From Pirellulaceae bacterium (GTDB taxonomy: Bacteria; Planctomycetota; Planctomycetia; Pirellulales; Pirellulaceae): a stretch of DNA of 64,000 bases. Numbering within the stretch: position 1 is the stretch's first letter; each line of letters starts with the position of its first letter. This document shows positions 1 to 64,000 of the stretch, one piece after another. Under the pieces are notes generated by a model. It was not told where the DNA came from. It did not search any database and was given only the letters and a program-made list of their open reading frames with translations. The translations under genes and the position numbers were made by a program. Location: assembly GCA_018402565.1 (NCBI GenBank), contig JAGYIQ010000004.1, forward strand, positions 1 through 64,000, in the 5' to 3' direction.

Positions 1-16
1 GCGACCACAGTGCAAC

Positions 17-607
17 CTAACCTTCCATACGTCCTAAATACTCCAACAACTCCCGCAGCCGCGGCATGGGTAGCCCCACAACATTGGTCGCATCACCCGA
101 TTCTAAGTGCACCCAATCCAAGCCATCCTGGAATCCAAACGCGCCCGCTTTGCCCTCCCACGCGTCCGTATCCAAATACGCCTCCAAAGCCGCTGGATCC
201 AACTTGTCCATCCGCAAGTCGCTCCGCACCACGTCCTTCATTTGCAAATCACTGGGGCGATGCCAGACCACCACGCCCGTGTACACTTGATGCACGCGGC
301 CCGACATCAACTGCAACATCTCGGCGGCATGCTGGCGATTCTTTGGTTTCCCCAGTATCTGGCCGTGACAATGCGCCACCGTATCGGCCGCGATCACGAT
401 CCCCTCGGGTACGGACTTTGCCACATCGGCCGCCTTCTGCCACGCCAATCGCTGGACCAACTCAGGCGGGCTCTCCTGCGAGCACAAGCCACACTCGGCC
501 TCCGGTGCCGGCACCTGCACCACAAACTCGTAGCCATACTCGGCCATCAAGGCTGCCCGCCGCGGCGAGCCACTGGCCAAGATCAATCGTCCCAACGCCT
601 CACGCAT
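17..607 (-). CDS. maf: Maf-family nucleoside triphosphate pyrophosphatase
   Basis: Maf/YhdE-type house-cleaning pyrophosphatase, which hydrolyses non-canonical or excess NTPs in the cytoplasm. It opens with the family's N-terminal substrate-binding motif ASGSPRR and has the central ADTVAH...ILGKP segment, whose Asp is the usual catalytic base. At about 196 residues it is normal length. The ATG at 607 was chosen over longer upstream extensions because ASGSPRR should lie near the N-terminus and AAGGTAGTGG precedes it as a plausible ribosome site. It begins 7 bp after the stop of the cytochrome gene on the same strand, so the two are probably cotranscribed. Family is clear; whether it prefers dTTP/UTP or another substrate cannot be read. 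Confidence 0.9.
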   Translation of the reverse strand: MREALGRLILASGSPRRAALMAEYGYEFVVQVPAPEAECGLCSQESPPELVQRLAWQKAADVAKSVPEGIVIAADTVAHCHGQILGKPKNRQHAAEMLQLMSGRVHQVYTGVVVWHRPSDLQMKDVVRSDLRMDKLDPAALEAYLDTDAWEGKAGAFGFQDGLDWVHLESGDATNVVGLPMPRLRELLEYLGRMEG

Positions 608-614
608 ACATCCA

Positions 615-3236
615 CTACCTTCTCTTCGGACACCAACAACGCTCACGCAACAGCAACAGGACGTGCACGGCCGTGACCACCACCGCAGCGCCGCCCGCGT
701 AACGATGCAACGCCACCGCTTGCAACATGTCGGCCGTCCCCAACCAAGGGAACATCCCCGGCACAATCGCCACCGCCGCCGCCAAACAAGTCGCCACCAT
801 CAGCCACCCCGATCGAACCAACCAAACCGAACCCGTCGCAGTCTGCCCGCCATCGCCACCGCGGCCACCCACCAGAGCCGGTAGCCACGCCCAGGCCACC
901 ACCGCCAACAACCCCAAAAACGCGCCCGCCACCGTCACGTGCACCAACAATGCCCAGCCCAACATCGCCGACCCTCGAGCCAACGACCCAAACGAGGTCA
1001 ACCCCAAGATCCCCACCGCGATCACAAAACAGACAAAAAACGCAGTATTTAACACACGCCATCGCCCAGCCGACGTCGGAGCCCCAACCCCCGCCGCGGT
1101 CTCGGAAAAAGGCAGCATTCCCGTCAAACAGGCCGCCAAGAGCCCCAGCGCCGCGGCCGCCACCGCCGCCAAGGCAAAGTACTTGAACTGGGCTCGCCCC
1201 GTCATCAGTTGATTCCAGGCGGCAAACCGCGTGCGATCGCCCTGCAGCGGAGCCGGTAGCGCCAACCGCGGTGTCTCAGCGCCAGGCACCACGGCCACCG
1301 CCGTCAGCTGCTCGGTAAAGTACGGACTGTCCGACCGATGACACTCCGTGCAGCTCTTCGCCCCCAGCGACTGCGTGGCGGGCCGAACGTTGTGCCCCAG
1401 TGGCCAAAACACGGGAGCGGCAGGGCCCGACATCGCTTCCGCATCGGCCTCCGCGACCACGCGTCCCTGGTCGTCCAACGCATGGATCCGACCACCACTG
1501 ACAAACACCGCCGCGCCCGTCACCTCGGCTTGGATGGCCGCCAACCCCGCCGCCAAACGCTCGTCAATCTGAGCTCGCCGCAACGTCTCCTCCAAGGCCT
1601 TTAGCTGGGCGACCTCCTCCGCCGTCCGCTCGGCTTCAGCCACTTTCGCACGGTCCTCGCCTAACAACTCGCGGCGCTGCGCCAGGGTCAACTTGATCTC
1701 GCCGATCTCCCCCGCCAAATCCTGGCGGACTTTGAGCGGCTTGCGCAACCAGGCCGCGGCCTGCTCCGGATGCAGCGGCACCACCGAACCATCCGCCTGA
1801 CGCTCGCCCCAATACGAGGGCCACATCCAGCGGAAAGGAGCATAGCGGCCTTCATCGTCCGACTCGCGATTCGATCGCTGCAACTGAACGGCCGCACCCA
1901 CCCAAGGCGCTTCGGCACCGGTCCACTTGACGTGGGCCCCCAAGCCATGAACCTGCGACAATAGGACCGACGGCGGCTCGTCCGGCAACGGCCCCGAGTG
2001 ACACGCCGTGCAAGCCATCCGCTCGAAATGCAGCGGCGGGATCCCCGCATGCAGCGGCCGCGGCGCCCCCATTTTGCCCGGCATCGTCAGGCTGGACCTC
2101 AGCCCGGCTCCTCCCGCGGACAGCTCGCCTCCCGCCAACCCAGCCCGCTCGCCCGCCGGTCCCCGGCCCGCCGAATCGTGGCCCGCCTGTTCCGCTCCAA
2201 AATCCGCTCCCAAGTGACAGCCCTGGCAGGACAGCACGCTTGCGGCCGCGCCCACCGAGTGCCTCTCGCCGGCAAAGCCACGTACCGTCTCGTGATCCAA
2301 ACCGTTGCGGTGACAATCCACGCAGGCCATGCCCGCTCGCACGTGCACATCCTCGTCGTGCCACCACCGCTGGCCCTGGACCGCGTCCGCTGCCGTCTGC
2401 GTGTGGCAGTAATAACAGGCGTTGTTCTCGGGCTTGCGAACCAAATCGAACAGAACCCGACCATCGTGGCGGAAACGGTTCGGGTCGTACTGCACCGCGG
2501 GCAACTGGGCCGCTGCCCCCTCGGCCTTTGGATCAAAATCGTCTTTTAGCCGCCGCGTCTGGCCCTGCACCGTGGCCACCCCCAAAGCCGCGGCCGGGGC
2601 ATAGGCGAAGTTCTCCTGCTCGATTTGCTCCGTCCAGGTGAATGGGCTGTAGCCGCTGCCTTGGCGATGGTGACACAGCATGCAATCGATCAGCAGCGGA
2701 CCCGTCAAATGCGAGCGATCGACCTGCCCAGTCACGGTCGTGGCCGAGTCGGCAACCCGCGGGCCGCCCGCCAGGCCCTCCTCGCTCCCGGGTCCACCGC
2801 CCGGCAAGAAGCCACCGAAGCGAGCGGCCATCTGCCAGCGAGTAATCCCCAATTGATCCGGGTGGAACGTGCCCGGCCCGCCGCGATAGGACAGCGGCAG
2901 CTGCGTCCCGGTCTGGGGGTCGCTCCAGACCCACGGTTGGCCGGGTCGATCCAGCTCCAAGTCCGTGCGGCCCGCCTGGAAGTGGAAGCCGTGCGAAATC
3001 GTCTCCACGTCATGGCACCGACCGCAGGTCATCAGCGGCGAATAGGGACGGTTGCTCTCGGGCGAGATCCGATTGTTCTGAGCATCGTAGAGCTCGATCC
3101 AGTGCACATAGCCCGCCTGGCTTTGAGACGTCGCGAACCGATTCGTTTGGGCCCACGCCAGTTCACTCGGATTGACCAGCAGCCCGCTGCTCAACACCAC
3201 CCACGCTACCAAGCACCAATATCGTCTTTTCACCAT
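615..3236 (-). CDS. Exported multihaem c-type cytochrome with membrane-anchored C-terminal domain
   Basis: About 873 residues. The start at 3236 (MVKRRYW) gives a clean signal peptide ending near AWA. Seven CXXCH haem-binding motifs are visible in order: CGRCH, CMLCH, CYYCH, CVDCH, CQGCH, CTACH and CTECH. After the last one the protein has about five hydrophobic helices, starting near YFALAAVAAAAL, and the later ones carry histidines (LVHVTV, ALHRYAGG, TAVHVLLL) that could hold b-type haem. The likely role is periplasmic electron transfer coupled to a quinone-side membrane module. This is inference: no single known enzyme is matched, and octahaem or DmsE/cytochrome-b561-like architectures are alternatives. 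It probably leads a two-gene unit with maf. Confidence 0.8.
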   Translation of the reverse strand: MVKRRYWCLVAWVVLSSGLLVNPSELAWAQTNRFATSQSQAGYVHWIELYDAQNNRISPESNRPYSPLMTCGRCHDVETISHGFHFQAGRTDLELDRPGQPWVWSDPQTGTQLPLSYRGGPGTFHPDQLGITRWQMAARFGGFLPGGGPGSEEGLAGGPRVADSATTVTGQVDRSHLTGPLLIDCMLCHHRQGSGYSPFTWTEQIEQENFAYAPAAALGVATVQGQTRRLKDDFDPKAEGAAAQLPAVQYDPNRFRHDGRVLFDLVRKPENNACYYCHTQTAADAVQGQRWWHDEDVHVRAGMACVDCHRNGLDHETVRGFAGERHSVGAAASVLSCQGCHLGADFGAEQAGHDSAGRGPAGERAGLAGGELSAGGAGLRSSLTMPGKMGAPRPLHAGIPPLHFERMACTACHSGPLPDEPPSVLLSQVHGLGAHVKWTGAEAPWVGAAVQLQRSNRESDDEGRYAPFRWMWPSYWGERQADGSVVPLHPEQAAAWLRKPLKVRQDLAGEIGEIKLTLAQRRELLGEDRAKVAEAERTAEEVAQLKALEETLRRAQIDERLAAGLAAIQAEVTGAAVFVSGGRIHALDDQGRVVAEADAEAMSGPAAPVFWPLGHNVRPATQSLGAKSCTECHRSDSPYFTEQLTAVAVVPGAETPRLALPAPLQGDRTRFAAWNQLMTGRAQFKYFALAAVAAAALGLLAACLTGMLPFSETAAGVGAPTSAGRWRVLNTAFFVCFVIAVGILGLTSFGSLARGSAMLGWALLVHVTVAGAFLGLLAVVAWAWLPALVGGRGGDGGQTATGSVWLVRSGWLMVATCLAAAVAIVPGMFPWLGTADMLQAVALHRYAGGAAVVVTAVHVLLLLRERCWCPKRR

Positions 3237-3329
3237 GCGCCTCGGTCCATCACAATCATCGGGCCAGCCCCCTATCGATCCGAGCAAACTACCACACCGC
3301 TCGCCCTCCGTCAGGCCAGCTTTCCTGTT

Positions 3330-4565
3330 TTCGTGAGCGGCACGGCGCTAGCCGCCGGTCTACCCTTGGACACCCCATACCCGTCTTCCGTGGAGCGGCA
3401 AGGGCGCAGCCGCCGGTCTACCCTAGGACCACCCATACCTGTCTTGTGTTCGCCACCTCACCACCCGCCGGCCTACCCTTGGACAACCCATACCTGTCTT
3501 GTGTTCGCCACCACCACCCGCCGGCCTACCCTTGGACAACCCATACCTGTTTCGTGAGCGGCACGGCGCCAGCCGCCGGTCTACCCTTGGACACCCCATA
3601 CCCGTCTCGTGAGCGGCAAGGCGCTAGCCGCCGGTTTACCCTAGGACCACCCATACCTGTCTTGTGTTCGCCACCTCACCACCCGCCGGCCTACCCTTGG
3701 ACAACCCATACCTGTCTTGTGTTCGCCACCTCACCACCCGCCGGTCTACCCTTGACAACCCATACCCGTTTCGTGCTCGGCACGGCGTCACCCGCCGGTT
3801 TACCCTTGGACACCCCATACCCGTCTCGTGAGCGGCAAGGCGCTAGCCGCCGGTTTACCCTAGGACCACCCATACCTGTCTTGTGTTCGCCACCTCACCA
3901 CCCAGCCGGTTTACCCTAGGACAACCCATACCCGTTTCGTGAGCGGTACGGGCTGCGCCAGCCGCCGGTTTACCCTGCAGGACAACGCATACCTCGTTTC
4001 CTTGTGAGCGGCAAGCGCGCCACCTGCCGGTTTCGTGAGCGGTACGCGCCACCCGGCCGGTTTACCCCAGGAGCCAACCCATACCCGTTTCGTCAGCGGC
4101 ACGCGCCACCCGCCGGTTTTGTGAGCGGCACGCCCCGCCGGTCTACCCTTGACCACCCATACCCGTTTCGTGAGCGGCACGGCGCCACCCGCCGGTTTCG
4201 TGAGCGGCAAAAGCGTTAGCCGCTGGTTTACCCTAGGACAACCCATACCTGTTTCGTGAGCGGCACGCCACCCGCCGGTTTCGTGAGCGCGCGCGCCAGC
4301 CGCCGGTTTACTCCCAGGGACAACCATACCCGTTTCTGTGAGCGGCACCGCCGCCACCTGCCGGCGCCTCGTGAGCGGCGGCGCCAGCCGCCGGTTTTAC
4401 CCTAGGACCACCCATACCCTTCTTGTGCTCGGCACGGCGCCACCCGCCGGTCTACCCTTGGACAACCTATACCTGTTTCTGTGAGCGGCAAGGCGCTAGC
4501 CGCCGGTCTACCCTAGCACCACCCATACCTGTCTTGTGCCCGCCACCTCACCACCCGCCAGTCTA
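3330..4565. repeat. Cluster of about 20 imperfect ~55-60 bp GC-rich repeats (family R1)
   Basis: The unit contains GTGAGCGGCAAGGCGCTAGC then CGCCGGTTTACCCT, a spacer, and CCCATACCCGTTTCGTGAGC. The core GGCGCTAGCCGCC is nearly palindromic. Copies vary by substitutions and small indels, and some replace the GTGAGCGGC part with TGTGTTCGCCACCTCACCAC. Open frames here (Pro/Gly/Leu-rich) run through the repeats on both strands and are artefacts. The same core appears in opposite orientation at 39150-39813. The function is unknown. The structure resembles REP-type palindromes and lies between the cytochrome gene and the tRNA promoter. Confidence 0.85.
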
Positions 4566-4682
4566 CCCTTCTTCATTCGGCACCCAACCCGTTTTCCTCG
4601 GAATCACCGGCGGCTGGGGCTGGGGCTGCGGCTTGCGCCGCGTACGAGGCGTTTGGGAACCATGAAACTTTGGCGGCTGATC

Positions 4683-4711
4683 TTGAACCCCAGGTGGGTG
4701 GGCGTTACACT
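4683..4711 (+). promoter_or_regulatory. Sigma70-type promoter for tRNA-Leu
   Basis: TTGAAC at 4683-4688 and TACACT at 4706-4711 are separated by 17 bp, matching four or five of six positions of each consensus box. Transcription would start near 4718, about 60 bp before the tRNA. No other promoter-like pair stands out between the R1 repeats and the tRNA. Confidence 0.5.
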
Positions 4712-4736
4712 TGTGCCAGAGTTCAACCGAACGGGT

Positions 4737-4768
4737 TCAAATCGCCAGGCCGACTGGCGGCGATTTGA
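4737..4768 (+). other. Hairpin in the tRNA-Leu 5' leader
   Basis: TCAAATCGCC and its perfect complement GGCGATTTGA flank a 12-nt loop that itself contains GCCAG/CTGGC. There is no U-run, so it is not a typical terminator. It lies between the predicted transcription start and the mature tRNA and would be removed with the leader. Its role is unknown. Confidence 0.55.
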
Positions 4769-4778
4769 GTGCTCATTT

Positions 4779-4861
4779 GGGGATGTGGCGAAACTGGCAG
4801 ACGCGCTAGATTTAGGATCTAGTTCCTTTACGGAGTGCAGGTTCGATTCCTGTCATCCCCA
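4779..4861 (+). tRNA. tRNA-Leu (anticodon TAG)
   Basis: The acceptor arms GGGGATG and CATCCCC pair perfectly. The anticodon stem CTAGA/TCTAG encloses TTTAGGA, giving anticodon TAG (reads CUN codons). GGTTCGATTCC forms the T arm, and a long variable arm makes this a class II tRNA as expected for leucine. CCA is not encoded: the next bases after discriminator A are CTC. Confidence 0.95.
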
Positions 4862-4915
4862 CTCTGATTTAAGTACCTGAAAATAGGCAACGTACGACTC
4901 GAGATGTCGCTGGGG

Positions 4916-4955
4916 CAAGTGTGGTAAAGAGGGCAGGAGTTAATTGCCCGCACAG
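4916..4955 (+). repeat. Fragment of the 144-bp foldback element
   Basis: The stretch GTGGTAAAGAGGGCAGGAGT followed by TAATTGCC matches the left inner arm of the 144-bp elements at 26632, 41354 and 58438. No right half is present. It lies just upstream of the methyltransferase ribosome-binding site. Confidence 0.5.
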
Positions 4956-4979
4956 CCCCGCAGAATGGGAGGAGCCCCC

Positions 4980-5582
4980 ATGCAGACCCAAGATCATTGG
5001 GACACCGTCTACAAGACCAAAGACGCCCAGGCAGTCAGTTGGTACCAGGAGCACGCCGAGGAATCGTTGCAGTTGATCCGGGCGACGGCGGTGCCGTTGA
5101 CCGGCAATCTCATCGATGTCGGCGGAGGTGCCTCGACGCTGGTGGACGACCTGCTCCAACATGGCTACGCCAACCTGACCGTGCTGGATATCTCCCCCGA
5201 GGCGTTGGAAGTCGCGCGGCAGCGCCTGCAGGAATCCGGCCCCCGAGTCACCTGGATAGCCGGCGACGTGACCCGAGTCGACCTTCCCACTCAGCATTAC
5301 GACCTGTGGCACGACCGAGCGGTCTTCCACTTTCTGACCGACGAGGCCGATAGACGCGCGTACGTGGCCCAGGTCCTACGGTCTGTCAAACCCGGGGGGC
5401 ATGTCATCGTCGCAACCTTCGCCGAGGATGGCCCGACCCAATGCAGCGGACTCCCGGTCGTCCGTTACTCGCCGACGGAACTCCACGCCCAGTTCGGCGG
5501 CGGTTTTGAATTGGTCCACCACGATCGCGAATCGCACATAACACCGTTTGGCAAAAATATCCACATGCTCGGGAACCGCTGA
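4980..5582 (+). CDS. Class I SAM-dependent methyltransferase
   Basis: 200 residues in a Rossmann-fold methyltransferase layout. The SAM-binding motif I is LIDVGGGAS, followed by the acidic strand-2 end VLDIS, a motif III-like WIAGDVT and a late KPGGHVIVATF strand. The N-terminal HWDTVYKTKDAQAVSWYQ is typical of small methyltransferases annotated as thiopurine- or Tellurite-resistance-like. The ATG at 4980 is preceded by GGGAGGAG at good spacing, so it is preferred to the ATG-less extension upstream. It ends 3 bp before the GrpB-like gene, suggesting cotranscription. The substrate cannot be told from sequence. Confidence 0.85.
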   Translation: MQTQDHWDTVYKTKDAQAVSWYQEHAEESLQLIRATAVPLTGNLIDVGGGASTLVDDLLQHGYANLTVLDISPEALEVARQRLQESGPRVTWIAGDVTRVDLPTQHYDLWHDRAVFHFLTDEADRRAYVAQVLRSVKPGGHVIVATFAEDGPTQCSGLPVVRYSPTELHAQFGGGFELVHHDRESHITPFGKNIHMLGNR

Positions 5583-5585
5583 CAC

Positions 5586-6149
5586 ATGCCAACCGAAGTC
5601 GTCCTGGTGCCGCATGATTCCACCTGGAACAACCACTTCCTCGCGGAATCCAAATTGCTCTTAGCCGCGATGGGTGATAATGCGATCGCCGCCCATCATA
5701 TTGGCAGCACGGCAATACCCGCTATCTTCGCCAAGCCAGTGATCGATGTCTTGATTGTCGTCGCCGACATCGCTTCGGTTGACGGACGTACCGCAGAAAT
5801 GCAAACGATCGATTACCAAGTGATGGGTGAGTTCGGGATCGCCGGTCGACGTTACTTTCGGAAAGATGACGACGCTGGGACACGCACGCACCAAATCCAC
5901 GTTTATGAAACTGGCAACGCCCAAATTGCTCGGCATCTGGCATTCCGAGACTTTTTACTCGTTCATCCGGACTGGGCGACGCGATATTCGCAGCTGAAAC
6001 TGGATCTCGCTACCAAGTACCCGCATTCCATGAACCGCTACATCGAAGGGAAAGACGGCTTCATCAAACAGGTCGATCAGCTGGCTGCGGCCTGGAGGGA
6101 AACAGAAAACGGCAATCGCCAAACTTCGCCGAACAACATTACCCGCTGA
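5586..6149 (+). CDS. GrpB/UPF0157 family nucleotidyltransferase-like protein
   Basis: 187 residues matching the GrpB (UPF0157) family: VPHDSTWNNHF near the N-terminus, HHIGSTAIPAIFAKPVIDVLI as the degenerate nucleotidyltransferase core, then RRYFRK, THQIHVYE and the C-terminal RHLAFRDFLLVHP. The IGSTAIP...K..IDV part corresponds to the GS and acidic metal-binding motifs of the polymerase-beta-like fold. It follows the methyltransferase by 3 bp and is followed by the DUF1801 fragment after 7 bp, forming a compact accessory cluster. The biochemical role of this family is poorly defined. Some members are fused to dephospho-CoA kinase. Confidence 0.85.
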   Translation: MPTEVVLVPHDSTWNNHFLAESKLLLAAMGDNAIAAHHIGSTAIPAIFAKPVIDVLIVVADIASVDGRTAEMQTIDYQVMGEFGIAGRRYFRKDDDAGTRTHQIHVYETGNAQIARHLAFRDFLLVHPDWATRYSQLKLDLATKYPHSMNRYIEGKDGFIKQVDQLAAAWRETENGNRQTSPNNITR

Positions 6150-6156
6150 AGCAGCT

Positions 6157-6405
6157 ATGAAACCAACTACACCACCGACCACGATTGACGCGTACATCTC
6201 GAGTTTCCCAAGCGACGTGCAAGCGATCTTGCAGCAGATCCGCAGCATTGTCCGGGCTGCCGCGCCGGACGCCGAGGAGGCCATCAAGTACCGGGTACCG
6301 ACCTTTGTCCTGGGCGGCAACCTCGTACATTTTGCCGCGTTTGCTCACCACACTGGCTTAGCAGTCGTCTCTCCGAATGGACTAAACGCGGGTGCACCCT
6401 TATAG
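6157..6405 (+). pseudogene. Truncated DUF1801 protein
   Basis: 82 residues beginning like a DUF1801 (YdhG-type) protein: TIDAYISSFPSDVQAILQQIRSIVR, then EAIKYRVPTFVLGGNLVHFAAFAHH. Full-length relatives run to about 115-140 residues. Here the match ends at about residue 68 and a stop follows after SPNGLNAGAPL, so the C-terminal beta-strands are absent. No continuation was found in the other frames just downstream. It is probably a 3'-truncated remnant, though a short active form cannot be excluded. It is the third gene of the small plus-strand cluster after the methyltransferase and GrpB-like genes. Confidence 0.65.
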
Positions 6406-6736
6406 TGGCTGGCCGCCCTGACGTTGCTTTCGATGATGATTGATGGTCGAATTGCGGATATCAGTTGATTCGACCTGAGGCCAAGTAGCGGCCGCGTTCT
6501 CCAGGACGACGCACAGCGAAATCTCGCTCGAAAGCTACTTGTATCTTGGGTTTGACTTGGCTAGATTGCTGGTCGGATAGTTTGCGAGATCGCGAGTAGT
6601 TACGAGCCAAAGGCCGAATCTAGAAGAACAAAAATGATCGCACGAATTGCCGGCCAAGCAGCCAAACAATCGCCGCCACTCGGAGGCAATCGAGCAAATT
6701 TGAGCGTTCTACACCTCAACTCCACCGGAGAGCATT
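6406..6736. other. Intergenic region with no recognisable gene
   Basis: 330 bp between the DUF1801 fragment and the amidohydrolase gene. It is lower in GC than the surroundings and probably holds the amidohydrolase promoter. No convincing boxes, hairpins or repeats of the window's families were seen. Confidence 0.4.
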
Positions 6737-7786
6737 ATGCATAATAATATATTTGCACTTGGTGCCTGGCTGGCTATGGCTAGCACTTACTCTATCGTCA
6801 CTGCACAGAACCAGGATCACCTTACATACGATCATCACGTGCACGTTCTAAGCCCTCGTTTAGTTGCCGATTGGAAATCTTTGGGAATGGAGTTTTCTCG
6901 GGGAGACGAATCGTACACTGACGCAAATCTGATTTTAAGGCAAAATGAGTCGGCTGGTGCGTTTCTGATTTCTATGGCCCACCTGTACTCGACTGAGGAT
7001 TTCCGCGCGATCTGCACTAGCGGTGAGTTGGAACGACGCCTCGTCGCGGCAGAGAATGATTACATCGCCGTTTCCGTTGCGAGGCACCCAGCTAAACTTG
7101 TCGGTTTTTTCTCTGTAAATATTTTCCGAGATTATGCCGTCGAAGAATTTGCACGCTGCCAAGCCAATCCGAACTTGACGGGGCTAAAGCTTCACTTGCC
7201 GGCCTGCGACTTCGATCTCGAAAACGAGGAGCATTGGAAACAGCTATCAGAGATCTTATCACTGGCAGCGCGCGAGAACGTGCCAGTCCTTCTCCACTTA
7301 AGCGCTGGCGAGGAGCTCGATCTGCGACAAACTGCTTGGTTTTGGGAGAATGTGATTGAGCCGCACCCACGTCTTGAACTTTACTTAGCACATCTCGGTT
7401 CTGCCGGGGGGTTCAACACCTCATCAGAAAATCTCTTGCTGGGATACCACCTTCGCTGCACAGAAAGTCTTGTCCTTCGGGATATGCATGTTTACTTTGA
7501 TTTGTCCGGAGCCATCATCGGCGATAACCCTGAGTTCCCGAGAACGACCCCGGAACGATGCCACCGACTGGCAGAGCTAGTCTTTAAGATTGGCGTAAAA
7601 CGGTTCTTATTCGCCAGCGATTACCCGGTTTTCTCGGTGTCGGAAACTCGCACCAATTTAATTCAACGACTGGGGTTACCGGCCGAGGAACTGACGGCAT
7701 TACTGTCGAACCGGTCGCGACTATTCGGTACGTTGCCAGAATCATCCCACGATGCTGAACAAGAACGCGAGCACACTCCGGAATAG
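6737..7786 (+). CDS. Exported amidohydrolase-superfamily protein
   Basis: 349 residues. A signal peptide (about 1-23, ending VTAQ) is followed by a TIM-barrel metal-dependent hydrolase of the amidohydrolase-2/TatD-like kind. Metal-ligand motifs are the early HVH at residues 34-36 (YDHHVHV), KLHLPACD on strand 4, LLHLSAG on strand 5, AHLGS on strand 6, and the catalytic Asp in LFASDYPVF near residue 297. The reaction is presumably hydrolysis or decarboxylation of a small periplasmic substrate; the substrate is unknown. The gene stands alone on the plus strand, and its AT-richer codon use than the neighbouring genes hints at acquisition. Confidence 0.8.
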   Translation: MHNNIFALGAWLAMASTYSIVTAQNQDHLTYDHHVHVLSPRLVADWKSLGMEFSRGDESYTDANLILRQNESAGAFLISMAHLYSTEDFRAICTSGELERRLVAAENDYIAVSVARHPAKLVGFFSVNIFRDYAVEEFARCQANPNLTGLKLHLPACDFDLENEEHWKQLSEILSLAARENVPVLLHLSAGEELDLRQTAWFWENVIEPHPRLELYLAHLGSAGGFNTSSENLLLGYHLRCTESLVLRDMHVYFDLSGAIIGDNPEFPRTTPERCHRLAELVFKIGVKRFLFASDYPVFSVSETRTNLIQRLGLPAEELTALLSNRSRLFGTLPESSHDAEQEREHTPE

Positions 7787-8226
7787 TCCGACCATCTGAT
7801 GGCGTGACCTTTTTTGGACCAATCTCGAGCGTTGCTTCATTCCGGTCCAATCACCGTACTGGCAACCCAGCCTCGCCAACAGCCCCCGCTCTACCCCGAG
7901 CCAGCCCCGCTCGTAGTCCCACCTTCACGCGGAATGCGCCATGGAAAAACACCGCCACGAGTGACGCCTACCACAGAGAGCACCAGCAAGTCCGATCCGG
8001 CGTCCATGCGGTTGCCCACTCGGCACGCTTGCCCGTGGTATCCGATCGCATGGCACGCCGCCTCCGAAACGCTCAACTCCCTGTCCCTCGACACAGGGAC
8101 TGATTTGCGTTCACTCGACTGATACACTGAATAGCAAGAATGAGTACAACAGCCCCTTGACGATTACGCGAGTCAAGTGCCTGTTGGCCGAGCACACTCG
8201 CGTAGAAGGATTGGATGATTAGCTAA
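7787..8226. other. Intergenic region holding the left copy of a ~100-bp dispersed repeat
   Basis: Contains a repeat at about 7868-7965 (see the separate entry), a short hairpin GTCCCTCGACACAGGGAC at about 8083-8100, and presumably the promoter of the HTH-array gene. Two overlapping open frames here have no protein-like composition and are not called. Confidence 0.4.
7868..7965 (+). repeat. Dispersed repeat, left copy flanking the HTH-array gene
   Basis: Begins CCTCGCCAACAG and includes CAGCCCCGCTCGTAGTCCC, ACCTTCACGCGG and GAATG. It aligns with 9126-9225 in the same orientation at roughly 75-80% by eye. The core looks derived from the palindrome CCGCCTTCAGGCGG. The pair brackets the single gene 8227-9084. 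Confidence 0.6.
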
Positions 8227-9084
8227 ATGACAATGCAACGCCAAACACAACAGAAGAGACGGTATCGTAAGCTCGATCCGCAGACTTTCAATCGGATTTT
8301 GGCTCGCTATCAATCGGGGGAACGCCTGCGTGCAATTTGCCGAGACGAAGGATTTAACGAAAAGAATGTGCGAAGGCGACTTCGCCCCTATGGCCTGGTC
8401 GGTAAGCCGCTTGCTCGCGCGCTGTTGCTGATCGGTGACAAGGACCTAACAGTAGAAACGCTGGCCGCCCGGCTCGTGGATCGGTTCCGTTCTGGCACGT
8501 CTGTCAAACAGATCGCTGCCGAAACGCAAATCTCGTGCCATTCCGTGGTACGTTTGCTGGAGACCGCGGGCGTGCAACTCCGTTTTAAGGACAGTGTCAA
8601 CAACTACTCCGCCAGTGACCGCGAACGAATTACCCGCCTGTACCAATCGGGTTGCACCGTGATCGAGATCGCTGCCCGGACCGGCGGAAAGCCGTACGCG
8701 ATCAGACGAATCTTGCTGGACGAAGGCATTGCCATGCGTAGCCACAAATTCACTAGCCAACCGCTAACATCGACAAAAGGTGCGAAAGCCGTCAGGCTCT
8801 ACCAACTCTACCGGAACGTTAAGCAAGTTGCACAACAGCTGAAATGCACCTCTTATAAGATCACCCGACACCTGAAACAGCAGGGCATCGATCTACGTCA
8901 CAATAGCGGCAGGAAACGCCAAGAGCTATCTGCCGCCCAGCGAAAGGCCATTCTCCGGTTACACGGGGAGGGACGTCGCGTGAGTCAGATATCCAGGGAA
9001 CTATCCGTCTCGGTATTCTTCGTGACACGCACCGTCCACGAGGACCTTGCGTCGACAAAGTTCCAACCGAGACGCAAGAAGTAA
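8227..9084 (+). CDS. Protein built of five tandem helix-turn-helix-like units
   Basis: 285 residues, basic, with no enzyme motif. The whole chain can be read as five ~45-residue units, each resembling the resolvase/Hin-type HTH: IAARYQSGERLRAICRDEG at about 20-40, VDRFRSGTSVKQIAAETQI at about 85-105, ITRLYQSGCTVIEIAARTG at about 135-155, VRLYQLYRNVKQVAQQLKC at about 185-205, and ILRLHGEGRRVSQISRELS at about 240-260. Units 2, 3 and 4 each end in a (I/V)xLR or AMR tail. It is probably a multi-site DNA-binding protein or the DNA-binding part of a lost recombinase. Direct repeats flank it and it has no operon partner. Function is unknown. Confidence 0.7.
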   Translation: MTMQRQTQQKRRYRKLDPQTFNRILARYQSGERLRAICRDEGFNEKNVRRRLRPYGLVGKPLARALLLIGDKDLTVETLAARLVDRFRSGTSVKQIAAETQISCHSVVRLLETAGVQLRFKDSVNNYSASDRERITRLYQSGCTVIEIAARTGGKPYAIRRILLDEGIAMRSHKFTSQPLTSTKGAKAVRLYQLYRNVKQVAQQLKCTSYKITRHLKQQGIDLRHNSGRKRQELSAAQRKAILRLHGEGRRVSQISRELSVSVFFVTRTVHEDLASTKFQPRRKK

Positions 9085-9125
9085 CCGGACCGTTCACGCA
9101 TAGTAGGGTAACTCCCACCAGCGCC

Positions 9126-9225
9126 ACCTCGCCAATAGATCCCGTTCCACCCCGCGTCAGCCCCGCTTGTAGTCCCGCCTTCAGACGGAATGTGGAGAGG
9201 CAAACCGCCGTCGGCAGACAAAGCT
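9126..9225 (+). repeat. Dispersed repeat, right copy flanking the HTH-array gene
   Basis: Begins CCTCGCCAATAG and includes CAGCCCCGCTTGTAGTCCC, GCCTTCAGACGG and GAATG. It is a direct repeat of 7868-7965. The two copies differ by scattered substitutions, so they are old or came from separate insertions rather than a fresh target duplication. Confidence 0.6.
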
Positions 9226-9246
9226 ACAAGCCCCACCGAGTGTTCA

Positions 9247-9609
9247 TCACGACAGGGCGCACTCGCCAGTCCGATAGTTGATCCTCAGTTCAACGTTTGC
9301 CAGTAAAGCCGTGCCAATTAATGGTAGATTTCCGGCAGTCTCTACGACTTGTACCGGCACGATCTGGCCTAGCCATTCAACCACACAATAGTAGCAACGC
9401 AGCCGAGTCATCGCCCCATCCGCAAGGACGGCATCAGTCTCTGCCAGCACTCCGAGTCTCAATCGCTCGATCTCGGTTTTGGGCATTACCAGATAGCCAT
9501 CAAATGCGGTATCAATCCAAGCATGAATTGGCTGGCGTGGAGATCATGCATGCTCGGCGATTTGAACTTCCACCATGGCACGATTTTCTGCATCGACCCA
9601 AGCTTTCAC
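9247..9609 (-). pseudogene. Clan AA (retropepsin-like) aspartic protease, interrupted by an in-frame TGA
   Basis: Reading from GTG at 9609 the frame gives VKAWVDAENRAMVEVQIAEHA, then TGA at 9544-9546, then SPRQPIHAWIDTAFDGYLVMP and on to PLIGTALLANVELRI. The last part has the flap and C-terminal LIGxxLL motif of small bacterial retropepsin-like proteases. The catalytic triad reads DTA where family members normally have DTG. The GTG overlaps the TGA of the upstream partner gene (GTGA), as in intact pairs. It is most simply a nonsense-inactivated gene. Re-initiation at ATG 9486 would lose the catalytic Asp. About 120 codons is the usual family length. Confidence 0.6.
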
Positions 9610-9842
9610 GTCTTTGCTGCTCCAATGTGAAATGCTGCTTCATAGCCGATACGGATTATGAACGGGACATGGCCCGGTTCGGCCTCGCGAGCCGCCAGAG
9701 CGGCTTCCAGAAACGTGGGTCTGACGTAATGCCCTCTAGTGGGGCTGACGATCGCAACGTATTGCCCTTTATGGTCGCGTTCCAACGTCTCTTTCAGTTC
9801 CGATAGGTACAGCGACTTCGCGTCGTCGGAGGTTGTCGGCAT
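9606..9842 (-). CDS. Small partner protein of the clan AA aspartic protease
   Basis: 78 residues. The central KGQYVAIVSPTRGHYVRPTF, then EAALAAREAEPGHVPFIIRIG and AAFHIG, match a small-protein family that typically lies immediately upstream of clan AA aspartic proteases. Its function is undetermined. It overlaps the protease start by one GTGA tetranucleotide, so translation of the two is coupled. Because the protease frame is broken, this gene may be the intact half of a dead pair. Confidence 0.65.
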   Translation of the reverse strand: MPTTSDDAKSLYLSELKETLERDHKGQYVAIVSPTRGHYVRPTFLEAALAAREAEPGHVPFIIRIGYEAAFHIGAAKT

Positions 9843-10120
9843 GATTACACCTGTTATAACTTGGCTGATTCAGCCATCACATTGAAGTGGACGCTGAACG
9901 GCTCGGGCAATTCGGCAACTTAGTTGCGGACAATTCCTTACCTGTCGACGTCCTCTCACCCGTAGGGTATGTCGGAGCAAGTCGGATGAACGTCTTGATC
10001 GTTTGCTTGACTTTCAAGTGGATAATGACATGAGAAAAAGCCGGAAACGAGCCGATTTTTTCTAGCGCACCAGCCGCGTGAATGGTCCCACCCGCCGCAC
10101 GGTTACGGGTCGCGCTGCGC
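9843..10120. other. Intergenic region with no supported gene
   Basis: 278 bp between the small protease-partner gene and the end of the Csb2-C-like gene. A 99-codon minus-strand frame covers part of it, but its composition is unconvincing and it overlaps the Csb2-like gene. It is not called. Confidence 0.35.
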
Positions 10121-10942
10121 CTAGGAGCAATCTTCTGCGCGGAACCACCCCAGTCCGAAGTGGCTGGCATAGCCAAGTGCTAAGGGACCGTGGATATCGT
10201 GTGCGAACTCCAGGCGTAACCCCACCCCGTAGTTCTGTGGAGGAGGAAGTTTGCCGGTGCGTCGAGATCGTACGAAGTAGAGGAATTGCTGCGAGAGTTC
10301 TGGAACCTGTTGGCAGTTGACGACGGGAGGAAAGCCGCGGCTAGCCAACTCGGCGTGAACTTGTCCGAGCAAAGAATTCTTTCCGGACTGTTTAAGAAAA
10401 CGTGGCGGGACATAGGGCGTTAGGCTGTACCATATTCGTGCACCAAGAGCCGGCAGGAGCACGCGTGGCGCGATCGGTTTTCCGGGCTGATCGCTGGCGA
10501 TCAACTGCAGCCTAACGGGTTTTTGACCTGGCAGGTGCAGAGCGGTCAGCGTTTGGACAGCTTGAAGAGCGAGCGGTCCCAGCCCAATGGGGGTGTGTAG
10601 CAAGACGTGGTCGATGACGGAATCGCCGTCGGTGTCTAAGGGCAAGATCTTGGCGTGTTGGTGGCCATCGCTCAGGGGCTGACCAAAACGATCTTGGCCG
10701 ATTAGTTCGGGACAATCGATCTTTTGTCCACGTCCCGCGAGAGCCACCAGCGCCCGATGCACTGCCTCGGCGATGGGGAGTGTTTTGGTCACTGCCAACG
10801 CGGTAGTTTGAAGGCCGCATGCAGGAGCAATGACACGCCAGTAAACGGTCGTTGCTCGTCGTAGCGGTGCAGGGCATGCACCGATCGAGTCGAGTGGATG
10901 CTCCAATCGATAGAACTCAGCCTCTCCACCTTCGCCCGTCAC
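10121..10942 (-). CDS. Stand-alone protein resembling the C-terminal half of Csb2 (type I-U Cas5/Cas6-like)
   Basis: 273 residues. HAKILPLDTDGDSVIDHVLLH corresponds to the GH.F.LPLDxDGDG.IDH stretch of the GSU0054/Csb2 family. The C-terminus GLRLEFAHDIHGPLALGYAS then HFGLGWF matches the family's final RAMP-like strand. The N-terminal Csb2 half is absent. The GTG start at 10942 is preceded by AAGGGAGG seven bases upstream, so this is a designed start, not just a truncation point. It lies on the cas strand, about 500 bp after cas3, beyond a transaldolase relic. It could be an extra crRNA-processing or complex subunit, or a surviving fragment of a second locus. Confidence 0.65.
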   Translation of the reverse strand: MTGEGGEAEFYRLEHPLDSIGACPAPLRRATTVYWRVIAPACGLQTTALAVTKTLPIAEAVHRALVALAGRGQKIDCPELIGQDRFGQPLSDGHQHAKILPLDTDGDSVIDHVLLHTPIGLGPLALQAVQTLTALHLPGQKPVRLQLIASDQPGKPIAPRVLLPALGARIWYSLTPYVPPRFLKQSGKNSLLGQVHAELASRGFPPVVNCQQVPELSQQFLYFVRSRRTGKLPPPQNYGVGLRLEFAHDIHGPLALGYASHFGLGWFRAEDCS

Positions 10943-11003
10943 TGATTTGCCTCCCTTGTGTCACAATACCATCGGACAATTATGCATCGAAGCCACTATT
11001 AGT

Positions 11004-11310
11004 TCAACCAAAACGCGACTGGAGCAGCGAAATCAATTTCGGCAGCTCCGACTGTAGCTGAGCAAGTTCGGTCATTCCCTTTAGTAACACGTTCGCCTCC
11101 GTGTGCTCGGTATCCACCTGTTGTTCGGGTAAATCGAAGGTTTCGATCAACGAATCCGACTCAAAACGGGCATAGCCATCAATGCGAGCCGAACTAGCTA
11201 ATTGATCGGTCATCCGCCACGCTACCATGGAATCACACCGGTCGGATCCCATCTTGGCACGCAACGCTGCATCTGACCTCCCCTACTTCAGCAGATCCGA
11301 CTAAATCATG
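11004..11310 (-). pseudogene. Internally deleted relic of a transaldolase gene
   Basis: Translation gives VAWRMTDQLASSA, DGYARFESDSLIET, then QQVDTEHTEANVLLKGMTEL and LISLLQSRFG. These line up with the intact transaldolase at 37788-38834 (VAWQMTDQLVRSA, DGYVSFELDPLIES, QHVDPAHMEATLLREGLAKF). The nucleotide match extends to about 11310. Most of the barrel, including the catalytic lysine, is deleted. It lies between cas3 and the Csb2-C-like gene, on the same strand. It is non-functional. Confidence 0.75.
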
Positions 11311-11447
11311 GATCATCCGCCAAATCTGTTGGCAATTCTCAGTATGCCTGTTGCTGTTTCCGCGGTGCAGCCCCCTCGCCCAGGCTCAACTAAAAGGCAG
11401 CCGCCCCTTACCACCTCGCTGTCGCCCCAAGCTGGCTCCAACTGGAT
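11311..11447. other. Short spacer after cas3
   Basis: 137 bp between the cas3 stop and the transaldolase relic. No hairpin terminator or repeat was recognised. Confidence 0.3.
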
Positions 11448-14400
11448 TCACTTGACCAAGACTGGCTCGGAAATCGTAAAATTCGGCGTTTTTCCAACAA
11501 GAATTCTACGGGCACGAAAGACGGCCTCTATACTCATGGCTTGAACGCTCGCAACTTCACGATCATCTGACGTGTCCAGTGTGCTGAGACTTAAGACGCT
11601 ATTAAGCGTCTCCAGATCAATCGGAACGCTCCAAACAGGCCAATAAAATCGTGTGTTGTTCGCCTTCAAACCGCGAAACCCTACGGTTGTCAGCTTGTCA
11701 CCTGCCGGCAGAGATTGAAACAGGGGCCATGCCTCCAATGCCAGTCGATTGGCCCCAATCATTCCTCCGCTGACCGCTCGCGTCGGATCGCCGCTTGGTG
11801 TGTGCCACTGGTACGCATGCCGACGGTCCTCGCGTGGTTCGATATGCAACGACAAGCCTGCGATCGGATCTGCGTAGTCCCAAGCTAAGAACAACGAGCG
11901 GCGAAGATGCTCGCGATTCGTTTTCTCCAATAGTCCTCGAATGTTAATCGAATGATAATCTCGGCGGGTTGTTTGCAATTGCGAAATCGATGATGAGTCT
12001 GCAAGATCTGAGCCGTTACAACTCAACCATTCGGCATCCTGGCGACATTGCATTGTCGACGTCTCGGACGATTCTCGAAAGCACATTCGGATGCCAATCG
12101 TATCAATTAGTGTAGCTAGACGGAGGGATGGATGATCGGCTTCCGCAACATCCAAACATGCTTCAAGCACGTCAAGCAGCGATTCCTCCGTCAATACTTC
12201 CGACGAAAACGTCCTCAAAACAGGACGCCATGCTCCTCTACTTTTCGCCCAACTCAATTTGAACTGAGATTGCGGAGCGTGGTTTACAAGCGAGCGGAAT
12301 GCGCCCAGGGCTGTAAGGAACGCTAAGGGGTTACTACCGTCAAGTCCCTCCAAGGTCAGTGTCGAGACTCTGTCATTTCGTGTTTTTGACTTAGGGTCCT
12401 CCGCATCGTCCGAGGAGAACGTCAGCGACTGCGCAGCGCGGCCAGGGAGCGCGCTGGCTTGCCAGTCCGAAAGACGGAGTAGGGATTCAAGAAAAGCCAA
12501 CCCCCACCATCCATACTTGCGATTAAGACTCCAGAATCGTTCCGAGACGCCCGAGTCAAGTCGATGAGCGGGTATCCATTGTCGCCGAGCTTCAGAGGAA
12601 ATAATGCCTCCCCCAAGGCTACTAAGATCAATGTCTTCTGGTTCCGTATCGAAACATGTCGGAGCAAACGGTCGGGCATGACCGTGATGTGAAGCGATAG
12701 CGTGACGAAACAGCTCTTGGTCAATATGTTTTTGGGAAACTTGCAAGTAATTGACAAGCTGAAGGGAAAGCATTTCATGTCGAAAACCACTTGGGACAAC
12801 CGATTTGGTTTGGCGTCCGCGGTTATCGGATTTAGCCCACAACTGCGGTTGCATGTACACCACGCTGAGAGGTTTGTCGATTAACACTGCTTGAAAACGT
12901 GGGTCGGCCTTCCCAATGTCGTGAAACTGGGCCGCCGCCACCGTGGATTCCGCGAGAATGCGGGACAGCCCCAACCCTTCAACCAACAGGCGAGCTTCGG
13001 CGTGAACGTCCGACAAGTGCTGAACAAGGGAGAACCTTCCAGCGTCTAGCAACTCATCCGCATCGTCGCCAAAAGTCGACAACGGCAGAATTTCTGACCG
13101 GGTTAACGAAAAATGCGGTGGAGTGATCCATACCACCCCACCCGGATACCTGCAAATCCTCCCTTTGAAACCATTATCCATTGACACGGTGAGCCTGACT
13201 AACGCTGATGCGGTTCCCTCATTTACCTCCAGTTCCTCCTTAGGTAGCTCGTTGTGAATTTCCCTAGCCCTCTTCGACCAGGTCTTTATTGAAAAATCGC
13301 AGTTCTCACTTTTTGCAGCAACCAACAGTTCGTTCGCAAGCGTACGAAGTGAGCGTTCAATGATGAGCTTGGGATGAGCACGGAGAATAGTCTTGGCACG
13401 ATTGCCTAAAAATGCTCTGTCCGCAACATCGACCTCCGCCAACGCCTTAAGTCTTTCAGTTTTCTCAGTGTCATCAATCAAGCCCATCATCGCACTATAA
13501 GTTTCGATCGGGGTTTCTGAACTTTCCTTTGGAGCCCTTGGCAAATGGCCAAAGACTTCCCAGCCTCCAAATTCGACAGGAATAACAATGGTGTCATTCG
13601 GTCGGATCCGAGAAGCGGAACCTCCGTTGGCACAGAATGAACGATGAGAGCTATTGCGCGTTACATTTTGTCTTCCGCGCCATACAAGCACTGTTCGAGA
13701 AACACTTCCAGCATGTTTCGCATCGTCATGATCGTCGCTCGGTTCGATCAATTCTCCCAAAACGTCGCCCGATGTGTCGAATGCCTTTTCGCCACGCAGC
13801 CACTGACGAAAAAACTGCAGTGGTACAGCCAGGCATTCGGCAGTTGAAGGAGGGCAGAGATCAACTGCATCAACCCAATCTGTCTCTGGGGCTGAGTTCC
13901 GCGATAGATCGAGATCTGCACGCCAACAGACCCGAACTTCTGGGAGTCCACGGTTCGGTCCATGTAAGTAGGATGCAACGTCTGGTTCTGGTGTTGGGCG
14001 CGGAGTTGTTTGGCACAACATATCGAGATGAGCGGGCATTAGAACCGGCGCATCCTCGGATGGAGCCAACATCTCCGCGAGGGTTTCGCCGTTCGGAAGT
14101 AAACTGTCCAAGCTCTTAATTCCAAAATCAATGGTGGGACTTCCCTGCTCGATATTCTCGGATTCTTTCTTCAGACATAACTGCGATTCAGCGGTCGAGA
14201 AACCACTCAACCGAGACAACCAGTGCCACGTCTTGGCGAGCGAGTTGCCGTAGATCGGATCAAGTGGCTTCTCTGGATTAAGCTTATCCAAAGGCGGCAC
14301 GTCACCCTCCGCAGCGACGACAACTCCATACGCCCCGGCCGTATTTCCAAGCCGATTCAAGCGACCAAAACGTTGTCGCAACGCATCAAGACTCGCGCAT

Positions 14401-15632
14401 TGCGTCACCATCCCGTCAAAATCGAGGTCGGCCCCAACCTCCAAGCATTGCGTTGCGACCACGAACTGAGCGTCCGCTTCCACAGAGGAATCTATCCCAC
14501 TGTCATTCTGGTATGAGCCAAATTCACGATGCAATACTTTTGTTAATTCATCTCTATCAATCGGTCTCATTCTACCAATCATCAAATGAACCCGACCAGG
14601 ATATTTCTTGTCCAATTCGCTATAGCAATCACGAGCAATAGCAACACGATTAACAACTACCGCAATTTTCTTGCGTTTGTGAACTTTGGTCAAATCGACC
14701 GCCTGCTCCACAAGCTTTGTCGTAATGCCTTTATTTAACTTTGCTCCTTTGGCTCCCGAAACATAAATCAATTTGACTGGTTTGCTGCATGCATGACGAG
14801 TCTCGAGCAACGGATCAACACGGTAGTCTTCCTCAGTTAGCTCGAGCACGCTTTGCCCTGTTGCCTCAGCAGGTGGCGTCGCAGTCATTTCAACGAATTG
14901 AAATGGCGTAGGCACGCCATCGCTCGCCCATTTTTCACTGCGGTACGCCTTCACTGCTGAAAGCGTTTGGCTAAACGGTTTTGAACAATGCGCCTCGTCC
15001 AAAATAATCAAGCTGTCGTTGCCGGTAAGTGCGGCATGGATCGACAAACTGGTGTCGGCGACCCCGTACCCTCGAAACAGCAACCTCGAGCCAACTTGAT
15101 CAACAGTGCTGGTTAAGACGGTCGGCTGTAATAATGACCTTACCCATGCATCATTTCGATAGATGCCACCACGCAATTCAAAACAGTCAAGCGGCGGCGC
15201 CGTGTCGCTGGCTGTGAGAGCTCGAAGCCAAAGGGCGACTCGGGTCAGCACTCGTTTGTTATCCGGCGTTTCTATGACCTGTGACTCAGAATCCAGCACG
15301 TTTCGTAGTCTTTTCGCAGCAGCAGCAGCGCGACGATATGCTTCATTCACGATAATACGTCGATCCACAACGAAGAAAATTCGGCGTGGTGTCGTGATCC
15401 GTCCTCCTTGTCGATTGGCCTCCGCCGCTTGATACGCGAGTGAAAACACCGCCACATCGATCGCTGCGGTTTTACCACTAGCTGTAGGCAGCTTGATATA
15501 CGCTGGCCAGCCATTTGTACAAACTTGACGGACTAACCGCTTCTGCCACGCGAACGGAGGCATTCCATACAGGGCCTCATAGAAAGCATCAAAATCATCA
15601 AAAATAAGTGGCATAAGTTTATTATCGTTCAT
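11448..15632 (-). CDS. cas3: Type I-U Cas3 helicase-nuclease with a ~300-residue C-terminal large-subunit-like extension
   Basis: 1394 residues. N-terminal SF2 helicase: Walker A PTASGKT at 49-55, DEAH at 212-215, and a second RecA-like domain with VVATQCLEVGADLDFDG and a Q.RFGRLNRLG motif VI. A C-terminal-type HD nuclease follows: FHDIGKAD near 904 and SHHGHARPF near 983. The helicase-before-HD order is that of I-U Cas3. The last ~300 residues, from about 1094, start GLDGSNPLAFLTALGAFR. This resembles the opening of I-U large-subunit-like proteins (Csx17/Csb3 type) and is not part of an ordinary Cas3. The ATG overlaps the csb2 stop (ATGA). The fusion call is inference from a short motif and the missing cas8. 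Confidence 0.85.
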   Translation of the reverse strand: MNDNKLMPLIFDDFDAFYEALYGMPPFAWQKRLVRQVCTNGWPAYIKLPTASGKTAAIDVAVFSLAYQAAEANRQGGRITTPRRIFFVVDRRIIVNEAYRRAAAAAKRLRNVLDSESQVIETPDNKRVLTRVALWLRALTASDTAPPLDCFELRGGIYRNDAWVRSLLQPTVLTSTVDQVGSRLLFRGYGVADTSLSIHAALTGNDSLIILDEAHCSKPFSQTLSAVKAYRSEKWASDGVPTPFQFVEMTATPPAEATGQSVLELTEEDYRVDPLLETRHACSKPVKLIYVSGAKGAKLNKGITTKLVEQAVDLTKVHKRKKIAVVVNRVAIARDCYSELDKKYPGRVHLMIGRMRPIDRDELTKVLHREFGSYQNDSGIDSSVEADAQFVVATQCLEVGADLDFDGMVTQCASLDALRQRFGRLNRLGNTAGAYGVVVAAEGDVPPLDKLNPEKPLDPIYGNSLAKTWHWLSRLSGFSTAESQLCLKKESENIEQGSPTIDFGIKSLDSLLPNGETLAEMLAPSEDAPVLMPAHLDMLCQTTPRPTPEPDVASYLHGPNRGLPEVRVCWRADLDLSRNSAPETDWVDAVDLCPPSTAECLAVPLQFFRQWLRGEKAFDTSGDVLGELIEPSDDHDDAKHAGSVSRTVLVWRGRQNVTRNSSHRSFCANGGSASRIRPNDTIVIPVEFGGWEVFGHLPRAPKESSETPIETYSAMMGLIDDTEKTERLKALAEVDVADRAFLGNRAKTILRAHPKLIIERSLRTLANELLVAAKSENCDFSIKTWSKRAREIHNELPKEELEVNEGTASALVRLTVSMDNGFKGRICRYPGGVVWITPPHFSLTRSEILPLSTFGDDADELLDAGRFSLVQHLSDVHAEARLLVEGLGLSRILAESTVAAAQFHDIGKADPRFQAVLIDKPLSVVYMQPQLWAKSDNRGRQTKSVVPSGFRHEMLSLQLVNYLQVSQKHIDQELFRHAIASHHGHARPFAPTCFDTEPEDIDLSSLGGGIISSEARRQWIPAHRLDSGVSERFWSLNRKYGWWGLAFLESLLRLSDWQASALPGRAAQSLTFSSDDAEDPKSKTRNDRVSTLTLEGLDGSNPLAFLTALGAFRSLVNHAPQSQFKLSWAKSRGAWRPVLRTFSSEVLTEESLLDVLEACLDVAEADHPSLRLATLIDTIGIRMCFRESSETSTMQCRQDAEWLSCNGSDLADSSSISQLQTTRRDYHSINIRGLLEKTNREHLRRSLFLAWDYADPIAGLSLHIEPREDRRHAYQWHTPSGDPTRAVSGGMIGANRLALEAWPLFQSLPAGDKLTTVGFRGLKANNTRFYWPVWSVPIDLETLNSVLSLSTLDTSDDREVASVQAMSIEAVFRARRILVGKTPNFTISEPVLVK

Positions 15633-17314
15633 TTCCTTATCCCATCTAACATAATCGGCTTAAAAAGTCCATACCCGAAGAATCTCCCGGCACCAATCAA
15701 AACGGGTCCGACAATTGCTTGATCGAATCGCAGGAAAACATGGATTTGGGGGCGCCTTGGTTTCCCCGGCCTTCCAGGCATCAAAGGAAAGCCATCACCG
15801 AGTGGTGCGTGTTCATCCGCCGAATTTCTCTGACGCAATCGACGGGTCTTCGCGTAGGCTCGTGGCGTACCAGTGTGCCACGCTGTTGTATCGAGATCTA
15901 TTTCGGTTGGTGCGGGCAATCCTGATCCAATACAGGACTCTGCAATCGTCCTTCGCACTTCCATTTCCCAAGCACGACGGTCTTCGCCAATCGTTGTTTT
16001 TGGGAAACGATCCAGAACGACAGGTGTTACACTAGCCCAACTCTGGCTGGGGCCGGTCCATGTGCCATTCAGCAGCGAGATCGGGGGTTCTGGACGCTCC
16101 TCCAGTCGCAGCAACCAGACACCACGGTTACCAAGCTTTAACTCTATGATTCGCGCTTCACCATCTTCGTCATAGAAGAGCGGACCGAGCAAGCGGCCTC
16201 GCTCGGCGGGAGAAACATACGTTCGATTCGGGAAGGCAAGCGCCAAACCCATCACATGACCATCCGCGTACCTGTTGCCAACATATGGCAAAGCAAGGAA
16301 CGCAGTGTGGGGCAGTCTAGTTGGCATCCCGGTTTCTGAGTTATGTCCGCCAACCCATTCGGGAGGCGGCACGACCGGGCATTGAGACATGCAGGCGTCG
16401 CGCAACCTCGTTGTTAAAGCAAGCGTGTCTTGTACCCCGATGTTCCGGCCCTCCAGCTTTGTCAGGATCATCAACTCCGAGTCAAAGTGATCGCCCTGGA
16501 CAGATTCAGGCCCAGTTTGGTCCTGACCCAAACAGCGGTAACCTTGCCAGAGTCCGATAGTAGCAGGAGTCGGCTCAGGAGCGCGTAAATTTTTCCCGTA
16601 CACCTGTCCAAACAGTTTCTCAAAAGCCGCCTTTGCCTCCCTCTGGGGTTTTCCTTTTGTTGACTCGATCGCAACCTTCAAGCCGACAAACTGCTCGATG
16701 CGATCAGCATTACACGCCGCCTTTAAACGATTAAATTCTCCCTCACTAGCCACACGTACCCGAATTTTTGAAGACTGCGAAACGGGTTGCCATCTAACGC
16801 GTGTCGTTGAAGCCGTCTCAAATTCTTCCATGTTGGTTTGAACCCAAACCCGAACAAAGGAAGACGAATGTCCCACACGAATCACTTTTGAGCATATGGA
16901 ATGCAATGCCCCTATATGCGATTCAACACCATCCACATTGCGCCAGATGTACGTGACGGTCGGATCGAGCGGAATCGAAGTTGGAAAACTTCGCTCCTGC
17001 TTCGAACGCATCAGCCCTGGAGTTGACTGCAAACCCGATTTGTTAACTGTATTTTTGTCGTTGACCGGGACATAAAACTTGACAAGTGACCGCGGGTTCG
17101 ATTCACTAGCGAAGATTTCCGGTGCATGTTGCGATTCCAGCCAATGCAGTGCAGCAACTTCGCTTTCTTCCTCATCGGTTTCGAAAACGGAAGCCGCCAT
17201 CGCCATGTACAATCGCCCTGGATGTGGTGGCCATTCAGGTTGATCGCGGTTGGACGCGCTGGCTGCGACACATCGGCCGGTAATAAAATCAACCCCGATT
17301 GTCAGTGTTTTCAT
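15629..17314 (-). CDS. csb2: Csb2 (GSU0054 family), type I-U Cas5/Cas6-like subunit
   Basis: 561 residues. The N-terminal TGRCVAA then WPPHPGRLYMAMAASVFE is the diagnostic Csb2 opening (RAMP strand plus WPP.P.RL). The C-terminal IHVFLRFDQAIVGPVLIGAG then RFFGYGLF is the second RAMP glycine-rich end. In type I-U (I-G) this protein combines the Cas5 role, holding the crRNA 5' handle, with Cas6-type repeat cleavage. It overlaps csb1 by ATGA at 17311-17314 and cas3 by ATGA at 15629-15632, so the three are translationally coupled. Unlike the shorter gene at 10121, it lacks an obvious DxDGD..IDH segment. Confidence 0.85.
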   Translation of the reverse strand: MKTLTIGVDFITGRCVAASASNRDQPEWPPHPGRLYMAMAASVFETDEEESEVAALHWLESQHAPEIFASESNPRSLVKFYVPVNDKNTVNKSGLQSTPGLMRSKQERSFPTSIPLDPTVTYIWRNVDGVESHIGALHSICSKVIRVGHSSSFVRVWVQTNMEEFETASTTRVRWQPVSQSSKIRVRVASEGEFNRLKAACNADRIEQFVGLKVAIESTKGKPQREAKAAFEKLFGQVYGKNLRAPEPTPATIGLWQGYRCLGQDQTGPESVQGDHFDSELMILTKLEGRNIGVQDTLALTTRLRDACMSQCPVVPPPEWVGGHNSETGMPTRLPHTAFLALPYVGNRYADGHVMGLALAFPNRTYVSPAERGRLLGPLFYDEDGEARIIELKLGNRGVWLLRLEERPEPPISLLNGTWTGPSQSWASVTPVVLDRFPKTTIGEDRRAWEMEVRRTIAESCIGSGLPAPTEIDLDTTAWHTGTPRAYAKTRRLRQRNSADEHAPLGDGFPLMPGRPGKPRRPQIHVFLRFDQAIVGPVLIGAGRFFGYGLFKPIMLDGIRK

Positions 17315-18602
17315 TCAGCACCCGCTTCGTCAGCACCACTCTTCACGGCCAACTCCTGACTCTTGCGCACTAAATCAACAAGCTTGGCGGCGGGCTTCAG
17401 GATCAACACGTCATCGCGCCACGGAAGCCTTCTTGACTTCGCATCTACAATGGCCTCTTGGAGAAGTTTGATTGCCTGATCCGCAGACAACTTAAATGTT
17501 TGAGGGCTGTCGCCATTCCCGCTGAGAAGTTCCCATTGCGGCTCGCTGAAACACACAAAAGACATCGCGAACGCAGATCAAGTCCGCGCTCGGCGGATAA
17601 AACCGCTCCGCATAGTCCGAGCGCAGCCAGAACCGTCTGAGCTGCCAAGTTCACCTCTGGATCATTCTTAGACTTTGCATCAAGTGGGAACCGTAGTCGG
17701 CGTAGCGCAGGTAGCGATAGCACTGTCGTTTGCTCCGCATATTTGATCGTGACACCGCCAGCGAGATAGATGCGTTGACCGTCATCACCAAGCGGGTCGC
17801 GTCCAGTGTCGGAGAGCGATGGAGCGATATTACCATGATTGACTTCCGATGGCTTGCCGTCTTTTCCCGCCAGAACAGGCTTCTTCTTGTCGAGCTTGGC
17901 CTGGCTCACATCGGTTGTCCAAGTTCCATCACTGCCTTGGTAAATCGGCCCTGCTTTGAGTTGGATACTCAACGGATCCATGCGACTACTGGTCTTAACG
18001 CCTAACGTCACATCAATTCCGATGATTTCCGATACGATGGCACGCTGGAATTTGACACCCAAGCCACCCTTGGGGCCTGTCGAATCCCAGATGCCATAGA
18101 CAAGCGAGGTCGGACAAAGCTCAAATAGCGGCGTCGCATTCTTGAGCGTAGCCATAATGATCTTCTTGCCTTCATCTGAGTTTCGAAACGGAGTTCCGTT
18201 CAACTCACTGTCGCGGAGGATCGCATCGGCGATTCGGTGCGGAGCTTCGAGGCTGGTCACTCGTCCAATAGGCTCGAACAATCCCTGCTCATCAGAACCC
18301 GGCTCCACAATCGGAATTTCGCTGAAGTCTACCTCGACCACTGGGATCTTAATGCGTCCTTCATCAACAGCGTCCTGAAGCGCCTCTTCGGCACGATTCG
18401 CCTGACTTTGAACAGAATCCAACAACACACATCGCACTAGTTCGTCGTACCCTTTGACGCGTCGCATCTCCATAGCATAGACGGCGCCGGCATAGGTTGG
18501 TGGAAAGACCTTGTCTCCCTCGCCACCAGCGGGTTGCAGTTTGGTACGGCACCGAAACGCAGCTGCGGTTTTGACCGCGGTTTTTAGATCGGAAAGTTTC
18601 AT
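17311..18602 (-). CDS. csb1: Csb1 (Cas7-like, GSU0053 family), frameshifted near its 3' end
   Basis: Backbone subunit of type I-U effector complexes. The first frame runs from ATG 18602 (AAGGAG upstream) through FRCRTKLQPAGGEGDKVFPP, ECPTSLVYGIWDSTG-type residues and GLDLRSRCLL, then derails to a stop at 17445. The family's C-terminus continues in another frame, 17311-17565: EPQWELLSGNG, ADQAIKLLQEAIVDA and LPWRDDVLILKPAAKL. This frame ends in the ATGA overlap with csb2. Joining them needs a -1 shift near 17545-17565, consistent with loss of one base. Full length would be about 430 residues. Either the gene is recently inactivated, the base is a sequence error, or less likely the shift is programmed. 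Confidence 0.8.
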
Positions 18603-19381
18603 TACGGGATACTCCTTGAAAGGGCGTTATTAAAACTCTTGGGTAACCGTTCACGGTTGGTAGTCCGATTTCGGGGCTGGTGCGTTCCGAAAGTCGTTTA
18701 TTTCTCGGGGCAAACGGTTGGGAATCCTCGGTTGCTACTGCCCGCAAACGATCGTTTGGGTAGCTCGACTTGCTCAACAGCATCCTACGGGGCACATCCA
18801 GGGCAAGACTAAAGTCACCGACTTTAACCTTGGCGTTTGAACGATGCCACTCGCACGGCTACTCAAGTAGCCACGACACCAATCCTAAAAGGCCCGAGTG
18901 ACACATAAGGTCACAATCTGCCGGAATCTTCGGAGCCGCCAGACACGCGAGGCTCCGAATGTCATGTCAATCGGATTCTACCGCTGTCCGAGCGATACTC
19001 AGACACGGACCTTTAGCAACAGACCCGGGCTCTTCCGGTTCTTCTTCGCGATAATGCCGGCAAAAACGTATCATATCAGACTGCCTCATACTTAACCTGC
19101 CTTTCACTAGGGCGCGAGCCACGAATTGCTCGAACCTACCTACCCTGTGTCGATCGACCCTGCGATCAACTTCATCAAAAGCCCAGCATACCAAAAAAAT
19201 CTCGCTGTGGGGCCGAGAGTAAAAAAAGTTTTGCAATTTGATCCGGCCCAATTAAACTGGCACCCAACGTGTGCTTCTTCCCAGCCCAACCGGGCGTGTG
19301 GGCACCGAAACCCGGCATCGGCCGCCGGGCAACCTTTTTAATGGAGTGCCCCCCCCACGGTATTTCCCCGGGAGGCCCAGC
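18603..19381. other. Divergent intergenic region between the effector and adaptation genes
   Basis: About 780 bp. It holds a decayed IS66-like MITE at 18643-18796 and must contain the promoters firing left (csb1) and right (cas2). The AT-rich stretch at 19190-19260 is the most promoter-like part but no boxes are convincing. Open frames here have no protein-like character. Confidence 0.45.
18643..18796 (+). mobile_element. Decayed IS66-like MITE (copy A)
   Basis: It starts GTAACCGTTCACGG and shares GGGGCTGGTGC.TTCCG, GCAAACGATCG and CGACTTGCT with the intact copy at 27071-27233. The right terminus has lost the inverted repeat (GGCACATCC instead of GCGTGAACGGTTAC). It lies 40 bp upstream of csb1 in the cas intergenic region. 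Confidence 0.65.
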
Positions 19382-19672
19382 ATGCGTCGTAGTTTTCTGA
19401 TTACCTACGATATTCGCGATGATAAACGGCTGCGAAAAGTTTTTCGCACGATGAAAAACTACGGAGACCATCTCCAGTACAGCGTGTTTGAATGCCAGCT
19501 CTCGACCACGGAACTGCTCCAGTGCCAGGCGGATTTGGGGGCGATCATTCATCACCATCTCGATCAAGTCCTGTTCGTCGATCTGGGCCCGAGCGAACAA
19601 CGCGGGGAACGCGTCATTACCGCACTCGGCCAAGCTTACGCCCCGATCGATGCCGCCTGCTGCGTTGTGTAG
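19382..19672 (+). CDS. cas2: CRISPR adaptation protein Cas2
   Basis: 96 residues, normal for Cas2. The ferredoxin-like fold opens [20 protein letters not shown] with the conserved first-strand Asp. It continues [15 protein letters not shown] and ends in QVLFVDLGP, the usual form in cas4-cas1-linked I-U Cas2 proteins. The start at ATG 19382 follows GGGAGGCCC; a longer frame upstream lacks Cas2 character. It is followed 192 bp later by cas4-cas1 on the same strand. Cas2 dimers bridge two Cas1 dimers in the integrase that inserts spacers at the leader end of the array. Confidence 0.95.
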
Positions 19673-19864
19673 CGGATGCATTAACCCATTGATCGCAGCG
19701 GAGCTCGGTACAAGGTTGAATGCCAGATTCCGAGTCGTTTCCGGCCCGCGAGCCTGGTAACCAAGCCCATTGCGCGAGACGGTTTCGTCTGAACGAAATA
19801 CGCTTCAACGTTTCCTGAACTTGCTATTCCCCCTAATCCCACTAATCTAACTTGGAGTTACTCA
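19673..19864 (+). other. Spacer between cas2 and cas4-cas1
   Basis: 192 bp without a recognisable gene or window repeat. The cas4-cas1 ribosome site TTGGAG lies at its end. This is longer than usual between these two genes. Confidence 0.35.
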
Positions 19865-21808
19865 ATGATACAGAACTCATCTGCCACTGGCTGGGCCGAG
19901 AACAAGTCCCAGGACGACTACCTGCCGGCTCGGATGGTCAACGAGTTTGTCTATTGCCCGCGGTTGTTCTTTCTGGAGCATGTCGAGGGCCAATTCGCGC
20001 ACAACAGCGACACGGTTGACGGCGCCATCAAACATCGCCGCGTTGATGCGACCGTCAAAGGTCTGCCGCGGGTTTCAACTGCCGGGAGCAAAGAGAGCGA
20101 GACCGATTCAGAAGCTGCTCCGGCCGGCGAGGCCACCGAGCAGCCTCGCCTGCATGCCCGCAGCGTGACGCTGGCCAGCGACCGCCATCAGGTCTTGGCC
20201 AAGTTGGATCTGGTCGAAGCTAGCGGCACCGTGGCCACACCGATCGATTACAAGCGCGGACGCCCCAAAATCGGCGACGACGGCTCGCCTACGGCGTGGG
20301 AACCCGAGCAAGTTCAATTGTGCGTTCAGGCCTTTGTATTGAGAGAAAATGGCTACCAGTGCAACGAAGGGATCCTCTATTTTGCAGAAAGCAAGCAGCG
20401 GGTCCGCATTCCGATCACTGCCGAGTTGGAGCAACTGACTGAGTCGGCCCTGGCTGGGGCGCGTGCCCTGTTGCGGGACGGTCAATTGCCACCGCCCTTG
20501 GTCGATAGCCCGAAGTGCCCTCGGTGCTCCTTGGTGGGGATTTGCCTGCCCGACGAGTCTCGGGCCTGTGTGAGCGCGGAGCCAGTATTGGAGCAGGGCA
20601 CCCTGTTTGATCTGGGGCCGCGACTGTACCAGATATCGATGCCGGAACGCGAAGAACGCCCGATCAGGCGGCTGTTGTCTGCTCGGGACGAGCGCCGCCC
20701 GCTGTACGTCAATACTCCGGGCTTGGTGGTCGGCAAATCGGGCGACATGCTGCAAATCAAGGAGAAGGGGAAGACGATCCGTGAAGTTCGTCTGTTGGAC
20801 ACCAACCAAGTCAACTTGATGGGGCCGATCCAGATTTCGACGCAAGCGTTGCAAGGTCTGATGCAAGCCGAGATTCCCGTCGGCTTCTTTTCGCTGGGGC
20901 ATTGGTTCTACGGAATAACTCACGGTATCGGGTTGAAAAACATTTTTACTCGGCGGGAGCAGTTTCGTCGGGCGGACGATCCGCGATTTTGCCAGCGGCT
21001 GGCCAATGCGTTGGTGGTCGGTAAGATTCGCAACAGCCGAGTCATGCTGATGCGTAATCACACGGCCGTGCCAGCGGGAACGGTTCGATTGTTGAAACGT
21101 ATGGAGCAATTGGCCAGCCAGTGTACCGAGCTTCCTGAGTTGTTGGGGATTGAGGGAACGGCGGCTGCGGCCTACTTTTCCCAGTTCGGAGGGATGTTGA
21201 AGGTGGGGACTAATGCCGATCCGTTTGAGCCCGAACTGAACTCAGCGGAGGACGGTGGGCACCCGCTGGCGAGTGAGGCTGGCAGCGGGGACGGGTCAAG
21301 CAAAATGTTGAGTCCGGTAAGCGATTCTCCTTGGTTAACTTTTGATTTTTCGCGGCGGAATCGACGTCCGCCGCGTGATCCGGTGAACGCCTTGTTGTCT
21401 TTGGCCTACAGTGTGCTGGCCAAGGAGTTGATGATCACCTGCGCGTTGGTCGGCCTGGACCCGTATTTGGGCTTCTATCACCAGCCGCGTTATGGCCGAC
21501 CGGCGTTGGCCTTGGATTTGATGGAGCCCTTCCGACCATTGATTGCCGATTCGGCCGTTTTATCGGCGATCAATAGTCGCATGGTGACGCCGGAGGATTT
21601 TGTGCAAGCGGGCGACGCGGTCAGTTTAACGCCGCGTGGGCGGAAGCAATTCTTTCTGGCGTTTGAATCGCGGATGGACGCACTGGTGACGCACCCATTG
21701 TTCGGGTATCGGGTCAGTTATCGTCGGATGTTGGAGATACAAACCCGTTTGTTGGCTCGCATGTTGTGCGGCGAGATCGCCAATTATCCGGTGTTTGTGA
21801 CTCGTTGA
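19865..21808 (+). CDS. cas4-cas1: Cas4-Cas1 fusion protein
   Basis: 647 residues, the arrangement typical of type I-U. Cas4 nuclease part (about 1-235): Cys31 in VYCPRLFF, Asp115 in AKLDLVE, the D-x-K core PIDYKRGRP at 127-133, and Cys218, Cys221 and Cys227 in CPRCSLVGIC, giving the four cysteines of an iron-sulfur cluster. Cas1 integrase part (about 275-647): active-site Glu430 in LLGIEG, His539 in GFYHQPRYGR, and Asp551/Glu554 in ALDLMEPFRP. An acidic, low-complexity loop at about 450-490 is longer than usual. All catalytic residues are present, so spacer acquisition should be possible. Cas4 trims PAM-bearing prespacers. Confidence 0.95.
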   Translation: MIQNSSATGWAENKSQDDYLPARMVNEFVYCPRLFFLEHVEGQFAHNSDTVDGAIKHRRVDATVKGLPRVSTAGSKESETDSEAAPAGEATEQPRLHARSVTLASDRHQVLAKLDLVEASGTVATPIDYKRGRPKIGDDGSPTAWEPEQVQLCVQAFVLRENGYQCNEGILYFAESKQRVRIPITAELEQLTESALAGARALLRDGQLPPPLVDSPKCPRCSLVGICLPDESRACVSAEPVLEQGTLFDLGPRLYQISMPEREERPIRRLLSARDERRPLYVNTPGLVVGKSGDMLQIKEKGKTIREVRLLDTNQVNLMGPIQISTQALQGLMQAEIPVGFFSLGHWFYGITHGIGLKNIFTRREQFRRADDPRFCQRLANALVVGKIRNSRVMLMRNHTAVPAGTVRLLKRMEQLASQCTELPELLGIEGTAAAAYFSQFGGMLKVGTNADPFEPELNSAEDGGHPLASEAGSGDGSSKMLSPVSDSPWLTFDFSRRNRRPPRDPVNALLSLAYSVLAKELMITCALVGLDPYLGFYHQPRYGRPALALDLMEPFRPLIADSAVLSAINSRMVTPEDFVQAGDAVSLTPRGRKQFFLAFESRMDALVTHPLFGYRVSYRRMLEIQTRLLARMLCGEIANYPVFVTR

Positions 21809-22215
21809 GCTTGGTGCGACCGCGGCGAATACTTGTGGCAATCTCCAGTTGGTTTTGCTGGCAGACGATCGTGCTGTTAGCCCGACTTGTTCCACGCCAG
21901 CCTACGGGGTGTGAACGGTTCGGTCGGGGCATTCTGGTGTCTGGGCGAGTTGGTGCCTGAATTTCTGGGGTCAATGCCTGGGTGTCTTTGGGCTGGCGTG
22001 TGGCCCAGGTGGAAGGGACTGTGGGGGGCGATTGGCGTGCGAGCGGCGAGGTGATGTCAAAAGGTAGGGGGTCGCTCGCAAGCCATAAGTCGTGTAGAGC
22101 CAGAGGTTTAGGCGAGTTAGGGTTGTCTCGCTGTGCTCGCGTGTCTAGAATCGGGGGTAGGTGCTCGCGAATGGTCGGTTTTCCCTCGGGAAACAGGCCT
22201 TCGTTTCACCCGCCC
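21809..22215 (+). promoter_or_regulatory. CRISPR leader region, containing a MITE fragment
   Basis: 407 bp between cas4-cas1 and the first repeat. With ATTGAAGC taken as the repeat 3' end, transcription is rightward and this is the leader side. The first ~110 bp are occupied by a MITE fragment; the rest is GC-rich and G-biased, with no clear promoter boxes. Leader assignment is by position and repeat orientation only. Confidence 0.5.
21840..21920 (+). mobile_element. Right-end fragment of the IS66-like MITE (copy B)
   Basis: Shares CTCCAGTTG, GCAGACGATCG, GTTAGCCCGACTTG, CCTACGGGGTGTGAACGGTT with the right half of the copy at 27071-27233. The left half is missing. It begins 31 bp after the cas4-cas1 stop. 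Confidence 0.6.
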
Positions 22216-25200
22216 CTTTCCGTGGTCGAAAGATCACGGCCCCATTGAAGCCCGCTCGAGTGCTCAGCGCCGTGCTGCGCCAAGATCGCCTTCCGTGGTC
22301 GAAAGATCACGGCCCCATTGAAGCAGCGTCCGTCGTGGCGTGTCCGGCAGTCTGCAGCTTTCCGTGGTCGAAAGATCACGGCCCCATTGAAGCACGCCTG
22401 CATCGGATACAATAAGCGTCTCACTAAACCGCCTTTCCGTGGTCGAAAGATCACGGCCCCATTGAAAGCACGTTGCGCGTCAGAACGTCGATCGCCTCAG
22501 CGATGTATCGCTTTCCGTGGTCGAAGATCACGGCCCCATTAACGCAGCGATCACCAGTATGTCGCACGACGCGTCGCGGCGTCTTCCGTGGTCGAAAGAT
22601 CACGGCCCCATTGAAGCTACCGAAGCTCGTGGCCTGTTCGCTGTTCGAGCGCGCTTTCCAGTAGTCGAAGATCACGGCCCCATGAATAGTGCCGCTAGGT
22701 CGAGCCGTTCACACTGTCAAATCGGCTTTCCGTGGTCGAAAGATCACGGCCCCATTGAAGCCTGCTCATGCCGTCGGGCAAGTAGCGCAGAATGTGTGCC
22801 CGCGCTTCCGTGGTCGAAAGATCACGGCCCCATTAAGCTCTGTCGTCGAAGACCAACTGACCAATCATCTGGCACTCGCCTTTCCGTGGTCGAAAGATCA
22901 CGGCCCCATTGAAGCAAGCGGTTCGTGATCGACTTCACCGGCGGAAAGTCGACTTTCCGTGGTCGAAAGATCACGGCCCCATTGAAGCAACCTGTGAGTC
23001 CCTACCACACCTAAATCCACGACTCGCTCTTTCCGTGGTCGAAAGATCACGGCCCCATTGAAGCCCTGATAGGCGACCGCGGCATTAGGCGAGCGGTCGG
23101 CGGGCTTTCCAGGGTCGAAAGATCACGGCCCCATTGAAGCACAGCATACGCGCGGCAGTCTTCGCGAGGGAGTTCATGGCTTTCCGTGGTCGAAAGATCA
23201 CGGCCCCATTGAAGCGTGCGGTTGTTGACGCGACTGTGGTACGCGTCGATCCTTTCCGTGGTCGAAAGATCACGGCCCCATTGAAGCAATGCCACCGTGC
23301 GTTGCCTCAATAGCGTCCGCATCGCTTTCCGTGGTCGAAAGATCACGGCCCCATTGAAGCCGGACGGCAAAACGGATTTGGTCAGATATTGGGGTGTGCT
23401 TTCCGTGGTCGAAAGATCACGGCCCCATTGAAGCCGCGGGACGAGGTCTGGTAGGCCAACGGACATGGCGAAGGCTTTCCGTGGTCGAAAGATCACGGCC
23501 CCATTGAAGCTCTGCTTCCAGGCATCTCTCAGATGCGCGTCCGCTGCAGCCATCTTTCCGTGGTCGAAAGATCACGGCCCCATTGAAGCGTTGGCCACCG
23601 GCTCGGAATCGCCTCAGCCGACCACGCCTTCCGTGGTCGAAAGATCACGGCCCCATTGAAGCCATCCGCAAAACGGATACGGTCGCAGTGAGTGTCAGTT
23701 CCTTTCCGTGGTCGAAAGATCACGGCCCCATTGAAGCTGACGCGGCCTCACTCGGAACGCCGCGCCACCGGCTGCTCTTTCCGTGGTCGAAAGATCACGG
23801 CCCCATTGAAGCCCGTACTGATGCTCAGGTCGTACTTTGTCCTTGTTCGCTTTCCGTGGTCGAGATCACGGCCCCATTGAAGCTCAGATGCCACCTCTGA
23901 TCCACGATCGCTCAACGCACCTTTCCGTGGTCGAAAGATCACGGCCCCATTGAAGCGGATCTCAGACCGAGGCGTCGCTGCGTGCGATTGGCTTCGCTTT
24001 CCGTGGTCGAAAGATCACGGCCCCATTGAAGGCGTCAGCAACCGGATCGCATTACGAGTTGCAGTGCTGACTTTCCGTGGTCGAAAGATCACGGCCCCAT
24101 TGAAGCCGTGGCGCTCGAACGCTGGACTTAACGCGTCCGACCCAACTTTCCGTGGTCGAAAGATCACGGCCCCATTGAAAGCCGTAGTCAACTGACCTTT
24201 GGGCAGATGTCAGCGGTTAATGACTTTCCGTGGTCGAAAGATCACGGCCCCATTGAAGCGTACTGCCGGCTCGACGCTGAGGCTCAGCTGTTTCAGCCTT
24301 TCCGTGGTCGAAAGATCACGGCCCCATTGAAGCTGCCAGCCAATGACGCTCGGGGGCGGGCGCTCAGTTGGCTTTCCGTGGTCGAAAGATCACGGCCCCA
24401 TTGAAGCGTTTGATGGCCTTGCGGAGTTCGCTTTCCTTCCACCCTTTCCGTGGTCGAAAGATCACGGCCCCATTGAAGCTGGTCGTCAAACCGACACCCC
24501 ATTTCGGCCAATTGCCTTTCCGTGGTCGAAAGATCACAGCCCCATTGAAGCGCCATCCCCGAATGGGCGGCGGTCACCGGTTCTCGCTTTCCGTGGTCGA
24601 AAGATCACGGCCCCATTGAAGCGAGTCCAACAGGTAGTCGCGATCCAGCAGGCGGGACGATCTTTCCGTGGTCGAAAGATCACGGCCCCATTGAAGCAGG
24701 CTGCGATGACGGTTGCCGAGCGAATCCTACAGGCTTTCCGTGGTCGAAAGATCACGGCCCCATTGAAGCGTCCAGCGGGTTCGAGTAATGCGCCATGGCC
24801 GTTGCTTCTTTCCGTGGTCGAAAGATCACGGCCCCATTGAAGCGTGCTTGTCTGCGATCCAATCACAACCAGGTCGCACCTTTCCGTGGTCGAAAGATCA
24901 CGGCCCCATTGAAGCTCGAATACGTCGCCACCATCGACAGGGTTTAGGTCCAGCTTTCCGTGGTCGAAAGATCACGGCCCCATTGAAGCAGCGATGCGGT
25001 CGGCGGGTACGCTTATTGAACTATCAGCAGCTTTCCGTGGTCGAAAGATCACGGCCCCATTGAAGCGAACAACTGTAGCCGAGCACCCAGAGTTTGAGTA
25101 CCCCTTTCCGTGGTCGAAAGATCACGGCCCCATTGAAGCTGGCAATTGCAGGTCGGCGACAAACTTGTCGGCATCTCTTTCCGTGGTCGAAAGATCACGG

Positions 25201-25289
25201 CCCCATTGAAGCACGTGGCAATTAGGTCGCGGGTTATCTTCGATCGGCATCTGCTTTCCGTGGTCGAAAGATCACGGCCCCATTGAAGC
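22216..25289 (+). CRISPR. CRISPR array, 42 repeats and 41 spacers (type I-U)
   Basis: The 36-nt consensus repeat starts CTTTCCGTGGTCGAAAGATC and ends ACGGCCCCATTGAAGC. Spacers are mostly 35-39 bp and all look unique. Positions 5-24 of the repeat fold into an 8-bp stem closed by GAAA. The ATTGAAGC end matches the usual 8-nt crRNA 5' handle form, giving rightward transcription from the cas1 side. Divergent repeats: 22290, 22583, 22805 and 23628 lack one T of CTTTCC; 22511 and 22654 lack one A; 23850 lacks two bases; 22433 and 24146 have an extra A; 23997 has an extra G; 23105 has AGGG for GTGG. The last repeat (25254) is perfect. Most degenerate copies lie in the first half. Confidence 0.97.
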
Positions 25290-25387
25290 CGATTTTGCCG
25301 GGCGATAATCTCGCCAGTGTCGCCCTTTTGTTTTGCCGACCAGCCTATGCGCAACATTACCTGACTTACCACTGGTTTTGGATTATT

Positions 25388-25780
25388 ATGGGCGAATACG
25401 CTGAAGAGAAATGGTACCTCGACCACGTCGCAAGCATGGTTGCCAAATACGGTGATTTCCCGCCGCCGTGGATCTACGTAGAAGACTCGCATCCATACAG
25501 CATCGGCTGGCGGATGGGCGGCGGGGAAACTCACGTGATGGCATTCGGCGAATGGTGGAGGCAACAAGACAAATCGTTCGATGATCGAATCGCCTATTTT
25601 CGGAAATGGCCAGCCCCGCCACGCTGGTGTGGTTGGATGGCAGACGCGATTTGGGATCTAGAACCCTGGGAAAGCGAAGACGAATTTGACTACACGGACT
25701 ATTTTTCAAAACTGAAGACACTTGGATTTGACGGCACGGAGGACTACGAGTCGGACCTCGACAACGAGTTTTACCATTGA
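25388..25780 (+). CDS. Small acidic hypothetical protein after the CRISPR array
   Basis: 130 residues from ATG 25388; the longer frame would start inside the last spacer-like sequence and is rejected. It contains SHPYSIGWRMGGGETHVMAF then EWW, and KWPAPPRWCGWMADAIWD, followed by a strongly acidic tail. The GWRMGxGE pattern with downstream PPPRW recurs in bacterial hypothetical proteins of unknown function. There is no signal peptide or transmembrane helix. It lies 98 bp beyond the last repeat on the same strand, so read-through transcription from the array is possible. A link to CRISPR is not supported beyond adjacency. Confidence 0.65.
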   Translation: MGEYAEEKWYLDHVASMVAKYGDFPPPWIYVEDSHPYSIGWRMGGGETHVMAFGEWWRQQDKSFDDRIAYFRKWPAPPRWCGWMADAIWDLEPWESEDEFDYTDYFSKLKTLGFDGTEDYESDLDNEFYH

Positions 25781-26083
25781 CCAAGTCGCCAGTTGACCCT
25801 GCCATCCGGCCAATTTGCGGTGGCTAACGCGTCTTAAAACATCTCCAATCCCGCCACACGGTGATGCGGGGACGTTACCCTCCTAGCTCCCTCAAGTCTC
25901 GACGCTTCGGTATGCTCCGCAGCCGAGATCAAGATTGACTTTGCCACACCGATCCCAAAATTATGTATTGACAAGGCGCTAGTCATATGGTCAACTTGGC
26001 GCTATCCTCGCTACTCGCCAGTTCGGCAAACTGCTCATTATCACTCGCTGACCGCGTGTAACTTATCGTTTTTTGGATATCGC
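25781..26083. other. Intergenic region with a scrambled foldback-element copy
   Basis: Around 25871-25982 the ends GACGTTACCCTCCTAG and ACCGATCCCAAAATTATG then GACAAGGCGCTAG match the flank and right arm of the 144-bp element at 26632-26775, but the interior is different. No gene was recognised. Confidence 0.5.
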
Positions 26084-26485
26084 ATGTCCTCGAGTGAATC
26101 GCCCAATCCGTACCAGCCGCCACAAGCGCGAAGCACGGTGGGAGTCGTTTCACGACGCCCCCGATGGCTGGCCGAGTATTTGACGTGGGCTGCAGTCGTC
26201 GGTGCGATAGCACCTTTCCCGCTGATAGTGTGGAGCGGCGAGACCGAACCCTTCTATGGCCCCTTCTATTGGCCTCACGCTGCCATCAGCTCGCTCGGGG
26301 CGGTGATTGGATTGGGGTGGATTGCCTGGTATGCGTACATTTGTTTTGCCGTTTCGCGGGGCTGGCTTAAGAAGATTGCCCTTCTATTGGTAGTGGTCGC
26401 CATGTTCTTCGGTGGACTATCGTTTTATGTCCTATACGCGTATCTCTCTGACCGTGGTGTTTGGAATTCTGGTGTAGTAAACTAA
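26084..26485 (+). CDS. Small NPYQPP-type membrane protein
   Basis: 133 residues. The N-terminal SESPNPYQPPQA is the NPY.PP leader seen on many planctomycete small membrane proteins. Three hydrophobic segments follow: about residues 32-50 (YLTWAAVVGAIAPFPLIVW), 68-92 (ISSLGAVIGLGWIAWYAYIC) and 98-121 (KIALLLVVVAMFFGGLSFYV). No catalytic motif is present. The role is unknown. It stands alone between two decayed mobile elements. Confidence 0.7.
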   Translation: MSSSESPNPYQPPQARSTVGVVSRRPRWLAEYLTWAAVVGAIAPFPLIVWSGETEPFYGPFYWPHAAISSLGAVIGLGWIAWYAYICFAVSRGWLKKIALLLVVVAMFFGGLSFYVLYAYLSDRGVWNSGVVN

Positions 26486-26631
26486 AACGATCGTGTATGC
26501 GATCGCTGAACTTGCTCGCAGGTCACTCGCAGACTCCAGACACCCAACCCGGGAACGCGAGCCCTCGAGGAGGCGGGTTTAAAAATCCTAGTGTTTTCGC
26601 GGTGATCCTCGTTACCGCAGACGTTACCCTC

Positions 26632-26775
26632 CTAGTGCTTTGTCACAGCCAAAGAATGGGGTGCGGTAAAGGGGGCAGGAGTCAATGTTGCGCAGCACCC
26701 GCCGGGCCGTTCCGGCCATTCACGCCTGAACCCTTCACCGCACCGATCCCAAAATTATGGGTGACGAAGCACTAG
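26632..26775. mobile_element. 144-bp foldback element (copy C)
   Basis: Ends CTAGTGCTTTGTCAC and GTGACGAAGCACTAG are terminal inverted repeats. An inner inverted pair, GGTGCGGTAAAGGGGGCAGG and ACCGCACC-containing right arm, is partly decayed here. It is the same length as the copy at 58438-58581. Confidence 0.75.
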
Positions 26776-27070
26776 AGGAATGGTAACTCCGCACGAAGAA
26801 TTGGCAGAACAACCGGTTGCACATGGAACTGTGGGCCGAGTGGGTATTGGACTCAAGGGTTTGCGTCATGGCTGAATCTTTGGGCAATACGCATTGTTGG
26901 ACTTCGGCGTACGGCCTGCAGTGGCGTGGTTGGTCTGCGATCACGCCAGTGGTGCGGTGAACTATCTTGACCTCGGGTCGACGGCCAGGCAGAATGGCGG
27001 CGAGGGGCAGCCTGGAAGAGACGGGTAGCCCGTTGTGCCTCGGCTGGATTCGGGTACGGTGCGATCTCCC

Positions 27071-27233
27071 GTAACCGTTCACGGGTGGGCCGTAATCCTC
27101 GGGGCTGGTGCATTCCGCAAGTTGGCGGGTTGTCAGGGCAAATCGGTAGCGTTCTCCAGTTGCTTTCACTTGCAAACGATCGGACGGTTAGCCCGACTTG
27201 CTGCCTGACACCCTACGAGGCGTGAACGGTTAC
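27071..27233. mobile_element. Intact IS66-like MITE (copy C) with 8-bp target duplication
   Basis: 163 bp bounded by perfect 12-bp inverted repeats GTAACCGTTCAC and GTGAACGGTTAC. It is immediately flanked by the direct repeat GATCTCCC at 27063-27070 and 27234-27241. GTAA-beginning ends with an 8-bp duplication are the hallmarks of IS66-family transposition. It encodes no protein, so it is non-autonomous. Confidence 0.85.
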
Positions 27234-27270
27234 GATCTCCCTAACAGACACCTTCATTACTTGGTCAGCG

Positions 27271-27825
27271 ATGCCTAATTTCGAAATCCACAACCTAGAA
27301 TCAGCCCCAGCGGGATCGAAACCCTTGCTCAAGAAGTCGCAGGCGGCCTTTGGGATGGTCCCCAATCTGCACGCGGTCATGGCGGAGTCTCCCGCGACCC
27401 TGGAGGCGTATCAACGCTTGCATGAGCTGGCGCAACAGACGGCCTTTAACCGAGAAGAGCTGACGGTTGTGTGGCAATCGATCAACGTCCAGCATGGCTG
27501 TCATTACTGCGTTCCGGCCCACACCATGATTGCGAACCTGATGCAGGTCGCACCCGAAATCACGGAAGCCTTACGCAACCAAACGGATTTGCCTACCAAA
27601 AAACTGAATGTCCTACGAGAGACAACCCTGCAGTTGTTGCGACAACGAGGGATTGTCAACGATACCGAATTGGCCGCGTTCTTTGAGGTCGGATTTTCTC
27701 GACAACACCTGCTGGAGGTCGTCCTGATCTTGTCACAGAAGGTCTTGAGCAACTACATCAATCATTTGGCTCAAACGGCTCTCGATGAACCGTTCCAACC
27801 CTACATTTGGAAGGCGGAATCCTGA
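27271..27825 (+). CDS. Carboxymuconolactone decarboxylase/AhpD-family protein
   Basis: 184 residues, all-alpha CMD (PF02627-type) fold. QHGCHYCVPAHTMIA is the CxxC...H active-site segment of the AhpD-like thiol peroxidases; the preceding Glu in REELTVVWQSIN is also typical. FGMVPNLHAVMAESPATLEAY at the N-terminus is characteristic of this subgroup. It probably reduces peroxides or acts as a thiol-disulfide oxidoreductase. The next gene starts 17 bp later on the same strand, so the small membrane pair downstream may share its transcript. The MITE insertion ends about 30 bp before the start and could affect its promoter. Confidence 0.85.
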   Translation: MPNFEIHNLESAPAGSKPLLKKSQAAFGMVPNLHAVMAESPATLEAYQRLHELAQQTAFNREELTVVWQSINVQHGCHYCVPAHTMIANLMQVAPEITEALRNQTDLPTKKLNVLRETTLQLLRQRGIVNDTELAAFFEVGFSRQHLLEVVLILSQKVLSNYINHLAQTALDEPFQPYIWKAES

Positions 27826-27841
27826 TCACACCAGGTGCTGC

Positions 27842-28258
27842 ATGAATACTACCGCAAAAAATGTGCTGGCCGTTATCGCCGGCGTGGTGCTGGGGTCCGT
27901 AGCGAACATCACCTTGGTGAATATCGGTCCGTCGATTGTACCGCTGCCGGAGGGCGCGGACGTCTCATCGATGGAGAAACTGCAAGAGAGCATGGCGTTA
28001 TTCACTCCCGCCAACTTCCTCTTTCCCTTCTTGGGGCACGCGGTCGGGACGCTGGTGGGGGCCTTCGTCGCCGCGAAACTGGCGGCCAGCCGCGCGAAGT
28101 ACCTGGCATTGGGCATTGGCCTGTTTTTCTTGGCGGGTGGCATCGCCGCCGTCGCGATGCTCGGTGGACCCCTGTGGTTCATGGTCGCCGACTTGGGGTT
28201 AGCGTACCTGCCGATGGCTTATCTGGGGGCAGTTTTGGCTGGAGGGAAACAAGCTTGA
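27842..28258 (+). CDS. Small polytopic membrane protein
   Basis: 138 residues from ATG 27842. There are four hydrophobic segments: VLAVIAGVVLGSVANITLVNI at about 6-26, FLFPFLGHAVGTLVGAFVA at about 58-76, LALGIGLFFLAGGIAAVAML at about 88-107 and FMVADLGLAYLPMAYLGAVL at about 113-132. No functional motif is seen. The stop overlaps the next gene's TTG start (TTGA), so the two are translationally coupled and may form one membrane complex. Function is unknown. Confidence 0.75.
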   Translation: MNTTAKNVLAVIAGVVLGSVANITLVNIGPSIVPLPEGADVSSMEKLQESMALFTPANFLFPFLGHAVGTLVGAFVAAKLAASRAKYLALGIGLFFLAGGIAAVAMLGGPLWFMVADLGLAYLPMAYLGAVLAGGKQA

Positions 28259-28560
28259 TCAAAACGCCGGGTGGGGCGATCTTAGCCCTCGGACTTCTAG
28301 TATTGATCTACGGCGTCGTCGCCTGCTGGCTGGTTCCGGCCTTGCCACCCAATGGTGGACCGAATGGTCGCTTGCCCAGTCTGTATGTGATCGGCGTGGG
28401 CATTGTCATCACCATCGCGGGCTTGGCGGTTCGTGGTGGTAGCCATCGAGGCGGTTCGGATCCGGCCGCGCCGGCCCCTCGAGGGATCCCAGCCGCCTAC
28501 GGGATCTTGATCCTGGTGGCGATCCTGGCTGGACTGTTTTTTGTGGTCTCGCGACTGTGA
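28255..28560 (+). CDS. Small two-helix membrane protein, TTG start coupled to the preceding gene
   Basis: 101 residues. The frame begins TTG ATC AAA at 28255, overlapping the upstream stop by TTGA. Hydrophobic segments are GAILALGLLVLIYGVVACWL at about 7-26, LYVIGVGIVITIAGLAV at about 43-59 and a third, GILILVAILAGLFFVVSRL, at the C-terminus. Between the last two lies a Gly/Ser/Pro-rich loop. No family was recognised. The alternative, a much longer frame from 27835, is a shadow of the previous gene. Confidence 0.6.
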   Translation: MIKTPGGAILALGLLVLIYGVVACWLVPALPPNGGPNGRLPSLYVIGVGIVITIAGLAVRGGSHRGGSDPAAPAPRGIPAAYGILILVAILAGLFFVVSRL

Positions 28561-28704
28561 GGACTGGAGCCACGATTTCGGCATGGCTCTGCCGTGCCCA
28601 AACGTCGTGAGGCCCTTTGCGCCCCGAAGCAAACACGGCGGAAGGCGTGTCGAGACAACGAGCCGAGTGGTTTCATTTGTTGTAGTGCCAAGTGAAAGAG
28701 AATC

Positions 28705-29001
28705 ATGACCGTGGAAAACTATTTCGAGACGCTGCCGCCGAACCTCGGTGTTTTTGTCCACACATCGATCATTCGCGACAACCATCCAACTCGGTTTGTA
28801 GCCCATGACACCGACGGCGAGTGGTCCTTTACTGATGGCGGAGTCATCTTGTCGACCAATATCAGTTTGGTCGCTTTGCACCAGATGCTGACAATCGACC
28901 CTAGCCTCCAAGCATTGGCGACCCTGCCGCCTGGGTACTACGCCGAGAGGAGCGACCGCGACAGTGCTTGGACAATTTCACCGCTGGACGATGATGAATA
29001 A
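28705..29001 (+). CDS. Small acidic hypothetical protein
   Basis: 98 residues, soluble, with no signal peptide. The ending GYYAERSDRDSAWTISPLDD and the middle RFVAHDTDGEWSFTDG resemble small proteins sometimes found as immunity-like or accessory proteins, but no family is assigned. GAGAATC-type sequence precedes the ATG; the ribosome site is weak. It lies 15 bp before the next small membrane protein gene on the same strand. Confidence 0.6.
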   Translation: MTVENYFETLPPNLGVFVHTSIIRDNHPTRFVAHDTDGEWSFTDGGVILSTNISLVALHQMLTIDPSLQALATLPPGYYAERSDRDSAWTISPLDDDE

Positions 29002-29015
29002 CACGACACTCTCGA

Positions 29016-29318
29016 ATGCCTAAATCCATGAGCACAACGTCTCTCGTAACTCGATTCGTGCGTATCTTCCTGCTCGGTGCAGTGTGCGGGATTGCCTGCT
29101 TCGGCTACTTGGCAACTGCGTATGGCCTGTTGATCCCGAGCCCCGTGTTCCCTATCGCTTTTCCGACGGGACTCACCGTGGCGCTGCTCGTACTCCTGCT
29201 ATCGGATTGGGTTGGCGAGTTACTGAGTGTCGTGTTTCGCAAGAATGCAGCACAACGCGAGCGAATAGTCCTGCCGCAAGAACTCACTTCGCCGATCGAA
29301 AAGGACCCGAGTACATGA
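29016..29318 (+). CDS. Small membrane protein upstream of the macrodomain gene
   Basis: 100 residues with two hydrophobic helices: FVRIFLLGAVCGIACFGYLAT and VFPIAFPTGLTVALLVLLLS. A charged cytoplasmic-looking tail follows. Its stop overlaps the ATG of the macrodomain gene (ATGA at 29315-29318), indicating translational coupling. No known family. A later ATG at 29028 is also possible. Confidence 0.6.
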   Translation: MPKSMSTTSLVTRFVRIFLLGAVCGIACFGYLATAYGLLIPSPVFPIAFPTGLTVALLVLLLSDWVGELLSVVFRKNAAQRERIVLPQELTSPIEKDPST

Positions 29319-29815
29319 ACGTCAGCGTCGTGGAGGGGGACCTGTTGGATCAAGACGTCGAGGTGATTGTCAATGCCTGGAATCGCAACATCATTCCGTG
29401 GTGGCTATTGCTTCCGCAAGGCGTCTCCGGCGCGATCAAACGCCGCGGCGGCTCACAACCCTTTCGTGAACTTGGGCGGATGGGGCCCATCCCCTTGGGC
29501 CAGGCGGTAGAAACCTCGGCGGGACGCTTGCCGTTCAAAGCCATTATCCACGTGGCCGGCATCAACCTGTGGTGGCGGTCGTCAGAACGTTCGATTCGTG
29601 ACTCGGTACACAACGCGCTCGCCTTGGCCGATCGCCACGGTTATCGGTCCATCGCGCTGCCCTTGATCGGAGCCGGATCAGGAGGCGGCGATCCAACCCA
29701 GGTGCAAGCGATCATCGAGGAGGAGTTAAAGCGATGCGAGTTTCCAGGCGAGGTCCGCATCGTTCGCTACCGCCCTGCCGTCCGGGAAAAACGTCAATAT
29801 ACGAGTTCCTCGTAA
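29315..29815 (+). CDS. Macrodomain (ADP-ribose-binding) protein
   Basis: 166 residues with the macrodomain layout: VEGDLLDQDVEVIVNAWNRNI at the N-terminus (the Asp/Asn adenosine-binding segment), GVSGAIKRRGG, the GRLPFKAIIHVAGI strand, and the distal loop SIALPLIGAGSGGG (residues about 112-125), which matches the GTG.GG phosphate-binding loop. It would bind or hydrolyse ADP-ribose or its protein adducts. The ATG overlaps the upstream membrane gene stop, so the two are coupled. Confidence 0.85.
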   Translation: MNVSVVEGDLLDQDVEVIVNAWNRNIIPWWLLLPQGVSGAIKRRGGSQPFRELGRMGPIPLGQAVETSAGRLPFKAIIHVAGINLWWRSSERSIRDSVHNALALADRHGYRSIALPLIGAGSGGGDPTQVQAIIEEELKRCEFPGEVRIVRYRPAVREKRQYTSSS

Positions 29816-30268
29816 TAGTCGTCAACTCGAACGCTAACACTTCTTAGTGACGGCAAGCGGGAGCACTGATCCTTGCTGATCGACGCTGATAAAGACGCGA
29901 CCTGCGGTCGTTGTCGGACGTGAAGGAACACTGATCTTCGCTGATCGACACTGATAAAGACGCGACCTGCGGTCGAATGGGGGTGTTCCAACGACAGTCC
30001 GCTCCTGTCAATTGCAGGCCGAGAGCCTTTGTGTTAGTCTCGACTTGGGACGGAACGCCTCGCGGAAACGCTGGGACTGGACCACCGGCCATACTGGGGC
30101 AGCCATGTTGGGGTAGCGCCACCGTCCGTACCGTGGACAGTGTGACCCAGCATCGGTTGTGTGGCAGCAAGTGTTTTTTGAGTACAAAAGCCAATTCGAC
30201 GGTGACTGCCGCGGCCGCACTTGCGACCCATGGCGTTGACCGCTGCAGCGGCAATCACGATTGAGATC
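29816..30268. other. Intergenic region upstream of the exporter operon
   Basis: Apart from the tandem repeats at 29861-29975, the remaining ~290 bp have no supported gene. The promoter of the three-gene exporter operon should lie here, but no boxes are convincing. Confidence 0.4.
29861..29975 (+). repeat. Two tandem 50-bp repeats with 15-bp spacer
   Basis: Units at 29861-29910 and 29926-29975 each run from GA.CACTGATC through CGCTGATAAAGACGCGACCT to GCGGTCG. Each ends in the hairpin CGACCTGCGGTCG. They lie after the macrodomain gene, and the paired hairpins could act as weak transcript ends. Confidence 0.7.
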
Positions 30269-31417
30269 ATGGCACAGAACCTTTTTTTTCGATGGCTGAA
30301 ATACCTGGCGTTGCTGGCTGTGATTGGCGGTTTACTCTATTGGAGACTGTGGACGCCGATTGACGTCGAGTCCCATGGGGTCAAACGCGGCACGCTGTTG
30401 TCCGAGGTGATGGGGACGGGGACACTGGAAGCCCAAACCCAAGTGATGATCAGCTCCAAGATCGCCGGGCGTATCGAGGAGCTCTCGTTCGACGAGGGGC
30501 AGAGCGTAACAGCGGGGCAGGTCTTGGTTCGGTTGGATGATGAAGAACTCCAACAACAAGTCGCCATCGCGGCGGCTAACGTTCAAGTGGCGGAATCGAG
30601 TATCGATCGGCTCAAGTCCGATCAAGCGCGAGCGGTGGCCGTGGTCACTCAGACCACTCGTAGTCACGACAGGAAAGTTTCACTGGCGGCACAAAACGCC
30701 ATCAGCTCCGAGGAACTGGATCAATCGCTCGAGGCCTTGACGGTCGCTCAGTCGGGTTTGGCTGCGGCCGAATTCGCCATTGTCGAGGGTCAGAAATCGC
30801 TGTTGGCCGCCAGGGAATCGTTGGCATACCACCAAGCGAGGCTGGCGGACACTTCGATCACGGCGCCGTTTGATGGGCTGGTAATCAGACGCCGCCGTGA
30901 GGTGGGGGACATCGTGGTCCCAGGCTCGAGTATCCTGACGTTGATCTCGGTCGACACGCTCTGGATCAGCGCCTGGGTCGACGAGACGGAGATTGGCAAG
31001 TTGCGACTGCAGCAACCGAGTCGGATTGTGTTTCGTTCGGCTCCGGAGCGTTCCTTTGTTGGTCGAGTCGTGCGTATTGGCAGAGAAACCGATCGCGAGA
31101 CCCGAGAACTTGTGGTGGATGTCGAGTTGTTGGAGCGGCCGGACTTTTGGGCCATTGGCCAACGGGCCGAGGTGTTTATCGAGCACGACCGGCGCGAAGC
31201 TGCCCTGATCGTTCCGTTGACGTTTTGTGAATTGGACGGCCAGCAGGCCAGGCTGTTTCGCGAGCAAGCGAGTCACGCCCAGCAGCAATCCGTCGCGGTG
31301 ATCTTGCGGGCCAAGGATCACATCGCGGTGGATGGCGGTCTGGCGGAGGGCGACATTCTCATTCGGGCCGTGGACGGTACGCCACTGAAGGACGGCCAGC
31401 GGGTGAAGCAGCGATGA
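30269..31417 (+). CDS. Periplasmic adaptor (HlyD/MacA/DevB-like) of a tripartite exporter
   Basis: 382 residues from ATG 30269. One N-terminal transmembrane helix (YLALLAVIGGLLYW) is followed by the biotinyl-lipoyl half GRIEELSFDEGQSVTAGQVL, a long coiled-coil hairpin at about 85-190, the returning lipoyl half DTSITAPFDGLVIRRRREVG, and beta-barrel and membrane-proximal domains. The coiled coil would contact an outer-membrane channel. The stop overlaps the permease ATG (ATGA), and the ATPase follows with the same overlap. Together they form a DevBCA/MacAB-type ABC exporter. The substrate is unknown (glycolipid, peptide or drug are typical). Confidence 0.9.
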   Translation: MAQNLFFRWLKYLALLAVIGGLLYWRLWTPIDVESHGVKRGTLLSEVMGTGTLEAQTQVMISSKIAGRIEELSFDEGQSVTAGQVLVRLDDEELQQQVAIAAANVQVAESSIDRLKSDQARAVAVVTQTTRSHDRKVSLAAQNAISSEELDQSLEALTVAQSGLAAAEFAIVEGQKSLLAARESLAYHQARLADTSITAPFDGLVIRRRREVGDIVVPGSSILTLISVDTLWISAWVDETEIGKLRLQQPSRIVFRSAPERSFVGRVVRIGRETDRETRELVVDVELLERPDFWAIGQRAEVFIEHDRREAALIVPLTFCELDGQQARLFREQASHAQQQSVAVILRAKDHIAVDGGLAEGDILIRAVDGTPLKDGQRVKQR

Positions 31418-32625
31418 ACTTGGCCATCAAAGATATCGCCTACAACCTTGGCCGATTCGTCCTGACCGCGGTGGGCATCGGCATGTTGCTGATGGTGGTC
31501 ATGGGTATGGGCGGTATTTACCGCGGGGTCGTGGAAGATGCGACGCTCCTGATCGATCGCCTGGATGCGGATCTGTGGGTTGTGCAGCGCGGCACACGCG
31601 GTCCGTTTGCAGAGATCTCGCGGGTGCCCGAGACGCTCACCGACCGAGTCCTGGCGGTACCGGGAGTTCGGCAATCGCGGGAGTTTGTCTATCACACGAT
31701 CCAGAGAGAGCGAGCGGGGCGAGTGCTGCGGATGGCGGTCCTGGGCTTGAGCTGGCCGACTGACAAAGGAGACTGGATCCCGTTAGTGGCGGGACGGATA
31801 CTGGGGCAATCGCGGTTCGAAGTCGTCGTCGACCAGACGCTCAAGTTGGCAGTGGGAGACCGCATCCCGCTGGGTAACGAGGTTTACGAGGTGGTGGGAG
31901 TTGCGCGTGGGATGATCGGTTCCGGTGGCGATGGGTTGGCATTTTTCAGTTCAAGCGATGCCTTGGCGGTTCAGTTGGACGTGCCGGGGGAAGCGATACG
32001 CCTGGAGCGTGAAGCGCGAGAGTCTCGTGCGCGTCTGTTTGATGTGGCAGTTCAACAGCCTAGTTTGTTGGAGAACGCCAGTCGCCAGGCGCGCGAGCTG
32101 CCTGCGGTTGCTCGGCCGACGATCAATGCCGTCTTGATCAACGTCGAGCACCCCACGGATGCGGTTGCCGTCGCCGCTACGATTCGAGGCTGGAGCGATG
32201 TGACGGTTTACACCGCTGACGAGCAGCGAAACCTGCTGCTGCAGGGCTCGGTTGAGAAGGTTCGCAGCCAAATCGGCTTGTTTCGCGTGTTACTGACGAT
32301 CATTGCCACGATCATCATGGCTTTGATCCTTTACACACTGACATTGGACAAGCTGCACTCGATCGCCTTGCTCAAGTTGATTGGCGCCCCGAACTACGTC
32401 TTGTTGGGCTTGATTTTGCAGCAGGCCTTGATCTTGGGTGCGAGTGGGTTTGCGATTGCGTACCTGGTGGGCCAACAGATCTTCCCGAATTTCCCTCGCC
32501 GAGTCATCATCACGCCGGAAGATCTCGTGCAATTGGCGGCCATTGTGTTTTTCATCTCAATCGCCTCCAGCGCGCTCGGGGTCTGGAAAGCGATGACGGT
32601 CGCACCCAACGAGGCGCTGGCATGA
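31414..32625 (+). CDS. FtsX/MacB-type ABC permease (DevC-like)
   Basis: 403 residues: one N-terminal helix (FVLTAVGIGMLLMVVMGMGG), a large periplasmic domain of about 220 residues, and three C-terminal helices (IATIIMALILYTLTL, LILQQALILGASGFAIAYL, LVQLAAIVFFISIASSALG). This is the 1+3 topology of MacB/DevC/LolCE mechanotransmission permeases. The LYTLTLDKLHSIALLKLIGA segment is the cytoplasmic coupling helix, and ends in the FtsX-type PNEALA. It overlaps both neighbours by ATGA, so one translationally coupled operon encodes adaptor, permease and ATPase. Confidence 0.9.
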   Translation: MNLAIKDIAYNLGRFVLTAVGIGMLLMVVMGMGGIYRGVVEDATLLIDRLDADLWVVQRGTRGPFAEISRVPETLTDRVLAVPGVRQSREFVYHTIQRERAGRVLRMAVLGLSWPTDKGDWIPLVAGRILGQSRFEVVVDQTLKLAVGDRIPLGNEVYEVVGVARGMIGSGGDGLAFFSSSDALAVQLDVPGEAIRLEREARESRARLFDVAVQQPSLLENASRQARELPAVARPTINAVLINVEHPTDAVAVAATIRGWSDVTVYTADEQRNLLLQGSVEKVRSQIGLFRVLLTIIATIIMALILYTLTLDKLHSIALLKLIGAPNYVLLGLILQQALILGASGFAIAYLVGQQIFPNFPRRVIITPEDLVQLAAIVFFISIASSALGVWKAMTVAPNEALA

Positions 32626-33371
32626 GCGGAGTTTCGTCTGCCGCGAGCGAAACAGGGTCGGTCGCCATCCAAGCCGAGAGCCTGACAAAAATCTACGGGT
32701 CGGGCAACACCGAGGTGGTCGCCATGCAGGACGCCTCGATGACGGTGAAGTCGGGCGAGGTCGTCGCGTTGCTGGGGCCAAGTGGATCGGGGAAGTCGAC
32801 GTTTCTGACCGCGGTTGGCCTGATCAATCAACCGACCTCCGGCAAAATTTATATCGCGGGTCAACTGATTGTGGATGGGCCGCTCGCCCTGACGGACTTG
32901 CGGTCCTTTCGCCGCCGGCACCTGGGGTTTGTCTTTCAGAAATCCAACTTGATTCCGTTCTTGAAAGCGGTGGAAAATGTGCAAATCGCCTGTGAGTTGA
33001 ATGGCATGTCCAGTCGGCAGGCTCGGCTGCGTGCCCTGGAGCTATTAGACTATTTGGGGACCAAAGATCGGGCGCAGAGCTATCCATCGATGTTGTCTGG
33101 CGGTCAACAACAACGGGTGGCGGTGGCGCGCGCCTTGGCCAATCGCCCGTCTGTGATCTTGGCCGATGAACCGACCGCCGCTTTGGACAGTTTCCGTGGT
33201 CGACAAGTGATGGAGTTGTTTTCCCAGGTGGCACGTGAACATGGCACTTCCGTTATCGTGGTCACCCACGATCACCGGTCGCTGGACGTGTTTGATACGC
33301 TCTACGAGATGGAGGACGGCAAATTGAGCCGCAGGACGCTGACTGTGAACGCTGAGGGCGGCGGTCATTGA
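32622..33371 (+). CDS. ABC exporter ATPase (DevA/MacB/LolD-like)
   Basis: 249 residues. Walker A GPSGSGKST at 52-60, Q-loop in VFQKSNLIPF, signature LSGGQQQRVAVARAL, Walker B VILADEPTAALD and the H-loop VVTHDHR. The LIPFLKAVENV segment is typical of the DevA/LolD branch. It energises the FtsX-type permease encoded immediately upstream. Last gene of the operon. No terminator hairpin was identified in the following 98 bp. Confidence 0.95.
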   Translation: MSGVSSAASETGSVAIQAESLTKIYGSGNTEVVAMQDASMTVKSGEVVALLGPSGSGKSTFLTAVGLINQPTSGKIYIAGQLIVDGPLALTDLRSFRRRHLGFVFQKSNLIPFLKAVENVQIACELNGMSSRQARLRALELLDYLGTKDRAQSYPSMLSGGQQQRVAVARALANRPSVILADEPTAALDSFRGRQVMELFSQVAREHGTSVIVVTHDHRSLDVFDTLYEMEDGKLSRRTLTVNAEGGGH

Positions 33372-33469
33372 GGGCGATCAGACGGAGTGCCTTAGCACCC
33401 GGTTTTCTGAGGTCTCGGAAAGTAGTGTTGGACTCGGAGATCGAGCAGACAACGAGGAATTGATAGACC

Positions 33470-34030
33470 ATGCCACAGCCGTTGTATTTCCCAACTGCAA
33501 GTGACTTTCGCGTTTGGTTGCAAGCCAATGCGGCTTCGGCCACCGAATTGATGGTGGGTTATTACAAGGTGGGGTCGAAGCGTCCCAGTTTGTCGTGGTC
33601 GGAGTCGGTCGACGAAGCGTTGTGTTTTGGTTGGATCGATGGCGTGCGTAAGCGGATCGACGACGAGCGTTATCAGATCCGCTTCACTCCCCGCAAGCCA
33701 AATTCCATCTGGAGCGCGGTCAATATCGCCAAGTTTGAGCAACTGAGCGAAAGTGGGCGCATGACCGAGGCAGGGCGGTTGGCATTTGCGCATCGGCAGG
33801 ACGCCAAATCGGGAGTGTATGCGTACGAGCAGCCGGAGGCGGCTGAACTTAGCCCTGAGGAAAGTCGGGAATTGAAGCGAAACAAAGCGGCTTGGACGTA
33901 TTTCCAGAGCACGCCACCCAGTTACCGCAAGGTCGTTCTGCACTGGGTAACGACGGCAAAAAGGCCGGCGACCCGCGCGTCGCGGTTTGCTCAACTGTTG
34001 GCGGCCTGTGCGGCGGGTGAACGCCTGTAG
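33470..34030 (+). CDS. YdeI/OmdA-family protein
   Basis: 186 residues matching the YdeI/OmpD-associated family: FRVWLQANAAS at the N-terminus, MVGYYKVGSKRPSLSWSESV then EALCFGWIDG, RFTPRKPNSIWSAVN, and the C-terminal helical AKRPATRASRFAQLL. YdeI-like proteins have been linked to envelope stress or bacteriocin protection, but a molecular role is not established. Its TAG stop lies at the first bases of the 37-bp inverted repeat at 34029, so the C-terminus is set by that element. Confidence 0.85.
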   Translation: MPQPLYFPTASDFRVWLQANAASATELMVGYYKVGSKRPSLSWSESVDEALCFGWIDGVRKRIDDERYQIRFTPRKPNSIWSAVNIAKFEQLSESGRMTEAGRLAFAHRQDAKSGVYAYEQPEAAELSPEESRELKRNKAAWTYFQSTPPSYRKVVLHWVTTAKRPATRASRFAQLLAACAAGERL

Positions 34031-34194
34031 GGCTTGTTGATTTTTCCGTAGCGGAATGCGTCAAGGGCTTGTTGATTTTTCCAGACTCTCACGCGAAATT
34101 GTCGCCCGATTCGATGAAATCCGGCGAAAATACGGCGTTTTCCCGTCAATCGAAATGCTTGACGCATTCCGCTACGGAAAAATCAACAAGCCCT
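34029..34194. mobile_element. 166-bp element with perfect 37-bp inverted repeats
   Basis: The left arm 34029-34065 starts AGGGCTTGTTGATTTTTCCG, and the right arm 34158-34194 is its exact reverse complement. A second direct partial copy of the arm start (AGGGCTTGTTGATTTTTCC) lies at 34064-34082. There is no coding capacity. Foldback/MITE-like. It lies between the YdeI-like and OsmC genes. Confidence 0.85.
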
Positions 34195-34253
34195 GAGCTA
34201 ATGACGCGAAGTTGGCAAGCAATAGCCATGGCAAACGAACAGAGGAGCAAGAG

Positions 34254-34640
34254 ATGATCCAAGCCAAAAGTTTAATCGAGCCGTATCGGACGGCGTTTAG
34301 CAATGGGACGTGCGAAGCGATCGCGGACGTGTCGGTTGCCAAAGGTGGTGGCGGGTTGGGGTTTGGCCCACACGAGTTATTGGAGGCGGCCTTGGCCACC
34401 TGCGTGACGATGACGGTGCAGATGGCGGCCAAAAAGTACGACTACCCGCTGGAGGGCGCGAGTTGTTCGGTGCGATTGGATCGCACCCAACCCGAGCGTG
34501 TGCAGCTACACTACACCGTGTTGCTGGAGGGGCCCTTGCTGACCCCCGAGCAAGTGGCGCGTTTGCACGCCGCCGTCGCCCATTGTCCCGTCGCCCAGAC
34601 CCTGTCCGGTGGGATTAAATGCGTGGCGGTCGACCCTTGA
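34254..34640 (+). CDS. OsmC/Ohr-family protein
   Basis: 128 residues from ATG 34254, with GAGGAGC upstream. GPHELLEAALATCVTMTVQM holds the first active-site cysteine after the usual PxELL.AALA.C pattern, and AHCPVAQTL holds the second. This is the OsmC-like thiol peroxidase arrangement that reduces organic hydroperoxides. A slightly short N-terminal beta-hairpin suggests the single-domain YhfA-like subgroup. The start is 60 bp from the right arm of the 166-bp foldback element. Confidence 0.85.
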   Translation: MIQAKSLIEPYRTAFSNGTCEAIADVSVAKGGGGLGFGPHELLEAALATCVTMTVQMAAKKYDYPLEGASCSVRLDRTQPERVQLHYTVLLEGPLLTPEQVARLHAAVAHCPVAQTLSGGIKCVAVDP

Positions 34641-34689
34641 GAGCGACGGATCCGTTCGCGCTCTGCGGGAAATCTGAGCGGAGCGTGAC

Positions 34690-35695
34690 AAACTCCCGCT
34701 GGCTTGCCCAGTCCCGACGCATCGGGATTAGGCTTCTCGCTAAATCGCCGCTAGGAGCGCGCAAACGAATCCCGCTGGCTTGCCCAGTCCCGACGCGTCG
34801 GGATTAGGTGTCTCGCTAAACACGTGTATCGCGACAAAATCCCGCTGGCTTGCCCAGTCCCGACGCGTCGGGATTAGGCTACTCGCTAAATCGCCGCTAG
34901 TAGCGCGCGATCGAATCCCGCTGGCTTGCCCAGTCCCGACGCGTCGGGATTAGGTTTCTCGCTAAAGCCGCTAGGAGCGCGCGATCGAAAATCCCGCTGG
35001 CTTGCCCAGCGGATCTTTAGGCTTCTCGCTAAATCGCGTGGAGCGCGGAGAAAATCCCGCTGGCTTGCCCAGCGGATCATTAGGCTTCTCGCTAAATCGC
35101 CGCTAGGAGCGCGCGATCGAATCCCGCTGGCTTGCCCAGCGGATCATTAGGCTTCTCGCTAAAGCCGCTAGGAGCGCGCGATCGAATCCCGCTGGCTTGC
35201 CCAGCGGATCTTTAGGTTTCTCGCTAAAGCCGCTAGGAGCGCGCGATCGAATCCCGCTGGCTTGCCCAGCGGATCTTTAGGCTTCTCGCCAGCAGCGTGG
35301 AGCAGAACGAATCCCGCTGGCTTGCCCAGCGGATCTTTGGGACTACCGCCAAAGCCGCTAGGAGCGCGATCGAATCCCGCTGGCTTGCCCAGCGGATCAT
35401 TAGGCTTCTCGCTAGAAGCGTGGAGCGCGAGAAAAAATCCCGCTGGCTTGCCCAGCGGATCTTTAGGTTTCTCGCTAGAAGCGTGGAGCGCGAAAGAAAA
35501 TCCCGCTGGCTTGCCCAGCGGATCATTAGGTTTCTCGCTAAAGCCGCTAGGAGCGCGCGATCGAATCCCGCTGGCTTGCCCAGCGGATCTTTAGGTTTCT
35601 CGCTAAAGCGTGGAGCGCGAGAAAAAATCCCGCTGGCTTGCCCAGCGGATCATTAGGCTTCTCGCTAGAAGGATCGTTAGGCTTCTCGCTTTGGA
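34690..35695 (+). repeat. Left arm: about 15 hairpin repeats of ~65 bp flanking the transposase
   Basis: Units (period 62-78 bp) carry CCCGCTGGCTTGCCCAG at about 34695, 34771, 34841, 34917, 34993, 35056, 35123, 35188, 35253, 35313, 35376, 35439, 35502, 35567 and 35629. The first four contain a TCCCGACGCGTCGGGA palindrome; the rest have CCGCTGGCTTGCCCAGCGG instead. Each continues TTAGGCTTCTCGCTAAA and a variable GCCGCTAGGAGCGCGCGATCG or GCGTGGAGCGCGAG tail. It ends 43 bp before the transposase start with TTAGGCTTCTCGCT. Pro/Gly/Ser-rich frames here are artefacts. Confidence 0.9.
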
Positions 35696-35737
35696 CCCCT
35701 ACTTGCGGTCCGTTCGACCGTTTTCGAAGATCTAGGC

Positions 35738-36604
35738 ATGAACATCCCCCCATTTTCCGCTGATGAACTTGCATTTGCATGGTGTAACCGGATTTATTTT
35801 GCGTTTCACACGCATCGACGAAAGCCGATCCAATGGCTTCAGCAACTCGATAACGAGACGCTTAAAGAGTTACTTGCTCCATACGGCATCCATCTGCTCG
35901 AATTTAATAGCACACAGATTGAAAGCCGAGCCCTGGTCAGCCTCTCCGTCACTGATTCCGCGTCATCGGCAGTCGGCAAGATAAAAGGTCGTCTCAGCAA
36001 GTGGATTTCGAATACCGCTGGTGGGTCGCCCGAAGAGAAGCATCAGTGGCTCGGCCGAGGTTACTTCGCAACCACAACCGGAAAATCAACTGCCGAAGAG
36101 GTTGCCGCTTATCTCGAACGCCAAGGCGAACATCACGGCTATGGTTCAGGCGCGCAATCGCCAGTGTACATCCGAACCTACGACCGCCACGATGCAGACG
36201 ACCGTCGGTTGGCAACGGATCATGCGGTGACTTGTTTACAGTATCATTTTGTACTGGCGACTGAGTGGCGACGAGGCGTATTTTCACAAGAGTCAGCAGC
36301 GATGGTGGCCGAACGCTGGCGAGCGATGCAGACTGAGATGAAAGTAGTCATTCGGAAGGTCTCGATTTTACCTGATCATGTTCATGTGGCAGTCGATTTG
36401 CACCCGACGGTTTTACCAGCGTCGGTGGCGGTCGCACTCATGAATGCTGCGCAAGAATTGATGATAGAGAAATTCGATATGGCATTGATTCGAGCTCGGG
36501 TGAAGCGGTTATGGCAGGCGAGTGCCTATGTGGGATCATTCGGCGAATTACGTTCGGCCTCGATTGCAAGCTATATCAAGCGCTGGGAATCCGACGAGGC
36601 ATAG
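35738..36604 (+). CDS. Double-domain IS200-like / REP-associated tyrosine transposase (RAYT)
   Basis: 288 residues made of two tandem Y1-transposase-like domains. Domain 2 (about 160-288) is canonical: YHFVLATEWRRGVFS, the HUH motif in LPDHVHVAVDL, LWQASAYVGSFG and the nucleophile region IASYIKRWES. Domain 1 (about 10-135) has the same layout, RIYFAFHTHRRKP, then QWLGRGYFATTTG and VAAYLERQGEHHG, but the HUH position reads ESRALVSLSV, so the metal-binding histidines are lost while a Tyr-bearing helix is kept. Y1 enzymes work as dimers with active sites shared between subunits, so this looks like a covalent asymmetric dimer. The gene lies between inverted repeat arms and its TAG stop is the first part of the right arm's first repeat. 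Confidence 0.8.
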   Translation: MNIPPFSADELAFAWCNRIYFAFHTHRRKPIQWLQQLDNETLKELLAPYGIHLLEFNSTQIESRALVSLSVTDSASSAVGKIKGRLSKWISNTAGGSPEEKHQWLGRGYFATTTGKSTAEEVAAYLERQGEHHGYGSGAQSPVYIRTYDRHDADDRRLATDHAVTCLQYHFVLATEWRRGVFSQESAAMVAERWRAMQTEMKVVIRKVSILPDHVHVAVDLHPTVLPASVAVALMNAAQELMIEKFDMALIRARVKRLWQASAYVGSFGELRSASIASYIKRWESDEA

Positions 36605-37590
36605 CGAGAAGCCTAATCCCGATGCGTCGGGACTGGGCAAGCCAGCGGGATTCGTTTGCGCGCTCCTAGCGGATTTAGCGAGAAGCCTAATCATCCGCTG
36701 GGCAAGCCAGCGGGATTCGTTTGCGCGCTCCGCTGAGATTTAGCGAGAAACCTAAAGATCCATCTAGCGGAAAGCCTAAAGATCCATCTAGCGGGAAGCC
36801 TAAAGATCCGCTGGGCAAGCCAGCGGGATTCGTTTGCGCGCTACTAGCGGATTTAGCGAGAAACCTAAAGATCCGCTGGGCAAGCCAGCGGGATTCGTTT
36901 GCGCGCTCCGCTGAGATTTAGCGAGAAACCTAAAGATCCGCTGGGCAAGCCAGCGGGATTCGTTGCACTAGCGGATTTAGCGCGAAACCTAAAGATCCAT
37001 CTAGCGGCAAGCCTAAAGATCCGCTGGGCAAGCCAGCGGGATTTTGTCGCGCTCCGCTGAGATTTAGCGGGAAGCCTAATGATCCGCTGGGCAAGCCAGC
37101 GGGATTTTGTCGCGCTCCGCTGAGATTTAGCGAGAAGCCTAATGATCCGCTGGGCAAGCCAGCGGGATTCGTTTGCGTCCCTAGCGGGATTTAGCGGGAA
37201 GCCTAACGATCCATCTAGCGGTAAGCCTAATGATCCGCTGGGCGCCAACGGATTTTATCGCGCCCCGCTGAGATTTAGGGAAACCTAATGATCCGCTGGG
37301 CAAGCCAAGCGGGATTTTGTCGCGCTCCCGCTGAGATTTGGCGAAGCCTAATGATCCGCTGGGCAAGCCAGCGGGATTTTCGCTCGCAGCTCCACGCTTT
37401 AGCGAAGCCAATGATCCATCCGGCGAAGCCTAAAGATCCGCTGGGCAAGCCAGCGGGATTTCGTTCGCGCTCCGCTGTTAGCAGAAACCTAAAGATCCTG
37501 CTGGGCAAACCAGCAGGATGTTCCGATTCGCGGCATCGCTGAGATTTAGCGAGAATCCTAATCCAGATGCGTCGGGACTGGGCAAAACAA
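36602..37590 (-). repeat. Right arm: about 14 hairpin repeats, inverted relative to the left arm
   Basis: The plus strand reads TAGCGAGAAGCCTAATCCCG onward, the reverse complement of left-arm units. GGGCAAGCCAGCGGG cores lie near 36635, 36699, 36813, 36878, 36943, 37025, 37089, 37152, 37360 and 37443, with degenerate ones near 37229, 37298, 37503 and 37575. Only the innermost unit and the outermost remnant carry the GATGCGTCGGGAC palindrome type. Short GATCCATCTAGCGG inserts occur at 36770, 36785, 37000, 37210 and 37420. Decay rises toward the outer end, which abuts the transaldolase gene region. Confidence 0.9.
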
Positions 37591-37787
37591 TGATCCTCAT
37601 CCGAGAAATGGTCCGTATGACTCGGGTTGTTAGTCTCGACTTACCGCGGCCCAAACTCTCATTATTCTCAGAAGGCCACATAAAGGTGAAACGACACGCA
37701 GCAGGCCCTTGTTCACAGGTGGTTTCTTGGACCCGCACAACCTCGCACATTGGTCACGTCTTGCACCGAATTGGAGCCGCTCGTCGT

Positions 37788-38834
37788 TTAACTCAAACGC
37801 GACCGAATCTGAGCAATCAAGGTCAGCAGATCCAACTGCGGCTGCGCGAATTTGGCAAGACCCTCACGCAACAAGGTCGCCTCCATGTGCGCAGGATCCA
37901 CGTGTTGATCGATTTCAGCCAAGACCGCGGGACTGGGCCAACAATCGATCTGCCGCGTGAATGTCACACCCGATTCGGCTGTCAAACGGTTCGTCAGTGG
38001 CGGATTGGTTTGAATGTCGCTGCCCGCCAAAGCTTGCACGTATTTCCATGCGACATCTTCCGGTTTTTTTGTGCCGGTACTGGCGAAGACAATTTCTTGT
38101 GCCAACGGACATGCCTTGGTTGACCAATACTCCTGGTTGCTGGCCCAAATCCGTTGGGAGTTGACGATACCCACTAGGCCTTGAGCGATCGTCAATCCTG
38201 GACAATGTTGGTCCGCGTAGACGTCCACTCGTGAGACAAAGATGCTGTAGACCGACTTAAATGCTGCCAGATCCCCGCGGGACTGGGCCCCTCGCCAGAT
38301 CGCCTCCCGTGCGGCCTCGTATTGCCGGGCACTGAAGATCAAGGTCACGTTCAGTGGTATACCGGCGGCAGCCAAGGGCTCCAGTGCTGCCAAGCCGGCC
38401 GGGGTCGCTGGTACCTTGATCATGCGATTCTTGTGACCGTCCGACCAACGCTGGCCCAAATCGAGGTAGGTCGCCACTCGCTGTTCGAAGTCCAACCCGA
38501 GTCCCTCCGATTCGATCAACGGATCCAGCTCGAAGCTGACATAGCCATCATTGCCGTTCGTCTGCTCCCAAATGTCGCTGAATACATCCTGAGCGGAACG
38601 CACCAATTGATCGGTCATCTGCCACGCGACTTCGGAATCACTCAGGCCACGGTCCATCCATTCACGTAGCGGTGTATCGAACCTACCCGATTTAAGCAGA
38701 GCCTCCACGATGATTGGATTGGAGGTCGCGCCCGTCGCCCCGTCTGCCTTTGCTTGCACCACCAAGTCGGGGTCGATGCTGTCTAACCAGAGTTTGGTGC
38801 CGGAATCGATCAAAGTTTTGAGTGCATTTGACAT
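37788..38834 (-). CDS. tal: Transaldolase
   Basis: 348 residues from ATG 38834 (MSNALKTLIDSGTKLWLDSI); the longer upstream frame is not protein-like. It is a TalB/TalC-superfamily barrel of the longer cyanobacterial/planctomycete kind: GATSNPIIVEALLKSG near the N-terminus, the Schiff-base lysine in RMIKVPATPAGLAAL, GIPLNVTLIFSARQY, and the SVFVSRVD-type strand SIFVSRVDVYAD. It transfers dihydroxyacetone units between sugar phosphates in the non-oxidative pentose phosphate pathway. It is read alone on the minus strand, convergent with the right repeat arm. A decayed paralogue lies at 11004-11310. Confidence 0.9.
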   Translation of the reverse strand: MSNALKTLIDSGTKLWLDSIDPDLVVQAKADGATGATSNPIIVEALLKSGRFDTPLREWMDRGLSDSEVAWQMTDQLVRSAQDVFSDIWEQTNGNDGYVSFELDPLIESEGLGLDFEQRVATYLDLGQRWSDGHKNRMIKVPATPAGLAALEPLAAAGIPLNVTLIFSARQYEAAREAIWRGAQSRGDLAAFKSVYSIFVSRVDVYADQHCPGLTIAQGLVGIVNSQRIWASNQEYWSTKACPLAQEIVFASTGTKKPEDVAWKYVQALAGSDIQTNPPLTNRLTAESGVTFTRQIDCWPSPAVLAEIDQHVDPAHMEATLLREGLAKFAQPQLDLLTLIAQIRSRLS

Positions 38835-39149
38835 AAAAGCTGTCACCGTTCTTGATTGGGAGGTCATGCAGCATGTTACCCGGTTTGCTCGCGGAAGGGT
38901 ACCCGACCGATTTTTCTGCTGTGAACTGGATAGGCCCACCGCCAGTGTCACGCGCGACGAGCCGTTGCCCTCAAAGGACTCCGAGTCCCGCGCCGCGGAG
39001 TGCTGGCAGTCGGCCCGATGTCGGCGAATCCATCAGGCGACGCGCGAACCGGGAGGGCGACGATTGCGTGGCTATCCCTGAGTTATCGTTTATTTGTATT
39101 CAAACGAGACGGGTCGCCAGTACATGGAGGAGACATTGTTTGCTAGGGT
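38835..39149. other. Intergenic region upstream of tal
   Basis: 315 bp that should contain the tal promoter on the minus strand. No boxes, repeats or RNA folds were recognised. Confidence 0.35.
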
Positions 39150-39813
39150 AGACGGGCGGTTGGTGCGGTGGCGTTAGCGCAGTGGATGGCGGTGTTAGGG
39201 GAGAACGGCGGCTAGCGGCTTGTCGCTCACTCCAGTGGATAGCGTTGTTAGGGGAGACCGGCGGCTAGCGCCTTGCCGCTCACTCCGGAGGATGGCGTTA
39301 GCGCAGTGGATGGCGTTGTTAGGGGAGAACGGCGGCTAGCGCGCTTGTCGCTCACTCCGGTGGATGGCGTTAGCGCAGTGGATGGCGGTGTTAGGGGAGA
39401 CCGGCGGCTAGCGCCTTGCCGCTCACTCCGGAGGATGGCGTTAGCGCAGTGGATGGCGGTGTTAGGGTAGACCGGCGGCTAGCGCCTTGCCGCTCACTCC
39501 GGAGGATGGCGTGTGCGCAGTGGATGGCGGTGTTAGGGTAGGACACGGCGGCTAGCGCCTTGCCGCTCACTCCGGAGGATGGCGTTAGCGCAGGGGATAG
39601 CGGTGTTAGGGGAGAACGGCGGCTGGCGCTCGCCGCTCACTCCGGAGGATGGCGTTAGCGCAGTAGATGGCGGTGTTAGGGTAGACCGGCGGCTAGCGCC
39701 TTGCCGCTCACTCCGCAGGATGGCGTTAGCGCAGTGGATGGCGGTGTTAGGGGAGACCGGCGGCTAGCGCCTTGCCGCTCACTCCAGTGGATGGCGTTAG
39801 CGCAGGGGATGGG
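39150..39813 (-). repeat. Cluster of about 10 ~65-70 bp repeats (family R3)
   Basis: The plus-strand unit is GGATGGCGTTAGCGCAGTGG, then ATGGCGGTGTTAGGGGAGAC, then CGGCGGCTAGCGCCTTGCCG and CTCACTCCGG. Read on the minus strand, its core is GTGAGCGGCAAGGCGCTAGC followed by CGCCGGT, the same as the R1 cluster at 3330-4565. Open frames in it are artefacts. Confidence 0.85.
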
Positions 39814-39880
39814 GCGGCCATGCTGGGCCGGGGGGGGAACGTAGGGTTCAGGCGGATGGATGCTGGGGGGATAAATAAAC

Positions 39881-39916
39881 AAAAAAACACCCGCCTGGAC
39901 GTGGCGGGTGTTTTTT
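39881..39916 (-). terminator. Bidirectional rho-independent terminator
   Basis: AAAAAAACACCCGCC, a 7-nt loop and GGCGGGTGTTTTTT form an 8-bp GC-rich stem flanked by A- and T-runs on both strands. It ends transcription of the outer-membrane-type gene 39975-41072 (minus strand) and also blocks read-through from the repeat side. Confidence 0.9.
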
Positions 39917-39974
39917 GGATTCCGCGGGTGTGGACTTCACCCGCGGTAGGTCGCTACGCAGCCTCGGCAAAGGA

Positions 39975-41072
39975 CTAGTAACGAATGATCCAGTCGAAAG
40001 TCAGACGATTGTCCAACACATCGCGGCGATCGGTCACGGGGAACTCGATGGCCACACCCAACTCTTGATGACGGCTGGGCTTGAACTTGGCACCGACGGC
40101 GGTGGTCACGATGTCGTTGCCGGTCACGTTGGTCGAGCCGAAGTTGAACAGATCGCCACCTTCGACGCCGGGGATACCGCCCGCACCGGAATCCATCCAG
40201 TGGAACCAGTTGGCTTCGGCCAACAAGTACAGTCGCTCGGTGACGCGGCGATCGATGTGGTGCGACCAGAACATCATGCTGGTTTCGGCCACGGTGTCAC
40301 GCGGCAATCGCACGCCGAAGGCACCGATGTAGTTCGCTCGGTCGGTCAACTTCTGAGCACCGCTGAGGAAGAAATTGAACACGCCGTCGCCATTGCCTTG
40401 CAGGCTGCGAGTCGAACCGTTGGACAGTTCGTAGGTACCACCGATCGACAGCAGACCTTGGCCGGCGGGATCGCGGAGCAAGTTGTACTTCAGACCCGCG
40501 GCGACATCGGCCCAACCGTCATCCACCAGGGGGTTGGTCGAGGAAATGTAGCCGTCTTTGGTGGCGATCACCGACAAACGGTCGGTAATGGCGGCTCGCA
40601 GTTGCAACGCGAACAGGTTGATTTCACCGCCGGCGGCGGCTTGAGGAACTTTGTGCCGCATGTAGATAAAGCGAGCTTCGGTCAGGTTGCGGGGATCTTC
40701 GAAGTGCGTTGGGTTGGTCATCGGGCTGATGAAGTCGTCGAAGCAATGATCCGATGGCTTGATGATGCCACCCAACAGACCACCGCCCAGCAATCCACCT
40801 CGGAGCAAACCACCGCCGCGACGGAAGAAGCCCTCGTTGCCCAGGGTACGGAAGCTGCCGACCGAGTCGCAGCAGTCGCTGGCCTTGCTGTCACAACCGC
40901 TGTCGCAGTCGCTGGCGGCACCGCCACCGATCGGAGTTGTCTTGGGTGCCGAGATCGGCGTGATGATGGGGGCTGAGGTCTGGGTGGTTTGGTAGTTGAC
41001 CTGAGCTTCAGCGGCAGATTGGGACACCAATCCGACTGCGGCCAATCCGCAGCATAACCAGTAGCGTTTCAT
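39975..41072 (-). CDS. Exported outer-membrane-type beta-barrel protein
   Basis: 365 residues from ATG 41072; the signal peptide is MKRYWLCCGLAAVGLVSQSA then AEA. A linker at 25-110 is Cys/Asp/Gly-rich (DCDSGCDSKASDCCD and repeated GGLLGGG). The rest alternates amphipathic strands ending in DNRLTFDWIIRY with a C-terminal aromatic, as in outer-membrane barrels. It likely forms a channel or structural porin. The paired cysteines could form disulfides. A strong terminator follows 60 bp downstream. No specific substrate can be proposed. Confidence 0.7.
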   Translation of the reverse strand: MKRYWLCCGLAAVGLVSQSAAEAQVNYQTTQTSAPIITPISAPKTTPIGGGAASDCDSGCDSKASDCCDSVGSFRTLGNEGFFRRGGGLLRGGLLGGGLLGGIIKPSDHCFDDFISPMTNPTHFEDPRNLTEARFIYMRHKVPQAAAGGEINLFALQLRAAITDRLSVIATKDGYISSTNPLVDDGWADVAAGLKYNLLRDPAGQGLLSIGGTYELSNGSTRSLQGNGDGVFNFFLSGAQKLTDRANYIGAFGVRLPRDTVAETSMMFWSHHIDRRVTERLYLLAEANWFHWMDSGAGGIPGVEGGDLFNFGSTNVTGNDIVTTAVGAKFKPSRHQELGVAIEFPVTDRRDVLDNRLTFDWIIRY

Positions 41073-41353
41073 CTTGTTGATCCTTATTCTGGGCCGTACC
41101 ACAACGCGGCGAGCGGCATAGCCGGTACGGAACCCCGTAGCAGCTTTACCGACATCGTCGATACTTTCCGAGCTTGGCGCAATTTGCGAACTCGCGATAC
41201 AACCGCACCACTCTGCACAGTAGTTTCGACGCCTACTTTCGGGTGAATCAAACTTTGAGAATTTCGCGCTAAGATCGGAACAATAGCCAAAGTCAACTCA
41301 ACCCGCAAAGTCTTCCCAACTTCACAACTTTGTACCGAATTGGCAGACCGGCA
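41073..41353. other. Intergenic region upstream of the outer-membrane-type gene
   Basis: 281 bp between that gene and the foldback element. It is expected to hold the gene's promoter. The bases near 41230-41290 are AT-richer, but no clear boxes were identified. Confidence 0.35.
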
Positions 41354-41498
41354 CTCGTGCTTTGTCACCACTTAACTTTGGGGTCCGTGCGGTACAGGGG
41401 TCAGGAGTCAATTGCCGGAACGGCCCTGCGGGTGCTGCGCACAATTGACTCCTGACCCCTGTACCGCACCCCATTTTTTGGCTGTGACAAAGCACTAG
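41354..41498. mobile_element. 144-bp foldback element (copy B), at the 3' end of ung
   Basis: Outer ends CGTGCTTTGTCAC and GTGACAAAGCACTAG. The inner arms GTGCGGTACAGGGGTCAGGA then GTCAATTG, and CAATTGACTCCTGACCCCTG then TACCGCAC, are a perfect ~28-bp inverted repeat. The ung stop codon (TAG, minus strand, 41495-41497) lies in the element's terminal CTAG. The long hairpin may also terminate ung transcription. Confidence 0.8.
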
Positions 41499-42184
41499 CT
41501 GGGCAGCCAGGCCACTTCGGGCTGGGCGGACTGGCGGAGAAACGCGTTGGCGCGAGAAAACGGTCGACTGCCGAAGAAGCCGCGATGGGCACTGAGAGGC
41601 GACGGGTGCGGCGAGCAGATCAGGTGGTGCCGAGTCGTGTTGATGCCACCCGCTTTGGCCTGGGCATCTTTTCCCCAGAGGACAAAGACCAGCGGCCGAG
41701 TCACTTGGTTGGCGGATGCGATCAATTGATCGGTGAGGGTTTCCCAGCCCAGTCCCCGATGGGAACCGGCTGCGTCGGGCCGCACTGTCAGCGTCGTATT
41801 GAGCAGCAACACCCCTTGGCTGGCCCAATGCCCCAGATCAAACGGGGCGGTGGGGCTTGCCCCAGATCCGCGGCCAATTCCTTTAAAATATTCCGGAGCG
41901 AGGGCGGGGTCGGCACACCCGCAGGCACCGAAAACGCCAACCCATCCGCCTGGCCGGAGCCATGGTAGGGGTCTTGGCCCACGATCACAACGCGAGTCGC
42001 TCGGCGGGGCGTGAGTTGCAAGGCGCGAAACACCTGGGCGGCCGGCGGAAAGATCGGCGAGTGCTGCCGCTCTTGCTCCAGGAACTCGAGCAATCGTTAG
42101 GCCGTCGGGCGATTCCCAAAACGGCTGCACCACGTCGGACCAATCGGCCGTCAAGTTACGGAGGCCAGCCAGCTCCCATTTCAT
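41495..42184 (-). CDS. ung: Uracil-DNA glycosylase with two compensating frameshifts
   Basis: About 229 residues when reassembled. The start is frame [21 protein letters not shown] then [10 protein letters not shown] (ATG 42184). The middle is frame [21 protein letters not shown] then the catalytic [19 protein letters not shown]. The end returns to frame [34 protein letters not shown], and [15 protein letters not shown]. The upstream shift (about 42090-42100) fits one extra base in ACGATTG; the downstream shift (about 41840-41855) fits one missing base in a C-rich run. Read without correction, frame A stays open but loses the active site. It follows the solute-binding gene by 23 bp. Confidence 0.8.
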
Positions 42185-42207
42185 CGGCGAGGTCGAGGGC
42201 AAGGGAC

Positions 42208-43647
42208 TTATTTCCAGCGATTGAGGATGGCGGCATTCAACTCGGGTTTTGACTCGGCGGCGATCTCGACCCAGCGGCGTTGGCAGGCTTCCAAGGCTGC
42301 GGCCGGTGGTTGACCGCCTTCCAAGACGGCCCAGACGGCCTCCGTGAGAGCCTCGAGCCGTTGCGAGTTCCCCGGCAGCGGCGGCAGCCACTCGGCCCCG
42401 CCCTGCACCTCGTCACTGGCCAAGGTCGCCAGGTCGCGAAACGCCGAGCCCGCGTCGACCGAGTATTGCCGGCCGGCCCACAGTCGAATATCACTCAGAT
42501 GTTCTTGGCGGAACGGGGTGGCGGCGGCATTGTAGCCAGCGAACGCCTCGGCCGTCGGCGACTCGACCAACAGCTCCATCAAGCGGATGGCCGCTTGAGA
42601 CTTCCGTGTCTTCCGCAGCACCGCCACGGCGGGACCAGTGCCCACAATCAACTGACTCGACGGCCCCCCCTCTGGCAACTGGGTCCAGGTTTGGTCAAAG
42701 AAGTTGTATTGTCGGCGGGCGACCAGTGGCGGGGCCAACTTGACTTGGACGGTGCCGGCGTTGACATCGTCCAAGCGTGGAACCGGCAGCAGCGCGGCCT
42801 TGGCTTGCCCGGAGCTCACTCGCTGGACCAAGTCGTTCGTCGTCAACGATTTCAGTTCCGCGGCTTGGGCGCCGTACGTGGCATGCAGGTCCTCGAGGGC
42901 TTGGACGAAGGGTGGCGAAGTCAAACGCGGCTCGCCGGTGCGACGATCGAAGAACAGATCGGTTTGCGCGGGGCTTTTGGCCAATGCCACGACTCGCAGC
43001 AACACCGCCAGGGCGGGTCCATTCCCGGCCAATGATTCCAGCCACTGCGGAGTGTCGCTCGTCGCTTGATCTCGCTGCACGGCGGCTCGCCAATCGGACC
43101 AAGTCCGCGGCCACTCCGTCGCAGCTGCCTCGTCGGTTTGTCCCGCGTTGTACATGACCGCCCAGAGGGGTTGGCCCAGCGACACGGCAAAGAGGTCCTG
43201 CTCCCACCGGCCCACGCGACGCTCCAGTGGCAACCAGGTGGACGGCGAGAACTTCTCCAGCCAGGCTGGCGGCAACTTGAGCAATTGGCCGTCGATCGCC
43301 AGCGACACCACCCGATCGGCTGGGGCCAGCAGCACGTCATAAGCTAAAACATCGGCCAGGGGCAACGTCCGCCATTGCTTCTGGTCAATGGCCTCGACAA
43401 CCAGCGTCGTGTCGCCGCGGCCCTCGAACTGCAGCTTGATCTCCTCGGCCAAGGCTGGCGAACCGACCAGCAGCAGCCGCAACGGGGCGTTCTGAAGCTG
43501 GGCCAGCTGTTCTTCGGACAGTTGCGGACCGGCTTGTTGCACGGGCGCAGCCGCCGGGTCTGGGCAGCCGGTCAGGATCGACAAGAACAGCAGCGTGCAG
43601 CAGCAGACCCAGGCTTGTAGGCGGCCAATGTCAGACAGATTTTTCAA
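42208..43647 (-). CDS. Extracellular solute-binding lipoprotein
   Basis: 479 residues. The signal peptide ends in the lipobox LTGC, so the protein is probably lipid-anchored. The TTG start at 43647 is supported by GGAGGGAG just upstream. The mature part has the bilobal family-1-type binding-protein layout: LRLLLVGSPALAEEIKLQFE, PADRVVSLAIDGQLLKLP, WAVMYNAGQTD near the hinge, and KSQAAIRLMELLVESPTAEA near the end. No permease or ATPase is next to it, so its transporter is encoded elsewhere or it has another role. The ung gene follows on the same strand. Confidence 0.75.
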   Translation of the reverse strand: MKNLSDIGRLQAWVCCCTLLFLSILTGCPDPAAAPVQQAGPQLSEEQLAQLQNAPLRLLLVGSPALAEEIKLQFEGRGDTTLVVEAIDQKQWRTLPLADVLAYDVLLAPADRVVSLAIDGQLLKLPPAWLEKFSPSTWLPLERRVGRWEQDLFAVSLGQPLWAVMYNAGQTDEAAATEWPRTWSDWRAAVQRDQATSDTPQWLESLAGNGPALAVLLRVVALAKSPAQTDLFFDRRTGEPRLTSPPFVQALEDLHATYGAQAAELKSLTTNDLVQRVSSGQAKAALLPVPRLDDVNAGTVQVKLAPPLVARRQYNFFDQTWTQLPEGGPSSQLIVGTGPAVAVLRKTRKSQAAIRLMELLVESPTAEAFAGYNAAATPFRQEHLSDIRLWAGRQYSVDAGSAFRDLATLASDEVQGGAEWLPPLPGNSQRLEALTEAVWAVLEGGQPPAAALEACQRRWVEIAAESKPELNAAILNRWK

Positions 43648-43879
43648 GGGTCACTCCCTCCACACCCAGCGAACTCAGAATTCAAGTCAACGTTGGCAGG
43701 CAACGCCATGGACTCGACGCGGCTTTGGCAAACACGTCGTCCGCCTGCCCCATTGTATCTTGTCAGGGCGCCGCTTGGACATGGAGTGGCCGTGTGCCGC
43801 GGGCGGTTGTTACGGGTCTGTCACGATTCGGATCAGGATCGACAGCCGAGCCAGGGCGGAGGGTCGCGTGTGGCTGCGA
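43648..43879. other. Short spacer between two minus-strand genes
   Basis: 232 bp holding the ribosome site of the solute-binding gene. No hairpin or repeat was recognised. Confidence 0.3.
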
Positions 43880-45700
43880 TTAGGGAGCGCCGCGCCAGTC
43901 GCGGGCGTCCAGTACGACGTAGTAAGTTCGCTCTTGGGCCGAGGCGGGATAGACGCGGGTATAGGGGAGCCGGCGTCCCCAGCGTGTCTGGAGTTCGTAG
44001 GCGTATTGGGTCATCAGGATATGCGTCACGCCGTAGCGTTCGACCAGTTCGTGGACTGCGACAGGATCGGCCACGGCGACTCCCAAGTCATTGGACCACA
44101 GCGGCGCGACCGCGTTGACTCGCTGTTGCCACTCGGCGATGCCCGCACTGTCTTGCGGTACATCCTTCCAGCTGACGACTTCGCTGCGGTGGGCGTACCA
44201 CTTAAAAGTCTGTTGGCCGCGGGGCGTGAGAAACACGGCGTCGGGCGGCGTGTGGTTGCGACTCCAAGTGCAAACGGCCTGCCAATGCCGAGCGATGGCG
44301 GCTGTCCGCGCGGGATCGGCATCCAGCGGCAGGCTGGCTTTATCCGCATTCGGGCGCGGGTCGCGGACGGCTTGGCGATAACTGAGCCAACCCTCCCACG
44401 CGACCAGCGTCACGGCCAGCGTCACGGCCAGTGTCAGGGTCAGCGAAAGAGACCGGGCCGCCGCGATGCTGGGGCGACTGGGTCGAGCGTCCTGGCGATC
44501 TGCTCTTTCAGTGATTGCGTGTCCCCAGGACTGGCACAGCAATAGGATAGTCCCCAGCGGCAGCAGGACATCGGCTGTGCGGAACCAGTAATACCGCAGC
44601 CAGCGCACGGCCGACTGGGACTCGGTCGTCTCCCCCAGCGCCGCCAGACTGAGGGCCACGCCGATCGCAGCGATCAGCAGAGACGCGTGTACCATCCCCA
44701 GCAGCACCTGACGCGAGGTGCTGTCTTGCCTGCCCTGGGATTGACGACTGCCGGAGGCGGCGACGAGCCACGCCAGCAATAAAAGGCAGAAATTACACAA
44801 CTGCATGGGCGAGAAGGACCAGAAAACCAAGTGATGCGGTAGTCGCTGCAAGACATAAGCCGCGGTCGCTGCTTGGTTGACCTCCGCGGGCTGGCCCCAC
44901 GTCAAAGCGAGCGCGGGAACGAGTCCCGGGAGTGAGGCCAGGCCGCCGATCGACAGACCGATCAGCAGAGTGGCCGCATTGTCGCCTCTGGGCTTTAACC
45001 GCGATCCTTCCGACGGGTTGTTTTGCAGCCGATCGGTCATCGTCCAACTTGCCAGTAGCCGGATGTCGCCGACCAATAACAAACAGACGACGATCCAACC
45101 GCCGGCCAAGACATGAAAGCCAGCGGCGATGCCGGCCAAGGCAAAGGCGGCGGACCATCGTTGCGAGCAAGCGGCGGCCAGCGCTCCAAAGATCCAGGCG
45201 AAGGCCAGACCTTTGGCCTCGGCCCCGCCCACGACCCACTCGCCCGACAAATGCCCCCACCGCGTGGCCACGACCAGCAAAGCGGCCGAGCCCAACAGGG
45301 GCAAGGTGCCAAGGCGGAAGACTCGGGTCAACGCCCACCAACCCGTGGCCATGGCCAACCAGACCGTCCAGCGACCGCACCACACGGCTTGCTCCAACGG
45401 CAGGACCCGCGTCCACTGGCCCAGGGTCACGTAAAACGACCAGTGGGCATCGGCAGACCCAAGAAACAAGTCGCCTGGGCAGAAATTCGGGTCCCAAAAA
45501 TGTTTGGCTTTTGTCCAGTAGTGGGCCTCGTTGACGTCCGGCACCGCCGCGGCTGAAAACAGATAGAACACGCTGGCCACCCCGAGGATCTGGCACACGG
45601 CCACGACCATCGCTCGCCAATCGACAACGCTGGGCCATGACGACAGCGGCGAGACTGACGACAGTGGCGACGGGTTGGTGGTGGGCGTGCCGATCGACAT
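43880..45700 (-). CDS. Polytopic membrane protein, DUF6798-like
   Basis: 606 residues with roughly ten hydrophobic segments spread over residues 30-430, then a soluble C-terminal domain of about 170 residues. The N-terminal lumenal loop VPDVNEAHYWTKAKHFWDPN resembles the acidic first loop of GT-C glycosyltransferases. The C-terminus has HTPPDAVFLTPRGQQTFKWY and YGVTHILMTQYA, as in planctomycete DUF6798-type proteins. It may transfer or scramble a lipid-linked sugar; this is inference. It is read divergently from the SelD fusion gene, with about 160 bp between starts. Confidence 0.65.
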   Translation of the reverse strand: MSIGTPTTNPSPLSSVSPLSSWPSVVDWRAMVVAVCQILGVASVFYLFSAAAVPDVNEAHYWTKAKHFWDPNFCPGDLFLGSADAHWSFYVTLGQWTRVLPLEQAVWCGRWTVWLAMATGWWALTRVFRLGTLPLLGSAALLVVATRWGHLSGEWVVGGAEAKGLAFAWIFGALAAACSQRWSAAFALAGIAAGFHVLAGGWIVVCLLLVGDIRLLASWTMTDRLQNNPSEGSRLKPRGDNAATLLIGLSIGGLASLPGLVPALALTWGQPAEVNQAATAAYVLQRLPHHLVFWSFSPMQLCNFCLLLLAWLVAASGSRQSQGRQDSTSRQVLLGMVHASLLIAAIGVALSLAALGETTESQSAVRWLRYYWFRTADVLLPLGTILLLCQSWGHAITERADRQDARPSRPSIAAARSLSLTLTLAVTLAVTLVAWEGWLSYRQAVRDPRPNADKASLPLDADPARTAAIARHWQAVCTWSRNHTPPDAVFLTPRGQQTFKWYAHRSEVVSWKDVPQDSAGIAEWQQRVNAVAPLWSNDLGVAVADPVAVHELVERYGVTHILMTQYAYELQTRWGRRLPYTRVYPASAQERTYYVVLDARDWRGAP

Positions 45701-45860
45701 GGACGGGTCCGAGACAAACGGTTTTGGGAGGTAGCGAGTTGATGATAATGCGAATGGGGCAACTTCAAAACCAGTGGGGGGGAACGCGCGGGGCTGAGGA
45801 ACGAGGTTCAGTGGTCAGCGGTCCTCGCCGACAGCGTTGGAAGGAATTAGACTGAGCGTC

Positions 45861-48260
45861 ATGGAGAAACGACTTGGCTCAAAAACAATCGTCTTGTTGG
45901 GTATTGGCCACACCCATGCTCATTTGGTCAAGCAGTGGGCGATGACGCCTCTGCCCGACGTGAACTTGGTTTGCGTCACGGACCAATGGCTGGCAACTTA
46001 TTCGGGAATGCTGCCCGGCGTTTTAGCGGGGGATTATTCGCCTGAGCAGATGGAGATCGACCTCGTCCCGCTGTTCTCGGCGGCGCAAGTCACCTGGATT
46101 CACGATCAAGTGACTCGTGTGGATCGCCAGCGGCGGCGGCTGTACTTCGCCAGCGGCCGGACACTGGGATACGACTTGCTGTCGGTCGGTGTCGGCAGTC
46201 GTCCGCCGGAATTGAGTGTGCGAGCGGGAAGGGACGGCGAGTCGGCGTTGCCAGTGGTCGGGATCAAGCCGATGCAGAGTTTCCTCGAGCGGCTGACGGA
46301 GGCGGTACGGGTGTGCGAGGCCTCGTCGAGCGGTTCGCAGGGGGCGACGGTTCAAATCGACGTGGTGGGTGGAGGCTTGGGCAGCGTTGAGATCGTGCTC
46401 TGCCTGCCGTATTTTTTGCAGCGGATGGGCTGGGCGCGTGATCGATACCGTTTGAGATTGATCAGCGGCGCGGCGTCGCCACCGGTGGGGTGCTTGGCTT
46501 CGACGCGGCGAAAGATCTTGGCTCATTTTCAGCAAGCGGGGATCGAGTTGGTGGGTGGGGCCAAGTTGGCGGCGGTCGAAGGTCGCGCGTTGGTGCTGAG
46601 TGATGGGCGACGATGGACGTCGGATTTGGTGATCTTCTTGGGTGCTGGGCATGCGGCCCCGGTCACCGCTTGTTTCGACTTGCCGCGGGACGCTCGAGGG
46701 TGCCTGCTCACAAATCGCAATCTGCAGAGCATCGCGGACCCAATGGTGTGGGCGGGTGGGGACTGTGGCACGATCCAGGGCGTCGATCTGCCCAAGGCTG
46801 GCGTGTTTGCGGTGCGGCAGGGACCGGTGATGTGGGACAACGTGCGCCGTTGGTCGCAGGGCCAATCATTGCAGCCTTATCGTCCTCAATCGCATTTCCT
46901 AAAATTAATCAATCTCGGGGGTGGGCAGGCGATGGGCGAGTACCGCGGGTGGTCGTTTCAAGGCCGCTGGGTCTGGCGGTGGAAGGACCGCATCGACACG
47001 CGGTTCATGGCCATGTACCAAACCCTGGCGGAAAAAATCACAGGTCGCATGTCGGGTGTCGGAGCGGCGGCGGGCAGTGTCGTCCCGAGCGACTCGGTGG
47101 CGTTGGCGGCGCCCATGCGTTGTTTGGGCTGTGGCAGTAAATTGGGTGCGGACCTGCTGCGGCGGGTCCTGCGAGAACTGAGTCACGACTTTCAGAGTCC
47201 GGTGTCTCTGGCGACCGATGGCGCCCAGGGGACCATCGCCGGGTTGGCTCGGCATTCGCCGATCGATTGGCAACAGCTGCAGGATGACGTGGCGATGGTT
47301 CCGCTGCGAGCCGCGAGTGCCGAGAGCGAGGCTCCGAGGTCTTCCGCCGCGGGCCTGGCGGGTTTAGCGATTTCTGTGGACGCCTTTCCGACCCCGCTGT
47401 CCGATCCCTGGTTGTCGGGTCGCCTGGCGGCCGTGCATGCCTTGAGCGACCTGTGGGCTTCGGGAGTCGTACCGCAACAGGTCCTGGCTACGGTCGAAAT
47501 CCCATTTGGTGCTCCACGGGCTCAGGAGGAACAGTTGCGGCAAGTGATGGCCGGCGTGTTGGAGGAACTGCGTCGGGCGGGAGCCAAGTTGATTGGCGGA
47601 CACAGCTTGGAGGGTCCGCGGCTATCGATCGCGTTGACGGTCTTGGGGCAAACGTCAAGCATGGTGGTACCAGCGGCCAAACAAGGCCTGCGGCCGGGCG
47701 ATCGGTTGTTGGTGACCAAAGGCCTGGGCACCGGCGCGGCCTTGGCGGCCCTGCATCAAGGACGCTGTTCGGCCACGACCTATGCGGCGACCGTCGACTC
47801 GATGTTGCAAACCAACGCCGTGGCATTGGAGTTGTTAACTCAGTTTCCCGTGACCGCCTTGACCGATGTGACCGGCTTTGGCCTGTTGGGGCACCTGCAT
47901 GAAATGACTGCGGCAGACCAACAGTTGCGTTTGTCGGTAAGCGCTGTGGAGGGATTGGCGTTGCCTGGCGTCCGCGACCTGATGGCTCAGGGGATTCGTT
48001 CCACGATGCATGACAACAACACGTGTTTCTTGAGCGGAGTCACTCAGGGGCCCAAAGGCGTCGCCCTTTCGAGCACCGATCCTCTGGCGGGTCTCCTGTT
48101 GGATCCGCAAACCAGTGGCGGCTTGCTGTTGGGGGTGCCTGGCGACCAGGCCGACGCCTGTGTTCGCTGGTTGTCATCGCAGGGCTATTCGCTGACCACC
48201 CAGATCGGCGCTGTCGAGCAGCGTGAGACGACACGCGACGGCTGGTGCCACCTCGAGTAA
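45861..48260 (+). CDS. selD: NADH-dehydrogenase-like flavoprotein fused to selenophosphate synthetase
   Basis: About 799 residues. The N-terminal half (1-395) is an FAD-dependent NDH-2-like oxidoreductase: VLLGIGHTHAHLVKQW, IDVVGGGLGSVEIVLCLPYF as the second dinucleotide fold and VWAGGDCGTIQG at the FAD site. The C-terminal half (from about 410) is SelD: CLGCGSKLGADLL with Cys in place of selenocysteine, DDVAMVPL, AVHALSDLWASG, IGGHSLEGP, and TDVTGFGLLGHLHEM. SelD makes selenophosphate from selenide and ATP; the oxidoreductase may supply or handle reduced selenium. The fusion is known in other bacteria. A TTG 24 bp upstream is an alternative start. Confidence 0.9.
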   Translation: MEKRLGSKTIVLLGIGHTHAHLVKQWAMTPLPDVNLVCVTDQWLATYSGMLPGVLAGDYSPEQMEIDLVPLFSAAQVTWIHDQVTRVDRQRRRLYFASGRTLGYDLLSVGVGSRPPELSVRAGRDGESALPVVGIKPMQSFLERLTEAVRVCEASSSGSQGATVQIDVVGGGLGSVEIVLCLPYFLQRMGWARDRYRLRLISGAASPPVGCLASTRRKILAHFQQAGIELVGGAKLAAVEGRALVLSDGRRWTSDLVIFLGAGHAAPVTACFDLPRDARGCLLTNRNLQSIADPMVWAGGDCGTIQGVDLPKAGVFAVRQGPVMWDNVRRWSQGQSLQPYRPQSHFLKLINLGGGQAMGEYRGWSFQGRWVWRWKDRIDTRFMAMYQTLAEKITGRMSGVGAAAGSVVPSDSVALAAPMRCLGCGSKLGADLLRRVLRELSHDFQSPVSLATDGAQGTIAGLARHSPIDWQQLQDDVAMVPLRAASAESEAPRSSAAGLAGLAISVDAFPTPLSDPWLSGRLAAVHALSDLWASGVVPQQVLATVEIPFGAPRAQEEQLRQVMAGVLEELRRAGAKLIGGHSLEGPRLSIALTVLGQTSSMVVPAAKQGLRPGDRLLVTKGLGTGAALAALHQGRCSATTYAATVDSMLQTNAVALELLTQFPVTALTDVTGFGLLGHLHEMTAADQQLRLSVSAVEGLALPGVRDLMAQGIRSTMHDNNTCFLSGVTQGPKGVALSSTDPLAGLLLDPQTSGGLLLGVPGDQADACVRWLSSQGYSLTTQIGAVEQRETTRDGWCHLE

Positions 48261-48282
48261 GGCACCGACCGTCACACGCTGG

Positions 48283-48690
48283 TCATCCAGGAAACGGGAC
48301 AGAGGAATGAGGAAGCATGGGGCAGGGGTACGCGGGTAAAGGAATGAAGAGTGGGGACAGAGGAATGGGGACAGAGGAATGAGGAAGCATGGGGCAGTGG
48401 TACGCGGGTAAAGGAATGAAGAGAGGGGACAGAGGAATGGGGACAGAGGAATGAGGAAGCATGGGGCAGGGGTACGCGGGTAAAGGAATGAAGAGAGGGG
48501 ACAGAGGAATGGGGACAGAGGAATGAGGAAGCATGGGACAGGGGTACGCGGGTAAAGGAATGAAGAAGGGGGACAGAGGAATGGGGACAGAGGAATGAGG
48601 GAGTAAGGGGCAGCGGTACGCGGGTAAAGGAATGAAGACGTGGGGACAGAGGAATAGGGACAGGGGAATGGAAGAAATGGGGTAAGAAGA
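48283..48690 (-). repeat. Five 72-bp tandem repeats containing GGGGACAGAGGAATG
   Basis: Unit starts (GAGGAAGCATGGGG and variants) fall at about 48309, 48381, 48453, 48525 and 48597. Each contains two GGGGACAGAGGAAT blocks and GGGGTACGCGGGTAAAGGAA. The protein-like minus-strand frames (CPLSSFLYPRT repeats) come from this periodicity and are not called. Confidence 0.85.
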
Positions 48691-48904
48691 GTGAGCAGGA
48701 AAATGCAAGGCAAGCTGGGGCAGCGACGATGACACAAAAATATCTACAGGGCCAAGGCCCGCTCTCCAGACCCTTCAGTCGAACTTTTCACTCGGATTAC
48801 CCCGACTTCTTATCCCCCCAGGGCCCTGCCCTCTGAACTCCACTCGCTGACCAACCTGCCTTGTCTTCGGCGGCGAATTATCTCGATTCAAACCAGCAAA
48901 GAGC
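48691..48904. other. Unique segment between two opposed repeat blocks
   Basis: About 210 bp of non-repetitive DNA flanked by GGGGACAGAGGAAT repeats on the left and their reverse complement on the right. No gene was recognised. Confidence 0.4.
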
Positions 48905-49150
48905 TTTCCTCCGTCCCCATTCCTCTGTCCCTATTCCTCTGTCCCCATTCCTCTGTCCCCATTCCTCTGTCCCCCATTCCTCTGTCCCCATTCCTCTGTC
49001 CCCATTCCTCTGTCCCCATTCCTCTGTCCCCATTCCTCTGTCCCCATTCCTCTGTCCCCATTCCTCTGTCCCCATTCCTCTGTCCCCATTCCTCTGTCCC
49101 CATTCCTCTGTCCAACATTCCTCTGTCCAACATTCCTCTGAACTCACCGC
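48905..49150 (+). repeat. About 16 tandem 14-bp repeats (CCCCATTCCTCTGT)
   Basis: A nearly perfect microsatellite-like run. Its unit is the reverse complement of the GGGGACAGAGGAAT block in 48283-48690. It shades into CCAACATTCCTCTGT variants at the right end. Confidence 0.9.
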
Positions 49151-49415
49151 ATCCCGACTGTCCAACGTTCTTCTGTCCAACGCTCGTCAGCAGGAGCTGC
49201 TGGTCTACAGACTGTCCAATACTGTCCAACATTCCTCTGTCCAACGCTTCGATTCAAACCAGCAGAGGGCTGCTGGTCTACAGACTGTCCAACATTCTTC
49301 TGTCCAACGTCTCGTTTCAAACCAGCAGAGGGCTGCTGGTCTACAGTCTGTCCAACATTCCTCTGGCCACGTCTCGATTCAAACCAGCAGCGGGCTGCTG
49401 GTCGACTGACGGAGT
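49150..49415 (+). repeat. About four ~70-bp repeats with CAGCAGAGGGCTGCTGG hairpin
   Basis: Units include GTCCAACATTCCTCTGTCC, then CGTCTCGATTCAAACCAGCA, then GAGGGCTGCTGGTCTACAGA. CAGCAGAGGGCTGCTGG is a palindromic hairpin. The block ends at the stop of the 49418-50437 gene. Confidence 0.75.
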
Positions 49416-49417
49416 GA

Positions 49418-50437
49418 TCATTGGCGAGTGGCTTTGGGAAGATAATGAAAATAATCGCGGATCGACAAACGGTCTTGCGGATCGGCGGCCATCCAGTACC
49501 GAAAAATGGGTCCGGAGACGATCCATACGAACAGCCACCACATGGGCAAGAGCACCAACCCGAAGGATAACACGGGCCGATCCAGTACAACACTGATGAG
49601 AATTCCCACCCACAGGTAGAGCGGCACCTTCAACGACAGCGGGGCACGCAACCACAGTGGAACGGTACGATCGCGAAAGTCAATGAACTGCGACAGGCCA
49701 ATCAACGTTTGCAATTGTTTTGGACTGACCGCTTGTAACAGACCTTGGGTCTCGAGATTCCGCAGCTCTCGGCGTACAAGCTGTTGCATGAACCCCCAGA
49801 CGTTCTCGGCGTCAATGGCAACCAGATCGGTTGCGTCTGAAAGTCGCTGTCGATGATGTCGCAGCAGCGTCTCCACGTCGGCGTTGGGCAGGCTGACATC
49901 CTCCACGACGGGGTCCTCGCCAACCTTCTGAACGATATTGGTGGTTACCACCACATTGTTGTTCTCGCGCCAGGAGAGAAACGACTGCCAGCTTTGGACT
50001 CGCTTCTCGCGACGCAGCGCCACCGTTTGGATCAACAGGTTTAGGCAAACCCAATTATTGGAAATCCAAAGTTCGCCGACATTCTTGGCCAAGCCAAAAG
50101 CGGGCCCATTGTAAAAACCAACAAATTGAAAACCGGCTGCTCGCAAGGCGGGATGCTGGACCGCCAGACGCTCCTTGATGTGCGGGTCAAAATCGCTGAT
50201 CTTCAGGTCCGTCGGGTCCTGCGGGTTGACGACTCCGGAGACGTACAAATCCGCCGAGTTGGTCAAGGGTCGGCGGAACAAGAGATACAACCAGACAAGC
50301 GGGTGTTTACTCAGCTGACGCAGCTGCGAGAACTTGAACTGGTGGACCGCCAATCCATAGAATCGCTGTTCTCCGGGCTCTACGCCCAACGCTGCGGTGG
50401 GGGTTGCAAAAGGATTGTCGTCCGAGGCCGTATTCAT
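49418..50437 (-). CDS. Hypothetical membrane-associated protein
   Basis: 339 residues. The N-terminal SDDNPFATPTAA recalls the planctomycete NPF/NPY leader. The middle is soluble with no recognised motif (GFQFVGFYNGPAFGLAKNV, QSWQSFLSWRENNNVVVTT). Two hydrophobic helices lie near the C-terminus: VPLYLWVGILISVVL and FGLVLLPMWWLFVWIV. The family is unknown. It is downstream of the giant secreted protein on the same strand, 53 bp after its stop, and may be cotranscribed. Confidence 0.65.
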   Translation of the reverse strand: MNTASDDNPFATPTAALGVEPGEQRFYGLAVHQFKFSQLRQLSKHPLVWLYLLFRRPLTNSADLYVSGVVNPQDPTDLKISDFDPHIKERLAVQHPALRAAGFQFVGFYNGPAFGLAKNVGELWISNNWVCLNLLIQTVALRREKRVQSWQSFLSWRENNNVVVTTNIVQKVGEDPVVEDVSLPNADVETLLRHHRQRLSDATDLVAIDAENVWGFMQQLVRRELRNLETQGLLQAVSPKQLQTLIGLSQFIDFRDRTVPLWLRAPLSLKVPLYLWVGILISVVLDRPVLSFGLVLLPMWWLFVWIVSGPIFRYWMAADPQDRLSIRDYFHYLPKATRQ

Positions 50438-50490
50438 GAGGGGCCGTGTTAATAGAGGACTTGTCAGTCATTACACCGCGAACCACGCGA

Positions 50491-53400
50491 CTAGCGGAGC
50501 GGCAAGAAGCGACGTCCCCGCGCGTTTCTCAGCCGCGGGTCGGTCGCGGGCACGTCCTGCGAGCGTTGCCCCGCCTCCACGACTTGGTTCGGGTCCGGGA
50601 CATAGGCTAACAAAAAACGCAGCCAATAGTCATCCAGGGCTTGCTGGGTGGCCCAGAGATTCTTTTTATTCTCCAGCGAAAACGTGGCCAAACCCAAGCG
50701 ATTGGACAGGACCTTCTGGTCGTTGACATCGAACCAGCGATCGAAACACTGAACCGAGTCGATCCACAGTTCTCCGGCCTGCATCATATCAAACCCGACA
50801 CGCACACTCACCAAGCCCTCTTCGGGCAAGTCATCAAAATGCACCGCGACGGGTTGCCAACCGCCGACCGCGTTGACATCGCTGGAGTTGCCACCGTCCA
50901 ACGGGATCTCGGCGAAGCGATAGTAGGGCGCTCCCTGAGTCGTCTGGCCGTCGATCGCCAGGCGAATGGCGGGGGCGGGACGCTGAGGATGGTTTTTCAC
51001 CCAGGCCGTGATACTGAGACGCCCCGTTTTGGGTGGAACAATGGAGGCGCTGCGGAGCCACAACACGCCCTCGGGATTGACCAAGCGTAAACTCTGAGTG
51101 CCACCGTGAACGACCTCGGAATCTCGCGTGATCTGTTGGCCCGTTTTGAGTTGGCCGTGCGTCCAAGCCATCGTCGTTCCCATGGTTGTACCACCGGTGC
51201 TTCCGTCAAAGCCGGGATCCTGCAGCCCCGTCAGCGGAACGGCGTTGGTGGCCGCCTGACGGAGGCGACGGAACAACGACTCGCGAACCGCCTGCAACCA
51301 GGTGGCCACTGTCGGGGTCGACTCCACAATCGTGACGCCTTGCAACGCCATGCGCGGGCCCGTCCAAACGGTGAGCGAGTGCGGAGGCAGCTCCAGGGTG
51401 ACTCGAGCGACGCGCGTTGTAGGGGGCCCCAAAGCAGCTGGCCGCAAACGCCCATCCAACTGGGTCGCCATCGACGAGTTGTCGCCAAGTGCACTGGGGA
51501 CAGGAATGCTGGGGACAGGAGTGTTGGCACTGGCCGCATTTGCATTGGGGCCCGTCCCGTTAGTACTTCCATTGGCACCGGTCGCCAACCCGGAACTGAC
51601 CGGTAAAACGTTGACGGCTTGATTGCCATTGGAGCCCGCTGCCGCTGCGGCATCGGCGGCGATCGGTTGTCCTGTGACCACGTTCCGCCAAGTCAATTCC
51701 GTCGCCCCAGTCGAATCGTTCCTTTGAGCCAGGGCGTTTGCCTCAGGCAGCTGGACTTGCAAAACGACGGTCACGGGCCAGGGGGCAGCGTTCACGGCGT
51801 AGCCTTGTTCGAGGGTTGAGGCGGCCTGCGATTGCCGGATCGCCACGGGCGATGCGGCCTCTTGATACAGGGTCGCGAAGGGTTCGTCCCTCAGGAGTTG
51901 GTAGGCAGCCGCAAAGCGGGCCTCGGCCGGATAATCCGTGCGTGGCACGCCGCCGACTTGATTCAATAAATGCCGTAAATCCTGCCGCCAGAGCGAATCT
52001 GACCAGGCGACCTCACACCCGTGGCCCCGCGTGACCGTGCTCAGCCCCTGGGGTGTTTGGCCAACATGATCGGAGGGGCTGTCGCTCAAGGCCTCGACCG
52101 TCGCCTGCCGCGTGGCTTGTTGGACGACGTACCCCAGCGAGCCGACCGCCTCGATCGCCTGCCAAAACTCCGGCGAGCGATGCAAGGTTCGAGCCCGCCG
52201 TGCCTCGGCCAACTCCGTACCCCGTGCGGCCGCTTGTTGCACAACCAGCCCTGGACCGCCGGGTCCGCGTAGTCCATCCAGCTGCAAGCCGAGTTTCAGC
52301 CACGCGTCATTCCACTCGGGGCGACGACGCAAGGAAGGGTACAACCCCTCCGAGAGTTGCGGCTGCCGCACCAGGCCATTGACGACCAGTTGCAACTTGA
52401 GCGGCGGCAGACCGGCGGGTCGAGGGATCGCCGCCAGTTCCTCGTGCCATTGAACGAAGAACCTTGTGATCCGTTCCGCCCGCCATTCCCACCACGCTCG
52501 GCTGGCGTTTTCACTCACCCAGCGTTTGAGCACGGCCGGTGCGACCTCTGCCAACGGCCCGAGCGTCTCGGTGGGCCACGCCAGCCCGCGATCGCTCAAG
52601 AACTCCGCTGCGGTCGTCGACGACAGCCCCGTCCATTCGTCAGGACAGAGCCAAGGGCTGTCGGGCCCCAACTCCAAGGCCACGCCCGCCAACGAGGGAT
52701 GGTCGCGATATCGTGCGACGAATCGATCGACCAGTTCTCGCGAGTCGCGTTGAGACTCAGGTGCCCACGGGATCGCTGGCGTCAGAGCCGAGTCAACCGC
52801 AATCGCAGCGACCGTCGACTGGGGCAGTGCGGTACCGTCGGCAGCGTACCGCTCGTCGGAGCCACGCGCCGCTGTCTCCGCTTGCTGTCGTGGCAGCGGA
52901 GTGGAGAAGTCAAAGACCGGCATCAGTGTCAGTTGCTGCCGATCCAGTTTGTGCAACAGCAGACCGACCACATCCAGGCGAGCTGCCCCCTGCCCCAATC
53001 CGCCAAACACACTGTTCTCAAAGCGTGGCGACGATTGAAAAGGCGTGGTAGGGAACAAGGCCCCCCCTTGCTTGAGGACGGGCAACCACACGCTACCGTA
53101 ACCTTTGACTCGCAGATGTTCCACCAAACGATCCGTGGCATCTTGGTAGGACAACCAATCGTTCAGCGGCGGATCGCTGGCCGTTTCACTGGGTTTCCGT
53201 CCGACGAACAGCGACGATAACAACGGCGTCTCGATGTAGTAACCGACCGACCGTCGACTGGAGCCCACATCCGGCCCGCCGGTAAAGCTGGACACCAATC
53301 CGCTGGTCGGTGCATCCAACGTCACCGCCGAGGGCCTTGTGGTCGAGAAGTTGACCTTTTGAATCCGCAGATTGCCGACGCGGAGCGCGGTGGCGGGGCC

Positions 53401-55185
53401 ACGATGGGCCAAGCACAGCCAGGCCGGCTGGTAAGCCTCGGGGGCGTTGACCCAATGAAAGGTTCGCCACGTGCGACGGCCCACCGCATCCACTTGGTCA
53501 CGGTCCATGGCGGGCAACGCCAGCGGATCGGTCGCGGTCGTCCATTGGCTGCCAGTGGTCCAGTGCGGCCAGCGTCCCCAGCGATCGGCTTGTACGAGAT
53601 CGAGCCCCAGGCTCACGTCGGGTGCGTCCAACCATTCTACCTCGACGGCATAACAACCGGCCTCCAAGGCGGGCAATTCGATGCTCCGCCATTGTTGAGT
53701 GCCCAATTCCCAATACACGCTGCCGTCGATTTCCGTCGTGCGCAAGTTCTCACTGCTGCGCGATGCGAACGACTCTGGCAGCAGCTTTGCCCAGGGCTGG
53801 GCGCGAGGTAGCCAGGCCAGTCGCCCCACCTGCAACGCCTGAAACCCGCTCGGCGCCGACAACTGGGCGGGCTCGATATTCAAGCGATCTTCCAAGCTCC
53901 AGTCGATCGAATCGAACGTGCCCGCTTCAGCGTCTGCGGCACCGGGCACAACCACCCATTGCAGGCGACGTCGCGCCAGGACGGGCGAGGTGGCGCCGCT
54001 TTGCAGGAAAGCCAACGGCGACTTCGTGATGCTAAAGCTTACTTCCAACTGATAGACACCGGGGGTCGGGCCCGCGGCCCAGTGAGGCAGCGTCAAAGGC
54101 CGCCATTGCCCGCCTCCCTCGTTGGTCAACTCGCCGCGTTCCTCCCAGACCGTCCGCTTGCCGGCCGTCAGTTCGGTCAGCACCGCGTCATAACGCACCG
54201 CGGAGTTTGTCGCGACTGGCAATCGATTCGGCACGACGCGGACTTGAATCGGTTGGCCCGCTACCAACACATCGCTGCCGACCGACGTCTCGAATCGAAT
54301 CGCGTCCTCGGCCGCTCGCTCGACCCATAGCCCGTGTCCGCTGTTGGCCAAGCCCACGCTCCAGGGGCGTTCCAACAATTGCGCCAGCGACACGGCTTGG
54401 TAGATCGACCATTGCGGATTGTCGGGCGAACGCAGTTGTATCTCGAGTTGCACGTTGGGATCGGCGACCAAATCCACCGCGAAACTCTGATACTTGAGTT
54501 CTGGCAAGTGCCGCAGCATAACCTGTTGTGCATCGGGCGCGATGGAAATCAATCCCACAGCTCTGGGCTCGATCGACAGCAGGGTCACCGTCTCCCAATG
54601 CCCCACGCTCGGGAGCTTGATTCGCACATGGCCTTCCCACGCGACGGCCTTTTCACCGCCCAGGGTAAACTTCAGTCGCACGGAAACCGCAGCCGCGGGG
54701 GCGGCAGGCTCCACAAAATTGACGGGGAGAATCCCGGCCGCTTCGTCGAGTGTGGTGGGCGGCGTCGCCCAGTCCCCGTCGGCTGATTGAGCAGGATTGA
54801 CTCCCGCGGCCAGAGACGGTGGGGAAGCCAACACGGCCGGACCATCGGCAGAGGGGATCGTTGGCAAGGTCGCGGGGGGGACCGCAGTTCCATTCGACTG
54901 GGGGAGCGGCCCCAGACGTTGCCCCCAGGCGATGGGCAGGCCGAAGCACAGGCCGAAGAACGAGCCGAAGCACAGGCCGAAGCACCATGCGGCCAGGAGT
55001 CCGGCCCAGGGCAGCCGACCCGCGACCCTGGGGATACCCCGCGAGTCCTGATTGATTGGTGCGGCGATTGCGTCTGGAGAGTTGCTGCGAGGGGCACGAC
55101 ATGCGTGGCCAACCCCACCGAGACACTGCGTGTTGCGGAGCGGGCGAGATGGGGACTGCGTTGTTGGACGTCCGTGTCCAGTCAT
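50491..55185 (-). CDS. Very large secreted protein with glycoside-hydrolase-like region
   Basis: About 1564 residues from ATG 55185; the frame is open to 55386, but the upstream part is not protein-like. A hydrophobic leader (PWAGLLAAWCFGLCFGSFFG, then AWG) suggests export. The central part (about 690-1110) has VEHLRVKGYGSVWLPVLKQG, LTLMPVFDFSTPLP and AGVALELGPDSPWLCPDEW, which suggest a TIM-barrel family-10-like glycosyl hydrolase. The C-terminal ~230 residues (TQSLRLVNPEGVLWLRSASI, RLSITAWVKN, AGELWIDSVQCFDRWFD) look like a carbohydrate-binding jelly roll. Catalytic residues were not assigned. It is read divergently from the symporter gene. Confidence 0.65.
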   Translation of the reverse strand: MTGHGRPTTQSPSRPLRNTQCLGGVGHACRAPRSNSPDAIAAPINQDSRGIPRVAGRLPWAGLLAAWCFGLCFGSFFGLCFGLPIAWGQRLGPLPQSNGTAVPPATLPTIPSADGPAVLASPPSLAAGVNPAQSADGDWATPPTTLDEAAGILPVNFVEPAAPAAAVSVRLKFTLGGEKAVAWEGHVRIKLPSVGHWETVTLLSIEPRAVGLISIAPDAQQVMLRHLPELKYQSFAVDLVADPNVQLEIQLRSPDNPQWSIYQAVSLAQLLERPWSVGLANSGHGLWVERAAEDAIRFETSVGSDVLVAGQPIQVRVVPNRLPVATNSAVRYDAVLTELTAGKRTVWEERGELTNEGGGQWRPLTLPHWAAGPTPGVYQLEVSFSITKSPLAFLQSGATSPVLARRRLQWVVVPGAADAEAGTFDSIDWSLEDRLNIEPAQLSAPSGFQALQVGRLAWLPRAQPWAKLLPESFASRSSENLRTTEIDGSVYWELGTQQWRSIELPALEAGCYAVEVEWLDAPDVSLGLDLVQADRWGRWPHWTTGSQWTTATDPLALPAMDRDQVDAVGRRTWRTFHWVNAPEAYQPAWLCLAHRGPATALRVGNLRIQKVNFSTTRPSAVTLDAPTSGLVSSFTGGPDVGSSRRSVGYYIETPLLSSLFVGRKPSETASDPPLNDWLSYQDATDRLVEHLRVKGYGSVWLPVLKQGGALFPTTPFQSSPRFENSVFGGLGQGAARLDVVGLLLHKLDRQQLTLMPVFDFSTPLPRQQAETAARGSDERYAADGTALPQSTVAAIAVDSALTPAIPWAPESQRDSRELVDRFVARYRDHPSLAGVALELGPDSPWLCPDEWTGLSSTTAAEFLSDRGLAWPTETLGPLAEVAPAVLKRWVSENASRAWWEWRAERITRFFVQWHEELAAIPRPAGLPPLKLQLVVNGLVRQPQLSEGLYPSLRRRPEWNDAWLKLGLQLDGLRGPGGPGLVVQQAAARGTELAEARRARTLHRSPEFWQAIEAVGSLGYVVQQATRQATVEALSDSPSDHVGQTPQGLSTVTRGHGCEVAWSDSLWRQDLRHLLNQVGGVPRTDYPAEARFAAAYQLLRDEPFATLYQEAASPVAIRQSQAASTLEQGYAVNAAPWPVTVVLQVQLPEANALAQRNDSTGATELTWRNVVTGQPIAADAAAAAGSNGNQAVNVLPVSSGLATGANGSTNGTGPNANAASANTPVPSIPVPSALGDNSSMATQLDGRLRPAALGPPTTRVARVTLELPPHSLTVWTGPRMALQGVTIVESTPTVATWLQAVRESLFRRLRQAATNAVPLTGLQDPGFDGSTGGTTMGTTMAWTHGQLKTGQQITRDSEVVHGGTQSLRLVNPEGVLWLRSASIVPPKTGRLSITAWVKNHPQRPAPAIRLAIDGQTTQGAPYYRFAEIPLDGGNSSDVNAVGGWQPVAVHFDDLPEEGLVSVRVGFDMMQAGELWIDSVQCFDRWFDVNDQKVLSNRLGLATFSLENKKNLWATQQALDDYWLRFLLAYVPDPNQVVEAGQRSQDVPATDPRLRNARGRRFLPLR

Positions 55186-55374
55186 GGGGTGGGCTCGCGG
55201 GAACAGTTTCGCCTTAAAAATAACAGGCTCCGTCGATACGCCCAACCCCAAATCGGCGAGGACCTGGCCTCGCGTCGCGGCCCTGCCTGTCCCCGCCCTG
55301 CGGCTTTTGCTAGCATTCACCCCTTCGAACTGGGAGAGCCCCGTTTGGGGTTGGCAACTTGTTAGGTTCAAAAC

Positions 55375-57189
55375 ATGCAACTGCAATCGCTGGATTGGGC
55401 GATCTTGGTCGGGTTCTTCACGTTCACATTGGCCGTGGGTGCTTGGGCGGCGCGGCGAGTGGGCAGTGCGCGGGACTACTTCTTGTCGGGCCAGAACCAG
55501 CGTTGGTGGTTATTGGGCACGAGCATGGTGGCGACGACCTTCGCCGCTGACACGCCGCTGTTGGTCACGAGCATCGTGCGGGAGCACGGCGTGGCGGGAA
55601 ATTGGATGTGGTGGGCCTTCCTGTTGACGGGTATGTTGACCGTCGCCGTCTACGCGAAACTGTGGCGGAGGTCTGGGGTGGTGACCGACGTCGAGTTCTA
55701 CGAATTGCGGTATGGTGGAGCGGCGGCGGCTTGGCTGCGTGGTTTCCGCGCGGTTTATCTGGGCTTGATTTTTAATGTCTTGGTCATGGCCAATGTCACG
55801 TTGGCGGCGATCAAGATCGGCAACGTGATGTTTGGCTTTACGCCGCTGCAGACGATCGCTGTGGCCGTGACGGTCACAGTCATCTTTAGCACCTTGGGTG
55901 GCCTGACCAGTGTCTTGATCACCGACTTTGTCATGTTCTTCGTCGCCATGATTGGATCGATTGGCGCGGCGTATGTCTTGGTGAATCAACCGGAGGTCGG
56001 AGGCCTGACGAATCTTTGGTCGCATCCGTCGGTCAGCGAGCGGATGGCGATTTGGCCGGCCTTGGATTTTTCCACTACTGAGGGACTAAACTTGGCGATG
56101 ACGATCTTGATCATCCCATTGGCGGTCCAGTGGTGGGCGGCTTGGTATCCGGGTGCCGAACCGGGCGGCGGAGGTTACGTGGCCCAGCGAATGTTGGCAG
56201 CACAGGACGAGCGGCACGCGACCGGGGCGACACTGTTGTTCAACTTTGCCCACTACGCCATTCGTCCCTGGCCGTGGATCTTGGTGGGTTTGACGTCGTT
56301 GGTGATCTTTCCGGACTTGGCCAGCCTGCAGGAGGAGTTGCCTGGCGTGCCGACAGCACTGGTCCGCGACGACTTGGCGTACCCGGCCTTGTTACAGCGA
56401 TTGCCGGCCGGCCTGCTGGGCTTGGTGACGGCTTCGTTGGTCGCCGCCTACATGTCGACGCTCTCGACCCATTTGAACTGGGGGTCATCTTACATCGTCA
56501 ACGACCTGTGGCTGCGTTTTCTGCGGCCGGAAGCCAGCCAGCGCGAGTTGGTGGCGGTCGGACGTGCAACCACCGTCGTGCTGATGGGCTTGGCCGCGGG
56601 TCTAGCGTTGCAATTGGGCAGTGTCTACGACGGCTTCTTGCTGCTGTTGAAGGTGGGCGCCGGAACGGGCTTATTGTATATCCTGCGTTGGTTTTGGTGG
56701 CGGATCAACGCGTGGGCCGAAATCGTAGCGATGGTGGCGTCGTTTGCCATGGCCGCGATATTCTTTTCGCTCGATCGAGCCTACCCGCAAGCCGCCCTGC
56801 CCGATTGGCAGCAATTCTTGTTGATTGTGACCGTGACCACCGTCTGCTGGGTGTCGGCGGCGTGGTTCCTGCCCGGCGAGAGCCCGGCGACACTGCGGCG
56901 TTTCTATCGACAAGTCCAACCGGGTGGCCCGGGTTGGCGGCACGTCGTGGCGGACGCCCAGCGAGAAGGGGAACTACGGGAGTGCTCCACCGAGTGGAAC
57001 TTGCCGTGGGACCTGAGCTTTGTGGTCGCCGGCTGCGCCGCTGTCTACAGCTGTTTATTCGCCATCGGCCTGTTGCTCTACGGCCAGTGGAACGCGGCCG
57101 CTTTGGCCTTGATCATCGCCGTCGTTGCCTCTGCCGTGTTGCGTGGCCTCTGGTCCCGGGTCGTTCCGGCTCAAGACGACAAAATTTGA
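55375..57189 (+). CDS. Sodium:solute symporter (SSS family)
   Basis: 604 residues, about 13 transmembrane helices. ARRVGSARDYFLSGQNQRWW is the typical SSS N-terminal loop after helix 1. TTFAADTPLLVTSIVREHG is the sodium-site broken helix. The C-terminal part is extended by about 100 residues relative to compact members. It imports a small solute with Na+. The AGE epimerase gene overlaps its 3' end by 19 bp on the opposite strand, and a NanA/DapA-like aldolase follows, so an amino sugar or sialate-like substrate is a reasonable inference. PutP- or sugar-type substrates remain possible. Confidence 0.9.
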   Translation: MQLQSLDWAILVGFFTFTLAVGAWAARRVGSARDYFLSGQNQRWWLLGTSMVATTFAADTPLLVTSIVREHGVAGNWMWWAFLLTGMLTVAVYAKLWRRSGVVTDVEFYELRYGGAAAAWLRGFRAVYLGLIFNVLVMANVTLAAIKIGNVMFGFTPLQTIAVAVTVTVIFSTLGGLTSVLITDFVMFFVAMIGSIGAAYVLVNQPEVGGLTNLWSHPSVSERMAIWPALDFSTTEGLNLAMTILIIPLAVQWWAAWYPGAEPGGGGYVAQRMLAAQDERHATGATLLFNFAHYAIRPWPWILVGLTSLVIFPDLASLQEELPGVPTALVRDDLAYPALLQRLPAGLLGLVTASLVAAYMSTLSTHLNWGSSYIVNDLWLRFLRPEASQRELVAVGRATTVVLMGLAAGLALQLGSVYDGFLLLLKVGAGTGLLYILRWFWWRINAWAEIVAMVASFAMAAIFFSLDRAYPQAALPDWQQFLLIVTVTTVCWVSAAWFLPGESPATLRRFYRQVQPGGPGWRHVVADAQREGELRECSTEWNLPWDLSFVVAGCAAVYSCLFAIGLLLYGQWNAAALALIIAVVASAVLRGLWSRVVPAQDDKI

Positions 57190-58352
57190 ACGCATTTCCA
57201 CAACATCCGCGGATAATGAAAACAGCTCTTCCAATGGTTCCCCTTGAGCGTGTTGGACAAGCGACCATCCCGCTGCAGGTAGCCGAACCATTCGCCATGT
57301 TCAGGATCCGCAAAATGGCGAAAGCTCCACGCATGCACTTGCTCGTGCCAGTCAGCAAAGGACGACTGGCCCGTCAGCTTGACCGCGTATAACGTCGCGA
57401 TGATCGCCTCGTTATGCGGCCACCAGAACTTCATATCGTGCCAGTACTCCGAGACGGGAAGCCCAGCGAGATCGCGAAAATAAAACAACCCACCGTATTC
57501 GGGGTCCCACCCGCGCCGCCAACTGTAATCGAGCATTTGGCACCCGAGGCGAATCCAGTCCGGCCGGTTGCGATAGGCCCCCTCCTCGAGCACAAACCAG
57601 GCCGCTTCAATCGCGTGGCCAGGGTTCAATAAACGACCATCGAAATGGTCCGAAATGGCTCCGGTCGGCGTGACCGATTCCATCACCACTTGCTGGTCGT
57701 GCTTGACGAACAGTGTCTCGATCTCGTGGATGCAGCGATCGATCCAGGTTGTCCACTCTTGATCCGGGCCCAGATCGCTGCGGAGACTTTGAGCGGTCGT
57801 CAGGGCAATCATCCGCGGCCCGATTCCGACCATCGGTCGCTGGGCCGTGAACTTGGGCGGCATCCGACCCGGGGTAAAATTCCACTCGACAAATTGGCGG
57901 AACAACCGCACGGCCAACTCGCGGTAGGCTTCGTCTCCTGTCGCACGGAACAACGCCGCCGCGGCAATGCACAGAAACGCCTCGCTGTACGCGTAACGCC
58001 GCTGCCGCAGCGGGCGGCCGTCCCGAGTCAAAGTGAAAAACATTCGCCCGTCAGCGTCAAACCCATAGCGATTCAGAAACTCCACACCGTGCTGGCCCCA
58101 CGCCAACCATTCGGGGCGTGGCTCCCACGTGTTGTACAGAGTCAATACCATCCAAGCCATTCGACCTTGAGCCCAAACGGACTTGTCGGTGTCCACAATG
58201 GACCCATCCGCAGCGCAACAATGCAAGTAGCCGCCGTGTTCGACATCCACTGACCGCGGGAACCAAAACGGCAAGACGTCCTCCAGTAACGTCGCGCGAT
58301 AAAAGGCCGCCAAGGCCGCCGCGTCCATACTCAGTCGTGGCGAGAGTTTCAT
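57171..58352 (-). CDS. AGE-family epimerase/isomerase (N-acylglucosamine 2-epimerase-like)
   Basis: 393 residues from ATG 58352, which has GGGGGA upstream; an ORF extension to 58394 lacks that support. An (alpha/alpha)6-barrel enzyme: DVEHGGYLHCCAADGS then DKSVWAQGRMAWMV near the N-terminus, RRYAYSEAFLCIAAAALFRA, LLNPGHAIEAAWFVLEEG with the catalytic His, and FWWPHNEAIIATLYA with the second His. These are the residues of GlcNAc/ManNAc 2-epimerases and cellobiose epimerases. The aldolase and the symporter next to it point to N-acetylmannosamine chemistry, but mannose or glucose epimerisation is possible. Confidence 0.85.
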   Translation of the reverse strand: MKLSPRLSMDAAALAAFYRATLLEDVLPFWFPRSVDVEHGGYLHCCAADGSIVDTDKSVWAQGRMAWMVLTLYNTWEPRPEWLAWGQHGVEFLNRYGFDADGRMFFTLTRDGRPLRQRRYAYSEAFLCIAAAALFRATGDEAYRELAVRLFRQFVEWNFTPGRMPPKFTAQRPMVGIGPRMIALTTAQSLRSDLGPDQEWTTWIDRCIHEIETLFVKHDQQVVMESVTPTGAISDHFDGRLLNPGHAIEAAWFVLEEGAYRNRPDWIRLGCQMLDYSWRRGWDPEYGGLFYFRDLAGLPVSEYWHDMKFWWPHNEAIIATLYAVKLTGQSSFADWHEQVHAWSFRHFADPEHGEWFGYLQRDGRLSNTLKGNHWKSCFHYPRMLWKCVQILSS

Positions 58353-58437
58353 CACGGATCCCCCAACTTGTGACAAATGTTCATAACCGTCCACTGCGCT
58401 AAGTTACCACCCGATTGCCCCATCGCTGCAGACATCG
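58353..58437. other. Upstream region of the epimerase gene
   Basis: 85 bp carrying the epimerase ribosome site; the promoter may have been separated or replaced by the 144-bp element immediately beyond. Confidence 0.3.
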
Positions 58438-58581
58438 CTAGTGCTTTGCCACAATTTAACTTTGGGATCGAAGTGGCAAAGGGTCAGGCGTCAATTGTGC
58501 GAAGCACCCGCAGAGGCGTTCCGGCAATTGACGCCTGACCCCTTTGCCACACGCCAAGTTTTGGCCGTGACAAAGCACTAG
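58438..58581. mobile_element. 144-bp foldback element (copy A), between epimerase and aldolase genes
   Basis: Outer ends CTAGTGCTTTGCCAC and GTGACAAAGCACTAG. Inner arms GTGGCAAAGGGTCAGGCGTC then AATTG, and CAATTGACGCCTGACCCCTT then TGCCAC. It has no coding capacity. It separates two genes of a probable catabolic set. Confidence 0.8.
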
Positions 58582-58586
58582 GGCGG

Positions 58587-59498
58587 TTAGTCAATCAATC
58601 CTGCCGCCAGCAGTTCATGATGGAGGTGATGCTGGGTTTCCGCGGTCAGGCCGTTCATCGGCAAGCGGACCGAACCCATGGGCACCCCGCGGCAACTCAA
58701 GCAATACTTGAGAGCCGCCAGGTAGCCATAGCGTGCCAAGAGCTCGATGCGTTCCACGGCCTGATATTGGTGCTGCCGAGCGGTCAGGAGATCGCCTCGT
58801 TCGGCTGCCTCCAGGGCTTGCAGGTACAGCGGGGCGGTGAAGTTGTAACTGCTGCCGACGGCGCCGCGGACGCCCAACGCCCACGCGGCCAACAGGACTT
58901 CATCGACCCCCCAGAGGATCTCCCAGGCCGCATCACTGGCCTGCAAACAATGCTGCAGGGCTGTCATGTCGGTATTGGTAAACTTGAGGCCCACCAGATT
59001 GGGCAACTCGTGGGCGGCCAAATCCAAGAACTTCGGCATCGACAACCCCACTCCCGTCATGCTGGGGATATCATAAAAATAAAACGGCAATTCGCCACAT
59101 TGACTGGCGATCGGCCGCATGCACTGGACCAAGGTCTCCACGTCGCGCGGCTTAAAATAATGGGGCGTCAGGGCCGCGACAGCATCGGCACCCACCGCTG
59201 CGGCATGGGCGGCCAAGGCCGCGGAATCCGCCAAACAGTTGCTGCCGACATGCACGACCAAGCGCAGGGCCGAACCACGCAGCACGTCTCGCCAACGCTG
59301 CGTCACTTGCCGTCGCTCCTCGACCGTCAGCGAAGAACACTCCCCCGTGGTGCCACAGACAAACACCGCCGCCACACCCGACGCCGACAACTGTTCGGCC
59401 AACGGCTCGATGGACCCCAACGCCACCTGGCCCTCGGCATCGAACGGTGTCGGCGTCGCCGCAATCAATCCGGTCATTCGTTCCCAATTCGCTGACAT
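58587..59498 (-). CDS. Dihydrodipicolinate synthase/N-acetylneuraminate lyase-family aldolase
   Basis: 303 residues. Class I aldolase barrel of the DapA/NanA family: TPFDAEGQVALGSIEPLAEQ, VCGTTGECSSLTVEER (substrate carboxylate-binding G-T-T-G-E), LPFYFYDIPSMTGVGL with the catalytic Tyr, and the Schiff-base lysine in LVGLKFTNTD. The FYFYDIPSMTG form is nearer to NanA-type lyases than to DapA. With the AGE epimerase and SSS symporter nearby, cleavage of N-acetylneuraminate or a related keto-acid sugar is the best guess. The GTG at 59501 is an equally possible start. No ribosome site is obvious. Confidence 0.8.
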   Translation of the reverse strand: MSANWERMTGLIAATPTPFDAEGQVALGSIEPLAEQLSASGVAAVFVCGTTGECSSLTVEERRQVTQRWRDVLRGSALRLVVHVGSNCLADSAALAAHAAAVGADAVAALTPHYFKPRDVETLVQCMRPIASQCGELPFYFYDIPSMTGVGLSMPKFLDLAAHELPNLVGLKFTNTDMTALQHCLQASDAAWEILWGVDEVLLAAWALGVRGAVGSSYNFTAPLYLQALEAAERGDLLTARQHQYQAVERIELLARYGYLAALKYCLSCRGVPMGSVRLPMNGLTAETQHHLHHELLAAGLID

Positions 59499-60129
59499 CA
59501 CGTTCGTTCGTTTCTAATTGGCATGAGGGACGGGGAGTGGGATATACGAGTACGACGCTCGCCGCGGGACTCGGACTCGACGTTTTTTCGAGCGGGGGGC
59601 GGGGAGTCGAGCCTGCATTCTATCGTGGGGTGGTGGAGCCTTGAATAGGAGCCGAGCCATTCGCAGGGGGACGGGGGATTTTTTGTGAACCGACCAGTCG
59701 GCAGAAGCGTATTACCCCCAGTCGCTCGGTGGCGAACAGCGGCGGTTCCCGACAGGTCTCCTGGCGGGTCGCGCACCGTCACGGGGAACAGGAAGTTCTG
59801 ACTCCGGCTCGAGGCTTGTCCTCAAAGTTGACACAACCCGAACCGACCTTGCGGTTTGTTCCGGTGGCGACTATCTGCCGGCGAAAAAGTGAAGGAAGTT
59901 GTTCTCATTTCCTCAGCTGGGACCAATCTATGTTCTAGGCTTGGGAGCTTCCATCGTCACGCTGGACTTAATCGCTGGGTTCCGTCCCGATTTCCTGATC
60001 GGGCCACTCACTCAGCGGTGTCCGCCAGCGTTTCCAACTATCCTGAAATGACACGGTCACTCATCCCGGCAAAATTCCTGTTGCCGCGGGTTAAGGGTTG
60101 CTGTGTCGCTTTCCTGCGGACGGCTGACC
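59499..60129. other. Divergent intergenic region, no gene recognised
   Basis: About 630 bp between the aldolase and S41 protease starts, containing the promoters of both. TTGACA occurs at about 59829, but a matching -10 box is not clear. Overlapping frames are weak and not called. Confidence 0.4.
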
Positions 60130-62220
60130 ATGACAAGTTTCCCCTCGTTGTTCCACCGAAGTCGCAGCACCTGGCACGGGTCGTCGTGTCAAGCGTCGCG
60201 CCGCCGGCTGACCCGACCATGGGCGACCTGGATTTCACTCGGGTTCCTCGGCTGCTTGCCCAACTCGACCAGCGCCATTCCAGCGTTCGCTCAGGTCTCC
60301 GCACCCCTGGCGTCGCCGTCGCTCCACTCGTTGGCCACGGACTTCGACTCGAACAATCCGCCCCGCCCCACCGAGTGGCGATCCCAGGTCCCGCAGCTGT
60401 TGCCGACCGAGGACCAAGCTGCCCCGTCGCCCGCATGGCAGCCCATCACACTGACTTCCAACTGGGCGTCCGACACAACCGACTCGGACGACACAAGCGA
60501 CTCGGACGGCTGGCGAGCGGTCGGCGGCAGCAACAGCAACAGCAACACCCGCGGCTTCAGCGCTCCAACGCCAATCGCCAGCCGTGATTCGGCCTTGAGC
60601 CAAGAAGCGGACCCATGGGTGCAGACCGTCTTGGCCGAGGGCCAGAAGTTGGCCAACGGCGATCGATGGTCCGAGGCATTGTCGGTCTACCAAGCAGCGC
60701 TGCGGAAAGCCCCCCATAGCTCAACACTGCTCCGTCAACGCCAAACCGCGCGGATCCACGTCGACCTGCGGCACCGCTTGCACGACGCGAAGTACCTGGC
60801 CTACGCCCAAGGTGACTCCGTCGACATGGCCTGGGCTCACCTCAACGAGATCCTCTACAAGATCGAACTGAACCATTTGGAGAAACCCAATTGGACCGAG
60901 ATTTTTAATCATGGCCTCCGCTCGTTGGTCATCGCCAGCGACTACCCAGAGTTCCAAACCCATTTGTGGGGTCGCGAACGGGACGATGAGACACGGCAGA
61001 AATTGCAAAATATCCAGAACCAGTACGCGGGGATGAGTATCCGCAATCACACCGAGATGACTCACGCGGTGCGTGAAGTCGTGGGCGAGTTGCAAACCCA
61101 AGTCGGGTTATCGCCCAGTATCACGCTGCACGAACTGGCCGCGACGGCCGCCTCCGCTCTCGATACCTACAGCACGTTCCTCAGCCCCAGCCAATTCGAC
61201 GACTTGAACTCGCAGATCCGCGGCAACTTCGTCGGCATCGGCGTCGAGCTGCGGAGCCAACCCGAGTACCTGGAGATCGTCAAAGCCATCCCGGGTGGCC
61301 CGGCCGACCGAGCACGGATCCGCGGCGGTGACAAGATGTTGGCTGTCAACGATCAAGCCGTCTCCACCATCGGACCGGACGCCGCCGCTGACCTGTTGCG
61401 GGGCAGCGTTGGCTCCCATGTGACCGTGGTCGTCGAAACCCCAGAAGGCAAGCAGTACCGGTTGAAACTGGAGCGAGCTCGAGTGGAAATCCCCAGCATT
61501 GAAGAAGCCAAGATCGCCGATGCGGCCCACGGGATCGGCTACATCAAGCTGTCCAACTTCCAGAAGAACACCCCGAGCGACTTCGACCGCGCCCTGTTGC
61601 AATTGCAGGCCCAGGGACTCCGCAGCCTGATCTTGGACCTGCGTGATAATCCCGGTGGCGCCCTCGATGCGGCCGTCGCCATCGTCGATCGCTTTGTCTC
61701 GCAAGGCACGATCGTGTCCACCAAGGGCCGCAGCTTCGCCGAGAACATGACCTACGCGGCCAACGCCAACAGCCCCGCCGCCAATCTGCCGCTGATCGTC
61801 CTGATCAATGAGAACTCGGCCAGCGCCAGCGAGATCCTGGCCGTCGCCATCGCGGACCACCGCCGCGGCTTACTGATGGGCGAACGGACGTTCGGCAAAG
61901 GCGTGGTGCAAACCATTCTGCCGCTGACCTCCGGTCGCGGCGGCGTGCGACTCACGACCGCCGAGTACTTCTCGCCGACCGGACAACGCGTGGAGATGCA
62001 GGGGGTCCAGCCCGAGGTCGTCGTGCAAACCGTCGCCCGCCCGAACCTGGATGGACCAACGAACAATGGACAGGCAACCAGCGGTGAAACCGCAGCAGAC
62101 ACGGTCTTGGAAGCAGCGATCCGCCGCTTCACCCAACAAGCCCAGTTTCAACCAAGCGTTCCAGCCCCAACCGTGAGTTCTCGCGACAGCGACTCGACTT
62201 ACTCGCGGTCGCCGAACTGA
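60130..62220 (+). CDS. S41-family C-terminal processing protease with PDZ domain
   Basis: 696 residues from ATG 60130. An N-terminal export signal (WISLGFLGCLPNSTSAIPAF then AQ) is followed by a Ser/Thr-rich linker and a helical region. The PDZ domain is at about 370-450: GIGVELRSQPEYLEIVKAIP then GGPADRARIRGGD. The S41 protease domain follows: LILDLRDNPGGALDAAVAIV, the catalytic serine in NENSASASEILA and lysine in GERTFGKGVVQTI. It acts in the periplasm on unstructured C-termini. The C-terminal tail is extended and low in complexity. It converges on the secreted protein gene, overlapping by 22 bp. Confidence 0.9.
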   Translation: MTSFPSLFHRSRSTWHGSSCQASRRRLTRPWATWISLGFLGCLPNSTSAIPAFAQVSAPLASPSLHSLATDFDSNNPPRPTEWRSQVPQLLPTEDQAAPSPAWQPITLTSNWASDTTDSDDTSDSDGWRAVGGSNSNSNTRGFSAPTPIASRDSALSQEADPWVQTVLAEGQKLANGDRWSEALSVYQAALRKAPHSSTLLRQRQTARIHVDLRHRLHDAKYLAYAQGDSVDMAWAHLNEILYKIELNHLEKPNWTEIFNHGLRSLVIASDYPEFQTHLWGRERDDETRQKLQNIQNQYAGMSIRNHTEMTHAVREVVGELQTQVGLSPSITLHELAATAASALDTYSTFLSPSQFDDLNSQIRGNFVGIGVELRSQPEYLEIVKAIPGGPADRARIRGGDKMLAVNDQAVSTIGPDAAADLLRGSVGSHVTVVVETPEGKQYRLKLERARVEIPSIEEAKIADAAHGIGYIKLSNFQKNTPSDFDRALLQLQAQGLRSLILDLRDNPGGALDAAVAIVDRFVSQGTIVSTKGRSFAENMTYAANANSPAANLPLIVLINENSASASEILAVAIADHRRGLLMGERTFGKGVVQTILPLTSGRGGVRLTTAEYFSPTGQRVEMQGVQPEVVVQTVARPNLDGPTNNGQATSGETAADTVLEAAIRRFTQQAQFQPSVPAPTVSSRDSDSTYSRSPN

Positions 62221-63305
62221 AACGAGCCGGGATCAAAGCCCGGGGGCAAGTCGCCGCCAGGAAAATCCCCATCGCCAAACCCACCCGGTGGGAAATCACC
62301 GCCTGGTGGAAAGTCGCCACCCGGTGCACCGCCAGGGAACCCACCGCCGACGCCGGGCAAACCTTGCACCGCACCGGCGCCCTGCTCAACGGCCTTGCGC
62401 AACGGCGAGGTCAAAGCGCCGAAGAACTTGCCCAGCACCTTGCCGCTGTTGACGTTCTGCATGTTCACCGGCGGAGCAACAGCCGCGGCGTTGCCACCCG
62501 CTGGATTGGCCGGCCGAACGGGCGGAGCAAAAGGGTCGTCGCCACCACCAGTTGGCTGGGCAAACGGGTCGTCGCCACCACCGGTTGGTTGGCCGAATGG
62601 ATCGTCGCCACCTGCCGCGGCGGGCGGCTGAGCGAAGGCATCGGTCGTCGGAGCCTGGACACTCGGGGCCGGCTTGGGTCGACGCGGCGGGGTTGCCGTG
62701 GCGGCTTCCCAACCGGCACCAAACGGCGCGGTTGTGTCACTCAAGGTCGACGGATCCGGCAGGTTCGGCAGCGACGTCGGAGCGACTGGGGGTGGGTCCA
62801 GGATGCTGCGGCCCATCTGGGCCAAGATTTCGCTGCGAGGAATGCCGGCCTTGGCCGATCGCAATTCGCCGCGGCGAGCCATCGCGTCGACCCGCGCAGT
62901 CTCGATCATCGCTCGCTCATCGCCCTGGATCCGCTGCAAAGCGCGAGCAATGTTGTAGTTTCGCTGGCCGAACTGGAGGGCCTCCAATTCCGCACCCCGA
63001 CGGACACTGGCCGCTGCGGCTTCCGTCAATCCCGTCTTCCACTGAGCCAATCCGCGCAAGTAAAAAATACGTGGATCCTCGACATCATCGCTGACAAAGG
63101 CGTCCAGATCCTGCAGCAGTTCGGCGAATTGCCCGTCGTAATAACGATGAATATTGGCACCGAAGACATGCTCCGAGCGAACGGAGTCGGTCGTCTGTTG
63201 AGCGAATATCGCCGCGGGCAACAGGCCTTCCGTCGCTGCCAAGCCCAAAGACAACCCCAAGCCGATCGCGGCACCCTTCAGTTTGAACATCATGCGTCGT
63301 TGCAT
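62199..63305 (-). CDS. Secreted protein with TPR-like N-terminal part and Pro/Gly-rich tail
   Basis: 368 residues. GAGGGA lies 8 bp before ATG 63305. Signal peptide: KGAAIGLGLSLGLAATEGLL then PAAIFAQ. Residues about 40-130 are helical (YDGQFAELLQDLDAFV, FYLRGLAQWKTGLTEAAAAS, RGAELEALQFGQRNYNIARA), like TPR-type bookkeeping proteins of planctomycetes. From 190 on it is proline-rich, with three DDPFxxPTGGG repeats near 245-275, and it ends in a Gly/Pro/Phe/Asp tail (GGDFPPGGDFPPGG). No enzymatic motif. It may be a surface or scaffold protein. Confidence 0.7.
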   Translation of the reverse strand: MQRRMMFKLKGAAIGLGLSLGLAATEGLLPAAIFAQQTTDSVRSEHVFGANIHRYYDGQFAELLQDLDAFVSDDVEDPRIFYLRGLAQWKTGLTEAAAASVRRGAELEALQFGQRNYNIARALQRIQGDERAMIETARVDAMARRGELRSAKAGIPRSEILAQMGRSILDPPPVAPTSLPNLPDPSTLSDTTAPFGAGWEAATATPPRRPKPAPSVQAPTTDAFAQPPAAAGGDDPFGQPTGGGDDPFAQPTGGGDDPFAPPVRPANPAGGNAAAVAPPVNMQNVNSGKVLGKFFGALTSPLRKAVEQGAGAVQGLPGVGGGFPGGAPGGDFPPGGDFPPGGFGDGDFPGGDLPPGFDPGSFQFGDRE

Positions 63306-63612
63306 CTGGCAAATCCCTCACAAGTGAACTTGGTAGCTGGTGAATCGTTGTAGCTGGCTGGATTTCTTCGAGACGGCGTCTCCCCGGGACCCACGCCGTC
63401 GGGCCTGAACCGACCCATTGTAATCGCTAAAAAACCGGCAAACACCCCGGCTTCACAGGTTCCACCCCAGTCGGCCGCCTGCCGGGCCCGGACTTGCCGA
63501 ATATGCGGGCAACCCGACCGACCACAGGCCCGCCAATGCAGCAGATCGCCCCTTCCTGGCGATCGTTGCTCGCCGATCATTACGCGCCGATCGTTACGCG
63601 CCGATCGTTACT
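63306..63612. other. Intergenic region with small GATCGTTACGCGCC repeats
   Basis: About 300 bp between the secreted-protein gene and the mutase gene. Near 63570-63615, GCGCCGATCGTTAC recurs two to three times in tandem. It contains the promoter region of 62199-63305. No other feature was found. Confidence 0.4.
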
Positions 63613-64000
63613 CTAGGTCGCGGCCGCCACCGCTCCGGCCACTCGGCACAAGTCGGTGGACCGCTCCGCCGAGGTCGATTCGGCCACTGCCCGCACAATC
63701 GGCTCCGTGTTGCTGGGGCGGATCAACAGCCAAGCGTCGTCCCAATCCAGCCGAAGTCCGTCCATCCGCGAGGCTCGGGCGTCGGGAAAGTGGGCTTCCA
63801 AACGATCGAACAGGGCGGCGAACCCGGCGTTCGCCTGTTCCGGCCCGACCGAAATCGTCGTCTTGCGGATCTCGTAACGCGGCAATTGGGCCACCAATCC
63901 ACTGATCGGCAGGCCCGAGGCGGCCATCGCATCCAGCACCTGAGCCATGCCGACGAAGCTGTCGCGCACGTAGCCCACACGCGGGTCGATCGGCCCCCCG
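63613..64000 (-). CDS. Phosphoglucomutase/phosphomannomutase, C-terminal part (runs off the window)
   Basis: About 128 residues are visible. RPSNTEPIVRAVAES is the domain-IV phosphate-binding signature of the alpha-D-phosphohexomutase family. The preceding EIRKTTISVGPEQANAGFAA and DGLRLDWDDAWLLIRPSN segments fit domains III-IV. The frame is open to the window edge (GGPIDPRVGYVRDSF), so the start lies outside. The enzyme interconverts hexose-1- and -6-phosphates for glycogen, cell-surface sugar or mannose pathways; which one cannot be judged from this part. Confidence 0.9.
   Translation of the reverse strand, partial: GGPIDPRVGYVRDSFVGMAQVLDAMAASGLPISGLVAQLPRYEIRKTTISVGPEQANAGFAALFDRLEAHFPDARASRMDGLRLDWDDAWLLIRPSNTEPIVRAVAESTSAERSTDLCRVAGAVAAAT

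Follow-up and report, generated by a model that had tools for sequence, protein, structure and literature searches.

A planctomycete Y1 transposase-like protein with two domains in one chain and a single complete set of catalytic residues

Introduction

The active sites of the dimeric IS608 transposase (TnpA, IS200/IS605 family) are built in trans. One chain supplies the metal ligands H64, H66 and D61, and the other a further ligand, Q131, together with the catalytic tyrosine, Y127 (PMC5934647). In IS608 DNA the guide occupies positions +16 to +19, with the hairpin behind it (PMC5934647). An earlier first-pass annotation of the DNA analysed here took Y1 enzymes to be obligate dimers, but this does not apply to all of them: E. 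coli TnpA_REP appears to be monomeric and can cleave and rejoin REPs (PMC6006769). None of the 12 subclasses distinguished in a survey of the TnpA_Y1 family has two Y1 domains; the survey required a complete HuH-Y core and excluded proteins that were longer than expected (PMC6006769), and that two-domain proteins have so far gone unnoticed would follow from these exclusions. Among planctomycetes, many tyrosine transposase genes with flanking repeats were reported in R. baltica by Di Nocera and colleagues, HUH and Tyr being conserved in all proteins aligned (PMC3733652). In a search of openly accessible papers we found no Y1 enzyme described as two-domain or single-chain.

Here we analyse such a gene in a stretch of 64,000 nucleotides (the window; positions 1 to 64,000 of contig JAGYIQ010000004.1, assembly GCA_018402565.1) from a Pirellulaceae bacterium with a genome of 7.18 Mb. 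By profile comparison its product carries two Y1 domains in one chain. The case bears on the evolutionary passage from single-strand transposases with two sites to resident enzymes with one, such as RAYTs.

Results and discussion

The gene, its domains and the residues discussed below are located as follows.

35738..36604, + strand: gene of the two-domain Y1 protein, an open reading frame from ATG to TAG encoding 288 aa (Pfam Y1_Tnp 2.6e-26; NCBIfam IS200 2.7e-29)
35810..36124, + strand: domain 1 (aa 25-129), Y1 without HUH (Pfam; profile match to 2a6m; AlphaFold2 model)
35921..35929, + strand: E62-S63-R64, the former HUH position of domain 1, aligned with IS608 H64-x-H66; HUH absent in 50/50 homologues
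36110..36124, + strand: YLERQ of domain 1, with Tyr125 as putative nucleophile (IS608 Y127) and Gln129 as putative third metal ligand (IS608 Q131); each present in 50/50
36227..36580, + strand: domain 2 (aa 164-281), Y1 with HUH (Pfam 60 bits on aa 151-288; PDB 2ec2 3.9e-13)
36377..36385, + strand: HUH motif H214-V-H216 of domain 2; 49/50 homologues
36572..36586, + strand: YIKRW tyrosine helix of domain 2 (Tyr279; Trp283 replaces Gln); Tyr in 8/50, Gln in 0/50

The match of the whole protein to Pfam Y1_Tnp (PF01797) falls into two stretches. Scanned alone, aa 1-150 score 36.6 bits (E 5.5e-9) and aa 151-288 score 60 bits (E 3.1e-16) against a curated cut-off of 23 bits, placing each domain separately in the IS200/IS605 Y1 superfamily and bearing out the first-pass proposal of two Y1-transposase-like domains. 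The NCBIfam IS200 model gives 102 bits for the 288-residue protein, its cut-off being 55. The motifs on which that proposal was built are present in the reading frame: PDHVHVAV (H214, H216) and IASYIKRWE (Y279) in domain 2, and VAAYLERQ (Y125, Q129) in domain 1, where HUH is indeed gone and E62 and R64 occupy the H64 and H66 positions in the alignment with IS608. The detail that matters most had been overlooked in the first pass: domain 1 retains the metal-ligand glutamine at Tyr+4, and domain 2 has Trp in its place.

A profile made from ten domain-1 sequences matched solved IS200/IS605 transposases at full length, IS608 TnpA (2a6m) among them (E 8.8e-15). The alignment equates Y125 with Y127 and Q129 with Q131, and sets Glu62 and Arg64 against H64 and H66. 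An AlphaFold2 model of domain 1 (pLDDT 69.8, alignment of 51 sequences) shows the Y1 order of elements with the tyrosine on the last helix; its best 29 matches in the PDB are all IS200/IS605 TnpA, with E. coli RAYT next. The rows of this alignment were canonical Y1 proteins, which biases the model towards the Y1 fold, and we therefore take the model to be compatible with that fold and not as independent proof of it. Pfam, the profile comparison and the model all oppose the view that domain 1 is something other than a Y1 domain. In the full-length AlphaFold2 model (five sequences, mean pLDDT 47) only domain 2 was modelled well, and with domain 1 poorly formed no trans arrangement is visible; the domain-2 part matches IS200 transposases, RAYT appearing at rank thirty. 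We note that Asn236 of domain 2 (window 36443-36445) is invariant in 50/50 two-domain proteins, at a position that is a KG motif in canonical Y1 proteins and in domain 1.

Genome searches of the family, class and phylum yielded 50 distinct full-length two-domain homologues in Planctomycetota. Domain 1 has the tyrosine and the glutamine in 50/50 and HUH in 0/50; domain 2 has HUH in 49/50 (the remaining one reads HLP), glutamine in 0/50 and tyrosine in 8/50, the other 42 being without it. HUH, catalytic tyrosine and Tyr+4 glutamine are thus nowhere combined in one domain, being split between the two. The set to which the window belongs comprises ten of the proteins (identities of 46-81%, with a further four at 22-31%). 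The remaining forty (group B) have a shorter C-terminus, and most of them have wholly lost the domain-2 tyrosine helix. Tyr279 is kept in all six closest members (group A, window included). The second lost histidine of domain 1 is Arg or Lys in the window's set and mostly Gln in group B. At E <= 1e-30 the group B profile has matches in 34 of the 398 Planctomycetia genomes searched; among 392 genomes drawn from across the phylum it has matches in two outside Planctomycetia, besides the window's own.

Both domains are under similar purifying selection. Between the window protein and its 81% identical homologue dN/dS is 0.12 for domain 1 and 0.11 for domain 2, and it lies at 0.11-0.16 in both domains for the informative intact pairs. 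Taken with the conservation in 50 homologues, these values indicate that the residue pattern is more than chance. The check proposed in the first pass was whether the loss of HUH in domain 1 and the tyrosines of the two domains are conserved among two-domain relatives; it came out positive in 50/50 for the loss of HUH and for the domain-1 tyrosine, and in 8/50 for the domain-2 tyrosine. A single origin of the fusion is compatible with the tree, in which all two-domain rows lie to the same side of one branch with support 74/31. Two-domain relatives were also sought in viral contigs, phages and plasmids, where the matches span one domain only. In two proteins of one genome (L016/L031, G072) the N-terminal half of domain 1 is near-canonical apart from HUH, L016 scoring 81.6 bits to Y1_Tnp; they are likely intermediates between an intact and a degenerate domain 1.

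The complementary nature of the losses is also seen in half-domain comparisons. With no such split imposed, HMMER aligns several canonical single-domain TnpA proteins to the family profile in two pieces: their N-terminal half and its HUH go to profile positions 155-231, in domain 2, and their C-terminal half and its tyrosine to positions 65-131, in domain 1. Against a canonical profile, median scores over 43 proteins are -2 and 21 bits for the N- and C-terminal halves of domain 1, and 22 and 2 bits for those of domain 2. The residue pattern would call for an active site formed in trans from two Y1 domains, an arrangement for which the full-length model (pLDDT 47) is too poor a guide. The IS608 site is built in trans, and the family accordingly looks like a single-chain fusion of such a dimer, with one composite site. 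By sequence and conservation, the chain holds a single complete catalytic set: domain 2 contributes the HUH and domain 1 the Tyr and Gln, and these would meet in one site as they do in the IS608 dimer. If the inferred fold is correct, the fused protein would retain exactly one of the two IS608-type trans sites. The asymmetric, covalently joined Y1 pair with one complete set of catalytic residues, as put forward in the first pass, is thereby supported at the sequence level. Its corollary of one live and one dead site fits the single set, with a correction to the wiring: the live site most likely combines HUH from domain 2 with the tyrosine and glutamine that domain 1 has kept. Across the wider family the tyrosine of domain 2 is dispensable. 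The nickase or one-end role put forward in the first pass is hypothetical.

The gene lies between two palindromic repeat arrays.

34670..35700 (approximate), - strand: left palindromic repeat array, units of about 65-76 bp (63-76 bp over both arrays) read outward; 11 exact CCGCTGGCTTGCCCAGCGG cores on the + strand
36602..37590, + strand: right array, the same repeats inverted and read outward; 9 exact CCGCTGGCTTGCCCAGCGG cores on the - strand
36602..36604, + strand: stop codon TAG of the gene, identical with the TAG tag of the first downstream repeat; repeat family D10 begins at 36602

The arms of the two inverted arrays are 91% complementary over 175 nt. Dinucleotide shuffles of the window yield 0.06 matches to the CCGCTGGCTTGCCCAGCGG core at three mismatches, and all 37 exact cores in the genome lie at two gene loci. 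Two other repeat families tested are also locus-private, one having three weak matches elsewhere; in the three families tested the repeats are thus essentially private to their locus, unlike dispersed REPs. Inverted repeats occur on both sides of the gene at 36 of 42 two-domain loci (threshold at least 33 bits; shuffles reach at most 32), against 0/36 other positions in the window and 3/11 single-domain Y1 loci. That the hairpin repeats belong to the two-domain gene is supported at the sequence level. A second subtype of the repeat, with the core CCGCTGGCTTGCCCAGTCCCGACGCGTCGGGATTAGG (34683-34966, 36602-36640 and 37547-37585), makes up the unit directly behind the gene and the units farthest out, as though it marked the ends of the element. 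A separate tandem array at 39180-39812, with about eight units of 71 bp (CAGTGGATGGCGGTGTTAGGGGAGACCGG...) that match at 92%, contains GTTAGGG and CGGCTAGCG motifs and is by inspection unrelated to the arrays flanking the transposase gene.

Read outward from the gene, 77 of 113 units have a TAG 15-17 nt 5′ of the hairpin foot, and tagged hairpins point outward in 89 cases versus 30 inward. An outward TAG-hairpin passes the filter at 27 of 43 loci, with none at the other 16. In many genes, the window's included, the stop codon is the TAG of the first repeat. Of the 22 genes that end in TAG, 9 are followed by a stem of 6 bp or more whose foot lies 14-17 nt beyond the stop codon (1% of shuffles), compared with 1 of 21 genes with other stops. 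Stem sequences vary between loci. The folding energy of whole repeat units is no better than that of shuffles (z -1.1 to 0.7); what speaks for the hairpin is not energy but a perfect stem that recurs. Known RNA families were not found in the arrays. Given the IS608 guide position with the hairpin behind it, a cut at the TAG, which is about 16 nt away from the hairpin, would be similar in geometry. IS608-like pairing of guide and target in the repeats was considered and is unsupported. The four bases at the hairpin foot, where guides would lie, vary and the TAG does not; the TAG is therefore more likely to be read by the protein.

A second array-gene-array unit is found on contig C180 of the same genome, with a protein 95% identical over its remaining part. 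In this copy the start and first 69 codons have been deleted between two ACT triplets. The similarity of the two units stops where the arrays end, which indicates that the array-gene-array unit can be copied. The copies L005 and L006 are 98% identical. Further two-domain Y1 genes of the window's genome are located on C57, C1 (two), C160, C112 and C180; that on C57 is accompanied by repeats of a family private to it, and identity between the copies on C160 and C1 is 98%. Interrupted copies occur in G108, G010, G216 and G080. In four genes (L214 in G010, L215 in G216, L216 in G080 and L022 in G200) the frameshift or stop falls exactly at the interdomain linker, leaving separate domain-1 and domain-2 reading frames that overlap or abut; these represent decay, sequencing error or a natural two-chain version. 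In two genomes of the same genus the transaldolase neighbour is present at 68% identity, but the flanks are not shared and an empty insertion site could therefore not be made out.

Proposed mechanism

We consider it probable that the protein arose when an IS200/IS605 (Y1) transposase dimer became a single chain by fusion, that complementary losses made this chain asymmetric, and that its one composite site processes its own flanking units. Domain 2 would contribute the metal-binding HUH, and domain 1 the nucleophile Tyr125 and the third metal ligand Gln129. The mirror site, which has neither the HUH (domain 1) nor the Gln (domain 2), should be dead. The substrate is probably a single strand of the flanking units, recognised by the enzyme through the TAG about 16 nt 5′ of a short hairpin. 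Linkage, orientation and the tag point to a cut at or near the TAG. Rejoining would allow units to be gained, lost and exchanged within the protein's own arrays, and the whole array-gene-array unit may occasionally be copied elsewhere. A single site would imply one covalent intermediate at a time; the apparently monomeric TnpA_REP demonstrates that such an enzyme can cleave and rejoin palindromes.

The arrangement could instead be restored to two sites if two fused chains paired, giving two composite sites and ordinary two-site IS200-type strand transfer; the architecture would then be altered and the chemistry not. Such pairing would suit IS200/IS605 transposition, which requires cutting at two ends, and the presence of the array-gene-array unit twice in the genome, like the near-identity of L005 and L006, shows that units move. 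Copies are few, however, and the two arrays have opposite orientations, whereas in an IS the LE and RE share a strand; TnpA_REP, also flanked by palindromes, acts on them as an apparent monomer. We regard pairing as unlikely. Catalysis in cis within domain 2 (HUH and Tyr279), as in a monomeric RAYT, would leave domain 1 as a structural or DNA-binding remnant. The retention of Tyr279 throughout group A makes a cis site possible in those six members, but for the protein family this reading is very improbable: the Gln at +4 is missing from every domain 2, the tyrosine has gone from 42 of 50 though HUH stays in 49, and it is Tyr125 and Gln129 that are invariant.

That the protein binds hairpins and no longer cuts them, serving as a repressor or array-capping protein, would be in keeping with the low copy numbers and with the asymmetric residue loss also seen in enzyme-derived regulators. 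Binding alone would not need the whole set of HUH, Tyr and Gln, yet the homologues keep it down to about 23% identity, and we give this reading scant credence. A random degenerate duplication or functionless pseudogene, the outcome that would have undone the first-pass idea, might be suspected from the truncated copy on C180 and the interrupted ones in G108, G010, G216 and G080. We reject it, its probability being negligible in view of the 50 conserved homologues and the low dN/dS of both domains in informative intact pairs.

For the composite single site, the two halves of an IS608 trans site sit in different domains of one chain, and point mutants would therefore suffice without mixing of subunits. 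Such mutants could tell which tyrosine acts and whether one site is enough for both cleavage and rejoining. The protein also offers a ready-made scaffold for a monovalent HUH enzyme.

Comparison with known systems

The protein belongs to the Y1 superfamily and falls outside both the RAYTs and the IS layout. With the IS200/IS605 TnpA proteins (IS608, ISDra2; class 1 of Quentin) it has the Y1 fold, HUH and Y---Q in common, and these transposases provide all its top structural matches. A trans site formed by two domains and recognition of hairpins would be expected by analogy, and the protein would then work like half an IS608 dimer. It differs in having two domains per chain with the catalytic residues split and only one site complete. 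The flanks differ likewise: inverted arrays stand where an IS would have a single LE and a single RE, an identical IS in high copy number is absent, and the hairpins, which in an IS have the same strand at both ends, are inverted between the sides. Within class 1, the YLERQGEHH of domain 1 fits the signature of subclass 1.2 (Y---Q--HH; PMC6006769), whose members, however, are single-domain (median 148 aa), possess HUH and were reported without REPs.

TnpA_REP/RAYT proteins and their REPtrons (class 2) resemble the present locus in that the gene is single-copy-like and is bordered by inverted palindromes bearing a GTAG-like tag; here inverted repeats flank the gene at 36 of 42 loci, and the tag is TAG. 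One active site per enzyme is probably a further likeness. The RAYT-type assignment of the first-pass annotation does not stand: the protein is IS200-like (102 bits), and scores 29.3 bits with NCBIfam NF047646 (REP_Tyr_transpos), the cut-off of which is 80. Its tyrosine motif is Y---Q (YLERQ; the other is YIKRW), and that of class 2 is Y---NP. We have therefore rejected membership of the RAYTs. REPtrons further have GTAG at the hairpin foot and repeats dispersed through the genome, whereas here the TAG lies about 16 nt from the hairpin and the repeats tested are not dispersed. The single-site state would have been reached here by fusion, and in RAYTs through a cis-active monomer.

Class 3 of Quentin (Planctomycetes, Acidobacteria, Proteobacteria) is similar in its planctomycete hosts, its atypical flanking hairpins and its position between IS and REPtron; it differs in being single-domain (178 aa), with NHVH and Y----Q and a 5′ foot of CnGA. 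On balance we favour the view that the two-domain proteins are an undescribed Y1 lineage, in which gene fusion, together with reciprocal losses, locked a two-site dimer into the form of an enzyme with one chain and one site, maintaining private inverted palindrome arrays whose tag doubles as a stop codon. It would represent a second route, independent of the RAYTs, from IS transposase to resident repeat-processing enzyme.
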